A DNA stretch of 64,000 bases, from positions 3,720,001 to 3,784,000 of the forward strand of contig NZ_CP070225.1 of the NCBI RefSeq assembly GCF_021631985.1. Direction: 5' to 3'. This DNA comes from Sandaracinus amylolyticus. GTDB taxonomy: Bacteria > Myxococcota_A > Polyangia > Polyangiales > Sandaracinaceae. This document shows positions 1 through 64,000 of this stretch, piece by piece. The first letter of the stretch is position 1. Each line of letters begins with the position of its first letter. The notes beneath the pieces were generated by a model. It had not been told where the DNA came from and did no database searches. It was given only the letters and a program-made list of their open reading frames with translations. Both the position numbers and the translations under genes were made by a program.

Positions 1-35
1 GTCGGAAGCTCCTCGCTAATCTCTGCCTCCCCCAC

Positions 36-118
36 GCGGAAGTGGCGGAATTGGCAGACGCACCAGACTAAGGATCTGGCGGGTAACCCCCGTGGAGGTT
101 CAAGTCCTCTCTTCCGCA
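36..118 (+). tRNA. tRNA-Leu, anticodon AAG
   Basis: Class II cloverleaf. The acceptor stem is GCGGAAG (36-42) with CTTCCGC (111-117) and discriminator A118; no CCA is encoded. The anticodon stem is CCAGA (63-67) with TCTGG (75-79), and the seven-base loop CTAAGGA places the anticodon AAG at 70-72. A long variable arm, CGGG pairing with CCCG, lies at 80-92. The T arm is GGAGG-TTCAAGT-CCTCT. The long variable arm and the overall sequence fit tRNA-Leu. Adenine at position 34 is uncommon in bacterial Leu tRNAs, which usually carry GAG for this codon box. If deaminated to inosine it would read CTC, the dominant Leu codon in the neighbouring genes. Confidence 0.95.
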
Positions 119-134
119 GATTCGTAAGGCGCAG

Positions 135-175
135 GCCCCCGTTCGAACTCGTTTCGGACGGGGGCTTTCGTCTTT
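135..175 (+). terminator. Rho-independent terminator of tRNA-Leu
   Basis: A 13-bp stem (135-147 with 153-165, one G-T wobble) closes a five-base loop and is followed by a T-rich tract, TTTCGTCTTT. It begins 17 bases after the tRNA, so the tRNA is probably a single-gene transcript. Confidence 0.8.
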
Positions 176-186
176 CCGGGGCTGTG

Positions 187-306
187 TTTCCGCCGCAGCG
201 TCGTGGTTTCCGCCGCAGCGTCGTGGTTTCCGCCGCAGCGTCGTGGTTTCCGCCGCAGCGTCGTGGTTTCCGCCGCAGCGTCGTGGTTTCAGCCGCAGCG
301 TCGTGC
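187..306. repeat. 20-bp tandem repeat, six copies
   Basis: Six directly abutting copies of a 20-bp unit that begins TTTCCGCCGCAG and ends CGTCGTGG. The first five are identical; the sixth differs at two positions. There are no spacers. The unit length is not a multiple of three and no convincing gene crosses it, so it is noncoding. It fills much of the gap between the tRNA terminator and the Roadblock gene; 307-488 shows nothing else I can recognise apart from the sequence leading into that gene. Confidence 0.9.
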
Positions 307-488
307 CCGCGCTCTCGAGCGTGAATCGAAATCGCACGCACGACTGGCACTCTCGATCGCCGCGTGACTCACGCGCTCGCCGAGCCGGTCGAGCACGTCC
401 GTCGTGCCCGCCTGCGCGTGCTCGGCCGTGCCCGCTCCTGCGCGCATCAACTTGACCGCTCGTCCCCACTCGTGCGCTGATCGCACCC

Positions 489-857
489 ATGTTCCAGGAA
501 GTCCTGAAGGACGTCGTCGATCGCACCGAGGGTGGAATCGCCGGGCTCGTGATGGGCTTCGACGGGATCACCGTGGACTCGTACGTCAGCCCCGAGGCCG
601 CGGGCGTGCTCGAGGTCGAGACCGTCGGCATGGAGTACAGCGTGATCCTCAAGGAGATCCGCAAGGCCGCCGAGATGCTCGACGCCGGCGCGGCGCGCGA
701 GGTCGCGATCCAGGCCGAGCGGCTCACGACCGTCATCCGCCTGATCAACGACGAGTACTTCGTCGCGCTCGCGATGAAGCCCGAAGGCAACTACGGCAAG
801 GCTCGCTTCCTCCTGCGCACCAGCGCGAGCAAGCTCGCCGCCGATCTCACCGTCTGA
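489..857 (+). CDS. Roadblock/LC7 domain protein
   Basis: A 122-residue single-domain protein with the Roadblock/LC7 pattern: an N-terminal helix ([20 protein letters not shown]), the strand pair [11 protein letters not shown], the long helix [17 protein letters not shown], and a final strand-helix [14 protein letters not shown]. In myxobacteria this fold includes the MglB-type GTPase activators of polarity GTPases. No Ras-like GTPase lies next to it here, so a link to MglA-like signalling is family-level inference. It starts at ATG 489, and its stop is 7 bases before aroQ, suggesting co-transcription with the aroQ-accB-accC run. Confidence 0.85.
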
Positions 858-864
858 TCACCAC

Positions 865-1368
865 GTGACCACCACGAACGTGAGCTCCGCTGCGCCGGAG
901 CTGCGCGTGCTCGTGCTCCACGGGCCGAGCCTCAACCTCCTCGGCAAGCGCGAGCCCGGCGTCTACGGCACCCGCGATCTCGCCTCGATCGAGCAAGAGC
1001 TCGTCGCGCTCGGTCGCGATCTCGGCGCGACGATCGAGAGCCGCCAGAGCAACCACGAGGGCGTGCTGATCGACTGGATCCACGACGCCGGATATCCGAA
1101 GGATCCTTCGGGTTCGCGCGTCGACGGGATCGTGATCAACCCCGGCGCGTATACGCACACCTCGATCGCGATCCGCGACGCGATCGCCGCGACCAATCTC
1201 CCGGTCGTGGAAGTGCACCTCTCGAACGTGCACGCGCGCGAGCCGTTTCGTCGTCGCTCGATGATCACGCCGGTCTGCGTCGGTGTGATCGCGGGCTTCG
1301 GTCCGCACAGCTATGCGCTTGGCTTGCGCGCGCTGGTGGGCTACGTACGGGCCCGCGTTTCGCCCTGA
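865..1368 (+). CDS. aroQ: Type II 3-dehydroquinate dehydratase
   Basis: Cytosolic enzyme of the shikimate pathway that dehydrates 3-dehydroquinate to 3-dehydroshikimate. The 167-residue product has the type II signatures in order: [17 protein letters not shown] near the N terminus with the catalytic Tyr and the flexible-loop Arg, then [11 protein letters not shown], then EVHLSN followed by REPFRRRS. The start is GTG 865. A leader of about 12 residues precedes the usual LRVLVLHGP start of the family. The order aroQ-accB-accC is conserved in many bacteria and supports the call. Confidence 0.95.
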
Positions 1369-1421
1369 AGCGGCCCGAAAATACGACGCATCGCGTCATC
1401 ACGAACCCGGATCAATCGTTC

Positions 1422-1891
<470 letters not shown>

Positions 1892-1895
<4 letters not shown>

Positions 1896-3304
1896 CCCGC
1901 GATCTCTCCAGCGGGCGGCAGCGGATCCGGAAGGTCCTCATCGCGAACCGCGGTGAGATCGCGCTCCGTGTGATCCGCGCGTGCCGCGAGCTCGGCATCG
2001 AGACCGTCGCGGTCCACAGCGAGGTCGACGCGGCCGCGCTGCACGTGCGCTTCGCCGACTCCGCGGTGTGCATCGGCCCCGCGAAGTCGGCGGCGAGCTA
2101 CCTCAACATGCCCGCGATCATCGCGGCTGCCGAGATCAGCGGCGCCGACGCGGTGCACCCGGGCTACGGCTTCTTGTCGGAGAACGCGGAGTTCGCCGAC
2201 ATCTGCCGGCAGTGCGGGCTCACGTTCATCGGGCCGTCGCCCGAGGACATGAAGAAGTGGGGCGGCAAGGTGCCGGCGCGCACGCTGGCGCGCGAGCTCG
2301 GCATCCCGCTGCTGCCCGGCACGCAGGTGCTCGCCGACGTCGACGAGGCGGTGCGCGAGGCGACGAAGATCGGCTTCCCGGTGATCCTCAAGGCGAGCGC
2401 CGGTGGCGGCGGTCGCGGCATGAAGATCGTCCGCAGCGAAGGCGAGCTGCGCCGCGTCTTCCCGCAGGCGAAGGCCGAGGCGCTCGCCGGCTTCAAGAAC
2501 GGCGATCTCTACCTCGAGCGCTACGTCGAGGAGCCGCGGCACATCGAGTTCCAGGTGCTCTGCGCGCCCGAGCTCGGCATCCAGATGGTGCTCGGCGAGC
2601 GCGAGTGCTCGATCCAGCGCCGTCACCAGAAGCTGGTCGAAGAAGCGCCGAGCGTCGCGATGACCGACGAGATGCGCGCCGACATGGGCGCGACGATCGC
2701 GCGCGCGATGAAGCAGACGGGCTACACGTCGGCGGGGACGCTCGAGTTCCTGCTCGACGAGCGCGGCAACCTCTACTTCATGGAGATGAACACGCGCATC
2801 CAGGTCGAGCACCCGGTCACCGAGCTCGTCACCGGGATCGATCTCGTCGCGGAGCAGATCCGCGTCGCGGGCGGCGAGGCGCCGCACTTCCCGACGTCGT
2901 TCGAAGGAGGACGCCTGCTCCGGCCGCGCGGTCATGCGCTCGAGTGCCGCATCAACGCGGAGGACCCCGAGACGTACGCGCCGTGGCCGGGGCTCATCAC
3001 CGAGTACCACCCGCCGGGCGGTGCGGGCGTGCGCGTCGACGGCGGCATCTTCAGCGGCTGGCGCGTCCCCGGTGACTACGACTCGCTGCTCGTGAAGCTC
3101 ATCACGTACGGACGCACCCGCGAGGAGTCGATCCGTCGCATGAAGCGCGCGCTCGGCGAGACGGTCATCGCCGGCATCCGCACCAACATCCCGCTCCACC
3201 AGCGCATCCTCGCGTCGCCCGACTTCGTCGCGGGACGCCTGTCGACGCGCTTCCTCGAGCGCCTCGGCAAGCCCGGCGAGAACGAAGCGGCGATCTCGAG
3301 CTGA
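1892..3304 (+). CDS. accC: Biotin carboxylase of acetyl-CoA carboxylase
   Basis: ATP-grasp enzyme (470 residues) that carboxylates the biotin on AccB using ATP and bicarbonate. Visible signatures are KVLIANRGEIALRVIRACRELG at the start of the preATP-grasp domain (split here as KVLIANRGEIAL and RVIRACRELG), HPGYGFLSENAEFA, the glycine-rich ATP loop KASAGGGGRGMK, and the active-site stretch FMEMNTRIQVEHPVTE. About 20 residues precede the usual family start. A strong intrinsic terminator follows, marking the end of the Roadblock-aroQ-accB-accC unit. Confidence 0.97.
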
Positions 3305-3320
3305 TCGCCCTCCCCGAACG

Positions 3321-3364
3321 CACGGCGCGCGGCTCGTCGATCGAGCAGCGCGCCGTGTTTTTTT
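3321..3364 (+). terminator. Rho-independent terminator after accC
   Basis: A perfect 10-bp stem (CACGGCGCGC at 3321-3330 with its complement at 3348-3357), with an inner GCTCG/CGAGC helix, is followed directly by seven T residues. It lies 17 bases after the accC stop. Confidence 0.9.
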
Positions 3365-3471
3365 CGGCGTCCGAACGCAGCTGACTGCGGGTCGGTATTG
3401 ACCTGCGAACGAGCCGGTCCGTACACTCGCCGACACTCGGCAGGGGCCCGCGCAACCCCGCTGCACCGGAC

Positions 3472-6429
3472 GTGAGCGTCGATCGCACGAAGATTCTCGA
3501 GGCCGCCCAGAAGCATCTGGCGAAGGGCGCCTACGACAAGGCGATCGCCGAGCTGCAGAAGCTGGTGAAGGCCGACCCGAGCGACGTCCGCACGTGGCTC
3601 AAGATCGGCGATCTGTTCGCGAAGAAGGGCTCGACGCGCGAGGCCGTCGACACCTACGCGAAGGTCGCCGATCAGTACGCGACGCAGGGCTTCTTCCTGA
3701 AGGCCGTCGCGGTCCACAAGCAGATCCTCAAGCTCGATCCCACGCGCCTCGACGTGCAGCTCAAGCTCGCCGACGCGTACGAGAACCTGCAGCTCGTGAG
3801 CGACGCGCTCGCGACCTACGAGATGGTCGCGGCGGGCTACGCGCGCGCCGGCAACATCGACAAGGCGCTCGCGACGCTCGCCAAGATGGTCGAGCTCGAT
3901 CCCGAGAACATCCCCGTCCGCATCAAGTACGCAGAGGCGCTCTCGAAGGCGAACCGCACGAAGGAAGCGGCGGACGCGTTCGAGGCGGGCGGCAAGCTGC
4001 TCAAGGCGCAGGGTCGCCTCGACGACTGGATCAAGGTCGCGGAGCGCCTGCTCTTCCACCGCGCCGACGACGTCGCAGTCGCGCGCGAGCTCAGCAAGCT
4101 CTACCTCGAGCGCCACGACGCGAAGCGCGCGCTCGCGAAGCTGCAGCTCTGCTTCAAGGCCGATCCGAAGGACGTGCCGACGCTCGAGATGTTGGCCGAG
4201 GCGTTCCACCAGCTCGGCCAGCTCCCGAAGACGATCTCGGTCTATCGCGAGGTCGCGCGCATTCATCAGGAAGCGAACCGCGTCGAGGATCGCGCGCGCA
4301 CGCTCAAGCGCATCCTCGATCTCGATCCCGGCGATGCCGAGGCGCGCCAGGCGCTCGCGGCGTACGCACAGCCGCAGCCCTCGGCCGCGATGCAGGCCGG
4401 CGCAGCGGTGCAGGCCGGCCCGTCGGCCGCGGTGCGTCGCGACATCGCGCCGCCACCCGGCGCCGTGGTCGCGCCCGCGCGCGCGCCGCAGCCCGCGCCG
4501 CCCGACAGCACGCCGACCGAGGACGAGCTCGAGGAGCTCGACGACGACGTCATCGAGGAGCACGACGACGACGCCTACGGCGAGGCGACGTACTCGCGCG
4601 ACGACGACAACGACTACCCGAGCGCCGAGACCTACGTCGGCGGCGACGACGGCGACGAAGACGTCATCATCGTCGACGACGACGAAGAGCCCGCCCGCGT
4701 GTCGGCCGCGCCGGCGCGTGCGTCGCAGCGTCCGGGGTCCGAGCTGCCCCCCGAGATCGCGCGCGACGCGCAGATCGCGAAGCTGCTCACCGAGTGCGAG
4801 GTCTTCCTCCGCTACGGCCTCAAGCAGAAGGTCCTCGATCAGCTCCGTCGTGTCCTCGAGATCGAGCCCGGGCACGTCGAGGCGCGCGAGCGCCTGAAGG
4901 ACATGCTCATCGATCGCGGTGAGATCGCCGCAGCCATCGACGAGCTGATCGTGCTCTCGGATCTCTTCGCCGATCGCCCCGCGGTCGCGCTGCTCTACGT
5001 GCGTCAGGCGCTCGAGCTCGATCCCGATCACGCGGGCGCCGCGAACCGCGCGAACGCGCTGCAGGGCCCGAGCTCGGGCATGCACCCCGCCGCGGACTCG
5101 CATCGCGCGCCCGCGAGCGGCTCGCACCCGAACGGCGGCTACCCGAGCGCCGGTGACGCGAGCGGATCGCGCGCGGTCGACGACGACGACGCCGAAGAGC
5201 ACACGATGTTCGAGCCGCCGAGCCGCCCCGGCGCGAGCAGCTCGCTCGACGGCATCGCCCCTGCGGAGATGCCGGGCGACTCGCTGCTCGACGCGGTGCC
5301 GCCCGAGGACGGCGTGTTCTTCGTCGACGACGAGGACACGTCGGCGCCGACGCGCGAGCGCGATCCCGTCGTGTCGTCGCAGGTCGCGGCGCGCGATCCG
5401 TACAGCTCGGAGACGCGCGTCGCGGTGCCGCCTCCGGCGCTCGGCGACGAAGAGCCCGACTCGCTCGAGCCCGATCCTCGCGACGCGATGCTCGAGGCCG
5501 AGGGCGAGGTGCACGAGCTGCGCGCGCGCAGCGACGGCGATCCCCTCGCGCCGATGAGCCCCGAGGAGTTCGAGAGCGCGCCGCTGCGGCCGAGCGCGCC
5601 CGAGGTCGTGAGCGCGGCGCCGCGCATGTCGATGCCGCCGGGCGAGGTCGAGGAGCTCCTCGACGAGGCGGACTTCTTCGTCGCGCAGGGCCTCTACGAC
5701 GAGGCGATGGCGATGCTGCGCGACTCGCATGCCGCGCACCCGCGCAATCGCCTGATCGCCGACAAGCTCGCGGAGATCGAGGAGCTCGCGGCGCAGCACG
5801 CGGCGTCGGCGCCGCCGCGCTCGGTCGCGCCCGATGCCGACAACAGCTTCCAGCTCGCCGAGCGCCTCGCCGAGGATCTCGGCGAGGCCGAGGAGCAGTC
5901 GCGCGATCTCGGCAGCGACGTGCTCGACGTCGAGCAGGTGTTCGCGCAGTTCAAGAAGGGCGTCGAGCAACAGGTCGGGCTCGAGGACACCGAGACGCAC
6001 TTCGATCTCGGCATCGCCTACAAGGAGATGGGCCTGCTGCAGGACGCGATCGCGGAGTTCCAGCTCTGCCTCGCGAACCCGCAGAAGCAGTGCATCGCGC
6101 ATACGATGATCGGCCTGTGCAACCTCGAGAAGGGCGAGGTCGCCGAGGCGATCTCGAGCTTCAAGAAGGGCCTCTACGCCGAGAACAAGACCGACCGCGA
6201 GGAGCTCGGGCTCTACTACGAGCTCGGCCGCGCGTACGAGCTGCTCCACGACCCGAAGGAAGCGCTCTACTACTACGAGAAGGTCCGGAAGCGCGACGCG
6301 ACGTTCCGCCACGTCAACGACCGCATCGTCGCGCTCACGCGCCCCGCGCCCGCAGCGCCCGCGCCCTCGCTCGCGAACGACGACATCGACGCCGCGTTCG
6401 ACGACCTGATGGGCGACCGAGAGAGCTGA
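3472..6429 (+). CDS. Large tetratricopeptide-repeat protein
   Basis: A 985-residue protein without a signal peptide or membrane segment, so probably cytosolic. TPR units run through residues 5-290 (for example AIAELQKLVKADPSDVRTWL). An Ala/Pro-rich linker and a very acidic stretch rich in Asp/Glu follow at about 340-415. A second helical repeat block lies at about 425-530, then another low-complexity linker, then C-terminal TPRs at about 720-970 (FDLGIAYKEMGLLQDAIAEF and ALYYYEKVRKRD). It starts at GTG 3472, has no operon partner in contact and sits alone between a terminator and the globin gene. TPR arrays are scaffolds; no partner can be named from the sequence. Confidence 0.85.
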   Translation: MSVDRTKILEAAQKHLAKGAYDKAIAELQKLVKADPSDVRTWLKIGDLFAKKGSTREAVDTYAKVADQYATQGFFLKAVAVHKQILKLDPTRLDVQLKLADAYENLQLVSDALATYEMVAAGYARAGNIDKALATLAKMVELDPENIPVRIKYAEALSKANRTKEAADAFEAGGKLLKAQGRLDDWIKVAERLLFHRADDVAVARELSKLYLERHDAKRALAKLQLCFKADPKDVPTLEMLAEAFHQLGQLPKTISVYREVARIHQEANRVEDRARTLKRILDLDPGDAEARQALAAYAQPQPSAAMQAGAAVQAGPSAAVRRDIAPPPGAVVAPARAPQPAPPDSTPTEDELEELDDDVIEEHDDDAYGEATYSRDDDNDYPSAETYVGGDDGDEDVIIVDDDEEPARVSAAPARASQRPGSELPPEIARDAQIAKLLTECEVFLRYGLKQKVLDQLRRVLEIEPGHVEARERLKDMLIDRGEIAAAIDELIVLSDLFADRPAVALLYVRQALELDPDHAGAANRANALQGPSSGMHPAADSHRAPASGSHPNGGYPSAGDASGSRAVDDDDAEEHTMFEPPSRPGASSSLDGIAPAEMPGDSLLDAVPPEDGVFFVDDEDTSAPTRERDPVVSSQVAARDPYSSETRVAVPPPALGDEEPDSLEPDPRDAMLEAEGEVHELRARSDGDPLAPMSPEEFESAPLRPSAPEVVSAAPRMSMPPGEVEELLDEADFFVAQGLYDEAMAMLRDSHAAHPRNRLIADKLAEIEELAAQHAASAPPRSVAPDADNSFQLAERLAEDLGEAEEQSRDLGSDVLDVEQVFAQFKKGVEQQVGLEDTETHFDLGIAYKEMGLLQDAIAEFQLCLANPQKQCIAHTMIGLCNLEKGEVAEAISSFKKGLYAENKTDREELGLYYELGRAYELLHDPKEALYYYEKVRKRDATFRHVNDRIVALTRPAPAAPAPSLANDDIDAAFDDLMGDRES

Positions 6430-6543
6430 CTCTCCGTCGTCAGGCCCAGCGACATCGTCCAGCCGTCGACGAGAGCCGGAGGTCCACGGACGATACGCTC
6501 GTGGAGACCGTGGCGGGACGCGGGCGCGTGCGTAGTTGCGTCC

Positions 6544-6939
6544 GTGTTCATGGACAGAACGCTCCACAGCTTTCGTCGTCTCCGCGAGCGCGGGTTCGCG
6601 CACCACTTCTACGAACGTCTCTTCGCCGCCGACCGCCGTGTCCCTCGGCTCTTCGCGCGCACCGACATCGCGCGTCAACGCGATCTGCTCGAGCACGGCG
6701 TCTCGATGCTGCTGGCGCACCGGCGCGGCAGCGCGCTCGGCGAGATCGCGATGCGACGCCTCGCGCGCCTCCACGGCCCGGGCGAGCTCGACATCGGTCA
6801 CGACCTCTTCGTCATCTGGCTCCGCGTGTTCCTGGAGGTCGCGGGCGAGCTCGATCCCGAGTGGACGCCGGAGCTCGCCGCCGCGTGGCACTCCGAGCTC
6901 GGCGCGTCGATCTCGGAGATGCACCGCCGCGCGACCTGA
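6544..6939 (+). CDS. Bacterial globin
   Basis: A 131-residue single-domain globin resembling the haem domain of flavohaemoglobins. HFYERLFAADRRVPRLFA matches the B/CD region with its conserved Phe and Pro. TDIARQRDLLEHG matches the E helix, with Gln at the E7-like position. RLHGPGELDIGHDLFVIWL matches the F-G-H region, where the His of LHG is the likely proximal haem ligand. There is no reductase domain. It may bind O2 or NO, or act as a sensor. The start is GTG 6544 or ATG 6550. The receiver-domain gene begins 53 bases downstream. Confidence 0.75.
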   Translation: MFMDRTLHSFRRLRERGFAHHFYERLFAADRRVPRLFARTDIARQRDLLEHGVSMLLAHRRGSALGEIAMRRLARLHGPGELDIGHDLFVIWLRVFLEVAGELDPEWTPELAAAWHSELGASISEMHRRAT

Positions 6940-6992
6940 CCGCGCCCGGAGACGGCGTCGTTTGTCATCCCGATGGCGCGGGGCGATGAGCG

Positions 6993-7400
6993 ATGTTCGT
7001 GGGCGCGATCCAGACGAAGCGCCGCATCCTCGTCGTCGGCAACGACGGCGCGGATCGCGGGGGATGGGGTGAAGCGCTGCAACGTGCCGGCATCGACACG
7101 CTGCTCGAGCCGAGCCTGGAGCGAGCGCTCTGCGTCGCGGCGGAGCTGCGACCGCGGGGCGTCATCCTCGATCTCTCGATGGAAGGCTGCGATCCACTCC
7201 AGCTCGCGAGCGCGCTGCGCGCGCATCCGCGCACGCGTGATCTCGCGATCGTCGCGATCACCCACGCCGTGACCGACGACGTGCTGGAGCTCGCTCGATC
7301 ACGAGGCTGCGACGCCGTGCTCGCGCGCACCGCGAAGCCCCACGCGATCGCCGCAGTGATCGCGCGCCTGCTCGATCGCCCGCGCGCCCGCGCCGCGTGA
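6993..7400 (+). CDS. Stand-alone receiver-domain response regulator
   Basis: A 135-residue CheY-like protein with no output domain. After a short leader, RRILVVGNDG is strand 1, although the usual acidic pair is replaced by ND. VILDLSM holds the phosphoacceptor Asp, AIVAITHA holds the conserved Thr position, and LARTAKP holds the switch Lys-Pro. With only one clear acidic residue in the pocket, Mg binding may be altered. It lies downstream of the globin gene on the same strand and converges on glutaminase with 6 bases between stops. Confidence 0.7.
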   Translation: MFVGAIQTKRRILVVGNDGADRGGWGEALQRAGIDTLLEPSLERALCVAAELRPRGVILDLSMEGCDPLQLASALRAHPRTRDLAIVAITHAVTDDVLELARSRGCDAVLARTAKPHAIAAVIARLLDRPRARAA

Positions 7401-7406
7401 TCGATC

Positions 7407-8339
7407 TCAATCGGGCAGCGCGAAGTGCCAGCCGAGCTCGCGCGAGATCTCGCGCAGCACGAGGTGGCCGCGCACGCTGCCGCCCTTCTTGTTGAGGCGC
7501 GGGCTCGCGACCGCGATCCCGCCGCGCCCCGTCGCGACCGCGACGATCACGCCGCTGACGCCGCTCTTCGCGGGCAGACCGGTTGCGCAGAGGTACGCGC
7601 CCGACTCGTCGTACATCCCGCAGGTCGCCATGATCGACACGACCGTGCTCGCGGTGCGCTGCGAGAGCACGCGCTCGCCATCGTGCGGCGCGAGCCCGCC
7701 CGTCGCGAGGATCGCCGCGAGCCGCGAGGCCTCGACCACGCTCCCCTCGATCGAGCAGAGCGCGAAGTACACCTCGAGCACCTCGTCGACGTCGCCGTCG
7801 ATCACGCCGCTCGCCTTGAGGAAGTGCGCGATGCTGCGGTTGCGATCGCCGGTGCGTCGCTCCGACGCGAGCACGCGCTGTTGGATCGGCAGCGCATCGC
7901 CGTAGAGCCGCTCCGCCCATCGCTCGATCCAGGCGAGCCGATCCTCGAGGTGCCCGTCGAGGATCGACGCGAGCGCGATCGCGCCCGGGTTGATCAGCGG
8001 GTTCGCGGGGATCGGCCCGTGGGTCTCGAGCCGCGCCAGCGACGCGAAGCCTCCCCCGCTCGGCTCGCGCCCGACGATGCGGAAGACCTCGTCCTCGCCG
8101 CGCTCCTCGAGCAAGCCCGCGAGCAGCACGAGCTTCGCCGAGCTCTGGAACGTGAACTGGTGATCGTCGTCACCGGCGCGCACCACGCTGCCGTCCCGCA
8201 GCGTGATCGCGGCGCTGAGCGCATCGAGCGGCGCGTTCGCGAGCTCGGGGATGTACGTCGCGGGCTCGCCGTCGCCGCACGCTCGTGCGTGCTCCACCGC
8301 GCGGGCGAGCGCTGCTTCGATGTTCTCGCGCGTCGCCAT
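7407..8339 (-). CDS. glsA: Glutaminase
   Basis: A 310-residue serine-dependent glutaminase of the beta-lactamase fold that hydrolyses glutamine to glutamate and ammonia. Family markers are YIPELA, the active-site FTFQSSAKLVLLAG with the catalytic Ser-x-x-Lys, NPLINPGAIAL, and the C-terminal block GLPAKSGVSGVIVAV. Length and motif order match the GlsA/YbaS family. It starts at ATG 8339 and is separated by 108 bases from the upstream thioesterase pair on the same strand. Confidence 0.95.
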   Translation of the reverse strand: MATRENIEAALARAVEHARACGDGEPATYIPELANAPLDALSAAITLRDGSVVRAGDDDHQFTFQSSAKLVLLAGLLEERGEDEVFRIVGREPSGGGFASLARLETHGPIPANPLINPGAIALASILDGHLEDRLAWIERWAERLYGDALPIQQRVLASERRTGDRNRSIAHFLKASGVIDGDVDEVLEVYFALCSIEGSVVEASRLAAILATGGLAPHDGERVLSQRTASTVVSIMATCGMYDESGAYLCATGLPAKSGVSGVIVAVATGRGGIAVASPRLNKKGGSVRGHLVLREISRELGWHFALPD

Positions 8340-8376
8340 CTCGCACTCAGTCTAGCTGGAGTGCTCGGCCGCGGAG

Positions 8377-8400
8377 GGCCCGCACGGGAACGTGCGGAGC
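8377..8400. repeat. GGAA-loop hairpin element, copy 1
   Basis: A 24-base inverted repeat: conserved arms GGCCCGC (8377-8383) and GCGGAGC (8394-8400), an inner 3-bp stem ACG/CGT, and a GGAA loop (8387-8390). It lies between glutaminase and the thioesterase gene. A second copy at 11210-11233 keeps the arms and loop but has the inner stem TCC/GGA, a compensatory change. The function is unknown. Confidence 0.6.
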
Positions 8401-8447
8401 ACGCGGACGGAAGGACCCGCCGTGGCCGAGCCGATTTCGGACCGCGC

Positions 8448-8864
8448 TCAGCTCTCGCCGACGAGGTGCTTCTCGAAGAGCGCCCGGTACTTCTCGGGGA
8501 TCGGCTGGGCACGCATCGTCTTCATGTCGATGCACGCGACGACGATCGTGCCCACCACCGCGGCGGTGTCGCTCGATCGCACCGTGCCGACGTAGCGGAA
8601 CGTCGCCGAGCGCTTGCTCAGGCTCGTGACGCTCACCTCGAAGTCGAGGTCGTCGCCGAAGCGCACCGGCCGTCGGTAGTCGGCCTCGGCGTGCACGGCG
8701 GGCCAGCCCACGCCCTCGTCGAGGCACTCGCGATAGGGCAGCCCCTGTTGATCGAAGAAGTCCTCGAACGCCACGTGGAAGAAGTGGAAGAACTTCGGGT
8801 AGTAGACGATCCGCGCGTGATCCTCGTCGCCGAAGCGCACGCGCATGCTGGTCTTGAACGTCAT
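8448..8864 (-). CDS. YbgC-type acyl-CoA thioesterase
   Basis: A 138-residue single-hotdog thioesterase of the 4-hydroxybenzoyl-CoA thioesterase/YbgC family, hydrolysing acyl-CoA to free acid and CoA. RVRFGDEDHARIVYYPKFF carries the characteristic Asp followed by the YYP turn, and RPVRFGDDLDFEVSV continues the family pattern. It starts at ATG 8864 with an AGGAG ribosome site that overlaps the upstream gene's stop region; the two genes are 7 bases apart. The physiological acyl chain cannot be read from the sequence. Confidence 0.88.
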   Translation of the reverse strand: MTFKTSMRVRFGDEDHARIVYYPKFFHFFHVAFEDFFDQQGLPYRECLDEGVGWPAVHAEADYRRPVRFGDDLDFEVSVTSLSKRSATFRYVGTVRSSDTAAVVGTIVVACIDMKTMRAQPIPEKYRALFEKHLVGES

Positions 8865-8871
8865 CGGTCTC

Positions 8872-9699
8872 CTAGAAACGCTGCACGCGCGCGAGCTGCC
8901 TCGACATCGCGACGAGCGTGCCCTGCTCGTCCCAGATCTCTCCGTCTTCCTCGAGGTAGCCGCGCATCAGCGCGCGCGTGCGGAACGACGCGCGCAACCA
9001 ACCGGGCGCGGGCCGTGCGCGCACGTGCACGGTGAGCTCGAGCGTCGGCACCCACGGCGTGCGCACCGCGCTCAGGTTGAGCACCGGCGGCGGGAACGCG
9101 TCGGCGAAGAACAAGAGCGAGAGCGCGTCCGGCGCGCGACCGTCGCGCAGCCGCACCCAGCCCGCGAGCTCGGCGCGCTCGTTGTGGGCGCCGCTCAGCC
9201 AGCTCAGCGTTCCCGGCGCGATCGCGATGTCGAGCCGCTCTCCGATCGACGCGACGCTCGGGGCGGGGCGCGATCGCTCACACGACTCGATCGGCGGCAG
9301 CTCGGGCGGCGTCGTCGCGATCGCGGTCGGCGCCTCGGGATCGAGCGCACCGAGATCGCCGAACGTCGCGATCATCCGGAGCACCTCGCGCCCCTCTTGG
9401 AAGAGGCGCGCCTCGCCCGTCGAGTGCCCCTTCCCCGCGCGCACGATCTCGACGGCGATCTCCGCCGGTCCCGGTCGCGCCGGCGCGAGGAAGTGCGTGC
9501 TCGCGCTGAACGGGTCGGGATGCGGCAGCACGGCTCCCAGCGCCCGCGCCGCGACCACCGCGAGATAACCGCCGTTCGGCGCGGTCCCGATGCTCCATCG
9601 ATCGGTCAACGTGGCCGCGAAGCGCGAACGGCCCTCGTGAGGAGGGCCGAGCGGCTCGATCGCGGTGTCGTCGTCGAGCTCCGAGATCGCGCCTGACAC
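8872..9699 (-). CDS. TesB-like double-hotdog thioesterase
   Basis: A product of about 275 residues resembling the thioesterase superfamily with two hotdog repeats (PF13622 type). N-terminal: DRWSIGTAPNGGYLAVVAAR and FSASTHFLAPARPGPAEI. C-terminal: FFADAFPPPVLNL and WVPTLELTVHVRARPAPGWL. The reading frame stays open further upstream, but that part is Arg-rich and shows no family similarity. I place the start at GTG 9699, preceded by GGAG, although the spacing is short. It forms an operon with the YbgC-type gene, suggesting joint acyl-CoA handling. Confidence 0.8.
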   Translation of the reverse strand: MSGAISELDDDTAIEPLGPPHEGRSRFAATLTDRWSIGTAPNGGYLAVVAARALGAVLPHPDPFSASTHFLAPARPGPAEIAVEIVRAGKGHSTGEARLFQEGREVLRMIATFGDLGALDPEAPTAIATTPPELPPIESCERSRPAPSVASIGERLDIAIAPGTLSWLSGAHNERAELAGWVRLRDGRAPDALSLLFFADAFPPPVLNLSAVRTPWVPTLELTVHVRARPAPGWLRASFRTRALMRGYLEEDGEIWDEQGTLVAMSRQLARVQRF

Positions 9700-9779
9700 T
9701 CGCTCCGTGACCAGAGGTAGAGCCGCTTCGCGCGCGCCCGCAAGCGGGTGGGGCCCCGCGCGCAGCTCGGGGGTCGACA

Positions 9780-9798
9780 GGGGGGCGCGCAGCCCCCC
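9780..9798. terminator. G-run stem-loop after a stop codon (no T tract)
   Basis: A 7-bp stem, GGGGGGC (9780-9786) with GCCCCCC (9792-9798), and a 5-base loop, lying 8 bases beyond the leftward stop at 9807. The same type of G-run hairpin lies just past stops at 22304-22318 and 26879-26892. The position suggests a 3-prime-end or terminator role, but no T tract follows. Confidence 0.45.
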
Positions 9799-9806
9799 GG
9801 GGCGAA

Positions 9807-10166
9807 TCAGCCGCGGATGCCGAGGATCACGTAGGCGGTCACGATGATCGAGAGGACACCCGTGAGCCCGGCGATCAGGGCCACGCCGAGCGTCATCAGC
9901 TCGTCCATCTTCCCGCTGAACGCGCCCGCGCCGCCGATGACGCCGAGCGCCGCGACGGTGATCCACCCCCACATCCCGCTCACGCCGACGACCAGCAGGC
10001 CCGTGAGCCCGACCAGCACGCAGATCGCGAACAGGAGGATGAAGCCCTTGTTGGCTCCGATGGTGCGGGCCTGCGCAAGCGCAGCCGCGTCACGCTGGTA
10101 CCGGCCGTCGAGTTCGAGCGAGGACATGGTGGACTTCCGTATCACTGCCGACGGCTCCATGTCCAT
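9807..10166 (-). CDS. Small three-helix membrane protein
   Basis: A product of up to 119 residues with three hydrophobic segments: GFILLFAICVLVGLTGLLVV, the GWITVAALGVIGGAG region, and LGVALIAGLTGVLSIIVTAY. It is therefore an integral inner-membrane protein with a short cytosolic N terminus. I do not recognise the family. Two starts are possible: ATG 10166, or ATG 10127 (MSSLELDGRY) with GGAAG seven bases upstream; the second gives 106 residues. It is divergent from cdnL. Confidence 0.6.
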   Translation of the reverse strand: MDMEPSAVIRKSTMSSLELDGRYQRDAAALAQARTIGANKGFILLFAICVLVGLTGLLVVGVSGMWGWITVAALGVIGGAGAFSGKMDELMTLGVALIAGLTGVLSIIVTAYVILGIRG

Positions 10167-10174
10167 ACCTTCCG

Positions 10175-10218
10175 AACGGGGTTGCCCCGTTTTCCGAGGC
10201 GGGTCGCATTGACCCGCC
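10175..10218. promoter_or_regulatory. Paired inverted repeats in the cdnL divergent region
   Basis: Two palindromes lie 6 bases apart between the membrane-protein gene and cdnL: AACGGGG/CCCCGTT (10175-10181, 10185-10191) and GGCGGGTC/GACCCGCC (10198-10205, 10211-10218). They could be operator sites or RNA hairpins in the long cdnL leader (10167-10449). No clear sigma-70 boxes were found there. Confidence 0.4.
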
Positions 10219-10449
10219 CGGGGGGGCCGAATACCATCCGCCCCCGCGTCGTTCTTCGGCGCATCGGTTTCTGCCGACCTGCTCCTTCCCCGCTGTGGCG
10301 GCCTGCCTCCTCGGTTGGGTCGGAACTCCCCCTTCGACCGGTGCTCGGCGTCGGGGGCTTCTCATCCAGATGCTCCTCTTCCTTCGCTGGAAGCGCAGCT
10401 CCGGAGACGAAGCGCAGGCCGGCTCCAGGCTCGCAGCGAAGGAGTCCTC

Positions 10450-11055
10450 ATGCAGGCCCGCAAGCAGGTCGAGGTGAAGGCCCGCACCACCGCCCCGGTG
10501 GCTGCCGCCCGCTCTACCACCACCAGCAACTCTGCTCCTACGAAGCAGGGAAGCGCCTCGAGTAACCAGGAATTCAAGATCGGCGACAAGGCCGTGTACC
10601 CGGCCCGCGGCGTCGCCGAGGTCGTCTCCATCGAGGAGAAGGACATCGCCGGCAACCGCCAGCGCTTCTACGTCCTGCGGCTCCTCGACACCGACCACAA
10701 GATCATGGTGCCGGTGCTGAACGCGCAGAACATCGGGCTGCGCAAGCCGATCAGCGACAAGGAGATCAAGGAGATCTTCCGGATCCTCAAGGTCAAGGAA
10801 GTCCCCTTCGACAACCAGACCTGGAACCGCCGCTACCGCGGTTTCATGGACAAGATCAAGACGGGCTCGGTGTTCGACGTGGCCGAAGTGCTGCGCGACC
10901 TCTCGCGGCTCCGTGCGAACAAGGCGCTCAGCTTCGGCGAGCGCCAGATGCTCGAGAAGGCCCGTGGTCTCATCGTGAAGGAGATCGCGGTGTCCCGGGG
11001 CAAGAGCGAAGACAAGGTCCGCCTGGAGATCGAAGCGATCTTCGGCCCCAGCTGA
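10450..11055 (+). CDS. cdnL: CarD/CdnL-family RNA polymerase-binding regulator
   Basis: A 201-residue protein. The CdnL region begins at FKIGDKAVYPARGVAEVVSI (about residue 43), the beta-rich domain that binds RNA polymerase beta, and continues through WNRRYRGFMDKIKTGSVFDV and LSFGERQMLEKA to the end, the helical DNA-interacting domain. Known CdnL proteins stabilise open promoter complexes, notably at rRNA promoters, and are essential in Myxococcus. ATG 10450 has a good AGGAG site 6 bases upstream. Unlike the roughly 164-residue Myxococcus CdnL, this one has about 38 extra N-terminal residues rich in Thr, Ser, Ala and Gln. Confidence 0.92.
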   Translation: MQARKQVEVKARTTAPVAAARSTTTSNSAPTKQGSASSNQEFKIGDKAVYPARGVAEVVSIEEKDIAGNRQRFYVLRLLDTDHKIMVPVLNAQNIGLRKPISDKEIKEIFRILKVKEVPFDNQTWNRRYRGFMDKIKTGSVFDVAEVLRDLSRLRANKALSFGERQMLEKARGLIVKEIAVSRGKSEDKVRLEIEAIFGPS

Positions 11056-11191
11056 TCGCTGCCCGAGGCGGAGCCCCGGTCCGACGGCGCCGACTCCTCG
11101 TCGTTCGAGGAAGCGCCCGGCGAAGGCTTCGCGTCCGCTCGGTTTCGTCTTCGCAGTCGCGTCGCGCTCCGCCTCGATCTCGAGGCGAGAG

Positions 11192-11233
11192 CCGTGGGGT
11201 CAGACCCACGGCCCGCTCCGGAAGGAGCGGAGC
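11192..11233 (+). promoter_or_regulatory. Tandem hairpins in the RNase E/G leader
   Basis: The 293 bases between cdnL and the RNase gene hold two adjacent stem-loops. One is CCGTGGG/CCCACGG (11192-11198, 11205-11211). The other is a GGAA-loop hairpin (11213-11230) that forms copy 2 of the element at 8377. They end about 115 bases before the RNase start codon. RNase E mRNA leaders in enterobacteria are structured and autoregulated; a similar role here is inference. Confidence 0.5.
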
Positions 11234-11348
11234 GCCGCTCGGAAAGTCGGAAGCCGCGCGCTCGCGCGGTCGTCGCGCTGCCCGGAAGGGTCAGCTCGGT
11301 ACGAACGCATCGGGAGCATCCGCGCCTCGGGGAAAGGAACCCCGCCAG

Positions 11349-12911
<1,563 letters not shown>

Positions 12912-12948
12912 TGCTGGGGAGCGCGCGCGAGGAGCTCGCGGAGGGGTG

Positions 12949-13308
12949 ATGTCGAAGAAGCCGGAGGCGGAGAGCGACGATCAGCGCACCTCGGAGCGCG
13001 TGACGATCAACAAGGAGTTCGAGAGCTTCGACGCGTTCATCCAGGAGTACGTGACGAACATCTCGCGCTCCGGCGTGTTCGTGAAGAGCAAGCAGCCGCT
13101 CCCCGTCGGCACGCGCGTGAACCTGAAGTTCACGGTGATCATGGACGACATCGAGACGATCGAGGGCATCGGCGAGGTCGTCCGCGTGCAGCACGATCCC
13201 TCGGGCATGGGCGTGGTGTTCCGCGAGCTGAGCCAGTACTCGCAGCACCTGATCGAGCGGCTGCTGACGTCGCCGATGAGCGGCGGCGGAGGGAACGAGA
13301 GCGCATGA
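12949..13308 (+). CDS. PilZ-like domain protein (TIGR02266 type)
   Basis: A 119-residue protein with the myxobacterial PilZ-like pattern: a basic N-terminal segment (SERVTINKEF), then YVTNISRSGVFVKS matching the D/N-x-S-x-x-G motif, LPVGTRVNLKF, and GEVVRVQHDPSGMGVVF. PilZ domains often bind cyclic di-GMP, but the canonical RxxxR is not clean here, so binding is uncertain. I chose ATG 12949 because GGAGG ends 5 bases before it; GTG 12946 is also possible. Its last 4 bases overlap the next gene. Confidence 0.8.
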   Translation: MSKKPEAESDDQRTSERVTINKEFESFDAFIQEYVTNISRSGVFVKSKQPLPVGTRVNLKFTVIMDDIETIEGIGEVVRVQHDPSGMGVVFRELSQYSQHLIERLLTSPMSGGGGNESA

Positions 13309-13733
13309 GCAACGGGCTCGGGCTGCCCAAGCCGCTCGCGGAGATGAGTGACCGCGAGCTCGACGAAGAGCTGCAGCGCCGGCGTCGGCTGCGTGCGGCG
13401 TCGCGGCGGCCCGAGGCGCCGATCACCGACGCGGAGCGGCAGATGCTGGCGCGGTTCGAGCGTCAGACGGCGCGCGAAGACGGTGGTGGCGAGGGCGGCG
13501 CGTCGTGGGTCGCGGCAGCGGCAGAGCGCGTCGATCTCGCGCGCCACTACGCGGCGCTGGAGCTCAAGCCGGGCGCGACGCTCGCGCAGGTCGAGGCGGC
13601 GTACAAGGCGCTGGTCGCGAAGTACGACCCGACGAAGCACGCGGGCGATCCCGAGCGACATCGCGCGGCGACGCAGCTGGTGCAGGAGCTCGGGCGCAGC
13701 TACGCGATGCTCGTCGAGCGCCTGCGGCGCTGA
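13305..13733 (+). CDS. Degenerate J-domain-like protein
   Basis: A 142-residue protein. The N terminus is charged and helical (EMSDRELDEELQRRRRLRAA). From about residue 75 the sequence follows a J domain: LARHYAALELKPGATLAQVE, then AAYKALVAKYDPTKHAGDPE and a final helix. The HPD tripeptide needed to stimulate Hsp70 is replaced by YDPT, so it probably does not act as an ordinary co-chaperone. The start overlaps the PilZ gene by 4 bases (ATGA), implying coupled synthesis and perhaps a shared role. Confidence 0.65.
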   Translation: MSNGLGLPKPLAEMSDRELDEELQRRRRLRAASRRPEAPITDAERQMLARFERQTAREDGGGEGGASWVAAAAERVDLARHYAALELKPGATLAQVEAAYKALVAKYDPTKHAGDPERHRAATQLVQELGRSYAMLVERLRR

Positions 13734-13763
13734 CGGGAGAGACGTCGCCGCGGTCCGCGTAGG

Positions 13764-14624
13764 ATGGGCGCCATGCGCTCGTTCACGACGGTGATCGCGG
13801 TGCTCGCGCTGTGCGCGGGGTGCAACGAGCGATCGGGGATCGACGTCGATGCAGGAGGTCGCGTCGACGCGAGGATCGCGATCGATGCGAGCGCGAGTGA
13901 CGCGGGCGCGATCGACATCGACGCGGGCGTGATCGATGTCGACGCGAGCACGGTCGGCGTCGACGCGAACGTGATCGATGTCGACGCGAGCACGAGCGAC
14001 GACGCGGGCTCGGAGAGCGATGCGAGCCCTGGCGACGACGCCGGGGAGGAGCTCGACGCGGGCTCGATGGCCGACGCGGGCTCGAGCATCGATGCGGGCC
14101 CCACGCCTCCTCCCGGGCTCTCGGTGCCGTGCTCGAACGGCCCGGGATGGACGGTGTTCCGGCTGCACTTCGACGGCTCGTCGTCGCCGCGCATCGACGT
14201 GTGGGACGCCAGCTGCTCGTACTCGCTCGCGCCCGGGAGCGCGTGCGAGGCGCGCGTCGTCGCGTTCGGCACCGGCACGGTCGAGCCGGTCATGAGCGGG
14301 TACGCGGTCGCGCTCGGGACGTCGTCGCCGTATCTGCGCGTGCGGTACTCGGTCGATGGGCTCTCGTTCACGCGCGCGACGCTCTGGGTGCAGGCGCGCT
14401 CGTACGCGACGTCGTCCTCGACGAACATCCGCGCATGGTCTCCGCTCCACGGCGAGACCACGCGCGGGCCCGTCGACAACGACTGGACGTACGACTGGTA
14501 CGACGTCGACTGGACCGACTATCTCACGCCGAGCGACCAGCCCTCGCTCACGGCGATCCAGATCTACGCCCACTCCGGCTCGGGGTCCCTCGCGGTGCAC
14601 GCGGCCGAGCTCTGCGTGCAGTGA
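13764..14624 (+). CDS. Asp/Ala-rich surface lipoprotein
   Basis: A 286-residue exported protein with a signal peptide ending in the lipobox LALCAGC, and so lipid-anchored. Residues about 25-110 are a low-complexity Asp-Ala-rich stretch (repeated IDVDAS and VDA units), a spacer common in myxobacterial lipoproteins. The C-terminal 170 residues look like a beta-sandwich or carbohydrate-binding fold (GWTVFRLHFDGSSSPRIDVW) with paired Cys. The function is unknown. The start is ATG 13764 or 13773. It converges on the leftward genes beyond. Confidence 0.75.
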   Translation: MGAMRSFTTVIAVLALCAGCNERSGIDVDAGGRVDARIAIDASASDAGAIDIDAGVIDVDASTVGVDANVIDVDASTSDDAGSESDASPGDDAGEELDAGSMADAGSSIDAGPTPPPGLSVPCSNGPGWTVFRLHFDGSSSPRIDVWDASCSYSLAPGSACEARVVAFGTGTVEPVMSGYAVALGTSSPYLRVRYSVDGLSFTRATLWVQARSYATSSSTNIRAWSPLHGETTRGPVDNDWTYDWYDVDWTDYLTPSDQPSLTAIQIYAHSGSGSLAVHAAELCVQ

Positions 14625-14913
14625 CCTTCGGCTCCTCGCGCTCGCTCTCCTCGCTCGTCTTCTCGGCAGGCGACGGCGCGCGCACGGTGGCCGGTCGCGC
14701 CGGGCGCGTGCCACGACGCGCCCGGGTGGCGGGCTTCGCCGGCTCGGTCGGCGTCTCCTCGCGGCGCGTGCGTCCCGGCGCCGGAGGCTCGCGCGTCACC
14801 ACCGGTCGCTCGACGCGGCGCGCGAGGCGCTCGCGGCCCTCGACCTCGGTGCGCGCGATCTTCCGCTCGCGACCGCGGCCCTGCCCGGGCTGCCGCCGCT
14901 CACGCTCGCGCAT
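14548..14913 (-). CDS. Hypothetical basic low-complexity protein
   Basis: A 121-residue reading frame rich in Arg, Glu, Pro and Ala, with no recognisable domain and probably disordered. What favours a real gene is its start: ATG 14913 lies inside the end of the EgtD-like gene, with a GGAGG site 5 bases upstream, a typical coupled start. Against it, it overlaps the last 77 bases of the convergent lipoprotein gene, and such Arg-rich frames arise easily in high-GC DNA. Confidence 0.35.
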   Translation of the reverse strand: MRERERRQPGQGRGRERKIARTEVEGRERLARRVERPVVTREPPAPGRTRREETPTEPAKPATRARRGTRPARPATVRAPSPAEKTSEESEREEPKVTARRARPRAPRGTPSRSGRRSGSP

Positions 14914-15901
14914 GACCGCCTCCGCGCACCGCGAGCAGACAGAGGCTCATCCGCCACTCGGGATCGGTCCACGAGCGCACCATCTCGAGCCCCGCGCGAC
15001 GCACCAGCGACGTGAGCTCGGTGGGGTCGTACTTGTACGCGTGCCCGCCGACGATCCACTCGCCCTTCGCGAGCGCGATCTCGCAGCCACCCACGAGGAC
15101 GCGCTGCGCGTGCTCGCTCACGAGGCGCATCTCGACGCGACCGCGGATCGGATCGTAGGGCGCGCGGAACGAGAACTGCGTCACGTCGAACGTCGCGCCG
15201 ATCTCGCGGTTGATCCGCACCAGCACGTTGCGGTGGAACGCGGCGCACGCGCCCGATCGATCGAAGTACGCGTCCTCGATCGTCCGCTTCGGCTTCTTCA
15301 GATCGACCGAAACCAGCACGCGACCGCGCGAGCCCGCGAGCAGCGCCGCACGCGCGAGCAGCGACACCGCGTCGTGCGGCGCGATCTCCCCGATGCGCGC
15401 ATCACCGAGCCACACCGTCGCGTTGCCCTCGTCGATGCGTGCGAGGCGCGCGCGCAGATCGGTCGAGCGAGGCAGCGCGTGGCCCGCGACCAGCGGCGAG
15501 ACCTCGAGCCCTCGATACTCGCGACGCAGCGCGCTCGCGAGCTCCTCGAGACGCGTCGCGCTCGGATCGAGCGGCACGTACGCCGCGGGCTCGTCCAGTC
15601 GACCGAGCAGCGCTCGCACGCGCAGCCCGTCGCGCGGTGCGACGTCGACGAGCAGCGAGCGCGGCCCGAGCACGCTCGCGATCTCGCGCCCGTGTGCGTC
15701 GAGCAGCGCGCGCTCGGCGCGCGCGAGGTAGTGGCCACGCGTGTCGCGCACGCGCTCGTGGAGTCGCGCGCCGCGCTCGTCCCAGAGCCACTTGGAAGGA
15801 ATCGTCTTGGGCTGCGATCCGAGACCGGCGATCACTTCGCCGAAGAACTCGTCGTCGCGACGAGGTCGGATCAGCCCCCGTACGTCGAGGGCGGGTTGCA
15901 T
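14900..15901 (-). CDS. EgtD-like methyltransferase-fold protein, divergent
   Basis: A 333-residue protein that aligns along its length with histidine N-alpha-methyltransferases (PF10017). Examples are PKTIPSKWLWDERGARLHER, the NREIGATFDVTQF region and RSWTDPEWRMSLCLLAV. Key positions differ from mycobacterial EgtD. The SAM loop LVELGSG is LVDVAPR. The GSTIGN loop is GDARIGE, replacing the substrate-binding Asn. The TEVSCK imidazole-binding segment is GGHAYK, replacing both Glu and Ser. Histidine methylation for ergothioneine is therefore unlikely, and no egtB is adjacent. It may use another substrate or be a pseudoenzyme. Confidence 0.75.
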   Translation of the reverse strand: MQPALDVRGLIRPRRDDEFFGEVIAGLGSQPKTIPSKWLWDERGARLHERVRDTRGHYLARAERALLDAHGREIASVLGPRSLLVDVAPRDGLRVRALLGRLDEPAAYVPLDPSATRLEELASALRREYRGLEVSPLVAGHALPRSTDLRARLARIDEGNATVWLGDARIGEIAPHDAVSLLARAALLAGSRGRVLVSVDLKKPKRTIEDAYFDRSGACAAFHRNVLVRINREIGATFDVTQFSFRAPYDPIRGRVEMRLVSEHAQRVLVGGCEIALAKGEWIVGGHAYKYDPTELTSLVRRAGLEMVRSWTDPEWRMSLCLLAVRGGGHARA

Positions 15902-16139
15902 GGCTCGACACCTCCGTCACCGCAGGGCGCGTGCGGAGCACGACGCGCAGGCGCACCGGCACCGGCGTCGTGGCACGCGCAGAGGGAGCGCCGGGCGCAT
16001 CGCCGTGCCCACGGACACTGCGATTCAGCCGGAGGGCGCTCCGAGCTCGTTCACACACGAGGTGGGATATAGGCGCCGGAGTCGCCCGATCAGCAGGTGC
16101 GCGCGATCTTCGAACACGCGTCCCTCGCGTGGGACGCGC

Positions 16140-17609
16140 TCACTCGTCGTCGCGCGGCCCGACGACGGTCTTGTCCTCGTCGTCGTCCCACGAGAGCGGC
16201 TGGGTCCCGGGCGCGGCGGCAGGCGCGGGATCGAGCGGCGTCGCACCGAGATCCGTCGGCTCGCGCGTGCTCGTGATGCGCGCGTGCGGCACCGTCTGCA
16301 CGAGCTCGCGGTCGTAGCGCATCTCGGTCACGAGCGCGTCGGCGATCGCCGGCATCATCTTGCCGGTCGTATCGTCGAACGGGTCGGGGAACGAAGGCAC
16401 GAGCCGCCCCGTGACGTCGTCGAACGCGTCCGCGCGCGGTCCGGTGGTGTCGTCGAACGCATCCGCCACGTGCCTCGGCACCTGCGGCTCGTCGAGCGCG
16501 TCGACGGGCGGCATCGTGTCGAGCATCTCGCGCATGTCCTCGTCGCCGATCGGCTCGACGTCGCTGTCGTCCTCGATCAGCGCGTCGGGCGGGATCGTCT
16601 CGGGCGCGCGCTCGCGCGACGGAGCGCCGACCTCGTCGAGCCGGATCTCGCGCGTCGCCACGTCACGCCCGCGAGGCGCGATCGCCGGCGGAGGCGGCGG
16701 GAACCACTCGCGCAGCCAGCTCGCGAGCGATGCGGTCGTGAGGAACTCCTGGTTGCCGTACGCGAACGCCTCGAGCTCTTCGTGGAACGCCTCGGCGGTC
16801 GGGTATCGATGCTCGCGATCACGCGCGAGCGCGGTGCGCACGATGCGCTCGACCTCGGGCGGGATCGACGGATCGATCGCGCGCAGCGAGGGCACGATCG
16901 CGAGGCGCGCCTTCTCGACCGTCTCCATGTCGTTCGCGCCCACGAACAAGCGCCGCCCGCTCAGCATCTCCCAGAGCAGGATCCCCGCGCCGAACACGTC
17001 GCTGCGATGATCGACGCCCATTCCCGTGAACGACTCGGGCGCCATGTACGCGAGCTTGCCCTTCACGACGCCTGCGCGCGTCTCGGTGGCGCGGCCCACG
17101 GCCTTCGCGAGCCCGAAGTCCGTGACCTTCACCTCGCCGTCGTACGAGACGAGCACGTTCTGCGGCGTCACGTCGCGATGCACGACGCAGAGCGGCCGCC
17201 CGTGGTGCGACACCGCGCAGTGCGCGTGATGCAGCGCCTCGCAGACCTTCATCACGATGTGCAGCGAGACCGCGAGCGGCAGCCTCGCGCCGGCCTGCCT
17301 CGCGCGCACCTGGATCGCGCGCAGGTCCTTGCCGTGCACGAGCTCCATCGCGATGAAGTACTCGCGGCCCTCGCGCCCGAGATCGAAGATCTGGACGATG
17401 TTCGGGTGCTGGAGCTGCACCGCGATCTTCGCCTCGTCCACGAACATCCGGACGAAGTCGGTGTCCTGCGAGAGCTCGGGGAGGATGCGCTTGATCGCGA
17501 TCGGCCGCTCGAACCCTTCGGCACCGCGCACCGAGGCGCGGAACACCTCGGCCATTCCTCCGACGCCGATTCGCTCCAGCAGCACGTAGCGATCGGACCC
17601 CACGCTCAC
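16140..17609 (-). CDS. Eukaryote-like serine/threonine kinase
   Basis: A 489-residue kinase. The N lobe has IGVGGMAEVFRA and the ATP-binding Lys of AIKR (residue 40). The catalytic loop is VVHRDVTPQN (about 145), the myxobacterial variant of HRDxKPxN. DFGLAK and YMAPESF follow. After about residue 300 comes a long acidic, probably disordered tail with no membrane segment. The tail contains three copies of a D-x-F-D-D-x-T-G motif and ends with DEDKTVV, all potential phospho-threonine sites. The FHA-domain gene 34 bases upstream on the same strand makes a kinase-reader pair likely. Confidence 0.9.
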   Translation of the reverse strand: MSVGSDRYVLLERIGVGGMAEVFRASVRGAEGFERPIAIKRILPELSQDTDFVRMFVDEAKIAVQLQHPNIVQIFDLGREGREYFIAMELVHGKDLRAIQVRARQAGARLPLAVSLHIVMKVCEALHHAHCAVSHHGRPLCVVHRDVTPQNVLVSYDGEVKVTDFGLAKAVGRATETRAGVVKGKLAYMAPESFTGMGVDHRSDVFGAGILLWEMLSGRRLFVGANDMETVEKARLAIVPSLRAIDPSIPPEVERIVRTALARDREHRYPTAEAFHEELEAFAYGNQEFLTTASLASWLREWFPPPPPAIAPRGRDVATREIRLDEVGAPSRERAPETIPPDALIEDDSDVEPIGDEDMREMLDTMPPVDALDEPQVPRHVADAFDDTTGPRADAFDDVTGRLVPSFPDPFDDTTGKMMPAIADALVTEMRYDRELVQTVPHARITSTREPTDLGATPLDPAPAAAPGTQPLSWDDDEDKTVVGPRDDE

Positions 17610-17643
17610 CTCTTACTGCTGCGATGGTGGACCGGCGTGACGA

Positions 17644-18600
17644 TCACTCCACGCGCAGGTAGCCGCTCTTGATCAACTTCACGAGGATCTGCGACGTGTC
17701 GAGATCGCTCGCGAGGCTCTTGTTGAGCACCGTCTCGACGTGCCCGTAGTTGTACGCGAGCTGCAGGACGTCGAGCTCTTCGGGCGAGAGGTCGCGCAGC
17801 GGCGGGATCATCGGCATCGCGAGGAGCACGCTCGCCTGGAGCGTCGGCATGTCGCTGCCGAGGCGGCGGATCTCGTCGATCTGCCGCATCGCCTCCATGA
17901 GGATGCCCTCGACCGACATCTCGATCTTCTCGAGGAACTCGCGCGCCTCGGGCGGATCCATGTCGAACGAGCCGGTCTGCCACGTGAGGATGCGGAAGAG
18001 GCTCTTCAGCGGCGCGACGTCGTAGTGCTCGTTCACGACCGCGAAGATCACGCGGCCGTTGTCGATGAAGATCTTGCCGACGTCGGCGTCGGTGCGGATC
18101 ACCAGCACGCCGCTCTTCTTGCTCGCGCCGAAGAGCTGCATGAGGTCGGGCAGCGGGATCTCCGCGATCGAGCCCGACATCGTTCGCACCTGCGAGGTGC
18201 GACGTCCCGCCGCGACGTCCTCGAGCTTCGCCTTCGCGTCGCCGGAGGCCGCGCTGTCGCTCGCGACGAGCTTGATGATCGACGTGCCGATCAGGATGCG
18301 GTCGCCCTCCTGCAGGCGCGCGCGCTTGATCTTCTCGCCGTTGACGAAGGTGCCGTTGGTCGAGCCGAGGTCCTGGATGAAGATCTGATCGCCGGTGACG
18401 GTCAGCTTCGCGTGGCGGCGCGAGACCATGTCCTCCACGAGGACCATGTCCAGCTCGCTCGAGCGCCCGACGACGATCTCCTTGTTGTTCGGGAGGGGGA
18501 ACTCGCCCCCCTGGTACTTCCCCGAGATGAAGCGCAGCGCGTACTGCTTCGCTGGCCTCGTCGGAGGAGGCGGCGTCACCTTCGGAACGGGGGGCTCCAT
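17644..18600 (-). CDS. FHA domain-DUF4388 protein
   Basis: A 318-residue cytosolic protein. After a Pro-rich leader, residues about 18-120 form a phosphothreonine-binding FHA domain: EIVVGRSSELDMVL, MVSRRHAKL and DLGSTNGTFVNG. Residues about 140-315 match DUF4388 (PATAN): GSIAEIPLPDLMQLFGASKK, then SGVLVIRTDADVGKIFIDNG and ITWQTGSFDMDP. DUF4388 proteins are typical of myxobacterial signalling. It starts at ATG 18600 with a putative promoter just upstream and is followed by the kinase gene, a plausible phosphorylation partner. Confidence 0.9.
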   Translation of the reverse strand: MEPPVPKVTPPPPTRPAKQYALRFISGKYQGGEFPLPNNKEIVVGRSSELDMVLVEDMVSRRHAKLTVTGDQIFIQDLGSTNGTFVNGEKIKRARLQEGDRILIGTSIIKLVASDSAASGDAKAKLEDVAAGRRTSQVRTMSGSIAEIPLPDLMQLFGASKKSGVLVIRTDADVGKIFIDNGRVIFAVVNEHYDVAPLKSLFRILTWQTGSFDMDPPEAREFLEKIEMSVEGILMEAMRQIDEIRRLGSDMPTLQASVLLAMPMIPPLRDLSPEELDVLQLAYNYGHVETVLNKSLASDLDTSQILVKLIKSGYLRVE

Positions 18601-18610
18601 CGCTTGAAAT

Positions 18611-18663
18611 AGCCTATGACTTTCGCGCTTTGGAGGTCAAGGACGAGGCGAACCGTCTTGACC
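18611..18663 (-). promoter_or_regulatory. Promoter of the FHA-kinase operon with inverted repeat
   Basis: On the minus strand, TTGACC (18635-18640) and TAGGCT (18611-18616) are 18 bases apart, a reasonable sigma-70-like pair just ahead of ATG 18600. The -35 box lies in a perfect inverted repeat, GGTCAAG (18635-18641) and CTTGACC (18657-18663), with a 15-base spacer. This could be an operator shared with the divergent gene. Confidence 0.45.
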
Positions 18664-18695
18664 GGGGCTGCGGACGCACTGGACGCTCCCCCGCG

Positions 18696-21644
18696 GTGAC
18701 CCACCGCATCGGACCTCGCACGACGCGAAACCGGCGGTGTCTGGCTGGGTTCCCAGCATTCGTCGCCGCGCTCGGAGTGACGCTGATGGTGGCGATCTCG
18801 GCCACCCCGGCCGGCACGCGCGCGCAGCTCCGCGATCCACTCCTGGACTGGCGGACGATCCGCACACCGCACTTCGTCATCCACTACCACGAGCCGCTCG
18901 GGTACCTCGCGCGGCGCGTCGCCGCCGTCGCCGAGCGCGCGCACTCGACGCTCGCGACCGTGCTCGCGTTCGAGCCGCGCGAGCGCGTGCAGATCGTGAT
19001 CACCGACGATGCCGATGCCGCGAACGGATCGGCGACCGCCCTGCCCTACGACACCATCCGCCTCTTCGCGGAGGCGCCCGACGATCTCTCACCGCTCGCC
19101 GACTACGACGACTGGCTCACGACGCTCGTCACGCACGAGCACACGCACATCCTGCATCTCGACAACGCGAGCGGTGTGCCCTCGTTCATCAACCTGCTGC
19201 TCGGCAAGGTCTACATGCCGAACCACGTGCAGCCGCGGTGGTTCCTCGAGGGCCTCGCGGTGCACGAGGAGACCGAGCACACGTCGGGCGGACGACTGCG
19301 CAGCTCGCAGTGGGACATGTACCTGCGGATGGACGCGCTCGAGGATCGCTTCTGGGACCTCGATCAAGTCAGCTCGAACGCGGATCGCTGGCCTCATGGC
19401 AACGCCGCGTATCTCTACGGATCCTTCTTCGTCCGCTACATCTCGGAGCGACACGGGCGCGTCGCGCTCGCGACCATCGCGCACGAGTACGGCGCATCCG
19501 TGATCCCCTACGGGCTCAACCGCGTCGCGCAGCGCGCGACGGGGTCGTCGTTCATCGAGCTCTGGGACGCGTTCCTCGACGAGCGCCGCGCGCACTACCG
19601 CGAGCAGCAGCGCGAGGTCGACGCGCTCGGTCGTCGCGAGGGCACGCGCCTGACGACGCACGGCGAGATCGCGCGCGCCCCACGCTATCTGCGCGACGGG
19701 CGCTTGATGTACCTGCGCGCCGACAATCGCTCGCGCGCCGAGATCGTGATCGTCGATCCGATCACCGGCGAGCGACGCGACGTGCTCGCGCGCATGAACG
19801 CGGGCGGCGAGGCGGCGGTGCATCCCGACGGACGCACGATCGTGTTCTCGCGATCCGACGCGCACCGCGACATCTACTTCTTCTCGGATCTCGTCCGCCG
19901 CGATCTCGAGACGGGCGACGAGACGCGCCTGACCGACGGCCTCCGCGCGCGCGAGCCCGACCTCTCGCCCGACGGTCGCTACGTGGCCTTCACGATGTCG
20001 CGCGCCGGCACGACGCGGCTGATGATCGCGGAGCTCGCGGACGTGACCGGCACGATGCGCGAGCTGACGCCCGGGGCGCGCTTCCAGCAGTGGTACACGC
20101 CGCGCTTCTCACCGGACGGGCGCACCGTGGCGGCGTCGACGTGGCGCGAGGGCGGATATCGCGACGTGGTGCTCGTCGACGTCGCGACCGGGCGCATCGA
20201 GGATCTCACGCACGATCGCGCGTCGGACACCGGGCCCACCTTCTCGCCGGACGGGACGCGCGTGGTGTTCTCGTCCGACCGCACCGGCATCGCGAACCTC
20301 TACGCGTACGAGCTCGCGAGTGGCTCGCTGCGGCAGCTCACCAACGTGATCGCCGGGGCCTATCAGCCGTCGATCGCTCCCGACGGCCGTCGGATCACGT
20401 ACGTGGGTTACACGTCGTACGGCTTCGATCTCTTCGCGATCGACGTCGAGCTCACGGGCTTCCGCGATGCGCCGGCGTACGTCGACACCCGCCCGGCGCC
20501 GAGCGACAGCGCGCCGGTGTGGACCGCGGAGAGCGAGGACTACGACGCGCTCCCCACGCTCTATCCGCGCTCGTACTTCCTCGATCTCACGCCCGACTCG
20601 TTCGGCACGACGCTCGGGATCACGATCGCGGGCGAGGACGTCGCGGCGTTCCACTCGTGGAGCGCGCGCATCGGGTTCGGGCTCGAGCGCGGCAACATGT
20701 CGATCGACGCGGGCTACTCGTACAACCGGCTCCCGGTGTCGATCGGCGTGCGCGGGTTCCGTCGCGTGACGCGCGCGGGCGGGCTGCAGATCGGCGGCGA
20801 GGACGTGCCGTGGATCCAGGACTCGTGGGGCGGCGACGTGGGCGTCGCGTACTCGTTCCCGCGCGCGTTCCGCGGCAACACGATCTCGGCGTCGTACGCG
20901 CTCACGTGGACCGAGCCCGCCGAGGCGTTCTCCACGCTGCCGCTCGATCCGAACTTCCCGCCGCCGCTCGTGCCCGAGACCGGCTTCTTCTCGACGCTGC
21001 GCTTCGGATGGTCGTACAGCGACGTCGAGCGCTACGGCTACGACATCAGTCCGTCGAACGGCCAAGCGCTCGGGATCGGCGCGTCGGTGTCGGATCCCGC
21101 GATCGGCAGCCAGTTCCGCGTGCTCACGCTGAGTTGGTCGTTCGTGCGGTACCTGCCGATGCCGTGGCTCGAGCACCACGTGCTCGCGTTCCGCTACGCG
21201 GGCGGCATCAGCGGAGGCGATCTCGATCGCCTCGGGCTCTTCGGCGTCGGTGGGTTCCCCACGGTGCCGTTGATCGAGGGGTTCAACAGCCCGGTGATCC
21301 TCGGGGGCGTGGCGCTGCGCGGCTACCTGCCGAACGATCGCGTCGGCAGCCAGTTCCATCTCGCGCAGCTCGAGTACCGGTTCCCGATCTACCGGTTCAA
21401 CCGCGGCATCCTCACGCTGCCGGTCTACCTGAACCGGCTCTGGGCGACGGTCTTCGCCGACGCGGGCGATGCGTTCTTCGGCGACATCGACTTCTCGCGA
21501 TTCCGCGTGGGTGTGGGCGCGGAGCTCCACGTCGACTTCACGCTCTTCTACGTGCTCGGGTTCTCGCTGCGGATCGGGTATGCACGGGGCCTGATGGAAG
21601 GCGGGATCGACCAGGTCTACGCCCACCTCGGTGTGCCCTTCTGA
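18696..21644 (+). CDS. Metallopeptidase-propeller-outer membrane barrel fusion
   Basis: A protein of about 980 residues with an export signal (FPAFVAALGVTLMVAIS before a TRAQ cleavage region). The N-terminal 250 residues resemble a gluzincin-type peptidase: LVTHEHTHILHLDN carries HExxH, and WFLEGLAVHEE supplies a downstream Glu. The middle has TolB/WD40-like repeats (SPDGRYVAFTMS, SPDGTRVVFSSDRTG). The last 380 residues are beta strands with aromatic ends and an LRGY motif, like an Omp85-type barrel. It is probably surface or periplasm facing. The start is uncertain: GTG 18696, or TTG 18630 with extra charged residues. It is divergent from the FHA-kinase operon. Confidence 0.8.
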   Translation: MTHRIGPRTTRNRRCLAGFPAFVAALGVTLMVAISATPAGTRAQLRDPLLDWRTIRTPHFVIHYHEPLGYLARRVAAVAERAHSTLATVLAFEPRERVQIVITDDADAANGSATALPYDTIRLFAEAPDDLSPLADYDDWLTTLVTHEHTHILHLDNASGVPSFINLLLGKVYMPNHVQPRWFLEGLAVHEETEHTSGGRLRSSQWDMYLRMDALEDRFWDLDQVSSNADRWPHGNAAYLYGSFFVRYISERHGRVALATIAHEYGASVIPYGLNRVAQRATGSSFIELWDAFLDERRAHYREQQREVDALGRREGTRLTTHGEIARAPRYLRDGRLMYLRADNRSRAEIVIVDPITGERRDVLARMNAGGEAAVHPDGRTIVFSRSDAHRDIYFFSDLVRRDLETGDETRLTDGLRAREPDLSPDGRYVAFTMSRAGTTRLMIAELADVTGTMRELTPGARFQQWYTPRFSPDGRTVAASTWREGGYRDVVLVDVATGRIEDLTHDRASDTGPTFSPDGTRVVFSSDRTGIANLYAYELASGSLRQLTNVIAGAYQPSIAPDGRRITYVGYTSYGFDLFAIDVELTGFRDAPAYVDTRPAPSDSAPVWTAESEDYDALPTLYPRSYFLDLTPDSFGTTLGITIAGEDVAAFHSWSARIGFGLERGNMSIDAGYSYNRLPVSIGVRGFRRVTRAGGLQIGGEDVPWIQDSWGGDVGVAYSFPRAFRGNTISASYALTWTEPAEAFSTLPLDPNFPPPLVPETGFFSTLRFGWSYSDVERYGYDISPSNGQALGIGASVSDPAIGSQFRVLTLSWSFVRYLPMPWLEHHVLAFRYAGGISGGDLDRLGLFGVGGFPTVPLIEGFNSPVILGGVALRGYLPNDRVGSQFHLAQLEYRFPIYRFNRGILTLPVYLNRLWATVFADAGDAFFGDIDFSRFRVGVGAELHVDFTLFYVLGFSLRIGYARGLMEGGIDQVYAHLGVPF

Positions 21645-21799
21645 TCGAGCAACGCTTGCGCGGCGGGACGGGATCGCACTCGAAACGTCATTCAGGTGGG
21701 AAAGAATCGCCTCGAAAAGAGTATCTTCGCCCGCGGCACACGTGCTGCTCGACATGCAGCCCGGCGCGGGACCCCCGCGTCGCAGACGAGAGGAAGCGA

Positions 21800-22297
21800 A
21801 TGATGAAGATCCGTTCGGTCGTGGTGGCTCTTGGATGTGTGGGCTTGGCCGCGTGCAGCGGTGGATCGGACTCGGCGAGCGCGGCCGTGACGCTGAGCGG
21901 CCCCGGCTTCGCGGCGACGACACTGCGCGGCACGGCGGGCGGCCCGCAGGCGGGCTCGGCGCTCGGCGGTGACTGCATCGGTCAGTTCCCGACGTCGGCG
22001 CAGCACACGGTGACCGTGGGCGCGGCGATCCCGATGCTCCGCGTGCTGGTCAACGGCGGCCCCGAGGCGGACACGACGCTCGCGGTTCGTCGCCCCGACG
22101 GCAGCGTGGTGTGCAACGACGACTCGGGCGATCCCGGCAACAGCCTGAACCCGATCGTCGAGATCGCGAACGCGGCGCCCGGCCAGTACCAGGTGTACGT
22201 GGGCGGCTACTCGACCGGCGACACGTGGGCGAGCTACACGCTCGGCTTCTCGGAGCAGGCGGGCCAGTACCCGTCGCAGGTCGTCGCGGCGCCGTGA
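21800..22297 (+). CDS. Small secreted lipoprotein
   Basis: A 165-residue protein with a signal peptide and lipobox GLAAC. The mature part begins with a Ser/Gly/Ala-rich spacer, then a compact beta domain with a Cys pair (GDCIGQFP and SVVCNDDSG). Its pattern, TLAVRRPDGSVVCNDDSGD then PGQYQVYVGGYSTGD, resembles pre-peptidase C-terminal-like beta-sandwiches, which are often attached to secreted enzymes but here stand alone. ATG 21800 has an AGAGGAAG site. The function is unknown. Confidence 0.75.
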   Translation: MMKIRSVVVALGCVGLAACSGGSDSASAAVTLSGPGFAATTLRGTAGGPQAGSALGGDCIGQFPTSAQHTVTVGAAIPMLRVLVNGGPEADTTLAVRRPDGSVVCNDDSGDPGNSLNPIVEIANAAPGQYQVYVGGYSTGDTWASYTLGFSEQAGQYPSQVVAAP

Positions 22298-22303
22298 TCG
22301 CGC

Positions 22304-22318
22304 GGGGGCTCCGCCCCC
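22304..22318. terminator. G-run stem-loop after a stop codon (no T tract)
   Basis: GGGGGC (22304-22309) pairs with GCCCCC (22313-22318) across a 3-base loop, starting 7 bases after the lipoprotein stop. It belongs to the same class as 9780-9798 and 26879-26892. Confidence 0.4.
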
Positions 22319-22374
22319 TCTCGACCCCCGGCCGTTTCGCGCGGCTCGCTCGTGCTCGGCGGCCGGACGGTGAC

Positions 22375-22426
22375 GACGCATCGAAGCCCGTCGATCGACA
22401 CGCTCGATCGGCGGGCTTCGTGCGTC
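22375..22426. terminator. Long hairpin between the lipoprotein gene and tyrA
   Basis: A 17-bp stem (22382-22398 with 22404-22420, one wobble) and a 5-base loop are extended by GACGCA/TGCGTC (22375-22380, 22421-22426) with one bulged T, giving 23 bp in all. The stem contains two GATC sites. No T tract follows. It could be a terminator for the lipoprotein gene or a structured tyrA leader. Confidence 0.55.
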
Positions 22427-22484
22427 TGGAGCCACCCATTCCAACGCGCGAGCACCACGACGGGCGGCGCGCGGACGCGGCGCT

Positions 22485-23543
22485 ATGATTCGCGCCCTCA
22501 TGCGCAGGATCGCGATGCTCGGGCACGGCCGCTTCGGCCGCGCGCTCTCGGATCTGATGGTCGAGTCGGGCTTCGACGTCCGCGCGTACGACCCGCACGC
22601 CGAGATGCCCGCCGAGCGTCGCGCGTCGTCGATCGAAGAAGCGGCGAAGGGCGCGGACGCGGTGATCGTCTCGGTGCCGGTCGGCGTGATGCCCGGCGTG
22701 CTGCGCGCGCTGCGCCCGCACCTGACGCCCGAGCAGCTCGTGCTCGACGTGGGCAGCGTGAAGGTCCACCCGATCGAGGCGATGCGCGAGATCCTCGGGA
22801 CCGAGATCCCGTGGATCGGCACGCACCCGCTCTTCGGTCCCGTCTCGCTCGCGCACGCGGAGCGCCCGCTGCGCGTCGTGATCTGCCCGAACCCGATGCA
22901 CCCCGGCACCGCTGCGCAGGCGCGCGCGCTCTACGAGCGCGTCGGATGTTGGACGCTCGAGCAGGACGCGCACGCGCACGACAAGGCGATGGCCGACACG
23001 CACGCGCTCGCGTTCTTCGTCGCGAAGGGCATGCTCGACGCGGGCGTCGATCCTCGCGTGCCCAACGCGCCGCCCTCGTTCCAGGCGATGGCGCGCACCA
23101 TCGAGTCGGTGCGCGGCGATGCCGGTCATCTGTTCGCGGCGATCCAGGCCGAGAACCCCTACGCGACCGATGCGCGACGTCGCTTGATCGACGCGCTCTC
23201 CGCGCTCGACGCGAGCATCGCGAAGGCCGCGCCCGCGACGCGCGACGTGGCGCTCGCGATCCCCGAGTCGCCGGTCGAGCACTCGCCTGAGCTCGTCGAA
23301 GCGCGCGATCTGATCGACGAGCTCGATCGCGAGATCGTCGAGCTGCTCGCGCGGCGCGCCGAGCTGAGCCGCCGCGCGCGCGCCGCGAAGACGCGCGAGG
23401 GCAAGCCGGTGCACGACCCGACGCGCGAGGCGCAGGTGCTCGAGGCGCGTCGCGAGTGGGCGAAGGAGCTGCAGATCGACGCGCAGAGCGTCGAGGACGT
23501 GTTCCGCGCCGTGCTGCGCTTCTCGCGCCGCGTGCAGGGCTGA
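22485..23543 (+). CDS. tyrA: Prephenate dehydrogenase-chorismate mutase fusion
   Basis: A 352-residue bifunctional enzyme of tyrosine synthesis. The N-terminal part (1-240) is an NAD-dependent prephenate dehydrogenase: nucleotide motif MLGHGRFGRAL, DVGSVKVHPIEAM, and THPLFGP with the conserved His. The C-terminal part (about 262-352) is an AroQ-type chorismate mutase: ARDLIDELDREIVELLARRA and AKTREGKPVHDPTREA. The domain order is the reverse of E. coli TyrA, where the mutase comes first. The start is ATG 22485 or 22500; neither has a strong ribosome site. It converges on the frr operon. Confidence 0.9.
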   Translation: MIRALMRRIAMLGHGRFGRALSDLMVESGFDVRAYDPHAEMPAERRASSIEEAAKGADAVIVSVPVGVMPGVLRALRPHLTPEQLVLDVGSVKVHPIEAMREILGTEIPWIGTHPLFGPVSLAHAERPLRVVICPNPMHPGTAAQARALYERVGCWTLEQDAHAHDKAMADTHALAFFVAKGMLDAGVDPRVPNAPPSFQAMARTIESVRGDAGHLFAAIQAENPYATDARRRLIDALSALDASIAKAAPATRDVALAIPESPVEHSPELVEARDLIDELDREIVELLARRAELSRRARAAKTREGKPVHDPTREAQVLEARREWAKELQIDAQSVEDVFRAVLRFSRRVQG

Positions 23544-23562
23544 GTCGGTCCTCCGCTCCGCG

Positions 23563-23603
23563 AAAAAACGAGGGCCGCCGAGCGCGAAGCTCGACGGCCC
23601 TCG
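23563..23603 (-). terminator. Rho-independent terminator of the rpsB-tsf-pyrH-frr operon
   Basis: A 15-bp stem with one mismatch (23569-23583 with 23589-23603) and a 5-base loop. Reading leftward it is followed by a run of six T (AAAAAA at 23563-23568 on the plus strand). It lies 26 bases after the frr stop. Tail polarity assigns it to the minus strand, although it may also stop tyrA transcripts. Confidence 0.85.
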
Positions 23604-23628
23604 TACGGGATCCTCGCGGTCGAGATAC

Positions 23629-24192
23629 TCAGACCGTGAGGATGTCCTTCTCCTTCGCCGCGACGATCTCGTCGGCCTTGGCGGTGCCGTCCTTGACGAC
23701 GTCCTCCATCGACTTCGTCGCGCGATCGACCTCGTCCGCGCTCGCGTCGCCGTCCTTCTCGATCTGGGCGAGCATGTCGCGGCACTCGTGGCGCGCCTTG
23801 CGGATCGCGATCTTCGCGTCCTCGAGGTGACCACGCGCGAGCTTCGCGAGCTCCTTGCGGCGCTGCTCGGTGAGCGGCGGCATCGGGATGCGGATGATCT
23901 CGCCGTCGTTCTGCGGCGTGAGCCCGAGCGGGCTGTCCACGATCGCCTTCTCGATCGCGCGCAGCTGCGAGCGATCCCACGGCTTCACCGTGAGCAGGCG
24001 CGGCTCGGGCACCGACACGCTCGCCATCTGCGCGAGCGGCGTCGCCGTGCCGTAGTAGTCGATGCGGATCGAGTCGAGCAGGTCCGCGGTCGCGCGGCCG
24101 GTGCGGATGCGGCTCAGCTCGCGGCGCAGCGCTTCGTGCGCCTTCGCGATGCTGGAGCGCAGCTCCTCCATCGTGTCCTCGATCATGCCCAT
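23629..24192 (-). CDS. frr: Ribosome recycling factor
   Basis: A 187-residue factor that, with EF-G, splits ribosomes after termination. Recognisable sequence: the N-terminal helix IEDTMEELRSSIAKAHEALRR, then SRIRTGRATADLLDSIRIDY, YYGTATPLAQMASVSVPEPR, IVDSPLGLTPQNDG and IRIPMPPLTEQRRKEL. I chose ATG 24192 because GGAGGAG lies 8 bases upstream; the frame is open further but that part is pyrH in another frame. It is the last gene of the conserved rpsB-tsf-pyrH-frr operon. Confidence 0.97.
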   Translation of the reverse strand: MGMIEDTMEELRSSIAKAHEALRRELSRIRTGRATADLLDSIRIDYYGTATPLAQMASVSVPEPRLLTVKPWDRSQLRAIEKAIVDSPLGLTPQNDGEIIRIPMPPLTEQRRKELAKLARGHLEDAKIAIRKARHECRDMLAQIEKDGDASADEVDRATKSMEDVVKDGTAKADEIVAAKEKDILTV

Positions 24193-24227
24193 GACGAATC
24201 TCCTCCGAACGCGTAAGAGCGTGGAGT

Positions 24228-24962
24228 CTACGACTCCTGGCCGGTCTCCGTCACCAGCGTGCCGACGTCTTCGCCGAGCAGGACGCGCTTGATGTTGCCG
24301 CGCTTCAGCAGCGCGAAGACGCGGATCGGGAGCTTGTTCTCGCGCGCGAGCGCCATCGCGGTCGAGTCCATCACGCCGATGCGATCGCTCAGGCAGCGAT
24401 CGTACGTGAGGCGCCGGAACATCACCGCGTCCGTGTGCTTCGCGGGATCCTTGTCGTAGACGCCCTCGACCTTCGTCGCCTTGCAGAGCAGCTCGGCGCC
24501 GATCTCCATGCTGCGCAGCGCAGCCGCGGTGTCGGTCGAGAAGAACGGGTTGCCGGTGCCCGCCGCGAAGATGACGACGCGCCCCTTCTCGAGGTGGCGG
24601 ATCGCGCGGCGCCGGATGTACGGCTCCGCGACCTGGCGGATCTCCAGCGCGCTCAGCACGCGCGTCGGCACCTTGAGGCGCTCGAGCGTGTCCTGCAGCG
24701 CGAGGCTGTTGATCACCGTCGCGAGCATTCCCATGTAGTCGGCGGTCGCGCGGTCCATCCCCTGCGCGCTGCCCTTGAGCCCGCGGAAGATGTTGCCGCC
24801 GCCGATCACCACGCCGCACTCCGCGCCGAGCGCGTGAGCCTCCGCGACTTCCGTCGCGAGGATCTGCAGCGTGGGCTGATCGATTCCGAACCCGCCCTCG
24901 GTGCCCGCCAGGGCCTCACCCGAGAGCTTCAGCATCACGCGCCGGAAACGAAGACCGCTCAT
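24228..24962 (-). CDS. pyrH: Uridylate kinase
   Basis: A 244-residue UMP kinase that phosphorylates UMP to UDP with ATP in pyrimidine nucleotide synthesis. Family motifs are [54 protein letters not shown] and [13 protein letters not shown]. It starts at ATG 24962. It lies 72 bases after tsf and 35 bases before frr, in the widespread translation-nucleotide gene order. Confidence 0.97.
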
Positions 24963-25034
24963 CGCTTTCCCTCGTGACCGGCGCGCTGCCGATCGAATGA
25001 GATCAGGAAGGATCGAACCGAAGGAACCTTCGGA

Positions 25035-25715
25035 TCAGCTCATTCCCTTGAGCTGCTCCGCGACCTCGGCCGCGAGGTCGGTCGCCTTCTTCTCGATGCC
25101 CTCGCCGAGCTCGTAGCGCACGAAGCGGCGCACCGAGATCTTCTCGCCGATCTTGGCGGTCAGCTCTTCGGCCACGCCCTTGACGGTCTTCTTGTCGTCG
25201 CGGGTGACGAGCTCCTGCTCGTCGAGGCACACCTCGCTGAACCACTTGTCCAGCTTGCCCTCGAGGATCTTCGCGACCGCCGCCTCCGGGCGCTTCTTCC
25301 CGGTCTTCTGCTCTTCCTCTTCCATCTGGCCGCGGAAGATCGCGAGCTGCTTGTCCTGGTCCGCCTGCGGCACTTCCTCGCGGCGCACGTAAAGCGGCGA
25401 GCTCGACGCGATCTGCAGCGCGACCTCGTTCACGAACGACTTGAACTCGTCGCCACGCGCCACGAAGTCGGTCTGGCAGTTCACCTCGACCAGCACGCCG
25501 ATGCGCGCGTTCGAGTGGATGTACGAGTGGATCAGGCCCTCGGCCGCGATCGCGCCCGCCTTCTTGGCCGCCTTCGCGAGACCCTTCTTCTGGATGATCT
25601 CGACGGCCTTCTCTTCGTTGCCGTCGGCCTCGATGAGGGCCATGCGGCAGTCGTTCATGCCGGCGCCCGTGCGATCGCGGAGCGCCTTCACCTGCTGAGC
25701 GGTGACGTTCGCCAT
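25035..25715 (-). CDS. tsf: Elongation factor Ts
   Basis: A 226-residue guanine nucleotide exchange factor for EF-Tu. The UBA-like N terminus VKALRDRTGAGMNDCRMALI is followed by the core IGVLVEVNCQTDFVARGDEF and C-terminal FVRYELGEGIEKKATDLAAE. It contains a second CLDEQ segment in the dimerisation region. The length is shorter than the 283 residues of E. coli Ts, as in many other phyla. It starts at ATG 25715, 44 bases after rpsB. Confidence 0.96.
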   Translation of the reverse strand: MANVTAQQVKALRDRTGAGMNDCRMALIEADGNEEKAVEIIQKKGLAKAAKKAGAIAAEGLIHSYIHSNARIGVLVEVNCQTDFVARGDEFKSFVNEVALQIASSSPLYVRREEVPQADQDKQLAIFRGQMEEEEQKTGKKRPEAAVAKILEGKLDKWFSEVCLDEQELVTRDDKKTVKGVAEELTAKIGEKISVRRFVRYELGEGIEKKATDLAAEVAEQLKGMS

Positions 25716-25759
25716 GTCTCTAACCTCTCTCTCGATCTTCGGTGCGAATCTGCTCGGGC

Positions 25760-26647
<888 letters not shown>

Positions 26648-26851
26648 GTGGGTCTCCGGTTGGCTCCTCCACCTCCCCGGGGCGGCGACCCATCGAGAGA
26701 TGGGCACCGGGCCGTCCCGTTACGACCACTCGAAAAGCCGAATGGATTCGGGGAGATGTGAGTAGTTACGGAGCGCCTCGAGGCGCCCCGGCCCAGCGAG
26801 GGGTCCCGCCAGAGCGGCGCGCGGTATACCACGCGCACGCACCGAGTCCAA
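26648..26851 (-). promoter_or_regulatory. rpsB promoter and structured leader
   Basis: On the minus strand, TTGGAC (26846-26851) and TATACC (26823-26828) are 17 bases apart and place transcription start near 26816, giving a leader of about 170 bases. The leader contains the perfect 14-bp palindrome GCGCCTCGAGGCGC (26773-26786) and a CCCATC/GATGGG hairpin (26689-26704). S2 represses its own mRNA leader in E. coli; the same here is inference. Confidence 0.5.
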
Positions 26852-26878
26852 CGGGGTGAGCCGCCGGGGGTTCGCGCA

Positions 26879-26892
26879 GGGGGCGGAGCCCC
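26879..26892. terminator. G-run stem-loop after a stop codon (no T tract)
   Basis: GGGGC (26880-26884) pairs with GCCCC (26888-26892) around GGA, with a flanking wobble pair, 7 bases beyond the leftward stop at 26900. It has the same position and composition as the hairpins at 9780 and 22304. Confidence 0.4.
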
Positions 26893-26899
26893 TCGGGAA

Positions 26900-27763
26900 T
26901 TACAGCGGGTCGACGAACCCGGAGCCCGCCTCGAACACCATCGACGCGCTGAACTGCGTGCACTTGCCGTCGACCGGCTCGAGGTCCGCGATGAGCCGGA
27001 TGAACGTCGCGACGGTGCTCATCAGGTCCTCACCGATGTTCAGGCCGCTCGCGATCTCGATCATCTGGTCGTTCGAGATCCCGCCCGCGAACACGCCGCT
27101 CATCGAGCCGTCCTCGTGGATGCGCACGCGCACACGCGCGCCGTGGAGGTCGAGCACGAAGCGCGCGTCGAGGATCGAGACCGGGAGCGCGAGCTCGAAG
27201 GGGCCCGTCTCGAGCACTCCGTCGCGCAGCACCGCGCCCTCGTAGCGCGCGGTGCGCGCCTCGGGCGAGACCTGCAGCGTCTGTCCGTCGAGCAGCATCC
27301 CATCGGTGCCGAGCAGGGGCGTGCCGGTGAGCGTGCGCACGACGAGGGTCACGCAGTCGTCGTTCCGCGGATCGTCGAGGCCCTCGAGGGTGAGCCCGAT
27401 GAGCAGCTGACCGTTGCTGATCGAGCTCTGCAGGAGCGCGTCGAGGGTGCCCTCGCCCACCTGGTTCTCGAGCGCGGGGATGATCGGCGTGAGCTGGTTG
27501 TCGATGCCGTCGCGGCCGTCGGCGTCGACGAAGTCGCGCGCGCGGCACGCGCTCGCTTCGAAGGTCGGCCCGAGGCTCTCGTCGAGATCGAAGCCCTCGC
27601 TCACGCCGTCCTCGGCGACCTCGAAGGCCATCCAGCGAATGATTCCGGACTGCTCGGGCAGCGCGCTCTCGCACGCACGCGGGCCCGTGGGCTCCATGTC
27701 GTCGGGCCCGCACGCTGCGAGCGCGAGCGCGGCGAGCAGGATGATCGCGCGCTGCACGATCAC
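26900..27763 (-). CDS. Secreted lipoprotein of the DUF1592/DUF1552 operon
   Basis: A 287-residue exported protein with a signal peptide and lipobox ALAAC close to the start. The mature protein has three Cys (ACESALPEQ, ASACRARDF, NDDCVTLVV) plus one near the end (DGKCTQFS). It looks like an all-beta fold with no family I can name. The start GTG 27763 overlaps the DUF1552 stop by 4 bases; a second GTG is at 27757. Its position as the last gene of a four-gene exported-protein operon suggests a shared extracytoplasmic role. Confidence 0.75.
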   Translation of the reverse strand: MIVQRAIILLAALALAACGPDDMEPTGPRACESALPEQSGIIRWMAFEVAEDGVSEGFDLDESLGPTFEASACRARDFVDADGRDGIDNQLTPIIPALENQVGEGTLDALLQSSISNGQLLIGLTLEGLDDPRNDDCVTLVVRTLTGTPLLGTDGMLLDGQTLQVSPEARTARYEGAVLRDGVLETGPFELALPVSILDARFVLDLHGARVRVRIHEDGSMSGVFAGGISNDQMIEIASGLNIGEDLMSTVATFIRLIADLEPVDGKCTQFSASMVFEAGSGFVDPL

Positions 27764-29079
27764 ACCTCGATCTCCGAGAGCCCGTCGGTCGCGCGCCCCA
27801 CCCCGAAGCCGAACTCCGCGGCGTTGAGCCCGACCGCGCGCATCAGCGAGAGGCTCACCGAGGTCGCGTTCGCGCCCGGCGCCGCGTGATGGATGCCGGT
27901 GCGCAGCGCGCCGCACGCGCCGCCCGCGATGACGAGCGGATAGTTCTCGATCGAGTGGGTGCGACCGAACGAGACGTCGGTCGTGCACAGCACTGCGGCG
28001 TGATCGAGCAGCGTGCCGTCGCCCTCCACGATGCGATCGAGCGCGGAGAGGAAGTACGCCATCTCCTCGTGAACGAAGGTGACGACGCGGTTCACCTCGG
28101 GCTGCGGGTTGCCCGGCTCGTCGTGGGTGAGCTGGTGGTGGCCCGCGGTGGTGTCGAGGAAGAGCGTGTTGTTCACCGGCTGGCTGAACATCACGCTGAA
28201 GACGCGGGTCTGATCGCACGCGAGCGCCATCGCGCAGAGGTCGCTCATCACGCGCGAGATCGCGCTCATCTGCGGGCGGCCCTCGAGGTCCGGATAGTCG
28301 GTCGTGGGCGCGGTCGGGCGCATGCACGCGGCGAGGTTCGGCGGGTCCTCCTGCAGGCGCGCGATCTGCGTCTCGATCGCGCGGATGCCGTCGAGGTGCT
28401 CCTCGATGCGCTGGCGATCGCGCGCGCCGACGCGCGACTGGAGGCGTCGCGCCTGGCCGGTGACCGCGTCGAGCACGCTGCGTCGCAGCGCGAGGCGCGG
28501 ATCGGGCTCGGTGGTCTCGCCGGGGGCGCGGAAGCCCGCGCCGAAGAGACGCTCGAAGAGCGCGGCGGGCGAGCACTCGGGCGGGTTCACCGCGTCGGGC
28601 CCGCTGTGCGAGAGCCCCGTCGTCGCGCGCTGCACGCCGATCTCGAGCGAGCGGAAGCGCGTCGCGCCGCGGAAGCCATCGGCCTCGGCGACGATCTGAT
28701 CGATCGTCGGGCCGGGATAGCTCGAGGTCATGTCGCCGCCGGCGAGCAGGCCCGCGGGGCCCGATCCGTGCGGGCTCGTGTTGGGCGTCATCACGCGCGT
28801 GCCGGTGACGAACGAGATCTTCTCGCGCATCGGCTCGAGCGGCGCGGTCTGCTCGGGCAGCACGTACGAGCGACCGGTGCCCTGCGGGACCCAGAGCTCG
28901 GGGATCACGCCGTTGCCGAAGAACCACCAGCCGAAGCGCACCGGGAGCGCGCCGCAGTCGGCGTAGGCAGTGCCCGAGTCGTTGAGGAACACGTCGAGCG
29001 TGGGCAGCGCGATCGAGACCGCGGCGCCACCGAGCATGCCCTTCAGCATCGTGCGCCGATCGAGACGGAAGCGCGTCAC
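27760..29079 (-). CDS. DUF1552 family exported protein
   Basis: A 439-residue protein with a twin-arginine-like N terminus (DRRTMLKGMLGGAAVSIALP), fitting Tat export of a folded protein. Features of DUF1552 are WWFFGNGVIPELWVPQGTGR, HGSGPAGLLAGG, ECSPAALFERLFGAG and GNPQPEVNRVVTFVHEEMAY. The fold is related to the sulfatase/DUF1501 type, but no enzyme activity is established. It starts at GTG 29079 with a 4-base overlap with DUF1592, its usual partner in Planctomycetes and Myxobacteria. Confidence 0.9.
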   Translation of the reverse strand: MTRFRLDRRTMLKGMLGGAAVSIALPTLDVFLNDSGTAYADCGALPVRFGWWFFGNGVIPELWVPQGTGRSYVLPEQTAPLEPMREKISFVTGTRVMTPNTSPHGSGPAGLLAGGDMTSSYPGPTIDQIVAEADGFRGATRFRSLEIGVQRATTGLSHSGPDAVNPPECSPAALFERLFGAGFRAPGETTEPDPRLALRRSVLDAVTGQARRLQSRVGARDRQRIEEHLDGIRAIETQIARLQEDPPNLAACMRPTAPTTDYPDLEGRPQMSAISRVMSDLCAMALACDQTRVFSVMFSQPVNNTLFLDTTAGHHQLTHDEPGNPQPEVNRVVTFVHEEMAYFLSALDRIVEGDGTLLDHAAVLCTTDVSFGRTHSIENYPLVIAGGACGALRTGIHHAAPGANATSVSLSLMRAVGLNAAEFGFGVGRATDGLSEIEV

Positions 29080-30734
29080 GGCGTGCCCTCCTCGTTGACC
29101 ATCGAGACCCCACGGAAGAACGGATGGCGCGCGATCGCGCGCATCAGGGCGCGCACGCGATAGCCCTCGCGCGCGAGCTCGATCGTGAGCGCCTGGTGCG
29201 CCGCGTCCTCGCCCTCGGTGAGCAGGTGCCCGCCCGCGTACGTCATCATGCGATCGACGAAGCAGGGCACGAGCGCGGGATGACCGCGCAGCGCGAGCGC
29301 GAGCTCTGACGCATCGGCGAACGCGACGCCGTCGAGCTCGCCGCTCGCGTCGATCGGCACGTCCTCGTCGCGCGTGCGGAAGCGACCGATCCCGTCGAAC
29401 TGCTCGAGACCGAGGCCGATCGGATCGAGCTGCGCGTGACAGCCGGCGCAGAAGTCGTTCTCGCGATGCGACGCGAGGCGCTCGCGGAGCGTGCGCGCTT
29501 CGGCGGAGGGCTCGGGGATCGCGGTGTCGACGCCGACCGGCGGAGGCAGCACCGGCTGGCAGAGCAGCGCCTCGCGCACGAAGCGACCGCGGAGCGTGGG
29601 TGAGGTCGAGACGGGATGCGCCCACGTCGCGAGCACGCTCGCTTGTCCGAGCAGACCGCGGCGCGGCGAGGTCTCGGGGAGCTCGACGAGCCCGAAGCCC
29701 TCGCTCGCCGGCGCGCGCACGACGTAGAGCGCGGCGAGGCGTCGATCGACGAAGGTCTCGCGCGTCGTCATGAGGTCGCGGTAGTCGCCCTCGAGATCGA
29801 ACACGAAGTGCTCGATCGTGCGCAGCGTGCCCTCGCGCGCAGCGGGGCCGAGATCGGGGCTCGCGGAGGTGAAGATCGTCGGGTCCTTCGAGAGATCCTG
29901 GAGCGCGCCCAGCTGCAGCCAGTCGTCGGCGAACGCGCGGATGCCGGCGCGCGCGCGCGGCGAGTCGAGCAGGCGATCGATCTCCGCGTCGAGCCCTTCC
30001 GGATCGTCGAGCGCGCCCGACTGCGCGGCAGCGAGCAGCGCGTCGTCGGGGATCGTGTTCCAGAAGAAGAACGAGAGGCGCGTCGCGAGCTCGTACCCGT
30101 CGAGCCATCCGCGCGCGGGATCCCCGTCGTCGATCACGCCGGTCTGCGGGCGATAGAGGAAATCGGGCGACTGGAGGATCGCGGCGAGCGCGTACTCGAG
30201 CCCGGCGTGGAAGTCCTCGAGCACCACCGCGGATTGGCCCGCGACGCCGACGAGCGCGGTGAGCTCCTCGTCGATCACCGGACGACGCCACGCGCGCTGT
30301 GCGATCGGCGCGAGCACCTCACGCGCGCACGCTTCGTCGGACACCGCGCTCGGCGTGCACGACACCACGCGCTCGCGTCGCTCGGGCGCGAGCACCTGCG
30401 ATGCGATCTGGTACGCGGCGCGCTCGTACTGCTCGACGCCGCGCGACGAGACGCTCGTCTGCGCGGCGCCGAGCGCGAAGAAGCCGTCGCGCGCCGCATC
30501 GGGCTCGAGCCCGCTCGCGACGACGACGATGTCCTCGCCGAAGATGTCGCGCACCGCATTGACGTACTGCGCGCGCGTCAGGCGCTGCATCACGCGCGGC
30601 CCTGGATCGAAGGGCAGCACGAACGAGCGCTCCGGCCCCGCGGGCTCGGGCTCGTCGTCGCCCGCGCATCCACCGCTCGTCACGAGCACCACGAGCGCGA
30701 CGAGCGCGCTGTCTCTCCACCTCAGGCGCTGCAT
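29076..30734 (-). CDS. DUF1592-family multidomain lipoprotein with c-haem-like motif
   Basis: A 552-residue lipoprotein (lipobox SGGC). The usual domain series is visible: DUF1587 (LTRAQYVNAVRDIFG), DUF1595 (APIAQRAWRRPVIDEEL), DUF1592 (GYELATRLSFFFWNTIPDDA), DUF1588 (RRGLLGQASVLATWAHPV and CAGCHAQLDPIG) and DUF1585 (DRMMTYAGGHLLTEGE). CAGCH could attach haem c. The family lies next to DUF1552 proteins and has been suggested to work on polymers outside the cell, without proof. It starts at ATG 30734, one base after the hydrolase stop. Confidence 0.9.
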   Translation of the reverse strand: MQRLRWRDSALVALVVLVTSGGCAGDDEPEPAGPERSFVLPFDPGPRVMQRLTRAQYVNAVRDIFGEDIVVVASGLEPDAARDGFFALGAAQTSVSSRGVEQYERAAYQIASQVLAPERRERVVSCTPSAVSDEACAREVLAPIAQRAWRRPVIDEELTALVGVAGQSAVVLEDFHAGLEYALAAILQSPDFLYRPQTGVIDDGDPARGWLDGYELATRLSFFFWNTIPDDALLAAAQSGALDDPEGLDAEIDRLLDSPRARAGIRAFADDWLQLGALQDLSKDPTIFTSASPDLGPAAREGTLRTIEHFVFDLEGDYRDLMTTRETFVDRRLAALYVVRAPASEGFGLVELPETSPRRGLLGQASVLATWAHPVSTSPTLRGRFVREALLCQPVLPPPVGVDTAIPEPSAEARTLRERLASHRENDFCAGCHAQLDPIGLGLEQFDGIGRFRTRDEDVPIDASGELDGVAFADASELALALRGHPALVPCFVDRMMTYAGGHLLTEGEDAAHQALTIELAREGYRVRALMRAIARHPFFRGVSMVNEEGTP

Positions 30735-30735
30735 G

Positions 30736-31869
30736 TCACTCCCCCCGTCGCAGCGTCACGCGGTCCGAGACCGCGCTCGTCCCCTCGAGCACCGCCGTCA
30801 CGCTCTGGTCGCCGAGCACGTGACGACGACCGAGCGCGAGCACGTACGTCCCCACGACGCGCTCCTGCTCGCCCGTCGGGTCGTCGCACCCGAGCCCGAA
30901 GAACTCGTGGCACGCGCCGTCGACGTCGATCCACGTGAAGTCCGCGAGCGTGCTCGCGCGCTCGAACTGCGCGTCGGCGCCCGACATCGTGTTCGCGTCC
31001 GCGCTGCCCGTCATCGCGAGCAGCGGGATCGACACCGTCGTGTGCCCGGTGTCGCCGAACCAGTCGCTCGACACGATGCCCGCCATCGGCACCGCGGCGA
31101 CGATGCGCTCGTCGCGCACGCCCGCGCGGAACACGTCGAGCTGCGCGTCGGTGCACGGCGTCTCGGTCGTGCAGCCCGTGCTCTCGATGCGATCGACGTC
31201 GAACGTCGCGCCCGCGCTCGCCCAGACGGTGTGGGTGCCGAAGCTGTGCCCGGTGAGCAGCAGGTGATCGGTGTCGGCATCGAGCTCGCCGCGCGCGACG
31301 AACGCGTCGACTGATTCGCGCACGTCGAGCGAGCGCAGGTAATAGAGGGCGACCGCGCGCGGATCGACGTTGTCGAGCAGCGTGTTGCCGGTGTGGTCGG
31401 GCGCGATCGTGATCCAGCCGTGCGACGCGAGGCGACGGTGGAGGAACGCGCTGACGCCTGCGAAGCCGCGATGGCCGTGCGAGTAGACGTGGACCGGGTA
31501 GCGCCCCGAGGCGTGCGCTGGAGACGCGGGCGTCGCGTCGCTGAGCGCGTCGCGATCGCGCACCAGGCCGCCGTACATCGGGGCCGGGCCGCTCGTGTCG
31601 AGCGTCGGATACCAGACGTGCACCGCGATGGTGCGATCGGCATCGAGGCCGTCGGGGCGATAGGTGTGCTCGAACCGCTGGTAGCCGACGCGGAACGGGC
31701 CCGCCTCGTCGAGCGCCCAGCTCAGCGGATCGCCGATCTCGACGGGCCCGGCGTCGGGCTCGGCGTTCGCGTCGGGTGGGTCACCCGCGGGGCTCCCACA
31801 CCCGACCACCACGACGCATGCCAAGAGGATAAGCCACTTCACGGGCGCGAAGCATCGTTGCAACTCCAA
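30736..31869 (-). CDS. Secreted alpha/beta hydrolase lipoprotein
   Basis: A 377-residue protein with a signal peptide and lipobox VVVGC. The catalytic domain resembles the PAF-acetylhydrolase/dienelactone hydrolase group: PVHVYSHGHRGF supplies the oxyanion region, LLLTGHSFGTHTVWA holds the nucleophile Ser in GHSFG, and MTGSADANTMSG with a later CHEFFG supply the likely Asp and His. It would cleave an ester or amide at the cell surface; the substrate is unknown. It is the first gene of the hydrolase-DUF1592-DUF1552-lipoprotein operon. The start is ATG 31869 or GTG 31842. Confidence 0.82.
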   Translation of the reverse strand: MELQRCFAPVKWLILLACVVVVGCGSPAGDPPDANAEPDAGPVEIGDPLSWALDEAGPFRVGYQRFEHTYRPDGLDADRTIAVHVWYPTLDTSGPAPMYGGLVRDRDALSDATPASPAHASGRYPVHVYSHGHRGFAGVSAFLHRRLASHGWITIAPDHTGNTLLDNVDPRAVALYYLRSLDVRESVDAFVARGELDADTDHLLLTGHSFGTHTVWASAGATFDVDRIESTGCTTETPCTDAQLDVFRAGVRDERIVAAVPMAGIVSSDWFGDTGHTTVSIPLLAMTGSADANTMSGADAQFERASTLADFTWIDVDGACHEFFGLGCDDPTGEQERVVGTYVLALGRRHVLGDQSVTAVLEGTSAVSDRVTLRRGE

Positions 31870-31916
31870 CGATTCGTCAACGGGGGGCGTTCACGAATCG
31901 TGCGGCGACGGAATGC

Positions 31917-31953
31917 GAGAGGCCCCGATCCGCGCCGCGGATCGGGGCCTCTC
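31917..31953 (-). terminator. 17-bp perfect hairpin after the Bax-inhibitor gene
   Basis: 31917-31933 pairs perfectly with 31937-31953, with only three bases in the loop. It starts 22 bases past the leftward stop at 31975 and precedes the hydrolase gene. No T tract follows on either strand, so it may be a non-canonical terminator or an mRNA-stabilising hairpin. Confidence 0.6.
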
Positions 31954-31974
31954 GACGCTCACGAGCCGGCGAAA

Positions 31975-32688
31975 TCAGCGGCGCGAGGCGAGGAAGATGC
32001 GGAGCACGTACCAGAAGAGCAGCGCCACCGACGAGAACAGCGCGAGCGCCGCCGCGACGTGCTGATCGACGCGGTAGTGATGCAGCACGCTCGACGTGTA
32101 GTAGAGGATGTAGCCGCCCGCGAGCACGACCATCGCGCCCGAGAAGAGCACGCCGAGCGAGAATCCGAAGAGCGCGCTGCAGATGATCACGCCGAACGCG
32201 CCGAGCGCCGCGACACCGAGGATCCCGCGCAGGAACGAGAAGTCGTGGCGCGTCAGGAACACGATGCCGGTGAGGCCGCCGAAGAGCACGAGCGTCACCA
32301 GGCCCGCGGTCGGGATCGCCGAGGGATCGATCAGCGTCGCGAGGTAGAGCAGCGGCATGAAGATCACCGCTTCCGCGACGACGTAGAGGCCGAGCCCCGC
32401 GTACTGCATGGCCTGGCCCGCGTCGCTGCGCGCCCACTTGTCGGCGATCCAGCTGACGGCGATGAACCCGCCGAGCACGACGAGCCAGCCGAGGCGGCCG
32501 GTGCCCAGGATGGTCTCCGAGACCATCTGCGCGATGCCGGTCATGAAGAGCGCAGCCTCGAGGAACACGAACGCGAAGATCGCGCCCACGAGGTGCACGT
32601 ACGTGCGGAAGATGAACCCTGCGCGATCCTCGACGGACGCCTGCGCCGCCGTGAACCCACCTGCGTAACCGTCGAAGCTCTGTTGCAT
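31975..32688 (-). CDS. Bax inhibitor-1/YccA family membrane protein
   Basis: A 237-residue integral membrane protein with seven hydrophobic segments, from HLVGAIFAFVFLEAALFMTG to ALALFSSVALLFWYVLRIFL. It ends with the conserved LYYTSSVLHHYRVDQHVAAAL-like block of the family (the stretch YILYYTSSVL then HHYRVDQHV). Bacterial members include YccA, an FtsH modulator, and the pH-sensitive Ca leak channel BsYetJ. The precise role here is unknown. It starts at ATG 32688, divergent from rnz across 144 bases. Confidence 0.9.
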   Translation of the reverse strand: MQQSFDGYAGGFTAAQASVEDRAGFIFRTYVHLVGAIFAFVFLEAALFMTGIAQMVSETILGTGRLGWLVVLGGFIAVSWIADKWARSDAGQAMQYAGLGLYVVAEAVIFMPLLYLATLIDPSAIPTAGLVTLVLFGGLTGIVFLTRHDFSFLRGILGVAALGAFGVIICSALFGFSLGVLFSGAMVVLAGGYILYYTSSVLHHYRVDQHVAAALALFSSVALLFWYVLRIFLASRR

Positions 32689-32832
32689 GACGCCCTGCGC
32701 CTCCCCTCGTGTCGAGGCCCGAGTTCTACGCGCAGAGCTTCGAGCGTGTTCCCGAAGCGGTCAAGGTGAGCACGTCGCGTCCTTGCGCGTGCGACGCTCG
32801 GGTGTCACCAAAGGCGCCCCGCGAAGCCCCCG

Positions 32833-33762
32833 ATGTCCGCCCGCGAGCTCATCGTCCTCGGCACCTCGAGCCAGGTTCCGACCCGCTATCGGAACCACAA
32901 CGGCTATCTGCTCCGCTGGGACGAGGAAGGGCTCCTCTTCGATCCCGGCGAGGGCACGCAGCGCCAGATGATCTACGCCGAGGTGACGGTCACGCAGGTG
33001 ACGCGCATCCTCGTGACGCACTTCCACGGCGATCACTGCCTCGGGCTCGCGGGCCTGCACCAGCGCATCAGCCTCGATCGCGTGCCGCACGAGATCGACG
33101 TGCACTTCCCGGCGTCGGGGCAGGTCTTCTACGAGCGCATGCGCTACGCGTCGATCTATCACGAGGTCGGCAAGGTCGCGCCTCGCCCGATCCGCGGCGA
33201 GGGCGTGATCCACGAGACCGACAAGCTGACGATCACGGCGCGTCGCCTCGATCACGGCGTGGAGTGCTTCGGGTATCGCCTGCAGGAGCGCGACGGGCGA
33301 ACGATGCTCCCGGAGAAGCTCGCGGCCGCGGGCGTGAAGGGCCCGGCGATCAAGCAGCTCATCCGCGACGGATCGATCGAGATCGACGGGCGCGTGGTGG
33401 AGCTCGACGACGTGAGCCTGTTCAAGGCGGGCCAGGGCTTCGCGATGATCATGGACACGCGCATGTGCGACTCGGCGATCGAGCTCGCGCGCGGCGCGGA
33501 TCTCGTGCTCTGCGAGTCGACGTACCTCTCGAGCGAAGAGCGCGAGGCGCGCGCGCACGGGCACCTGACCGCGAAGCAGGCGGGCATCATCGCGCGCGAG
33601 GCGGGCGCACGACGGCTCGTGCTCACGCACTTCTCGCAGCGCTACGGGTCGACCAAGCCGTTCGTCGAAGAGGCGAAGAGCGTGTGGCCCGAGGGCGACG
33701 TGGTCGCGGTGCGCGACGGGGATCGTGTGTCGGTGCCGAAGCGCCTCGGCGCCACCGACTGA
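32833..33762 (+). CDS. rnz: Ribonuclease Z
   Basis: A 309-residue metallo-beta-lactamase endonuclease that trims the 3-prime trailer of tRNA precursors lacking an encoded CCA. Signatures are LGTSSQVPTRYRNHNGYLL, FDPGEGTQRQM, the zinc motif THFHGDHCLGL, and the later Asp, His and AHGHLTAKQAG sites. An RNase Z agrees with the tRNA-Leu and tmRNA genes in this window, neither of which encodes CCA. It starts at ATG 32833. Confidence 0.95.
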   Translation: MSARELIVLGTSSQVPTRYRNHNGYLLRWDEEGLLFDPGEGTQRQMIYAEVTVTQVTRILVTHFHGDHCLGLAGLHQRISLDRVPHEIDVHFPASGQVFYERMRYASIYHEVGKVAPRPIRGEGVIHETDKLTITARRLDHGVECFGYRLQERDGRTMLPEKLAAAGVKGPAIKQLIRDGSIEIDGRVVELDDVSLFKAGQGFAMIMDTRMCDSAIELARGADLVLCESTYLSSEEREARAHGHLTAKQAGIIAREAGARRLVLTHFSQRYGSTKPFVEEAKSVWPEGDVVAVRDGDRVSVPKRLGATD

Positions 33763-33771
33763 TGGCGACGC

Positions 33772-33803
33772 GCTCACTTGCGTCGGGATCGACGCGAGTG
33801 AGC
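33772..33803. terminator. Bidirectional terminator-like hairpin between rnz and the nuo operon
   Basis: A 14-bp stem (33772-33785 with 33790-33803, one T-G wobble) with a GGAT loop fills the 52-base gap between two convergent genes. There is no T tract on either side, so function as a terminator is inferred from position. Confidence 0.6.
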
Positions 33804-33814
33804 TTCGCGACGAG

Positions 33815-34663
33815 TCAGAACGGGACGTTCGGCTGCGGATTGACGTCCGCGGGCTCGCCGCGCGGCTCGGTCGGCGGCGCGACCATCGGCGCGGGACGGA
33901 TCGTGAGCTCGACCTGGCGCGTCTCGCCGGGCTCGACGCGCGCCGTGACGTGCGCTTCGTGGAAGAGCGGGTGCCACGCGGTGATGCGCACGTCCTGGCC
34001 GGACGGGATCTCGAGGCGGAAGCGCCCGTTCGGCTGCGAGACCGTGTGCACCGGGTGGTAGAGCGTGATGAGCTCCATCCGCCCGCAGGGCGCGGCGAAG
34101 CCGCACTGGATGGTGCGCACGCCGCCTTGATCGAGCGTGATCATGCGGGGCTCGGCGCGCAGCAGCGCCTGGAGGACGCCCTCACCGAGCTCGGGGAAGA
34201 ACGGATAGTCGGTGTCGTTCGAGAGCCGCACCTGATCGCCGCGCGTCGTGACGACCAGCGAGGGCTGGATGCGGCAGTCGCGGATCGTGATCTCGTGCGT
34301 GACCGGCGGGCGCGTCGGCCAGCGATCGTCGTCGGTGCCGGTGCCGACGATCGAGAGGCCGACGAGGCCGCCCGTCTCCCCGGCGACCACGACCGGCGTG
34401 CGATCGACCTCGCGCGGCGGCGTGCAGTCGTCGGGGATCGCGGTGCGTCCCGGGACGACCAGCGGGTTCTGCGGATACGTCGGGAGCTCGGTGCCTTCGG
34501 CGAGGCGCACGATGCCCTCGACGATGCCGGTCGGCGTGTCGCCGTACGCACCGGTCGAGGGCTCGGACTCGCTCGTCGTCTCCTCGGGCTCGCGCTCGCC
34601 GCCGCACTGGCAGCCGCCCAGCGACGCGAACAGCAGCAGCGCGAGCGCGATGTTCTTGGTCAT
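33815..34663 (-). CDS. Lipoprotein at the end of the nuo operon
   Basis: A 282-residue exported protein with lipobox SLGGC and a Cys-Gln-Cys start of the mature chain. A Glu/Ser-rich spacer is followed by beta-rich domains. One resembles cupredoxin-like or plastocyanin-like proteins often annotated beside carboxypeptidase-regulatory repeats (HEITIRDCRIQPSLVV, VRLSNDTDYPFFPEL). The end (NGRFRLEIPSGQDVRITAWH) is like a CarboxypepD-reg repeat. His and Cys residues could bind a metal. The ATG at 34663 shares one base with the nuoN stop, so it is the eighth gene of this Complex I operon. Confidence 0.7.
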   Translation of the reverse strand: MTKNIALALLLFASLGGCQCGGEREPEETTSESEPSTGAYGDTPTGIVEGIVRLAEGTELPTYPQNPLVVPGRTAIPDDCTPPREVDRTPVVVAGETGGLVGLSIVGTGTDDDRWPTRPPVTHEITIRDCRIQPSLVVTTRGDQVRLSNDTDYPFFPELGEGVLQALLRAEPRMITLDQGGVRTIQCGFAAPCGRMELITLYHPVHTVSQPNGRFRLEIPSGQDVRITAWHPLFHEAHVTARVEPGETRQVELTIRPAPMVAPPTEPRGEPADVNPQPNVPF

Positions 34664-36167
34664 CAACCGAGGTTCTGCGCCGCCTGCAGCGCGAGGTCCA
34701 GGTACGCGCCGGGCGCGATGCCCATGCGCAGCACGAAGTACCCCGAGAGCACCAGCGCCGCCGCGACGTACCAGGAGCGCATCGGCACCGCGACCGGCGC
34801 GCCCGGCTCGGGCTGCTTCATGAACAGGAAGACGATGACGCGCAGGTAGTAGTACGCGCCAACCGCGCTCGTGAGCACGAGCAGCACCGCGAGCCACACC
34901 ATGCCGCCGCCGGCCGCGACCGCGGCCTCGAGCACGTAGTACTTCCCGAAGAACCCCGCCGTCGGCGGGAAGCCCATCAGCGAGAGCACGCCGAGCACGA
35001 AGGGCACCGCGACCATCGGATGACGACGGCCGAGGCCCGCGAGGTCCTCGTAGGTCACCGCTTCCTTGCCGCGCGAACCCGCGAGGATCAGCGCGCCGAA
35101 CGCGAGCACGTTCGAGACGGTGTACGCGAGCAGGTAGTAGAGCACCGACGAGAGCGCGCCCTCGTCCCAGCCGCGGCCCTCGCCGGTCACACCCGCTGCC
35201 GCGACGCCGACGAGGATGTACCCCGCGTGCGCGATCGACGAGTACGCGAGCATGCGCTTCACGCTCTTCTGCACGATCGCCGCGAGGTTGCCGACGACCA
35301 TCGTGATCGCCGCGAGACCCGCGATCGCCGGGGGCCAGCCCGCCGCGTCCGCCGTGAGCATGTCGTCGCCGAACGCGACGAAGAACACGCGGAGCAGCAC
35401 GCCCACGACCGCCGCCTTCACCGCGACCGCCATGAACGTCGTCGCCGGCGTGACCGCGCCCTCGTACGCGTCGGGCGTCCACATGTGGAACGGCACCGCG
35501 CTCACCTTGAACGCGAGGCCGACGAGCAGGAGCGCCATCGCGACCAGCGTCAGCCGCAGGTCCGCGTCGCCCGCCTCGAGCGCCGCCGCGATGCTCGGGA
35601 AGTCGGTGTGCCCGGTCGCGCCGTAGATGAGCGCCGAGCCGAAGAGCAGGATCGCCGACGCGAAGCTGCCGAGCAGGAAGTACTTCATCGCGCCCTCGGC
35701 TGCGCGCGGGCTCTGGCGGCGGAACGCCACCATGCCGTACGCACCGAGCGAGAGCGTCTCGAGCGCGACGAAGAGCGTGAGCACGTCGTTCGAGCGGCCG
35801 AGGGCCATCGCGCCGAACGTGCTGAAGATCAGGAGGGCGTAGAACTCGCCGCGATCGAGCCCGTGCTCGCGCAGGTAGCCCCCCGCGAGCAGCGCCGCGA
35901 AGGCCGCTCCGCCGCACACCGCGACGTCGATGAAGAGCGAGAGCTTGTCCGCCGCGACCCAGTGACCGACCAGCGCCGCGCTCTCCGCGGTCGCCGGCAC
36001 GTCCCAGAGGAACAGCGAGATCCCGGCGGTCGCCGCGAGGATGACGAAGCTGAGCAGCGCCGGCTCCGCGCCCTCCTTCACAAAGGCGTCGACCAACATC
36101 AGGGCGAGCCCCGCGAGCGCGAGGAAGAGCAGCGGGAGGAGGGGGACCACCGGTCCGAAGAACTCGA

Positions 36168-36171
<4 letters not shown>
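34663..36171 (-). CDS. nuoN: NADH-quinone oxidoreductase subunit N
   Basis: A 502-residue antiporter-like membrane subunit of Complex I, one of the proton-pumping modules, with about 14 hydrophobic helices. Family blocks are LETLSLGAYGMVAFRRQSPR, AAEGAMKYFLLGSFASAILL, the PFHMWTPDAYEGA loop, AYSSIAHAGYILVG and GFPPTAGFFGKYYVLEA. The conserved Glu in TM5 (VALETLSL) and Lys in TM7/8 are present. It overlaps nuoM by 4 bases. Confidence 0.96.
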
Positions 36172-37864
<1,693 letters not shown>

Positions 37865-37868
<4 letters not shown>

Positions 37869-40720
37869 CGCTCGGTCCTCGCGATCGGCTCGAGCTCGGT
37901 GTGGGGCACGCGGAGGGTCAGCTCCTCGCGCGCGCGGGTGAAGTTGCCGAAGACGTTGCGCACCTGGACGGTCGCGCGCGCTCGGACGGCGATGCGGAGG
38001 CCCGCGAGCCCGATGCGCGCGGTGTCTCCGGGCGAGAGGCGGAACGTGCCCGCCTCTCGATCCTCGTCGGTCTGCGTCCCGCCGCGCACCACCGCGTCGT
38101 TCGCGGTGAGCACGACCTGGCCGCCCTCGAGGCGCACGGTCGGCGGCGCGGGATCGCGCGGGGCTTCCTCGCCCTCGCCGGGCGCGCGCACCCACTCCAC
38201 GGGCAGTCGATCGACCGGCACGCTCGCGGGGTCGTCGGAGAGCTCGATCTCGATCGACTCGACGTCGAGCGCGCCTGCCTCGAGCACCGCGACGAGACCG
38301 TAGAACGCGTCGTCACCGCCGTACGAGTGCGTCGCCGTGCTCTCGGTCGACCAGTCGGTGTCCCAGTCGCCGTCGCTGTCGAAGTCCCAGCGGTACTCGT
38401 AGCCGGGGCCGCGATCCGCGGTCCACGTGACGTTCGCGTCCTGTGCCTCACCGACGAGATCGGTGTGCGGGTACGTGAACCACCAGATGAGCCCGGCCGC
38501 GCCGATCGTGAGGCCGATCGTGTACGCGTAGATCACGCCGTTCTGCGCGCGGGTGAGCACCCATCCGGCCCCGCGCGCCGCCTGGGCGGGCACCCACGTC
38601 AGCAGGCCGTCGACGAAGATGCGATCGATGTTCGCCGAGACGACCGAGATGCCGCGCAGCGGCGCGACGATGGTCTTCCCGTAGAGCTCGTCGACGCGCC
38701 ACTTGTCCATCGCCCAGCGGTACGTGTCGACGCGCGGGTTCGCGCCGACGTAGAGCGCGAAGAGCGACATCGCGCCCAGCACGACGAGGCCGAGCGCCAT
38801 CGCGACGATCGCCGCGGTGTGCGTCGCTTCCGCGATCTCGAGGCCGAGCAGCACGCAGAGCGCGATTCCGAGCACGCCGCCCGCGACGACCGCGATGCGC
38901 ACGACGAGCGTCTCGCGCTCCGGCGCGATCGCGTCGGCCTTGCCGAACCAGGTGTACGCGAGCCCGATGCCGCCGACGCCGACGAGCGAGCCGACGGTCA
39001 TCGCGATCACGCCGAGCATCGTCGGGCTCAGCGCGCCTTCGTGCGCCTCGGCAGCGAACGCCGCGACCGCGCCGTGCTCGCCCTCGTGCCCGGTGAGCCA
39101 CGGCGTCCAGAGGTTCCAGTGCACGCCGATCACGTCGCCGAGCCAGTGCGGAAGGCCGAGGAAGCCGGCGAGCACCGCGCCCACCGCGAGCACCATGAGC
39201 GTGATCGTCACCGCGTCGCCCGACTCGTGCGGCTCCGCGTGGTGATCGTCGCCGTGCCCGTGAGCGTCGGGTGCGTGACCGCCGCGGAACTCTCCCTCGA
39301 ACGTGAGGAAGTAGAGGCGGAACATGTAGAACGCGGTCAGGAAGGCCGCGACCGCGAGCATCACGAAGACCGCGTAGCCGACCCACCCGAAGTGCTGCGC
39401 GCCCTCGAGCGCGCCGAACAGGATCTCGTCCTTCGAGAAGAACCCGCCGATCAACGGGAAGCCGGCGATCGCGAGGCACGAGAGCGCGAACGTCCAGCGC
39501 GTCTTCGGCATGTACTTCCGCATCCCGCCCAGCCAGCGGATGTCCGCGTCGCCGTGCGCGTGGATCGCGTGCATCACCGAGCCCGCGCCGAGGAAGAGGC
39601 AGGCCTTGAAGAACGCGTGCGTGAAGACGTGGAAGATGCCGGCCGCGAACGCGCCCATGCCCACCGCCGCGAACATGAAGCCCAGCTGGCTGACGGTGGA
39701 GTACGCGAGGATGCGCTTCATCTGCGTCTGCACGACGCCGATCGACGCGCCGAGCAGCGCGGTGAGCGCGCCGGTGACGGCGATCAGCGCCATCACGTTC
39801 TCGCTCATCATGAAGACGGGCGAGAGACGGCAGCAGAGGTACACGCCCGCGGTGACCATCGTCGCCGCGTGGATGAGCGCGGAGACCGGCGTCGGACCGG
39901 CCATCGCGTCGGGGAGCCACACGTAGAGCGGCAGCTGCGCGCTCTTGCCGGTGCACCCGATGAACAGGAAGAACGCCGCCGCGCCCGCGATCGTGATCCC
40001 GATCGGGAAGCCGCCGAGCTCGACCTGACGCTGGCCGTACTCGATCACGCCCGCGTTGATCTCGGAGAACTCGAACGTGTGCGACGACGAGAGCAGCAGG
40101 AACGTGCCGATGAGCACGCCGAAGTCACCGATGCGGTTGACGACGAACGCCTTGCGCCCCGCGGCCGCGTACGCCGGGTTCTCCCACCAGAACCCGATCA
40201 GCAGGTACGAGCAGAGCCCGACGCCTTCCCAGCCGACGAACATCAGCGGCAGGTTCGAGCCGAGCACGAGGATCAGCATCGAGGCCGTGAAGAGGTTCAG
40301 ATACGTCATGAACCTCGGGTACGACGGGTCGTCGCCCATGTACTCGGTCGAGTACAGATGGATGAGCGACGCGATGCCCGTGACCATCACGGTCATGATC
40401 CCGGACAGGTGATCCATCGTGAACCGCACGTTCACGGGCACCGAGTCCTCGCCGACCGTCACCGAGAACCAGCGGTAGAGGTCGAGCGTGATCGCCGTGT
40501 TCCCCGCGTGCTCACCCTCGCCCGCGAAGACGAGCATCGTGAAGCAGTAGAGCGCGAGCAGGAACGAGGTCGCGACGGTGCCCACCGCGACGCCGCTCAC
40601 CAGGCCCTTGGCCGCGCCGCGACCGAAGAAGCCGTTGATGACCGAGCCGAGGAGCGGCAGCAGGACGATCCACAGCAGCATCGGCGCCGGGTTCGTCGGC
40701 AAGGAGAAGTCGAAGTCCAT
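37865..40720 (-). CDS. nuoL: NADH-quinone oxidoreductase subunit L with PKD-like C-terminal extension
   Basis: A 951-residue subunit, against about 610-700 in most bacteria. The antiporter core is complete: MFVGWEGVGLCSYLLIGFWW, ARKAFVVNRIGD-like GRKAFVVNRIGDFGVLIG, LYVWLPDAMAGPTPVSALIH, STVSQLGFMFAAVG and GFFSKDEIL. The core and the long lateral helix region run to about residue 745. The last 200 residues are soluble: at about 755-835 a PKD-like segment with YRWDFDSDGDWDTDW and THSYGG, then a second beta domain. If the last helix places the C terminus in the periplasm, the extension lies outside the membrane. The fusion is continuous with no frameshift signal. Confidence 0.93.
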
Positions 40721-40744
40721 GGTTGGCTCTCGGCTCCGAAGACG

Positions 40745-41053
40745 TCAGTGACGAAGCAGGTCGGCGCGATCGCTCTCGACCGACTTCTTGAGGCGGAAGA
40801 GGCTGATCAGGATCGCGAGGCCCACTGCGGCTTCCGCCGCGGCCACTGCGATGACGAAGAACGCGAACACCTGGCCGTCGTGCGACGCAGGGTTCCAGCG
40901 ATTGAACGCGACCAGCGTCAGGTTGACCGAGTTCAGCATGATCTCGATCGACATGAGCTGGAGCAGCATGTTGCGGCGGGTGAGGAACCCGAGCGCGCCG
41001 ATGCCGAAGAGCACCGCGGCGAGCGCGAGGTAGGTACCGAGACCGATCTCCAT
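40745..41053 (-). CDS. nuoK: NADH-quinone oxidoreductase subunit K
   Basis: A 102-residue three-helix membrane subunit of Complex I. GFLTRRNMLLQLMSIEIMLN carries the conserved Glu of helix 2, and FAFFVIAVAAAEAAVGLAIL carries the second Glu in helix 3; both are part of the proton path. I chose ATG 41053, which has GGGAG 6 bases upstream; the frame extends to 41104 but those residues are not NuoK-like. It is 24 bases ahead of nuoL and 16 after nuoJ. Confidence 0.96.
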   Translation of the reverse strand: MEIGLGTYLALAAVLFGIGALGFLTRRNMLLQLMSIEIMLNSVNLTLVAFNRWNPASHDGQVFAFFVIAVAAAEAAVGLAILISLFRLKKSVESDRADLLRH

Positions 41054-41069
41054 CGTCTGCTCCCTCTGC

Positions 41070-41774
41070 TCACTCGTGCTCGTGGTCTTCGGGCTCGCTG
41101 CCACCCTCGAGCGGGTGCAGCGGGCCCTGCCCGACCACCGTCGAGATCTTCGCCGGGTTGAGCGAAGGCGCGGTCGGGTCGCTCGCGAACGGGCGCAGCG
41201 CCATGCGGCGCGCCTCGACCGGATCCGCCTCGTCCTTCTGCGCCGCGGTGCGGCCGCGCGCGGTGCCGATCGCCGCGATGATCGCGACGAGCAGCAGCAT
41301 CGACACGAGCTCGAAGGGCACCGCGGCCTGCTGGTAGATCGCCGAGGAGACCGCCTCGACGCTGCCGAACTCGCGGCACGTCGGGTCGCTGCCGTCGCAC
41401 GTCGGGATCGCGACGTCGGGCGCGGTCGCCTCGCCGACCGAGAACGTGATCGCGCCCGCGAACAGCACGATCAGCCCGCCGCCGATCGTCTTCATCACCC
41501 AGCCGCGCGTGTCGGAGCGATGCTCCATCGCACCTGGCCCGATCAGCATGATGACGAAGACGAAGAGCACGACGATCGCGCCCGCATAGACGATCAGCTG
41601 GATCGCCGCGAGCAGGTGCGCGTGCAGCGTCAGGTACAGACCCGCCAGTGAGATCACGTGCACGAGCAGCGCGATCGCCGAGCGCAGCGGGTTGCGCATC
41701 GTGACGGTGAGGACCGCGGCGATCGTCGCCGCGAACCCGCAGATCAGGAAGAGGAGCTCGCCGCTGGTGCTCAT
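41070..41774 (-). CDS. nuoJ: NADH-quinone oxidoreductase subunit J
   Basis: A 234-residue Complex I membrane subunit with five helices. MRNPLRSAIALLVHVISLAG and LLAAIQLIVYAGAIVVLFVF (the conserved Tyr-Ala-Gly-Ala pi-bulge helix) are diagnostic. The loop between helices 4 and 5 contains a Cys pair (PTCDGSDPTCREFG), not typical of NuoJ. It begins at ATG 41774, overlapping nuoF by 4 bases. Confidence 0.95.
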   Translation of the reverse strand: MSTSGELLFLICGFAATIAAVLTVTMRNPLRSAIALLVHVISLAGLYLTLHAHLLAAIQLIVYAGAIVVLFVFVIMLIGPGAMEHRSDTRGWVMKTIGGGLIVLFAGAITFSVGEATAPDVAIPTCDGSDPTCREFGSVEAVSSAIYQQAAVPFELVSMLLLVAIIAAIGTARGRTAAQKDEADPVEARRMALRPFASDPTAPSLNPAKISTVVGQGPLHPLEGGSEPEDHEHE

Positions 41775-43165
41775 GCCGCCTCCCGCCGCACGAGCTGCGA
41801 GCGGATCGCCTCGTCGAGCCGCGCGCTCTGGGGGAGCCCCTTCTCCGCGGCCTCGAGGAACTCCTTCCGGAACTTCCGCACGAACGCGAGCATCGGCATC
41901 GCCGTGCCGTCCGCGAGCGCGCAGATCGTGTTGCCCATCATGTTGTTCGAGATGTCGACCAGCAGATCGACGTCGCTGGGCTTGCCCTTCCCGGCGGCGA
42001 TCTGATCGAGCACGTTGGCGAGCCAGCCGGTGCCCTCACGGCACGGCGTGCACTGGCCGCACGACTCGTGCGCGTAGAACTTCATCAGGTTGCGCGACGC
42101 CTCGACCATCGAGACCGAGGTGTCCATGACGATCGCGCAGCAGGTGCCGAGCATCGTGCCGATGCCGCGATACGTGTCGACCGCCATCGGCAGGTCGAGG
42201 TGCGACTTGCCGTGCCACTTGTTGAGCGGGTGCTTCGGGTCCTTCGCCTCGACCTTGTCCTGCTCGCGCAGGACCGGCGTGGACGATCCGCCCGGGATGA
42301 CGCCCTTCAGCTTGCGATCGGGATGCAGCATCCCGCCGCCGAAGTCGTAGATGAGCTCGCGCATCGTGATGCCGACCGGCGCTTCGTACACGCCCGGGCG
42401 CTTCACGTGGCCGCTGATGCCGTAGAGGCGCGTGCCTCCGTCCTTCATCTCCGGCGGGAGCAGCGAGATGTTGCTCCAGGCCTCGCCGCCCATCGCGACG
42501 ACGTCGGGCACCGCCGAGATCGTCTCGACGTTGTTGACGATCGTCGGCATGCCGAAGGCGCCCTTCACCGCCGGGAACGGCGGCTTGAGGCGCGGCTCGC
42601 CGCGCTTGCCCTCGAGCGAGTTGAGGAGCGACGTCTCCTCGCCGCAGATGTACGCGCCCGCGCCGGGGTGCACGTGGATGTCGAGCGCGTGCTCCTTGCC
42701 GAACGGGCGCGCGCCGAGGAACCCGCGCGCGTGCGCCTCGCGAATCGCCGCCTCGAGGCGCGCGATCGAGAGGACCAGCTCGCAGCGCACGTAGATCCAG
42801 CACTTGTGCGCGCCGATCGCGTACATGGCGATGATGCACCCCTCGATGAGGCGGTGCGGATCCTTCTCCATGATCGTCCGGTCCTTGAAGGTACCGGGCT
42901 CGCCCTCGTCGGCGTTGATGACGAGGTAGACCTCCTGGCCTTCCTTCTTCGGCGCGAGGAAGCCCCACTTCATGCCCGCAGGGAAGCCGGCGCCGCCGCG
43001 ACCACGGATGTTCGCGGCCTTCACCTCGGCCTTGATCTGATCCGGCGTCATCGAGGTGAGCGCCTTGCGCGCCTGCTGGTAGGCGCCCGCGCGCTCCGCG
43101 ACCTCGAGCGTCCAGCTGCGAGCCAGCGTGTAGCGATTGCTGAGGATGTTCTGGTACGACGGCAT
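41771..43165 (-). CDS. nuoF: NADH-quinone oxidoreductase subunit F
   Basis: A 464-residue NADH-binding flavoprotein of Complex I. The NADH/FMN site is in NIRGRGGAGFPAGMKWGF and INADEGEPGTFKDR. AYICGEETSLLNSLEGKRGE and VNNVETISAVPDV match the core. The N3 4Fe-4S cluster ligands are in ESCGQCTPCREG plus a Cys in GNTICALADG. It passes electrons from NADH toward NuoE and NuoG. nuoJ follows directly, so the usual nuoG-H-I are not in this operon. Confidence 0.97.
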   Translation of the reverse strand: MPSYQNILSNRYTLARSWTLEVAERAGAYQQARKALTSMTPDQIKAEVKAANIRGRGGAGFPAGMKWGFLAPKKEGQEVYLVINADEGEPGTFKDRTIMEKDPHRLIEGCIIAMYAIGAHKCWIYVRCELVLSIARLEAAIREAHARGFLGARPFGKEHALDIHVHPGAGAYICGEETSLLNSLEGKRGEPRLKPPFPAVKGAFGMPTIVNNVETISAVPDVVAMGGEAWSNISLLPPEMKDGGTRLYGISGHVKRPGVYEAPVGITMRELIYDFGGGMLHPDRKLKGVIPGGSSTPVLREQDKVEAKDPKHPLNKWHGKSHLDLPMAVDTYRGIGTMLGTCCAIVMDTSVSMVEASRNLMKFYAHESCGQCTPCREGTGWLANVLDQIAAGKGKPSDVDLLVDISNNMMGNTICALADGTAMPMLAFVRKFRKEFLEAAEKGLPQSARLDEAIRSQLVRREAA

Positions 43166-43193
43166 GACTCTCCGGCCGGTCGCGTGAAGGAGC

Positions 43194-43739
43194 TCAGCTG
43201 CCGCTCGTCGTCGCGGCGGCAGCGTTCGGGTACCAGGCGGTCTCTTCCTGGGTGGGCGTCTCGCCCCGCGCGATGCGATCGAGCAGCGCGTCGAGCTTCT
43301 CGACGGTCAGGTTCTCGTAGAACTGGTCGTCGATCTGGACCATCGGGCCGTAGCCGCAGGCCGCGAGGCACTCCGCCTTCTTCAGGGTGAAGTTGCCGTC
43401 GGCGCTGGTCTGGCCGGCGTGGCAGCCGAGGCGGTGCTCCAGGTGCTCCTGGATCGTCTTCGCCCCCATCAGCTCGCACGAGAGCGTGCGGCAGACCCAG
43501 ACGGTGTGCTTCCCGGGCGGATGCTGCGCGTACATCGTGTAGAAGGTGACGACGCCCATCACCTCGCTGGCGGCCATTCCGAGCCGCGTCGCGACGTAGT
43601 CGATCACCTCGGGGCTGACCCAGCCGACCTGGCGCTGGCAGAGGTGGAGCACCGGGATGCACGCGGCCTGCTTCGTGGGGTACCGCGCGATCAGCTCGTC
43701 GACGATCTTCTCGTGCTCTGCGGAGAGGGTGAAAGCCAT
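43194..43739 (-). CDS. nuoE: NADH-quinone oxidoreductase subunit E
   Basis: A 181-residue thioredoxin-fold subunit holding the N1a 2Fe-2S cluster. The four Cys ligands are in VCRTLSCELMG (C-x4-C) and ECLAACGYGPM (C-x3-C). Other family sequence: AARYPTKQAACIPVLHLCQR-like ARYPTKQAACIPVL, and GVVTFYTMYAQHPPGKH. It starts at ATG 43739 with a GGAG site and is the first gene of the leftward nuoEFJKLMN-lipoprotein operon. Confidence 0.96.
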   Translation of the reverse strand: MAFTLSAEHEKIVDELIARYPTKQAACIPVLHLCQRQVGWVSPEVIDYVATRLGMAASEVMGVVTFYTMYAQHPPGKHTVWVCRTLSCELMGAKTIQEHLEHRLGCHAGQTSADGNFTLKKAECLAACGYGPMVQIDDQFYENLTVEKLDALLDRIARGETPTQEETAWYPNAAAATTSGS

Positions 43740-44064
43740 CGTGCTCCGTGCCCGGCCACTCGCCTCGGTGAGTGAGTACTTGCCCTCTGCCGCGAGGTCG
43801 CGCGGCTCGTCGGAGCTCGTGCTCGCTCGCGAGAGGCGCGCTCGCGCAAATAACGCGAGAGGGGCCTTCGGGCGGGCGGACGCTAGGCCGCTCCAATGAG
43901 GCTGTCAAGCGAGGACGCCCGCGCGCGAGAACAGGCTTCCCATCGGTGTCGACGTGCGTGTAGTCTTCGGCGCGATCGAGGCCCGGAGCGCTGTCGAGGG
44001 ACCTTCGATCCGAGCGAGGGGGACGCTTCTCAGTCACGAAGCATTGGTCCTCCTGGAGGCGCAA
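43740..44064. other. Divergent intergenic region, nuoE and zinc-ribbon gene
   Basis: These 325 bases separate two divergent genes and must hold both promoters. I see no gene and no convincing sigma-70 pair. The AT-richest point is CAAATAAC near 43855, a possible -10 region for the leftward nuo operon. Confidence 0.4.
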
Positions 44065-45420
44065 GTGACCGTCTTCTGTCCCAACTGCGGAAAACCGAAC
44101 ACCGACACGGCGACCCAGTGCGTCGCGTGCGGCACCGGCCTGAAGCCCAAGGCGGCCGGCTCGAAGTTCAAGGGCACGATGATGATGACGGGCGTGACGC
44201 CGCCGAAGCCGGGAGCGCCGGCCGCGGGTGGAGCGCCGCCGGGACCGCCGCCGCAGGGCGCACCGCCGGGACCTCCGCCGCCCCAGGGCGCGCCGCCGCC
44301 CGAGGCCGGAGGACAGAAGCAGAACCTCGCCTTCCAGGCGACCATGCTGGGCCCGATGACGCCGCCGCCGGGCGCGCCTCCGGGAGCACCGCCTCCGGGT
44401 GGTGGCTTCGGGGCGCCGCCGCCGGGTGGTGGATTCGGAGCGCCGCCTCCGGGTGTTGGATTCGGAGCGCCGCCTCCGGGTGGTGGCTTCGGGGCGCCGC
44501 CTCCGGGTGGTGGATTCGGAGCGCCTCCGGGTGGTGGCCCGGGCACGCCGCCGCCGGGCGGTGGCTTCGGCGCGCCGCCTCCGGGTGGTGGATTCGGAGC
44601 GCCTCCGCCGAGTGAGGCGCCGGGCGGGTTCGGAGCGCCGCCTCCGAGCAGCAATGCGCCGGGTGGGTTCGGCGCGCCGCCTCCGGGTGGTGGCTTCGGG
44701 GCGCCGCCTCCGGGTGGTGGATTCGGCGCGCCTCCGGGCGGTGGTCCGGGCACGCCGCCGCCGGGCGGTGGCTTCGGGGCGCCGCCTCCGGGTGGTGGGT
44801 TCGGGGCGCCGCCTCCGGGTGGTGGATTCGGCGCGCCTCCGGGCGGTGGTCCGGGCACGCCCCCGCCGGGTGGTGGCTTCGGCGCACCCCCGGGTGGTGG
44901 CTTCGGAGCGCCTCCGGGTGGCCCGCCTCCGGGCGGTGGCTTCGGCGGGGCGCCTCCGGGCGGGCCGCCTCCGGGTGGCTTCGGTGGGGGCCCGCCGGGT
45001 GGTCCTCAGCCGCCGATGGGCGCAGCGCCCGCGGCGCCGGGTGGTCCCGCGAAGAGCAACACCGGCAAGTACGTCGCGATCGGCTGCGGCGTGCTCTTCA
45101 TGTTCTGCTGCGTCTCCAGCATCGTCTACAACGTCGTCTGCGGCGGCATGGCGGCGATGACCGCGCCGACGCCGGTGGTCGCGCCCGACGGCACGACCGT
45201 CCCGGCGGATCCCGGTGCGGTCGGTGGCGCGGGCGTCTGCGGCCGCGCGGCGGAGTGCTGCAACGCGTATCTCTCGGCGATGGGCACGCCCGGCGTCGTC
45301 GACTGCGGCATGTACAACAGCATGCCGGCGGGCGCGGAGACGGGCTGTCAGTCGGCGATCGACGGCTGGCGTGCCGGCCTGCAGGCGCTCGGCCGCGAGG
45401 TCCCGGCCGCCTGCCAGTGA
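44065..45420 (+). CDS. Zinc-ribbon protein with PGGGFGA repeats and membrane anchor
   Basis: A protein of about 451 residues. The N terminus is a zinc ribbon (CPNCGKPNTDTATQCVACG). The middle, about residues 95-325, is low complexity: about 16 units of PPPGGGFGA-type sequence plus three GGGPGT variants, near-identical even at DNA level. One hydrophobic helix follows (YVAIGCGVLFMFCCVSSIVY), then a compact Cys-rich domain (CGRAAECCNAYL, VDCGMYNSM) that would lie outside. GTG 44065 has GGAGG 5 bases upstream and directly precedes the ribbon. The function is unknown; the layout suggests a membrane-tethered scaffold. Confidence 0.75.
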   Translation: MTVFCPNCGKPNTDTATQCVACGTGLKPKAAGSKFKGTMMMTGVTPPKPGAPAAGGAPPGPPPQGAPPGPPPPQGAPPPEAGGQKQNLAFQATMLGPMTPPPGAPPGAPPPGGGFGAPPPGGGFGAPPPGVGFGAPPPGGGFGAPPPGGGFGAPPGGGPGTPPPGGGFGAPPPGGGFGAPPPSEAPGGFGAPPPSSNAPGGFGAPPPGGGFGAPPPGGGFGAPPGGGPGTPPPGGGFGAPPPGGGFGAPPPGGGFGAPPGGGPGTPPPGGGFGAPPGGGFGAPPGGPPPGGGFGGAPPGGPPPGGFGGGPPGGPQPPMGAAPAAPGGPAKSNTGKYVAIGCGVLFMFCCVSSIVYNVVCGGMAAMTAPTPVVAPDGTTVPADPGAVGGAGVCGRAAECCNAYLSAMGTPGVVDCGMYNSMPAGAETGCQSAIDGWRAGLQALGREVPAACQ

Positions 45421-45447
45421 TCGCGTCGTCTCGCGATCGAAGTGAAC

Positions 45448-45483
45448 GACGCCCGACCCGCTCGCACGAGCTGGTCGGGCGTT
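45448..45483 (+). terminator. Terminator-like hairpin after the zinc-ribbon gene
   Basis: A stem of about 11 bp (45448-45458 with 45473-45483) has an inner GCTCG/CGAGC helix and is followed by a weak T-containing tail. It lies 28 bases after the stop. Confidence 0.5.
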
Positions 45484-45517
45484 CGTCTCGGTGCCGGTCC
45501 CGTGGGCAGCAGCAATC

Positions 45518-45892
45518 ATGTGGAGCATCGAGTTCGACCCGTCGACGCGGTTGATGACGCTTCGACTGGTGCACCAGGTGACGGCGCCGCAGATGCGAGC
45601 GCTCTCGCGCGCGCATGCGTCGGCGCTGGCCGCGACGGGCGGTGAGCCGTTCAAGGTGCTCGGCGATCTCCGCGGGCTCACGCCCCTCGACATCGAGTCG
45701 GCGTCGCTCTTCACCGAGCTCCGTCGCGCGGCGGCCTCGCTGCCCGGGTTCGTGCGACGCGCGGTGCTGACCGACTCGCCGACCGTCGCGATGCAGCAAC
45801 GTCGCTCGGTGTACGAAGAGGGCGGCTCGCGCGAACGGGAGCTGATCACGCTCGACGAGGGCGAAGCGCGCGCGTTCCTCGTGCGCGACTGA
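45518..45892 (+). CDS. Hypothetical protein, possibly STAS/SpoIIAA-like
   Basis: A 124-residue protein (133 from an alternative GTG at 45491). The pattern WSIEFDPSTRLMTLRLVHQV, then PFKVLGDLRGLTPLDIESAS and RAVLTDSPTVAMQQ alternates strands and helices as in STAS or SpoIIAA-like domains, but no diagnostic motif is present, so this is only a fold-level suggestion. There is no signal peptide or membrane segment. It is a single gene between a terminator-like hairpin and the next operon. Confidence 0.55.
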   Translation: MWSIEFDPSTRLMTLRLVHQVTAPQMRALSRAHASALAATGGEPFKVLGDLRGLTPLDIESASLFTELRRAAASLPGFVRRAVLTDSPTVAMQQRRSVYEEGGSRERELITLDEGEARAFLVRD

Positions 45893-45981
45893 GCGCGCCG
45901 CCACGATTTCGCCACGTTCTCTCCTCGCGATCTCGAAGCGCCCTCCCCGCGTGCTCCTCGGCGGCGCGCGACCTTGCGCTC

Positions 45982-46572
45982 ATGACGAGCACGACGGGAG
46001 ATCTCGCGGCGATCGGTCCGCGAACGAGCGAACAGGGAGCACGCGAGGACGTGCTGGAGATCGCGCGACGAGGAGCGATGGGGCTCGCGCTCGCGTCGAT
46101 CGCCGGCCTCGCGATGGGCGCGCGCGGAGGCGCGCTCTCGATGGCGGTGCACGCCGCGGGTGTGCCGCTCGCGCTGCTCGCGGTGGTGGCGCTCGGGGTG
46201 CCGAGCCTCTTCGTGTTGCTCGCGCTCGCCGATGCGCCGCTCGATCCACGCGCGACGGCCGCCGCCGCGACGCGCGGCATCGGTGCGAGCGGGCTCGTCC
46301 TCGCCGGCCTCGCGCCCGCGATCGCGCTCTTCGTCGTCACCAGCGAGAGCGCCGATGCCGCCGCGCTCACGACGAGCGGCGGTCTCGCGCTCGCAGGGCT
46401 CGTGGGGCTGGGGCACGTGCTGCGCGAGATCATGCGCGAGCTCGACGAGGCCGATCTGCGCACGCGCGCGCTCGCGATCGGCGGGCTCGCCGGGTTCGCG
46501 GTGTTCGCGAGCGCGCTCGCGACGCGGGTCTGGGGCGCGCTGCTGCCCGTGCTGCTCGGAGGTGCATCGTGA
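45982..46572 (+). CDS. Uncharacterised multi-pass membrane protein (operon gene 1)
   Basis: A 196-residue Ala/Leu-rich protein with about five hydrophobic segments: AMGLALASIAGLAMG, the AGVPLALLAVVALGVPSLFV region, SGLVLAGLAPAIALFVV, LALAGLVGLGHVL and ALAIGGLAGFAVFASALAT. No family is recognised. It opens a six-gene run joined by 4-base overlaps that ends with a two-component system and a lipoprotein. It overlaps the next gene at GTGA, so the two proteins are probably made in step and may form a complex. Confidence 0.65.
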   Translation: MTSTTGDLAAIGPRTSEQGAREDVLEIARRGAMGLALASIAGLAMGARGGALSMAVHAAGVPLALLAVVALGVPSLFVLLALADAPLDPRATAAAATRGIGASGLVLAGLAPAIALFVVTSESADAAALTTSGGLALAGLVGLGHVLREIMRELDEADLRTRALAIGGLAGFAVFASALATRVWGALLPVLLGGAS

Positions 46573-47234
46573 GCGAGCTGCAGCTCATCCTGCGTCGCCC
46601 CGCCGAGGCCGCGCGGCGCGCAACCGAGGGCGAGTCGCTCCGCACGCTGGTCGCGACCTCGCTCGCGGCGATCGTGTGCGGCGCTGCGGCGTTCGGTGGC
46701 GTCGTCGGATCGTTCCGTGGTGGGCTGCAGATCGCGTACGCCGCGGTGAAGCTCCCACTCGCGCTCTGCGCGACCCTCGCGATCGCGGTGCCCGCGTTCC
46801 ACGCGATCGGCGTCGCGCTCGGACAGCGCTGGACGTTCCGCGGCGTCGTCGCGCTCAGCCTCGCGTCGGCGGCGCGCGGCGCGCTGGTGCTCTTCGCGCT
46901 CGCGCCCGCGCTCTGGCTCGCGATCGATCGCGGTCTCGCGTATCACGCGACCGCGCTCGCCGCGACGCTCGCGTTCGCGCTCTCGGGCGTGGCTGCGCTC
47001 GCGGTGTTGCTGCGCGGGCTCGGCGGTCACGGCCTCGCGCAGCTCGCCAGCGCCGTCGCGATCGCGAGCGTGTTCCTGCTCGTGTCGGGTCAGACGAGCT
47101 GGATCCTGCGGCCCTGGCTGGTGCGGCCGCGCACCGAGGACGTCCCGTTCGTGCGTGCCCGCGAGGGCAGCTTCGCCGACGCGCTGGCGCGCTCGAGCCT
47201 CTCCGCGACCGGCCGCTACGAGGGCGAGCGATGA
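46569..47234 (+). CDS. Uncharacterised membrane protein, Yip1-like pattern (operon gene 2)
   Basis: A 221-residue membrane protein. The soluble N terminus ELQLILRRPAEAARRATEGE precedes about five hydrophobic helices, including TLVATSLAAIVCGAAAFGGV and LPLALCATLAIAVPAFHAIG. This short head, followed by a helix bundle with a conserved P-x-x-A, resembles Yip1/YIP-domain proteins, but the match is weak. It starts at GTG 46569 (overlap GTGA) and ends at an ATGA overlap with the next gene. Confidence 0.65.
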   Translation: MSELQLILRRPAEAARRATEGESLRTLVATSLAAIVCGAAAFGGVVGSFRGGLQIAYAAVKLPLALCATLAIAVPAFHAIGVALGQRWTFRGVVALSLASAARGALVLFALAPALWLAIDRGLAYHATALAATLAFALSGVAALAVLLRGLGGHGLAQLASAVAIASVFLLVSGQTSWILRPWLVRPRTEDVPFVRAREGSFADALARSSLSATGRYEGER

Positions 47235-47920
47235 GCCCGCTGCAGCTCCTCGCGCTCTATCTCGGGGTCGGCGCGATCGCGGCCGCGGTGGTCGCGCGGC
47301 GCCAGCAGGGTGCGCTCCCGATGCGCCTCGCCTCGGCGCTCGTCGCGTGGGCGCTCTGGCCGCTCTGGGCGCCCATCGCGCTGGCACCGGCCGAGCGCCA
47401 CGATCCGCGCGCGCCGATCGCGCGACGCCTGCACGCCGTGCTCGACGAGGCGCTCGTCGCCGCCGAGAGCACCGCGCTCGCATCGCTCCTCTCGCGCGAC
47501 GCCGCAGCGCGTATCCGCGCCGACATCGATCGCGCGATGACGCGCATCGCACGGCTCGACGATGCGCTCGGGCGACCGGGGTTCGATCTGCGCGCCGCCG
47601 AGTCGCGCGTGATCGAGCTCGAGCGCAGCGGGGCCACGGCGCGCGCCATCGCGACCGCGCGCCTGCACCGCGACGGAGTCGCGCGCCTCGAGCACGCGCG
47701 CACCCAGGATCATCGTGCGCTCGTCGAGCTCGAGGGCGCGCTCGAGGCGCTCCGGAGCCAGATCGTGCTCGCACAGGTCGCGGGCGCGGCGCCCGACGAG
47801 GTCGTCTCGGAGCTCTGGGCGCGCGTCGAAGGGCTCGGCGCCGCGCTCGACGTGACCGAGGAAGGCCCGAGCGCGTCCGTGGTAGATCGAGAGCGGACCG
47901 AAGCGGAGGCGCGCGCTTGA
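47231..47920 (+). CDS. Membrane-anchored helical protein (operon gene 3)
   Basis: A 229-residue protein. Two N-terminal hydrophobic segments (LQLLALYLGVGAIAAAVVA and LASALVAWALWPLWAPIAL) are followed by about 160 residues of charged, Ala/Arg/Glu-rich helix (for example ALVELEGALEALRSQIVLAQ) that should form a coiled coil in the cytosol. No family is recognised. It starts at ATG 47231. Its stop overlaps the response regulator start. Lying directly ahead of the regulator, it may link membrane state to signalling. Confidence 0.65.
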   Translation: MSPLQLLALYLGVGAIAAAVVARRQQGALPMRLASALVAWALWPLWAPIALAPAERHDPRAPIARRLHAVLDEALVAAESTALASLLSRDAAARIRADIDRAMTRIARLDDALGRPGFDLRAAESRVIELERSGATARAIATARLHRDGVARLEHARTQDHRALVELEGALEALRSQIVLAQVAGAAPDEVVSELWARVEGLGAALDVTEEGPSASVVDRERTEAEARA

Positions 47921-48615
47921 GCCGTCACATCCTGGTCGTCGACGACGAGGCTCGCATCCGCGAGGTCGTGCAGTACGCGCTGGCGCGCGAGGGTCATCGC
48001 GTGACGGTCGCGGGTGATGGCAAGGGCGCGCGCGATGCGTTCGCGCGGGGCGACGTCGAGCTCGTCGTGCTCGACGTGATGCTGCCCGACGTCGACGGCC
48101 TCACGCTCTGCCGCGAGATCCGCGCGTCGTCGCGGGTGCCGATCCTCTTCCTGTCGGCGCGCAGCGACGAGATCGATCGTGTGCTCGGGCTCGAGCTCGG
48201 CGGTGACGACTACCTCACGAAGCCGTTCTCGCCGCGTGAGCTCGTCGCGCGCGTGAAGGCGGTGCTGCGCCGCATCGAAACGCCGGCCGAGAGCCCGGCC
48301 GCGCCGCCGACGAAGGGCGCGCGCCTGCGCCACGGAGCGATCACGATCGACCTCGAGCGCCACGAGGTGCGCTACGGCAGCGAGCTCGTCGCGCTCACGC
48401 CCACCGAGCTCGGCATGCTCGCCGCGCTGATCGAGCGCCCCGGCATCGTGCTCTCTCGCGGCCAGCTGATGAAGCGCGCGTACGCCTACGACAACCTCGT
48501 CACCGAGCGCACGATCGACACCCACGTGCGGCGCATCCGCGCGAAGTTCCGCGCGCTCGGCGGCGACCCGATCGCGACGGTGCACGGCGTCGGCTACAAG
48601 GCCGCAGGAGCCTGA
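47917..48615 (+). CDS. OmpR-family response regulator
   Basis: A 232-residue two-domain regulator. The receiver is ILVVDDEARIREVVQYALAR with the acidic pair, VVLDVMLPDVDGLTL with the phosphorylated Asp, LFLSARSDE and DYLTKPFSPREL. The C-terminal winged helix has ALTPTELGMLAALIERPGIV, RTIDTHVRRIRAKF and TVHGVGYK. It starts at TTG 47917 (TTGA overlap) with GGAGG 7 bases upstream, so this rare start codon looks genuine. The kinase gene follows directly. Confidence 0.92.
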   Translation: MSRHILVVDDEARIREVVQYALAREGHRVTVAGDGKGARDAFARGDVELVVLDVMLPDVDGLTLCREIRASSRVPILFLSARSDEIDRVLGLELGGDDYLTKPFSPRELVARVKAVLRRIETPAESPAAPPTKGARLRHGAITIDLERHEVRYGSELVALTPTELGMLAALIERPGIVLSRGQLMKRAYAYDNLVTERTIDTHVRRIRAKFRALGGDPIATVHGVGYKAAGA

Positions 48616-48680
48616 CGATCCTCGGGCCGCTCACGCTCACGAGGCGCATCTCGGGCGGCATCCTCGCGCGCCTGCTCCTC

Positions 48681-50159
48681 GTGAACCTGCTCGTGCTGCT
48701 CGTGCCCTGGGCGGGGCTCGAGTTCGCGCGCGTCCACGAGCGCCAGCTCCTGCTCTCGCTCGAGCGCGACATGCGCAACCAAGCGGTGCTCGCGCGCGAG
48801 ATCGCCGAGGATGCGATCGCGACCGGGCGCGAGCTCGAGTCGCCGCGCGTGATGCGCATCCTGGTCGACGCGGCGCGCACCACACGCACCCGCGTGCGCG
48901 TGCTCGACGAGCAGGCAGTGGTGCGCATCGACTCGCACGCGTGGGGCCCACCCGAGGGCCCCGAGCCGCCCCCGCCCACCGTCGTGCCCCAGGAGATCTA
49001 CGACCTCTCCAACGACATCCGTCGCTCGAGCGCGCGCGTGGCGCGATGGAGCGACGAGGGCGATCGCTGGCCGCTCGTCGCCGACCGACGCGAGGTGCGC
49101 GAGGCGCTCGCGGGACGCCCCTCCGCGTACACGCGCCTGCGCGCCGAGCATCCCTCGGTGATCCTCTTCGTCACCGAGCCGATCCGTCATCGCGGCCGCG
49201 TGACCGGCGCGATCTACGTCACGCGCTCCACCCAGCCGGTGCTCGAAGAGCTCTACAAGATCCGCGCGGGGCTCACCGTCGTGATGGGCGTCGCGGTGTT
49301 CCTCACCGCGCTGCTCACGCTCGTGCTCGCGTGGTCGATCTCGCGCCCGCTCACGCGCCTCGCGCGCGCCGCGCGCCGCATCGCGGCCGGTGAGCGCGAC
49401 GTGATCGTCCCGGTCGGTGGGAGCGGCGAGATCCGCGACCTCTCGCACGCGTTCGCGACCATGACCGCGCAGCTCGATCGACGGCTCCGCTACATCTCGG
49501 AGTTCGCGGCCGACGTCGCGCACGAGTTCAAGTCGCCGCTCACCTCGATCCGCGGCGCCGCCGAGCTGCTCGGAGAAGGCGCGGCCGAGGACCCCGAGAC
49601 GCGCGAGCGCTTCCTGCGCAACATCCAGCTCGACGCCGATCGTCTCGATCGCCTGGTCTCGCGCCTGCTCGAGCTCTCGCGCATCGAGGCCTCGCGCGAG
49701 CCGATGGGCGACGTCGATCTCGCGGCGGTGATCGCGCGCGTCGTCGAGCGCACGCAGAGCCCCGATCCCCGCGTCGAGGTGCACGCGCCCGCGACGCTGC
49801 CCGCGCTGCGCGGCCGCGAGAACGACCTCGAGCGCGCGCTGCTCAACCTCGTCGAGAACGCGATCCGCTTCTCGCCCCCCGGTCGGCCGGTGACGATCAC
49901 CGTGGAGCTCGCGCGCGGCGCGATCCTCCTCGCGGTGCGCGATCACGGCCCGGGTGTCGCGCCCGAGCATCGCGCGCGCATCTTCGAGCGCTTCTTCACG
50001 ACCGACGCCGAGCGCAACGGCACGGGCCTGGGACTCTCGATCGTGAAGAGCGTCGCCGAAGCGCACGGTGGCAGCGTGCGCCTCGACGAGCACGCCGCGC
50101 CGGGCGCGCGTTTCGTCGTCACGCTGCCGCTCGGAGCGCGTGGTAGCGTGCGCGCGTGA
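48681..50159 (+). CDS. ChvG-like sensor histidine kinase
   Basis: A transmembrane kinase of at least 492 residues. HAMP begins SRPLTRLARAARRIAAGE. The H box is DVAHEFKSPLTSIRGAAELL. The N box NLVENAIRFSPPG and G boxes DHGPGVAPEH and GTGLGLSIVKS are intact. The periplasmic part resembles the ChvG stimulus-sensing domain. GTG 48681 is the first ordinary start but lies inside the first membrane helix. The in-frame codons before it (48612-48680) encode the expected basic lead-in LTLTRRISGGILARLL, reaching a CTG at 48612 that overlaps the regulator stop. The true start is probably there or at ATC 48618. Confidence 0.88.
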   Translation: MNLLVLLVPWAGLEFARVHERQLLLSLERDMRNQAVLAREIAEDAIATGRELESPRVMRILVDAARTTRTRVRVLDEQAVVRIDSHAWGPPEGPEPPPPTVVPQEIYDLSNDIRRSSARVARWSDEGDRWPLVADRREVREALAGRPSAYTRLRAEHPSVILFVTEPIRHRGRVTGAIYVTRSTQPVLEELYKIRAGLTVVMGVAVFLTALLTLVLAWSISRPLTRLARAARRIAAGERDVIVPVGGSGEIRDLSHAFATMTAQLDRRLRYISEFAADVAHEFKSPLTSIRGAAELLGEGAAEDPETRERFLRNIQLDADRLDRLVSRLLELSRIEASREPMGDVDLAAVIARVVERTQSPDPRVEVHAPATLPALRGRENDLERALLNLVENAIRFSPPGRPVTITVELARGAILLAVRDHGPGVAPEHRARIFERFFTTDAERNGTGLGLSIVKSVAEAHGGSVRLDEHAAPGARFVVTLPLGARGSVRA

Positions 50160-50386
50160 GGATCGCGATCGCCCTCGTGCTCGCCGCGCTCGCCTCGTGC
50201 GGGACCTCGAGCGCGCCCCCACCTTCGTCGTCGCCGAGCCCGAGCGCGCAACCGGCGCCCGCTCCATCGCCGACTGCGCCCGCGCCGATCGTACGTGACG
50301 TCGCGCCTGCCGAGCCCGATGAAGAGGGAGCGATGGCGGAGCCGCCGCCGGTCGAGCCGCCCGCGATCGAAGCGAGCGCGCCCTAG
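50156..50386 (+). CDS. Small Pro/Ser-rich lipoprotein
   Basis: A 76-residue product with a signal peptide (RIAIALVLAALAS) and lipobox LASC. The rest is Pro/Ala/Ser-rich and acidic, with no fold, resembling a tether or stub. GTG 50156 overlaps the kinase stop by 4 bases, so it is probably the last gene of the operon. It could report envelope state to the kinase, but nothing in the sequence shows this. Confidence 0.55.
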   Translation: MRIAIALVLAALASCGTSSAPPPSSSPSPSAQPAPAPSPTAPAPIVRDVAPAEPDEEGAMAEPPPVEPPAIEASAP

Positions 50387-50449
50387 TCCGCCTCTTGTGT
50401 CCGTTGGTGTCGTGGACACCTTTGCCCATCAGGGCGGAGAACACAGCCG

Positions 50450-51385
50450 GTGAGCTACAAGGACTACTACGAGGCGCTCGGTGTCTCGCGTTCTGTCACT
50501 CAAGACGAGCTGCAGAAGGCGTACAAGAAGCTCGCGCGCCAGTACCATCCGGACGTCAACAAGGAGCCGGGCGCGGAGGATCGATTCAAGTCGATCAACG
50601 AGGCCTACGACGTCCTCAAGGATCCCGAGAAGCGCAGCCTCTACGACAAGTACGGGCCCGCCTGGAAGGCGATCTCCGAAGGCCGGCAACCCCCGCCCGG
50701 CACCGAGAACGTGCACTTCGACTTCGGCGACCTCGGCGGCTTCGGCGCGCAGGGGTTCGACCCGAACGATCTCGGATCGATCTTCGAGCAGTTCTTCGGC
50801 GGACAGGTTGAGGGCATGCGCGGCGCGCGACGTCGCCCGCGTGGCCCTCGCCGCGGAGACGATCGCGAGACGGTGCTGGAGATCGGCGTGTCCGACGCCT
50901 TCGCGGGCGGCGCGCGCGACCTCGGCATCCGCGACCCCGAGACCGGTCAGACGCAGCGCCTCACGGTCCGCATCCCCGGCGGCGTGCGCACCGGACAGCG
51001 CATCCGCCTCCAGGGAAAGGGCGGCCAGGGCAGCCCGGGCGCGCCGGCCGGCGATCTCTATCTCGAGGTGAAGGTCGTCCCCGACGCGCGCTACCGCCTC
51101 GAGGGCGACGATCTCTACGTCACGCTCCCGATCACGCCGTGGGAGGCCGCCCTCGGCGCGACGGTGCCCCTCGCGACGCTCGACGGCGAAGTGCGGCTGA
51201 AGGTCCCGGCCGGCACCTCGTCGGGCCGCAACATCCGACTTCGCGAGAAGGGCTATCCCCGCAAGGACGGCGCGCGCGGCGACCTCTACGCGACGGTGCA
51301 GATCGTCGTCCCCGAGTCGCTCGGACCGCGCGAGAAGGAGCTCTTCGAAGAGCTCCAGAAAGTGAGCACGTTCCGTGCGCGATGA
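50450..51385 (+). CDS. CbpA-type J protein (DnaJ family, no zinc finger)
   Basis: A 311-residue Hsp70 co-chaperone. The J domain (1-70) has DYYEALGVSRSVTQDELQKA and RQYHPDVNKEPGAE with an intact HPD. A Gly/Phe-rich linker (about 85-125) contains FDFGDLGGFGAQGF. The two substrate-binding beta domains follow: TVRIPGGVRTGQRIRLQGKG and LKVPAGTSSGRNIRLREKG. Lack of the CxxCxGxG zinc region makes it CbpA type rather than DnaJ. It starts at GTG 50450. Confidence 0.93.
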   Translation: MSYKDYYEALGVSRSVTQDELQKAYKKLARQYHPDVNKEPGAEDRFKSINEAYDVLKDPEKRSLYDKYGPAWKAISEGRQPPPGTENVHFDFGDLGGFGAQGFDPNDLGSIFEQFFGGQVEGMRGARRRPRGPRRGDDRETVLEIGVSDAFAGGARDLGIRDPETGQTQRLTVRIPGGVRTGQRIRLQGKGGQGSPGAPAGDLYLEVKVVPDARYRLEGDDLYVTLPITPWEAALGATVPLATLDGEVRLKVPAGTSSGRNIRLREKGYPRKDGARGDLYATVQIVVPESLGPREKELFEELQKVSTFRAR

Positions 51386-51445
51386 CGCCTCGAAATCTCC
51401 TCGCCCTCGCCGCGGTCTCGCGCGCGCCGCGCGGAACGATCGGGC

Positions 51446-51955
51446 ATGCGAAAACGACTCGGACGTGCGCTCGCGGCGCTCGTTCTCGGCGCCTGGCTCC
51501 TCGCGCTCGGCGCCTACTTCCTCGATCCCGTCCCGCTCGGCTCGCCGGTCCGGGGAGCCCGCGCGTTCCACTCGACGTTCGGCGCGCCGCGCTCCGGCGG
51601 CCGACGCCACCAAGGCGTCGACGTCTTCGCTGCGCGCGGGACGTCGGTCCTCGCGGCGCACGACGGGATCGTCGTCCACGTAGGCACGTTCTCGCTCGGC
51701 GGGCGCGTGGTGCACACGCTCGGTCGGCGAGGCGTGCTCTGCTACTACGCGCACCTCGACGCGTGGGCGCCCGGCCTCGCAGTCGGTCGGGTGGGGCGCG
51801 AAGGCGACGTGCTCGGCACGGTGGGCAACACCGGAAACGCGCGCACCACGCCGCCGCACCTGCACTTCGAGGCGCGACCGCTCGCGCTCGGGCTCGCGGC
51901 AGTGGACCCGGTGACGCTGCTGCCAGCACGTCGATTCACTGCATCGAGACGGTAG
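51446..51955 (+). CDS. M23-family (LytM) peptidase
   Basis: A 169-residue protein with one N-terminal hydrophobic helix (ALAALVLGAWLLALGAYFL) as a membrane anchor or signal. The peptidase domain has the zinc ligands in RRHQGVDVFAARGT (H and D) and PHLHFEARPL (the HxH), with GTVGNTGNA between. LytM peptidases cut peptidoglycan cross-links or regulate amidases. All four expected metal and catalytic residues are present, so it is probably active in the periplasm. Confidence 0.9.
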   Translation: MRKRLGRALAALVLGAWLLALGAYFLDPVPLGSPVRGARAFHSTFGAPRSGGRRHQGVDVFAARGTSVLAAHDGIVVHVGTFSLGGRVVHTLGRRGVLCYYAHLDAWAPGLAVGRVGREGDVLGTVGNTGNARTTPPHLHFEARPLALGLAAVDPVTLLPARRFTASRR

Positions 51956-52012
51956 ACCTTCGCGCGCGCTCGCTCGTCGCAGGCCCTCCACGGATCACGG
52001 AGGAGGCTGGGG

Positions 52013-53404
52013 ATGACGAAATGGATGCGCGTGCTCGGATCGCTGCTCGTCGCGTGCGCGCTGGTCGCGTGTGGGAGCGCGCAGCACGGCGGTGATCGCG
52101 ACGACCCCGAGGCGATCGTGCTCGAGGGCACGCTCGGCAACACGTTCGTGCTCGCCGCGCAGTCGAGCGAGATCGTCGCGCGGCTCCGCGTCGGCACGGT
52201 CACGCCCGAGGGGCTGCATCGCCCGCCGATCAACCTCGCGCTCGTGATCGACACCTCGGGCTCGATGGAGGGCCGACCGATCGACGACGCGCGCGCCGCG
52301 ACCGCCGCGCTGCTCGACGCGATGCAGGACGGCGATCGCCTCGCCGTCGTCGCGTTCCACTCGTCGACCGAGATCGTGCTGCCCTCGACGCAGATCGATC
52401 GCGGGCGCATCGAGGAGCTGCGCGAGCAGGTGTCGGCGCTGCGCGCGACCGGCACCACCGATCTCGGCGGCGGCATGCGCGCCGGGCTCGAGGAGGTGAT
52501 GCGCCACTACGATCCCCAGGGCATCAACCGCGTGGTCCTGCTGAGCGACGGCGTGCCCAACGATCCCACGACGATCGAGCCGCTCGCGCAGGCCGCGGGC
52601 GAGCGCGGGATCGCGATCACCGCGCTCGGTCTCGGCACCGAGTACGACGAGACGCTGCTCGCCGCGATCGCCCAGCGAAGTGGAGGAAGATTCCACTTCG
52701 TCGAGGAGTCGAGCGCCGTCGCGCGCGTCTTCCAGGACGAGGTGCTCCGCATGCGCCACGTGCTCGCGCGCAATCTCTCGATCGAGATCCGCCCCGGCCC
52801 GGGCGTGCGCGTGGAGAGCGTCGTCGGTCAGCCGCAGGTCGGCATGGACGGCTCGGTGCGCGTGTCGCTCGGCGACGTCGCCGAGGGCGAGACGCGAGAC
52901 GTGATCGTGCGGCTGCGCGCAGAAGGTCGTCGCTCGGGCGCGATGGTCGAGCTGATGGACGCGGTGCTCACGTTCGACGATGCCGTCGCGGAGGCGGGAC
53001 GCCTCGAGCGCCGTCTCTTCCTCGGTGCGCGCGCGACCGCCGACGAGGCGGACCTCGCGCGCGGTCGCGACGAGTCGGTGGAGCGCGACGCGGCGCGCAT
53101 GATGGCGGCCGCGGTCACGGTCGAAGCGATCCGTCTCGCGCGTGGTGGCGAGCTCGAGGAGGCGCGCGTCATCCTCGCGCAGGCCGCGCTGCGCGCCGAG
53201 GCCGAGGCGCAGAGCAGCGGCGACTCGTCGCTCGCCGCGCAGGCGCAGGGCATGCGCAGCGTCGAGATGTACCTGCCGAGCGTCGCCGCACCGAGCGCCG
53301 CCCCGGCGAGCGCACCGCCTCCCGAAGCGGCCGCGGAGGAAGCGCCGCGCGCGATCCGCACCGAGCACGAGCGCGCGATGCGCGTGCTACAAGGCCCGCT
53401 GTGA
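52013..53404 (+). CDS. VWA-domain lipoprotein
   Basis: A 463-residue lipoprotein (lipobox ALVAC). A von Willebrand A domain at about residues 70-240 has the metal site LALVIDTSGSMEGRPI, then GTTDLGGGMRAGLEEV and VVLLSDGVPND. The later part is a beta domain followed by a helical region with an Ala/Pro-rich linker near the end. Such proteins are usually envelope adhesion or scaffold proteins; the ligand is unknown. Its stop overlaps the aldo-keto reductase start by 4 bases. Confidence 0.88.
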   Translation: MTKWMRVLGSLLVACALVACGSAQHGGDRDDPEAIVLEGTLGNTFVLAAQSSEIVARLRVGTVTPEGLHRPPINLALVIDTSGSMEGRPIDDARAATAALLDAMQDGDRLAVVAFHSSTEIVLPSTQIDRGRIEELREQVSALRATGTTDLGGGMRAGLEEVMRHYDPQGINRVVLLSDGVPNDPTTIEPLAQAAGERGIAITALGLGTEYDETLLAAIAQRSGGRFHFVEESSAVARVFQDEVLRMRHVLARNLSIEIRPGPGVRVESVVGQPQVGMDGSVRVSLGDVAEGETRDVIVRLRAEGRRSGAMVELMDAVLTFDDAVAEAGRLERRLFLGARATADEADLARGRDESVERDAARMMAAAVTVEAIRLARGGELEEARVILAQAALRAEAEAQSSGDSSLAAQAQGMRSVEMYLPSVAAPSAAPASAPPPEAAAEEAPRAIRTEHERAMRVLQGPL

Positions 53405-54285
53405 TCGCACGACGCGCGCTCGGTCGCACCGGCCTCGAGGTCTCGAGCGTCGGCCTCGGCGCGGGTCGCATCGGAGATCCGGCGCAGGACGAGCGCGAGG
53501 TCGAGCGACTGCTGCACGGCGCGATCGATCGGGGCGTCACGCTGGTCGACACCGCTCGCTCGTACGGGCTCTCGGAGGAGCGCATCGGTCGGCTGCTCGC
53601 GACCCGGCGCGACGCGTACGTGCTCTCGACCAAGGTCGGCTACGGCGTCGACGGAGTGCCCGACTGGACCGGCGAGTGCGTGCGGCGCGGCATCGAGAAC
53701 GCGCTCGGTCGCCTGCGCACCGATCGCATCGAGCTCGTGTTCCTCCACTCGTGCCCGCGCGACGTGCTCGAGCGACGGGACGTGATCGACGCGCTGCACG
53801 ACGCGAGGCGCGCCGGGAAGATCCGATGCGCGGGCTACTCGGGCGAGAACGAAGAGCTCGCGTGGGCGATCGACTCGGGCGCGTTCGACGTCGTGCAGCA
53901 CAGCGTGAGCATCGCGGACCAGCGCGTGCTCGATCACACGCTCCCACGCGCCGTCGAGCGCGGCATCGGCGTGCTCGCGAAGCGCCCGCTCGCCAACGCC
54001 GCGTTCGCGCTCGAGCATCGCCCCGACGCGCCCGACACCGCGACCTACTTCGATCGCCTGCGCGCGATGTCGATCGATCCGCGCGGCGTCCCGTGGCCCG
54101 AGCTCGCGCTGCGCTTCACCGCGTTCGCGCCCGGCGTGTCGAGCGCGATCGTCGGGACGTCGAGCCTCGACAACCTCGCTCGCTCCCTCGACGCCGCGTC
54201 ACGCGGGCCGCTCGATCCCGATCACGTCCTCGCGATCCGCGATGCGTTCCGCGCCCGCGACGATCACTGGCGCGGCGTGATCTGA
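53401..54285 (+). CDS. Aldo/keto reductase
   Basis: A 294-residue TIM-barrel NADPH oxidoreductase. The catalytic tetrad is visible: Asp and Tyr in LVDTARSYGLSEERIG, Lys in VLSTKVGYG, and His in LVFLHSCPRD. The family end block SSAIVGTSSLDNLARSLDAA binds cofactor. It most resembles the YhdN/galactose-dehydrogenase-like group. The substrate is unknown. It starts at GTG 53401, coupled to the VWA gene. Its last 22 bases overlap the convergent esterase gene. Confidence 0.92.
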   Translation: MIARRALGRTGLEVSSVGLGAGRIGDPAQDEREVERLLHGAIDRGVTLVDTARSYGLSEERIGRLLATRRDAYVLSTKVGYGVDGVPDWTGECVRRGIENALGRLRTDRIELVFLHSCPRDVLERRDVIDALHDARRAGKIRCAGYSGENEELAWAIDSGAFDVVQHSVSIADQRVLDHTLPRAVERGIGVLAKRPLANAAFALEHRPDAPDTATYFDRLRAMSIDPRGVPWPELALRFTAFAPGVSSAIVGTSSLDNLARSLDAASRGPLDPDHVLAIRDAFRARDDHWRGVI

Positions 54286-55160
54286 GCCTGCTGCAGCTGT
54301 CCCGCGCCGAGCTGCACGCGCAGCGCTTCTTCGATCACCGGCGCCCACGCGTCCCAGCCGTGCTCTCCCTCGAACACGTGCGCGACGTGCTGCACGCCGT
54401 GCTGATCGAGGTGCGCGTGCAGCGCCTCGCCGCCCTCGCGCACGATGTCGCGATCCTGCGACGCCCACGCGATCATCAGCCGCGTGCGACCGAGCGCGTC
54501 GGGCGTGCGCCACTGCACGAACGGATCGTCGCGCTCCACGCGCGAGCGCGGCTCGGTCGGACCGAACACGTGCAGCGTCGGGACGAACGTGCTCACCAGC
54601 CGATCGTTCGTGAACGAGATCCGTCGCTCGGTGTCCATCGAGGGCCCGCTGATCGACGTCACGCTCGCGAACGCGCCGGGACGATGCATCGCGATGCGGA
54701 TCGCGCCCTCCGCGCCCATCGAGACGCCCATGAGATGACAGCCCTCGGGGCACGCCTGGGTGTGATGACGGCGCGCGACGCGCGGCAGCACCTCGTCCAC
54801 CGCCCAGTCCTCGTAGCTGCGCGAGCCGTCGTACCAGTTCGCCCAGAACCCGAGATCGCCCTGCGGGATCGCGATCACCGCGCGCGGGATCGATCCATCG
54901 CGCATGCCCCGATCGAGGCGCTCCGAGACGCCGTGGCGATCGAAGCAGTCCGGTCCGTCGCCGCCGCCGTGGAGGAAGAGCACGAGCGGCAGGCGCTCGT
55001 CCTGCGTGAAGTCGGGCGGCACGTAGACCGCGTACTCCGCGTAGGTGTCGCGCAGCGCGGTGCTGCGAACGGTCGTGCGCTCGAGCCTCTGCGGGAACGA
55101 CGCACAGCCCGCGACGAGCGACGCGAGCGCGAGCGAGACGAGCAGGGAGCGGCGACGCAT
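54264..55160 (-). CDS. Esterase-family lipoprotein (alpha/beta hydrolase)
   Basis: A 298-residue protein with a signal peptide and lipobox LVAGC. The hydrolase domain resembles esterase D/feruloyl esterase-like enzymes: PLVLFLHGGGDGPDCFDRHG (oxyanion), LMGVSMGAEGAIRIAMHRPG (nucleophile Ser in GVSMG), and VFEGEHGWDAW with the likely His. It is probably a surface or periplasmic esterase of unknown substrate. It starts at ATG 55160, divergent from the kinase gene downstream. Confidence 0.87.
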   Translation of the reverse strand: MRRRSLLVSLALASLVAGCASFPQRLERTTVRSTALRDTYAEYAVYVPPDFTQDERLPLVLFLHGGGDGPDCFDRHGVSERLDRGMRDGSIPRAVIAIPQGDLGFWANWYDGSRSYEDWAVDEVLPRVARRHHTQACPEGCHLMGVSMGAEGAIRIAMHRPGAFASVTSISGPSMDTERRISFTNDRLVSTFVPTLHVFGPTEPRSRVERDDPFVQWRTPDALGRTRLMIAWASQDRDIVREGGEALHAHLDQHGVQHVAHVFEGEHGWDAWAPVIEEALRVQLGAGQLQQAQITPRQ

Positions 55161-55296
55161 TCGCCGATTCTGGAGAGCGACCCGCGCCGAGATCCAGCGC
55201 CGAGCGAATGCTGCACCGTTTAACCGTTAATTCAGGGGGCTACGTCGTGGATTCGCGCCCCGAGGGAAGGCAGAGTCGGGCGCGTCCGAGGGACCC
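55161..55296. promoter_or_regulatory. Divergent promoter region, esterase and kinase
   Basis: A 136-base gap with an unusually AT-rich core. It contains the perfect palindrome TTAAC-C-GTTAA (55220-55230), within the direct repeat ACCGTTTA/ACCGTTAA. This could be an operator or -10 region for one or both genes. Confidence 0.4.
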
Positions 55297-56568
<1,272 letters not shown>

Positions 56569-56982
56569 GTTTTCGGAAGGGGTCATGGATGACCCCTTCC
56601 CCCGACCGGCGAAGCCGGATCGGGTCCCCCATCCCTGAACGCTGCGCGCGGAGCCCCGACCCCGCTTGCTCGCTCTCGCGGCGCCGCCGACTCGATCGGG
56701 CGGAACAGCAGGGGGGCGGCGCGAGCCCCCCAGCCCATGCGGCGCCGCCCCCCCGGCGCGCCGCGTCAGCACGGATCGGGCCGCGACATGGCGCACGACG
56801 AGCCCGCAATTCTGCGCGTGGGAACGCCCACCGGCGGATCCCCGTGAGGCGACCTTCCCCGGTCGTGACACGTCGGCGCGCGCCGTTCGCGAACATCCGC
56901 GCGATAGGAAGCGCCGACCGGCGACCCCCGTGTGAGGCATGGGTTCCATCGGCGCGCGGCCGACCTGATATATCGGCGCTCG
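56569..56982. other. Long intergenic region with consecutive hairpins
   Basis: 414 bases without a convincing gene. It opens with an inverted repeat right after the kinase stop (56575-56586 with 56589-56600). Next comes a second hairpin with arms CCCGA-CCGGC and GCCGG-TCGGG (about 56599-56622), then GGGGGGC/GCCCCCC arms near 56711-56731. The first may be the kinase terminator, although no T tract follows. TGATATATC near 56967 is a possible -10 region for the sigma factor gene. Confidence 0.45.
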
Positions 56983-57969
56983 ATGACCGAGCCCTCGACG
57001 AAGAAGCACCCGGCCGATGCCGCGGTGATGGTGCGCTCGTTCGAGCAGCACCGCGCCGCGCTGACCGGGCACTGCTACCGGATGCTCGCGTCCGCCGCCG
57101 AGGCCGACGACGCGGTGCAGGAGACGATGGTGCGCGCGTGGCGCGCGATCGATCGCTTCGAAGGTCGCTCGTCGCTGCGCACCTGGCTCTATCGCATCGC
57201 GACGCGGGTGTGCCTCGACATGCTCGAGGACCGCGCGCGCCGCACGCGCTCGACCGAGCTCGGCCCGCCCGCGTCGCTCGACGCGCCGCTCACCGCGCTC
57301 CCCGCGTCGCAGTGGGTCGAGCCGATCGCCGATGCGCGAGCGCTGCCGACCGACGTCGATCCGGCACAGCTCGTCGCGCTGCGGCAGAGCATCCGTCTCG
57401 CGTTCGTCGCCGCGCTGCAGCACCTGCCGCCCAAACAACGCGCGGTGCTCTTGCTGATGGAGGTGCTCGGCTGGCAGGCGTCCGACGTCGCAGAGAGCCT
57501 CGAGACGACCGTCGCCGCGGTGAACAGCGCGCTGCAGCGGGCGCGCGCGACGCTCGCGACGCGCGATCTCGAGAGCGCGCGAGCGCCGCTCACCGACGCG
57601 CAGTCGACGCTCGTCGATCGTTTCGTCGACGCGTTCGAGCGCTACGACATGGACGCGCTCACGCGGCTCCTCCACGCCGACGTCGCGATGTCGATGCCGC
57701 CCGTCTCGCTCTGGCTCGAGGGGCCCGAGAACGTCGCGAGCTGGATGGTCGGCCGCGGCGCGGCGTGCCGGGGCTCGCGGCTCGTGCCTCTCGATGCGTG
57801 CGGCTCGCCCGCCTTCGCGCAGTACAAGCCGAGCGAGGACGGCACGCGCTTCGTCCCGTGGGCGCTCGTGGTGCTCGAGCTCGAGGGCGATCGCATCGGC
57901 GAGATGACGTTCTTCCTCGACGTGGAGACGCTCTTCCCGCGCTTCGGTCTGCCGGCCGAGCTGCGCTGA
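56983..57969 (+). CDS. ECF sigma factor with SnoaL-like C-terminal domain (SigG/SigJ type)
   Basis: A 328-residue sigma factor. Region 2 is [20 protein letters not shown] then [20 protein letters not shown] and [14 protein letters not shown]. Region 4 is [20 protein letters not shown] with [20 protein letters not shown]. From about residue 210 an NTF2/SnoaL-like domain follows ([20 protein letters not shown]), typical of ECF groups without a classical anti-sigma, where the tail controls activity. I chose ATG 56983; the upstream part of the frame is not sigma-like. It may be co-transcribed with the VOC gene. Confidence 0.9.
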
Positions 57970-58046
57970 TCATTTTTCGCGCGCGACCGATGAGTCTCGC
58001 GCGGCCGAGCTGTCCAATCTACGAACCCGACGAAATGGAGGCTCCC

Positions 58047-58460
58047 TTGGCAAACGCGCGCATGATCTTCGTGAACCTCTCGGTCCGTGACCTCCCGCGC
58101 TCGATGCAGTTCTTCTCGAAGCTCGGCTTCGAGTTCAACAAGCAGTTCACCGACGAGACCGCGGCCTGCATGATCGTCAGCGAGCAGGCGTTCGTGATGC
58201 TGCTCACCGAGAGCAAGTTCAAGCAGTTCACGAAGAACGAGATCTGCGACACGTCGAAGGCGAGCGAGGGGCTCTTCGCGCTCTCGTGCAACAGCCGCGA
58301 AGAGGTCGATCAGATCGTCGAGAAGGCGGTCGCGGCCGGCGGGCGCCACGCGATGCCCAAGATGGACATGGGCTTCATGTACGGGTGGAGCTTCTACGAC
58401 GTCGACGGGCACCACTGGGAGGTCATGTGGATGGACCCGGCTGCCGTGCAGCCTCAGTGA
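58047..58460 (+). CDS. VOC-family glyoxalase-fold protein
   Basis: A 137-residue protein of the vicinal oxygen chelate fold: ARMIFVNLSVRDLPRSMQFF, FSKLGFEFNKQF, then the C-terminal repeat WSFYDVDGHHWEVMWMDP with the likely metal Glu. It resembles the PhnB/YaeR-like predicted lactoylglutathione lyase group; the activity is not known. I chose TTG 58047 because GGAGG lies 5 bases upstream and family members begin MANARMIFV. An in-frame ATG at 58035 is the alternative. It follows the sigma factor by 77 bases. Confidence 0.87.
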   Translation: MANARMIFVNLSVRDLPRSMQFFSKLGFEFNKQFTDETAACMIVSEQAFVMLLTESKFKQFTKNEICDTSKASEGLFALSCNSREEVDQIVEKAVAAGGRHAMPKMDMGFMYGWSFYDVDGHHWEVMWMDPAAVQPQ

Positions 58461-58464
58461 CGCG

Positions 58465-59199
58465 TCAGGGGCGCACGCAGACGAAGCACTCGTCGAACGC
58501 GCCCTCCTCGTCGATCGGTCGCGCGAACGTCGCCACGTGGTAGCCCGCGCGCGCGAGCACGCTGCGCCACGTCGCCCGCGCGAAGAGCCCCTCGACGTGG
58601 CGATCGTGCACGGCGCGCACTTCGTTCGTCGATGTGTCGCGCAGCACGAACGCGTACTCGGTGACGAAGGTGTCGTCGGAGGGATCGGGATCCCACATCC
58701 ACTCGATCGCGCGGATCGAGCGGGATCCCTCGTCCTCCGAGAGCAGCTCGGTGTGATCGCGGAAGGTCTCGCGGTACACGTCGGGCGCGAACACCGCGAC
58801 GCCGCCCGGCGCGGTGTGCACGAACGCGGTCCGCACGGCGGCAGCGAGGTCGAGCTCGCTCGTCATGTACATGATCGCGTCGTGCACGAGCACCGCGTCG
58901 AACACGCGATCGAGGCGCAGCGTGCGCATGTCGCCGCGCACGTGCTCGCACTCCGGATTGAGCTCGCGGCTCAGCGCGAGCATCGGCGCGGAGATGTCGG
59001 CGAGCGTGCAGCGGAAGTGACGCTTCATGTGCACCGCGTTATGCCCGGCGCCCGCACCGAGCTCGAGCGCGGTCTCGAGCGGGCGTCGCGCGGCGCGCTC
59101 CATCGCGGCGACGAAGCTCGCCACCTCGGGCGCGTGATCGCGCGGTGGATCGACGAGGCGATACCAGGGGACGAGCTCGTCGTAGAGCAGCGGCTGCAT
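58465..59199 (-). CDS. SAM-dependent class I methyltransferase
   Basis: A 244-residue methyltransferase. Motif I is ALELGAGAGHNAVHMKRHFR; the acidic motif II is ADISAPMLALSRELNPECEH; DAVLVHDAIMYMTSELDL and FVHTAPGGVAVFAPDV follow. It lacks DNA-methylase motifs (no DPPY or NPPY), so it acts on a small molecule or protein. It starts at ATG 59199. Its stop is 4 bases from the convergent VOC stop. It is divergent from the acetyltransferase gene across a 75-base region with a palindrome. Confidence 0.87.
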   Translation of the reverse strand: MQPLLYDELVPWYRLVDPPRDHAPEVASFVAAMERAARRPLETALELGAGAGHNAVHMKRHFRCTLADISAPMLALSRELNPECEHVRGDMRTLRLDRVFDAVLVHDAIMYMTSELDLAAAVRTAFVHTAPGGVAVFAPDVYRETFRDHTELLSEDEGSRSIRAIEWMWDPDPSDDTFVTEYAFVLRDTSTNEVRAVHDRHVEGLFARATWRSVLARAGYHVATFARPIDEEGAFDECFVCVRP

Positions 59200-59229
59200 G
59201 AAGAGCGCATACGCGCGCGGATTGCGCGG

Positions 59230-59244
59230 CGTTACCGGGTAACG
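59230..59244. promoter_or_regulatory. Perfect palindrome in a divergent promoter region
   Basis: CGTTACC-G-GGTAACG, a 15-base perfect inverted repeat, sits near the middle of the 75 bases between the methyltransferase (minus) and acetyltransferase (plus) genes. Its size and symmetry are those of a dimeric repressor operator. No regulator gene is adjacent. Confidence 0.55.
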
Positions 59245-59274
59245 TCCTGATCGCGTCGAGCGAACGAGCGAGCG

Positions 59275-60036
59275 ATGAACCGCGAGCAGATCGTGACCCA
59301 GCTGCGCGCGCTCGGTGTGCGCGAAGGCGGCGTGCTCCTCGTCCACACGTCCTTTCGCGCGGTGCGCCCGATCGAAGGCGGCCCGCGCGCGCTGATCGAC
59401 GCGCTGCGCGATGCGATCGGGCGCGACGGCACGTTGGTCATGCCGACGATGACCGACGGCGAGAGCGTGTTCGATCCCGCCTCCACGCCGACGCTCGACA
59501 TGGGCATCGTCGCGGAGACGTTCTGGCGCGAGCCCGGAGTCGTCCGCAGCACGCACCCTGGCGCGTCGTTCGCGGCGGTGGGCCCGCACGCGCAGGAGAT
59601 CTGCGCGCCGCAGCCGCTCTCGCCGCCGCACGGCATCGAGAGCCCGGTGGGCCACGTGCACGAGCTCGGTGGACAGGTGCTGCTGCTCGGCGTCGAGCAC
59701 AGCGAGAGCACGACCGTGCATCTCGCGGAGTCGATCGCGCAGGTGCCCTACTCGGTCGAGCACCCCTGCGTCATCGCGGAGGCGACCACGATCCTGATCG
59801 CCGAGACCGATCACTGCTGCATCGGCTTCCGCAAGCTCGATACGTGGCTCCGCGCGCGCGACCTGCAGCGCGAGGGCCGCGTCGGCAGCGCGCACGCGCG
59901 GCTGTGCGACGCGCGCGATGTCGTGCGGGTCGCAGTCGAGCAGCTCGAGCGCGACCCGCTGGTGTTCTTGTGCGAGGCGAGCGCGCGCTGCGAGGAATGC
60001 GACCGCGCGCGTGCGAGCATCGACGGATGCCGCTGA
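59275..60036 (+). CDS. AAC(3)/YokD-family N-acetyltransferase
   Basis: A 253-residue protein of the antibiotic N-acetyltransferase family that uses acetyl-CoA. VLLVHTSFRAVRPIEGGPRA, GTLVMPTMTDGESVFDP, and VVRSTHPGASFAAVGPHAQE (conserved His) match AAC(3) enzymes, as does HELGGQVLLLGVEHSESTTV. Whether it modifies aminoglycosides is not shown; chromosomal members often act on other amines. The end is Cys-rich (CEASARCEECDRA). It overlaps the next gene by 10 bases. Confidence 0.88.
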   Translation: MNREQIVTQLRALGVREGGVLLVHTSFRAVRPIEGGPRALIDALRDAIGRDGTLVMPTMTDGESVFDPASTPTLDMGIVAETFWREPGVVRSTHPGASFAAVGPHAQEICAPQPLSPPHGIESPVGHVHELGGQVLLLGVEHSESTTVHLAESIAQVPYSVEHPCVIAEATTILIAETDHCCIGFRKLDTWLRARDLQREGRVGSAHARLCDARDVVRVAVEQLERDPLVFLCEASARCEECDRARASIDGCR

Positions 60037-60338
60037 TCGAGCTCGTCTGGGACCCGGACTGTCCCAACGTCGAGGGCGCGCGCGAGGCTCTGCGAGCCGC
60101 GCTCGGGCGCGTGGGAGCTCCACTCGAATGGCGCGAGTGGCGACGCGACGATCCCGAAGCCCCCGAGCACGCGCGCCGCGCAGGCTCGCCCGCGATCCTG
60201 ATCGACGGGCGCGACGTCGAAGGTCACGAGACCACGGGCGCCGCGTGCTGCCGGATCTACGTCGGTCCCGACGGCCGGCGCGCGGGCGCGCCGAGCGTCG
60301 ACGCGATCGTCGCCGCGCTCGAGCGCACCCGCGCGTGA
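60027..60338 (+). CDS. Thioredoxin-fold small protein ((seleno)protein DF-like)
   Basis: A 103-residue protein. IELVWDPDCPNVEGAREALR, AGSPAILIDGRDVEG, and GAACCRIYVGPDGRRAGAPS match small thioredoxin-like proteins annotated as DF-family (seleno)proteins or alkylmercury lyase-like. The usual redox pair is reduced to a single CPN Cys, with a CC pair later. I chose ATG 60027, inside the end of the acetyltransferase gene. The two are probably co-transcribed. Confidence 0.65.
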   Translation: MPLIELVWDPDCPNVEGAREALRAALGRVGAPLEWREWRRDDPEAPEHARRAGSPAILIDGRDVEGHETTGAACCRIYVGPDGRRAGAPSVDAIVAALERTRA

Positions 60339-60344
60339 TGCTCT

Positions 60345-60692
60345 TCACCGCGGCGGGTGCTCGAGCTCCACGAGGCTCGTCCGGAGCACCTCGAATCGCG
60401 ACCTGCCCGCGGTCGACACGATCCCCCAAGGCTCGTCGGTGTCGACGATCACGAGAGCGCGCTCACCATCGGTTCGCTCCGCGACGATCGTGCACGCGAT
60501 CACGCCCGGCTGCGGGTACGGGCCATCCGCGGAGACGCCCTCGCTGGCGACGACGGGCAGCTTCTCGACGAACAGGTGCTCCATCCCGGCCGCGTCGACG
60601 AGGCGGCACTCTACGAAGCCCGGAAATTCCGCATCGACGAACCGTGTGATCGTCACCTCGATCCCGGTCGTCACGTTGATGGCGGTGGTCAT
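60345..60692 (-). CDS. Hypothetical protein
   Basis: A 115-residue soluble protein of mixed alpha/beta character. TGIEVTITRFVDAEFPGFVE and RLVDAAGMEHLFVEKLPVVA look like a small beta-barrel, and SRFEVLRTSLVELE closes it. I do not recognise the family. It starts at ATG 60692, just left of the tmRNA terminator. Normal codon use and a clean alternation of hydrophobic and charged residues support it as a real gene. Confidence 0.6.
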   Translation of the reverse strand: MTTAINVTTGIEVTITRFVDAEFPGFVECRLVDAAGMEHLFVEKLPVVASEGVSADGPYPQPGVIACTIVAERTDGERALVIVDTDEPWGIVSTAGRSRFEVLRTSLVELEHPPR

Positions 60693-60707
60693 TCTTCGCG
60701 CAGAGCA

Positions 60708-60741
60708 AAACGGCCTCGGAACGCGTGTTCCGAGGCCGTTT
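60708..60741 (-). terminator. Rho-independent terminator of tmRNA
   Basis: A perfect 15-bp stem (60708-60722 with 60727-60741) and a 4-base loop. Reading leftward, the stem ends in T residues and continues TTTTGC. It begins 4 bases after the tmRNA 3-prime end. Confidence 0.88.
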
Positions 60742-60745
60742 CATT

Positions 60746-61105
60746 TGGAGGCGCCGGGAGTCGAACCCGGGTCCGAGAGCGCTCCGTGGTGGCTTCTACG
60801 TGTGTATCCCGCGTTTTGTATCGCGATCCGGCTCGCCCGTCGGGCTGGCTCTCCGTACCGCTATCGACCCTTTGTTTTCGCCCTTCTCCCGAGTCGCGTG
60901 GAGAGAGCTAGCCAGTTCAGTTACGCCTCCACGAGAGCACTGACAGGCTCTTCGCTTCGACGGCTCTCAGTTCAGCTTATCAGGCCGCGAGAGCGTAGGT
61001 GCTATCGTTCGCACTTACAGATTCCCGGATGTTTTTGACGCCGTTTCCGAGTCCAGCGACACGCGACCAGCACTTCACTACCCCCGTCGAAACCGTGACA
61101 CCCCC
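60746..61105 (-). ncRNA. ssrA: Transfer-messenger RNA (tmRNA)
   Basis: A one-piece tmRNA of about 360 bases. The 5-prime GGGGGTG (61105-61099) pairs with CGCCTCC at the 3-prime end to form the tRNA-like acceptor stem. GGTTTCGACGG follows as usual, and the T arm GGGTTCGACTCCC is present. No CCA is encoded. The resume codon GCG is at 61012-61010 and the tag reads ANDSTYALAA, then TGA (60982-60980). The -ALAA end is the usual proteolysis signal. It acts with SmpB to rescue stalled ribosomes. Confidence 0.96.
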
Positions 61106-61185
61106 TGTGATCAGAAAACGGGGAACCGAAGGTCAGTGAACATAGCGTTCGACTCCCTGACCGCAACCCCTGGTCCGGTTTCCGC

Positions 61186-61220
61186 TCGGCAATTTCCCCT
61201 CGGCAGTTTCCCCTCGGCAA
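61186..61220. repeat. 14-bp tandem repeat
   Basis: Two full units, TCGGCAATTTCCCC (61186-61199) and TCGGCAGTTTCCCC (61200-61213), plus a partial third (61214-61220), between tmRNA and the cytochrome gene. It ends 30 bases before the GTG start. Confidence 0.6.
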
Positions 61221-61250
61221 TGCCACGACGCGCCGCTACGCTCGCGCCCG

Positions 61251-62369
61251 GTGACGATCCGTCCTGGTCCGCACGCCGCGCTCGTCGCGCTCCCGTTCGT
61301 CGTGCTCGCCGCGTGTGGCGGCGAGAGCGAGCCCGCGGTTCCCGCACCGCCGACCCCCACGGTCGCGAGCGCGCCCGCGACGCCGCCCGATCCCGAGCTC
61401 GAGCGCGGACGCGTCGCCTACGCGCGCTACTGCGCGCTCTGCCATGGCGATCGCGCACAGGGCTACGCAGCCGACCACGCGAACGCGATCGGCAACCCGG
61501 CGTTCCTCGCGATCGCCGACGACGCGTTCCTGCGCGCCTCGATCGTCGACGGCCGCCCCGGCACGCCGATGTCGGCGTGGGGACGCGGTCACGGCGGTCC
61601 GCTCGAGGACGGCGCGGTGACCGCGATCGTGCGCTACCTCCGCAGCCTCGCGTCGCAGCCTGCGATCGACGTGTCGCAGGTGCGCGTCAGCGGCTCGGTC
61701 GAGCGCGGCGCGGCGGTGTACGCGCAGCGCTGCGTGGAGTGTCACGGCGCGCGCGGCGAGGGCAGCGACACCGCGACGAGCATCTCGCACCCCAACTTCC
61801 ATCGCGCCGCGAGCGACGGCTTCATCCGCCACACGATCGAGCACGGTCGCGAGGGCACGCCGATGCTCGGCTTCGGCGCCGAGCTCCCCTCGCAGACGAT
61901 CGACGATCTCGTCGCGTACGTGCGCTCGCTCGAGCACATGCCCGATCGCCCGGTCGAGCCCGGTGGTGATCCCCCGCCCGGCCTCGCCGATCTGATCATC
62001 CATCCCGACGGCCAAGCGCCCGCGTTCACGCTGCGCGAGAACCGCTTCGTGCCGGCCGACGCCGTGAAGGAAGCGCTCGAGCAGGGCCGGCGGATGGTCA
62101 TCCTCGACGCTCGCGCCACGAGCGACTGGGCGAACGGGCACATCCCGGGCGCAGCGCCCTTCCCGTTCTACGACATCGAGCAGATGGCGCAGAGCCTCCC
62201 GCACGACGGCACGTGGATCCTCGCGTACTGCGCGTGCCCGCACGCCGCGTCGGGGCACGTCGTCGACGAGCTGCGCTCGCGCGGCTTCGAGCACACCGCG
62301 GTGATCGACGAGGGCATCCACTACTGGATGGACCACGGCTATCCGATCGAGCGCGGATCGGCGCAGTGA
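61251..62369 (+). CDS. Di-haem cytochrome c-rhodanese fusion lipoprotein
   Basis: A 372-residue lipoprotein (lipobox VLAAC). Two class I cytochrome c domains follow an Ala/Pro spacer: CALCHGDRAQG (about residue 63) with a Met ligand in GTPMSAWG, and CVECHGARGEG (about 163) with GTPMLGFG. A rhodanese domain occupies about 270-372: VILDARATSDWANGHIPGAA and the Cys loop AYCACPHAASGH. Electron-transfer and sulfur-handling domains in one envelope protein suggest sulfur-compound oxidation or reduction, which is inference. It starts at GTG 61251; the stop overlaps mutH (GTGA). Confidence 0.88.
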   Translation: MTIRPGPHAALVALPFVVLAACGGESEPAVPAPPTPTVASAPATPPDPELERGRVAYARYCALCHGDRAQGYAADHANAIGNPAFLAIADDAFLRASIVDGRPGTPMSAWGRGHGGPLEDGAVTAIVRYLRSLASQPAIDVSQVRVSGSVERGAAVYAQRCVECHGARGEGSDTATSISHPNFHRAASDGFIRHTIEHGREGTPMLGFGAELPSQTIDDLVAYVRSLEHMPDRPVEPGGDPPPGLADLIIHPDGQAPAFTLRENRFVPADAVKEALEQGRRMVILDARATSDWANGHIPGAAPFPFYDIEQMAQSLPHDGTWILAYCACPHAASGHVVDELRSRGFEHTAVIDEGIHYWMDHGYPIERGSAQ

Positions 62370-63037
62370 CGACCACGCCCCAGAGCGAGCGCGAGCTCCT
62401 CGCACGCGCGCGCACGCTCGGGGGCCGCACGCTCGCGGAGATCGCGCGGACGCTCGAGGCGATCCCAGGCGGCGATCCACGACGCCACAAGGGCGCCGCC
62501 GGCGCGCTGGTCGAGCGCGCGCTCGGGGCTCCACGCACCACGACCGCGCGGAGCGCGCCCGACTTCGAGGCGCTCGGCGTCGAGGTCAAGACGCTGCCGA
62601 TCGACGCGCGAGGCATGCCCGCGGAGACGACCTTCGTCGCGGCGACACCGCGCACGCCCGAGCCCGACTGGGAGCGCTCGTCGGTGCGCCGCAAGCTCGC
62701 GCGCGTGCTCTGGGTCCCGATCGCGATCGACGCGCCGTTCACGGAGCGACGCGTGGGCTCGGCGTTCCTGTGGTCACCCGACGACGAGTCGGAGCGCGTG
62801 CTGCGCGAGGACTGGACCGAGCTGATGGAGCGCTTCGCGCTCGAGCCCGAGGGGATCTCGGCGCGACACGGTCGCGCGCTGCAGCTGCGGCCCAAGGCGC
62901 GCGACGCGTCGGTGCGGGTGCGCGCCGCGAGCCTCGACGGCGCACCGCTCCTCGCGGCCCCTCGCGCGTTCTATCTGCGGCGCACGTTCACCGCGCAGAT
63001 CCTCGATCGCGCCGGCTTGCTGCGCGCGACCCGCTGA
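62366..63037 (+). CDS. mutH: DNA mismatch repair endonuclease MutH
   Basis: A 223-residue GATC-nicking endonuclease, matching E. coli MutH (229 residues) along its length: DFEALGVEVKTLPIDARGMP contains the catalytic Asp, Glu and Lys (D-x6-E-x-K); ETTFVAATP; RRKLARVLWVPI; RRVGSAFLWSPDDESERVLR; REDWTELMERF; ISARHGRALQLRPKA; and FYLRRTFTAQIL. In enterobacteria MutH, activated by MutS and MutL, nicks the unmethylated strand at hemimethylated GATC. It is rare outside gammaproteobacteria. GTG 62366 is coupled to the cytochrome-rhodanese stop. No dam gene is nearby. Confidence 0.93.
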   Translation: MTTTPQSERELLARARTLGGRTLAEIARTLEAIPGGDPRRHKGAAGALVERALGAPRTTTARSAPDFEALGVEVKTLPIDARGMPAETTFVAATPRTPEPDWERSSVRRKLARVLWVPIAIDAPFTERRVGSAFLWSPDDESERVLREDWTELMERFALEPEGISARHGRALQLRPKARDASVRVRAASLDGAPLLAAPRAFYLRRTFTAQILDRAGLLRATR

Positions 63038-63044
63038 ACGAGAG

Positions 63045-63575
63045 ATGACGACGATGCACCACGCTGCTCTTCCTCTCCACGCGAGCGCCGGCGACAAGCG
63101 CGAGACCTACGCGCGCGTGCGCGCCTCGATCGAGTCGCTGATCGACGGCGAGGACGACTGGATCGCCGCGATGGCCACGGTCGTGTGCGAGCTGCACCAC
63201 GCGTTCGAGGCGTACGACTGGACCGGCTTCTATCGCGCGGTCTCGCCGGAGCTGCTCTTGATCGGCCCCTACCAAGGCGGCCACGGATGTCTGCGCATCC
63301 CGTTCTCGCGCGGCGTGTGCGGCGCGGCGGCGCGCACCCGCGAGACCCAGCTCGTGCCCGACGTGCACGCGTTCCCCGATCACATCGCGTGCAGCTCGAC
63401 GACGCTCTCCGAGATCGTCGTGCCGGTGCTCGCGCCCGATGGTCGTGTGCTCGCGGTGCTCGACGTCGACTCGAACGCGCCCGCCGCGTTCGACGAGATC
63501 GATCGCGACGCGCTCGAGTCGCTCTGCGCGATGCTCGGCGCGCGCTACTCGCAGGAGATGCGCCGGAACGTGTAG
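63045..63575 (+). CDS. msrC: Free methionine-(R)-sulfoxide reductase (GAF domain)
   Basis: A 176-residue GAF-fold enzyme that reduces free methionine-R-sulfoxide. FEAYDWTGFYRAVSPELLLI, GGHGCLRIPFSRGVCGAAAR and VPDVHAFPDHIACSSTTLSE are the family blocks and contain the three Cys of the redox pair and resolving site. IVVPVLAPDGRVLAVLDVDS completes the domain. It begins 7 bases after mutH, so it probably shares a transcript with the cytochrome-rhodanese and mutH genes. Its end overlaps the convergent partial gene by 31 bases. Confidence 0.92.
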   Translation: MTTMHHAALPLHASAGDKRETYARVRASIESLIDGEDDWIAAMATVVCELHHAFEAYDWTGFYRAVSPELLLIGPYQGGHGCLRIPFSRGVCGAAARTRETQLVPDVHAFPDHIACSSTTLSEIVVPVLAPDGRVLAVLDVDSNAPAAFDEIDRDALESLCAMLGARYSQEMRRNV

Positions 63576-64000
63576 GGCGCGTTGATCTCGACGTGCCCGT
63601 CGTTGTTCGTGGCGTCGAGCTCTTCGCGTGTCGGATCGACGCGACCGCTGAAGCTGTCGGGGTAGTAGAGCGTGTCCTCCCACGGGCAGTCCACGCGCGC
63701 GACCTCGTAGTCGTCCGAGCCGAACGTGAAGCGCTCGCCGTCGACGCGACCCCGCGCGGGCATGCGCACCGTGACGTCGTAGCGCCCCTCCGCGCACGGC
63801 AGCGGACGTCGATCGCTCGGCATGCCGCTCCAGATGCGCGACGTGATCGTGCCGCGCAGCTCGTCGCCCTCGCGCCGGATGCGCAGCGTCATGCGGCCCC
63901 AGTTGCGACGCGCCGGGCTGTAGCGATGCGACGTCCACACGCCCGCGATCGGATCGGGGCAGCGCAGCGCGTCCTCGAGCAGCGAGCGCGCGCCCGACGA
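63545..64000 (-). CDS. Partial hypothetical protein (N terminus beyond window)
   Basis: The frame is open from the right edge to a stop at 63545, giving about 151 C-terminal residues. Visible: LRCPDPIAGVWTSHRYSPAR, then MTLRIRREGDELRGTITSRI, RPLPCAEGRYDVTVRM and YYPDSFSGRVDPTREELDAT. The PIAGVW-T-S and GDELRGTI pattern suggests an extracellular lipocalin-like or beta-sandwich protein with paired Cys, but I cannot name a family. A GTG at 63940 lies inside the frame and is probably not the start. Confidence 0.6.
   Translation of the reverse strand, partial: SSGARSLLEDALRCPDPIAGVWTSHRYSPARRNWGRMTLRIRREGDELRGTITSRIWSGMPSDRRPLPCAEGRYDVTVRMPARGRVDGERFTFGSDDYEVARVDCPWEDTLYYPDSFSGRVDPTREELDATNNDGHVEINAPYTFRRISCE

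Follow-up and report, generated by a model that had tools for sequence, protein, structure and literature searches.

A conserved Myxococcota operon with a CreBC-like two-component pair and three unnamed membrane proteins among the probable outputs of its own regulator

The window, that is, the whole 64 kb stretch of DNA that was analysed, contains a run of six open reading frames preceded by a short tandem repeat. The features are listed below in the order in which they are met on the DNA.

45900..45915, + strand: cre-tag-like tandem repeat GCCACGATTTCGCCAC, of 5-N6-5 form with an 11-bp period, a putative box for the operon's own response regulator
45982..46572, + strand: gene A, start ATG, polytopic membrane protein of 196 aa, a homologue of B
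46569..47234, + strand: gene B, start GTG, 221 aa, five predicted transmembrane (TM) helices
47231..47920, + strand: gene C, start ATG, 229 aa, an N-terminal membrane hairpin, then a helical bundle or coiled coil
47917..48615, + strand: RR, start TTG, CreB-like response regulator of the OmpR family
48612..50159, + strand: HK, CreC-like sensor histidine kinase, start codon probably CTG
50156..50386, + strand: gene F, start GTG, small proline-rich lipoprotein-like ORF with the lipobox LASC

The original prediction described six genes stitched together by five overlaps of 4 bases, and all of these are present at 45982-50386 (GTGA, ATGA, TTGA, CTGA and GTGA, from A to F). The start of the kinase deserves a comment, as the frame contains no ATG, GTG or TTG upstream of 48681. 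Comparison of the N-termini revealed that the orthologues carry about 20 residues before the point matching 48681, including positive charges preceding the first TM helix, and this extra upstream portion makes the CTG at 48612 a plausible and likely start.

The three leading proteins were said to match no known family, and this is indeed the case: A and B (as well as F) matched none of the Pfam or NCBIfam models, while C gave only sub-threshold coiled-coil-like matches in these collections, none of them credible. The A and B families are homologous to each other (hhalign probability 97%, E 1.9e-10; the B profile matches A at E 8.6e-7) and represent paralogous membrane proteins with five predicted TM helices. 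The AlphaFold model of B consists of five long TM helices (mean pLDDT 87.8), and that of C shows a short membrane hairpin leading into a helical bundle (mean pLDDT 84.6). For B, the fold search gave no Foldseek match at E <= 0.001 and VIA Z values up to 6.7, the level of unrelated helical bundles; for C, Z reached 9.9 against BAR-like and designed helical bundles, a range common for such folds. A sequence search for solved relatives retrieved none for B and only chance coiled-coil matches for C. B-like sequences presumably circulate under the annotation "actin-binding WH2 domain-containing protein", on which a literature search returned nothing relevant. Two candidate relationships of A and B were rejected, one with CreD (PF06123; no Pfam match, hhalign probability 0.2%, E 0.39) and one with the DUF1361 membrane proteins (PF07099; no homology).

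The regulator combines a receiver with an OmpR-type DNA-binding domain (Response_reg and Trans_reg_C in Pfam), which agrees with the OmpR-type regulator originally predicted and can be made more precise, its best NCBIfam equivalog being CreB with 232.5 bits, under the curated cut-off of 273. The kinase displays the layout TM, periplasmic domain, TM, HAMP, HisKA, HATPase_c, and its best equivalog is CreC with 235.7 bits, under the curated cut-off of 356; the second best is ChvG with 213.6 bits, under a curated cut-off of 740. Identity to the E. coli proteins is about 39% for the regulator (CreB) and about 28% for the kinase (CreC). CreB and CreC were also each the top model in three of the four relatives tested, always under the curated cut-offs.

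The kinase had been named ChvG-like in the original prediction, a designation that holds insofar as the similarity to ChvG extends over most of the protein, but that is surpassed by the higher score of CreC. Should the pair be an acid or envelope sensor of the ChvG-ChvI (ExoS-ChvI) type, the second rank of ChvG for this kinase would be expected, as would its first rank for the kinase of one relative (L085) and the weak, sub-cut-off match of the window kinase to Stimulus_sens_1 (E 0.009). Such an identity is nevertheless very improbable, given that CreC outscores ChvG both for the window kinase and for three of the four relatives, that the regulator is best matched by CreB with ChvI absent from its 25 best models, and that the box and the creD linkage described below are hallmarks of CreBC. 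These profile scores place the kinase nearer to CreC than to ChvG and the regulator nearest to CreB; since the curated cut-offs are missed, the system is best regarded as working like CreBC, yet not filed as a CreBC equivalog.

CreBC is mainly known from gammaproteobacteria, where few targets have been confirmed and where CreD is the inner-membrane effector. A literature search covering titles and the openings of abstracts found no paper describing CreBC in myxobacteria. The window operon shares with E. coli CreBC (creABCD) and Aeromonas BlrAB the order of regulator followed by kinase, the best-matching equivalog families and a direct-repeat 5-N6-5 box before the operon. The published cre/blr tag, TTCACN6TTCAC, is found ahead of creD, and CreB/BlrA binding depends critically on it (PMC4689548); in E. 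coli K-12 the repeat TTCACCGTCACTTCAC is located 77 bp before creD. In the window, the repeat at 45900-45915 reads GCCAC-N6-GCCAC, lies 66 bp upstream of gene A and is the only one of its kind in the 64 kb when both strands are scanned.

This box was found by reading the upstream regions of relatives, and it is kept, with its 11-bp period, upstream of gene A across Myxococcota. Three dialects can be distinguished: GCCAY-N6-GCCAY in Polyangiales, TGCAC-N6-TGCAC in other families and, at one locus (L103), the canonical TTCAC-N6-TTCAC. In the Polyangiales loci the box occurs within 200 bp of 11 of the 601 gene starts, ten of them gene A and one a DUF1361 gene; in the TGCAC dialect it precedes 10 of 246 gene starts, namely nine gene A and one regulator gene itself. 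Under a uniform rule, the box before the trio A-B-C and a linked regulator occur together at 38 loci, the regulator alone at 8, the box alone at 6 and neither at 10 (P 0.001, an optimistic value, as genomes are treated as independent). Thus, 8 of the 46 loci with a linked regulator have no exact trio box (a degenerate version is seen at two of the eight, L042 and L043), and 6 of the 16 loci scored without a linked regulator are boxed nevertheless. Several of these exceptions arise from thresholds: two loci (L103, L109) have an adjacent regulator just below the cut-off, and in two others the regulator lies elsewhere in the genome (L039 in G108, L107 in G159).

The recognition helix of the regulator follows the dialect, the tripeptide DTH being found with GCCAY in 31 cases and DSH with TGCAC in 15, with 2 exceptions, while the regulator at the single TTCAC locus has DAH. 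In E. coli CreB, DTH is paired with TTCAC, and this residue alone therefore does not control specificity.

On a genomic scale the box has to be read with caution. In the genome G000, GCCAC-N6-GCCAC gives 10 matches against 8 control matches, a count near background, so that real sites can be singled out only by conservation. Whole-genome scans for the GCCAC box returned about ten matches per genome, mostly intragenic, and only DUF1361 recurred, through two intergenic matches in different genera, both upstream of DUF1361 genes. When all the DUF1361 genes found through Pfam were inspected, boxes were seen in G000, G002, G024 and G018 (in G018 the gene and the trio operon are divergently oriented) and a one-mismatch version in G045; none preceded the DUF1361 gene of G015, a genome devoid of the regulator. 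The TGCAC scan led once more to DUF1361, this time in G203, and also to creD genes of three genera, plus single unconserved matches. DUF1361 is boxed both in Sandaracinaceae and in G203. A literature search found no paper giving DUF1361 a role.

The strongest test of the box is the search for creD across the phylum, in which the genes were collected through Pfam and the box was not used in finding them. About 30 genomes have the box before creD, mostly 75-130 bp from the start and in all three dialects, the same type of box as that of the trio in relatives. Both a regulator orthologue and a boxed creD are present in 24 genomes, the regulator alone in 7, the box alone in 3 and neither in 12 (Fisher P 3e-4, optimistic as well, with genomes taken as independent). 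Two of the seven genomes having the regulator orthologue and creD without an exact creD box carry a one-mismatch version; the three discordant genomes of the other kind carry the creD box without a regulator orthologue. Moreover, in G173 and G198 the regulator, of the same lineage, the kinase and creD are contiguous in the creBCD order with the box before creD, and in G183 the order is creD, regulator, kinase. No recognisable creD was found in the window genome. Across these box scans, the predicted targets in relatives are the trio, creD, DUF1361 and almost nothing else.

B relatives were found in 46 of the 144 genomes of the order and, with the B profile, in 53 of the 282 Myxococcota genomes. 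Around them the gene order A-B-C-RR-HK recurs across families of the phylum, for example in Polyangium, Sorangium, Minicystis and Sandaracinaceae, a gene neighbourhood conserved for the first five genes. Gene F is excluded: its only tblastn match lies in a genome of the same genus (62% identity), and it is, as far as this search reaches, a genus-specific accessory outside the ancient five-gene unit. Where all three trio genes could be recognised in relatives, B nearly always begins 4 or 1 bases inside the end of A, and C 4 bases inside the end of B; in about half of the relatives' loci the regulator follows C at -4. Because these spacings are kept, the overlap coupling apparent in the operon exceeds chance. 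Within the order (144 genomes), B and the sensor region of the kinase are both present in 34, B only in 9, the kinase only in 8 and neither in 93 (Fisher P 3e-17, with genomes counted as independent and shared ancestry uncorrected).

From the tight coupling it had been proposed that the whole operon encodes a single envelope-sensing complex made in equal amounts. The analysis bears out a conserved and tightly coupled operon, related to the envelope and containing a two-component system, but lends no support to the stoichiometric complex. If A, B and C sat in such a complex with the kinase and relayed an envelope signal to it, the overlaps and the phylum-wide linkage of the trio with the pair would be readily explained; the two parts, however, also occur apart. 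The pair is found without the trio in five genomes (G053, G058, G067, G082 and G140, loci L187-L191), the trio without an orthologous pair in five others (G079, G034, G141, G015 and G056), and G108 has both on different contigs. Relatives keeping the pair with the trio genes absent or elsewhere, the situation that the original prediction had named as contrary to it, therefore do exist, a single obligate sensing complex is unsupported, and we consider it distinctly unlikely. In G108 the unlinked trio still keeps the regulator box, GCCATGATTTCGCCAC, and for this reason the trio resembles a target of the regulation more than an indispensable part of the sensor, although its proteins might still touch the kinase physically.

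The trio might also be an independent membrane machine, such as a transporter or an organiser of lipid domains, that hitch-hikes with the pair and whose function is unrelated to envelope maintenance. Some of the trio-only genomes are devoid of the box, and tandem pairs of A/B-like paralogues without C or a two-component system are present elsewhere in the genome, as would suit such a machine. Set against this are the G108 trio, boxed in spite of being unlinked, and the recurrence of the linkage between trio and pair in several families, and this explanation appears unlikely, although less so than the sensing complex.

We consider it quite probable that the operon is an autoregulated CreBC-like envelope circuit, with the trio among its outputs and its three proteins likely acting as effectors beside or instead of CreD. 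The order A-B-C-RR-HK and its conservation, the homology of A and B, the distribution of the box and the association between creD and this lineage of regulators are observed. In the proposed circuit, the CreC-like kinase would sense an envelope or metabolic cue and phosphorylate the CreB-like regulator, which would bind the tandem GCCAC-N6-GCCAC box, its putative site at 45900-45915, and switch on A-B-C-RR-HK together, resulting in autoregulation. The regulator would also switch on the DUF1361 membrane-protein gene in the same genome, and in relatives the same box would drive creD. From the sequence comparisons, the regulatory part, from CreC-like kinase to CreB-like regulator to their own operon, is well supported, and we infer from them the binding of the regulator to the box, activation and positive autoregulation.

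A, B and C would most likely be effectors at the inner membrane, alongside CreD or in its place. Like CreD, they are predicted to lie under a box of the same type, and CreD too is an inner-membrane protein; Stenotrophomonas maltophilia that has lost it shows impaired envelope integrity (PMC4689548). Analogy with CreD and membership of the regulon suggest that the trio may be an inner-membrane envelope-maintenance module. The circuit would differ from the known CreBC in several respects: the window regulator and kinase fall below the curated CreB and CreC cut-offs, the window box has GCCAC in place of TTCAC, three new membrane genes belong to the operon, which seems to be autoregulated, and the window genome is without creD, DUF1361 being a predicted target there. 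We would advance more tentatively, at somewhat less than even chances, that A-B-C forms a previously undescribed inner-membrane envelope-maintenance complex under CreBC-like control, a partner of or substitute for CreD, with regulator and box having co-evolved through TTCAC, TGCAC and GCCAC.

The regulon predicted from the box across Myxococcota would place creD, DUF1361 and the three unnamed membrane families under one switch. In this way the uncharacterised families A, B, C and DUF1361 gain a shared and testable context, which for the trio is the first functional lead, and the pairs of regulator and box dialect may offer a natural series for studying how specificity changes in the OmpR family.

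The kinase gene of the operon has no ATG, GTG or TTG available as a start within 48612-48681 of the window, and its translation is likely to begin at the CTG inside the CTGA overlap. The kinase gene of the same-genus relative likewise lacks a usual start codon. Two ORFs are found upstream of the operon:

43954-45420, zinc-ribbon protein that carries a long GFGAPPPGG repeat and, ahead of its C-terminus, a hydrophobic segment
45518-45892, small ORF preceding the operon

The small ORF, for which a Pfam search gave no match, is kept in position and sequence in Sandaracinaceae (cluster c7, 8 loci) and not in other families.

Distant paralogues resembling A and B are present at three loci elsewhere in the same genome (G000), at one of them as a tandem pair devoid of both C and a two-component system:

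contig 1, 6173566-6174267 (L071)
contig 2, a 209.7 kb replicon, ~195781 (L072)
contig 1, 10016790-10018114 (L073)

At four loci (L055, L057, L058, L060), the trio lacks the orthologous regulator-kinase pair and adjoins another, divergently transcribed pair of ~40% identity, as though control had passed to a second regulator. In G159 (L107), the trio and the regulator gene are unlinked, each with a separate TGCAC box. The box of the operon also lies, in the form CGCCACGATTTCGCCAT, immediately 5' of a further gene in G000:

contig 1, 7968956-7969577, DUF1361 membrane-protein gene (L168, L211)

This gene is predicted to be a second target of the operon's regulator.
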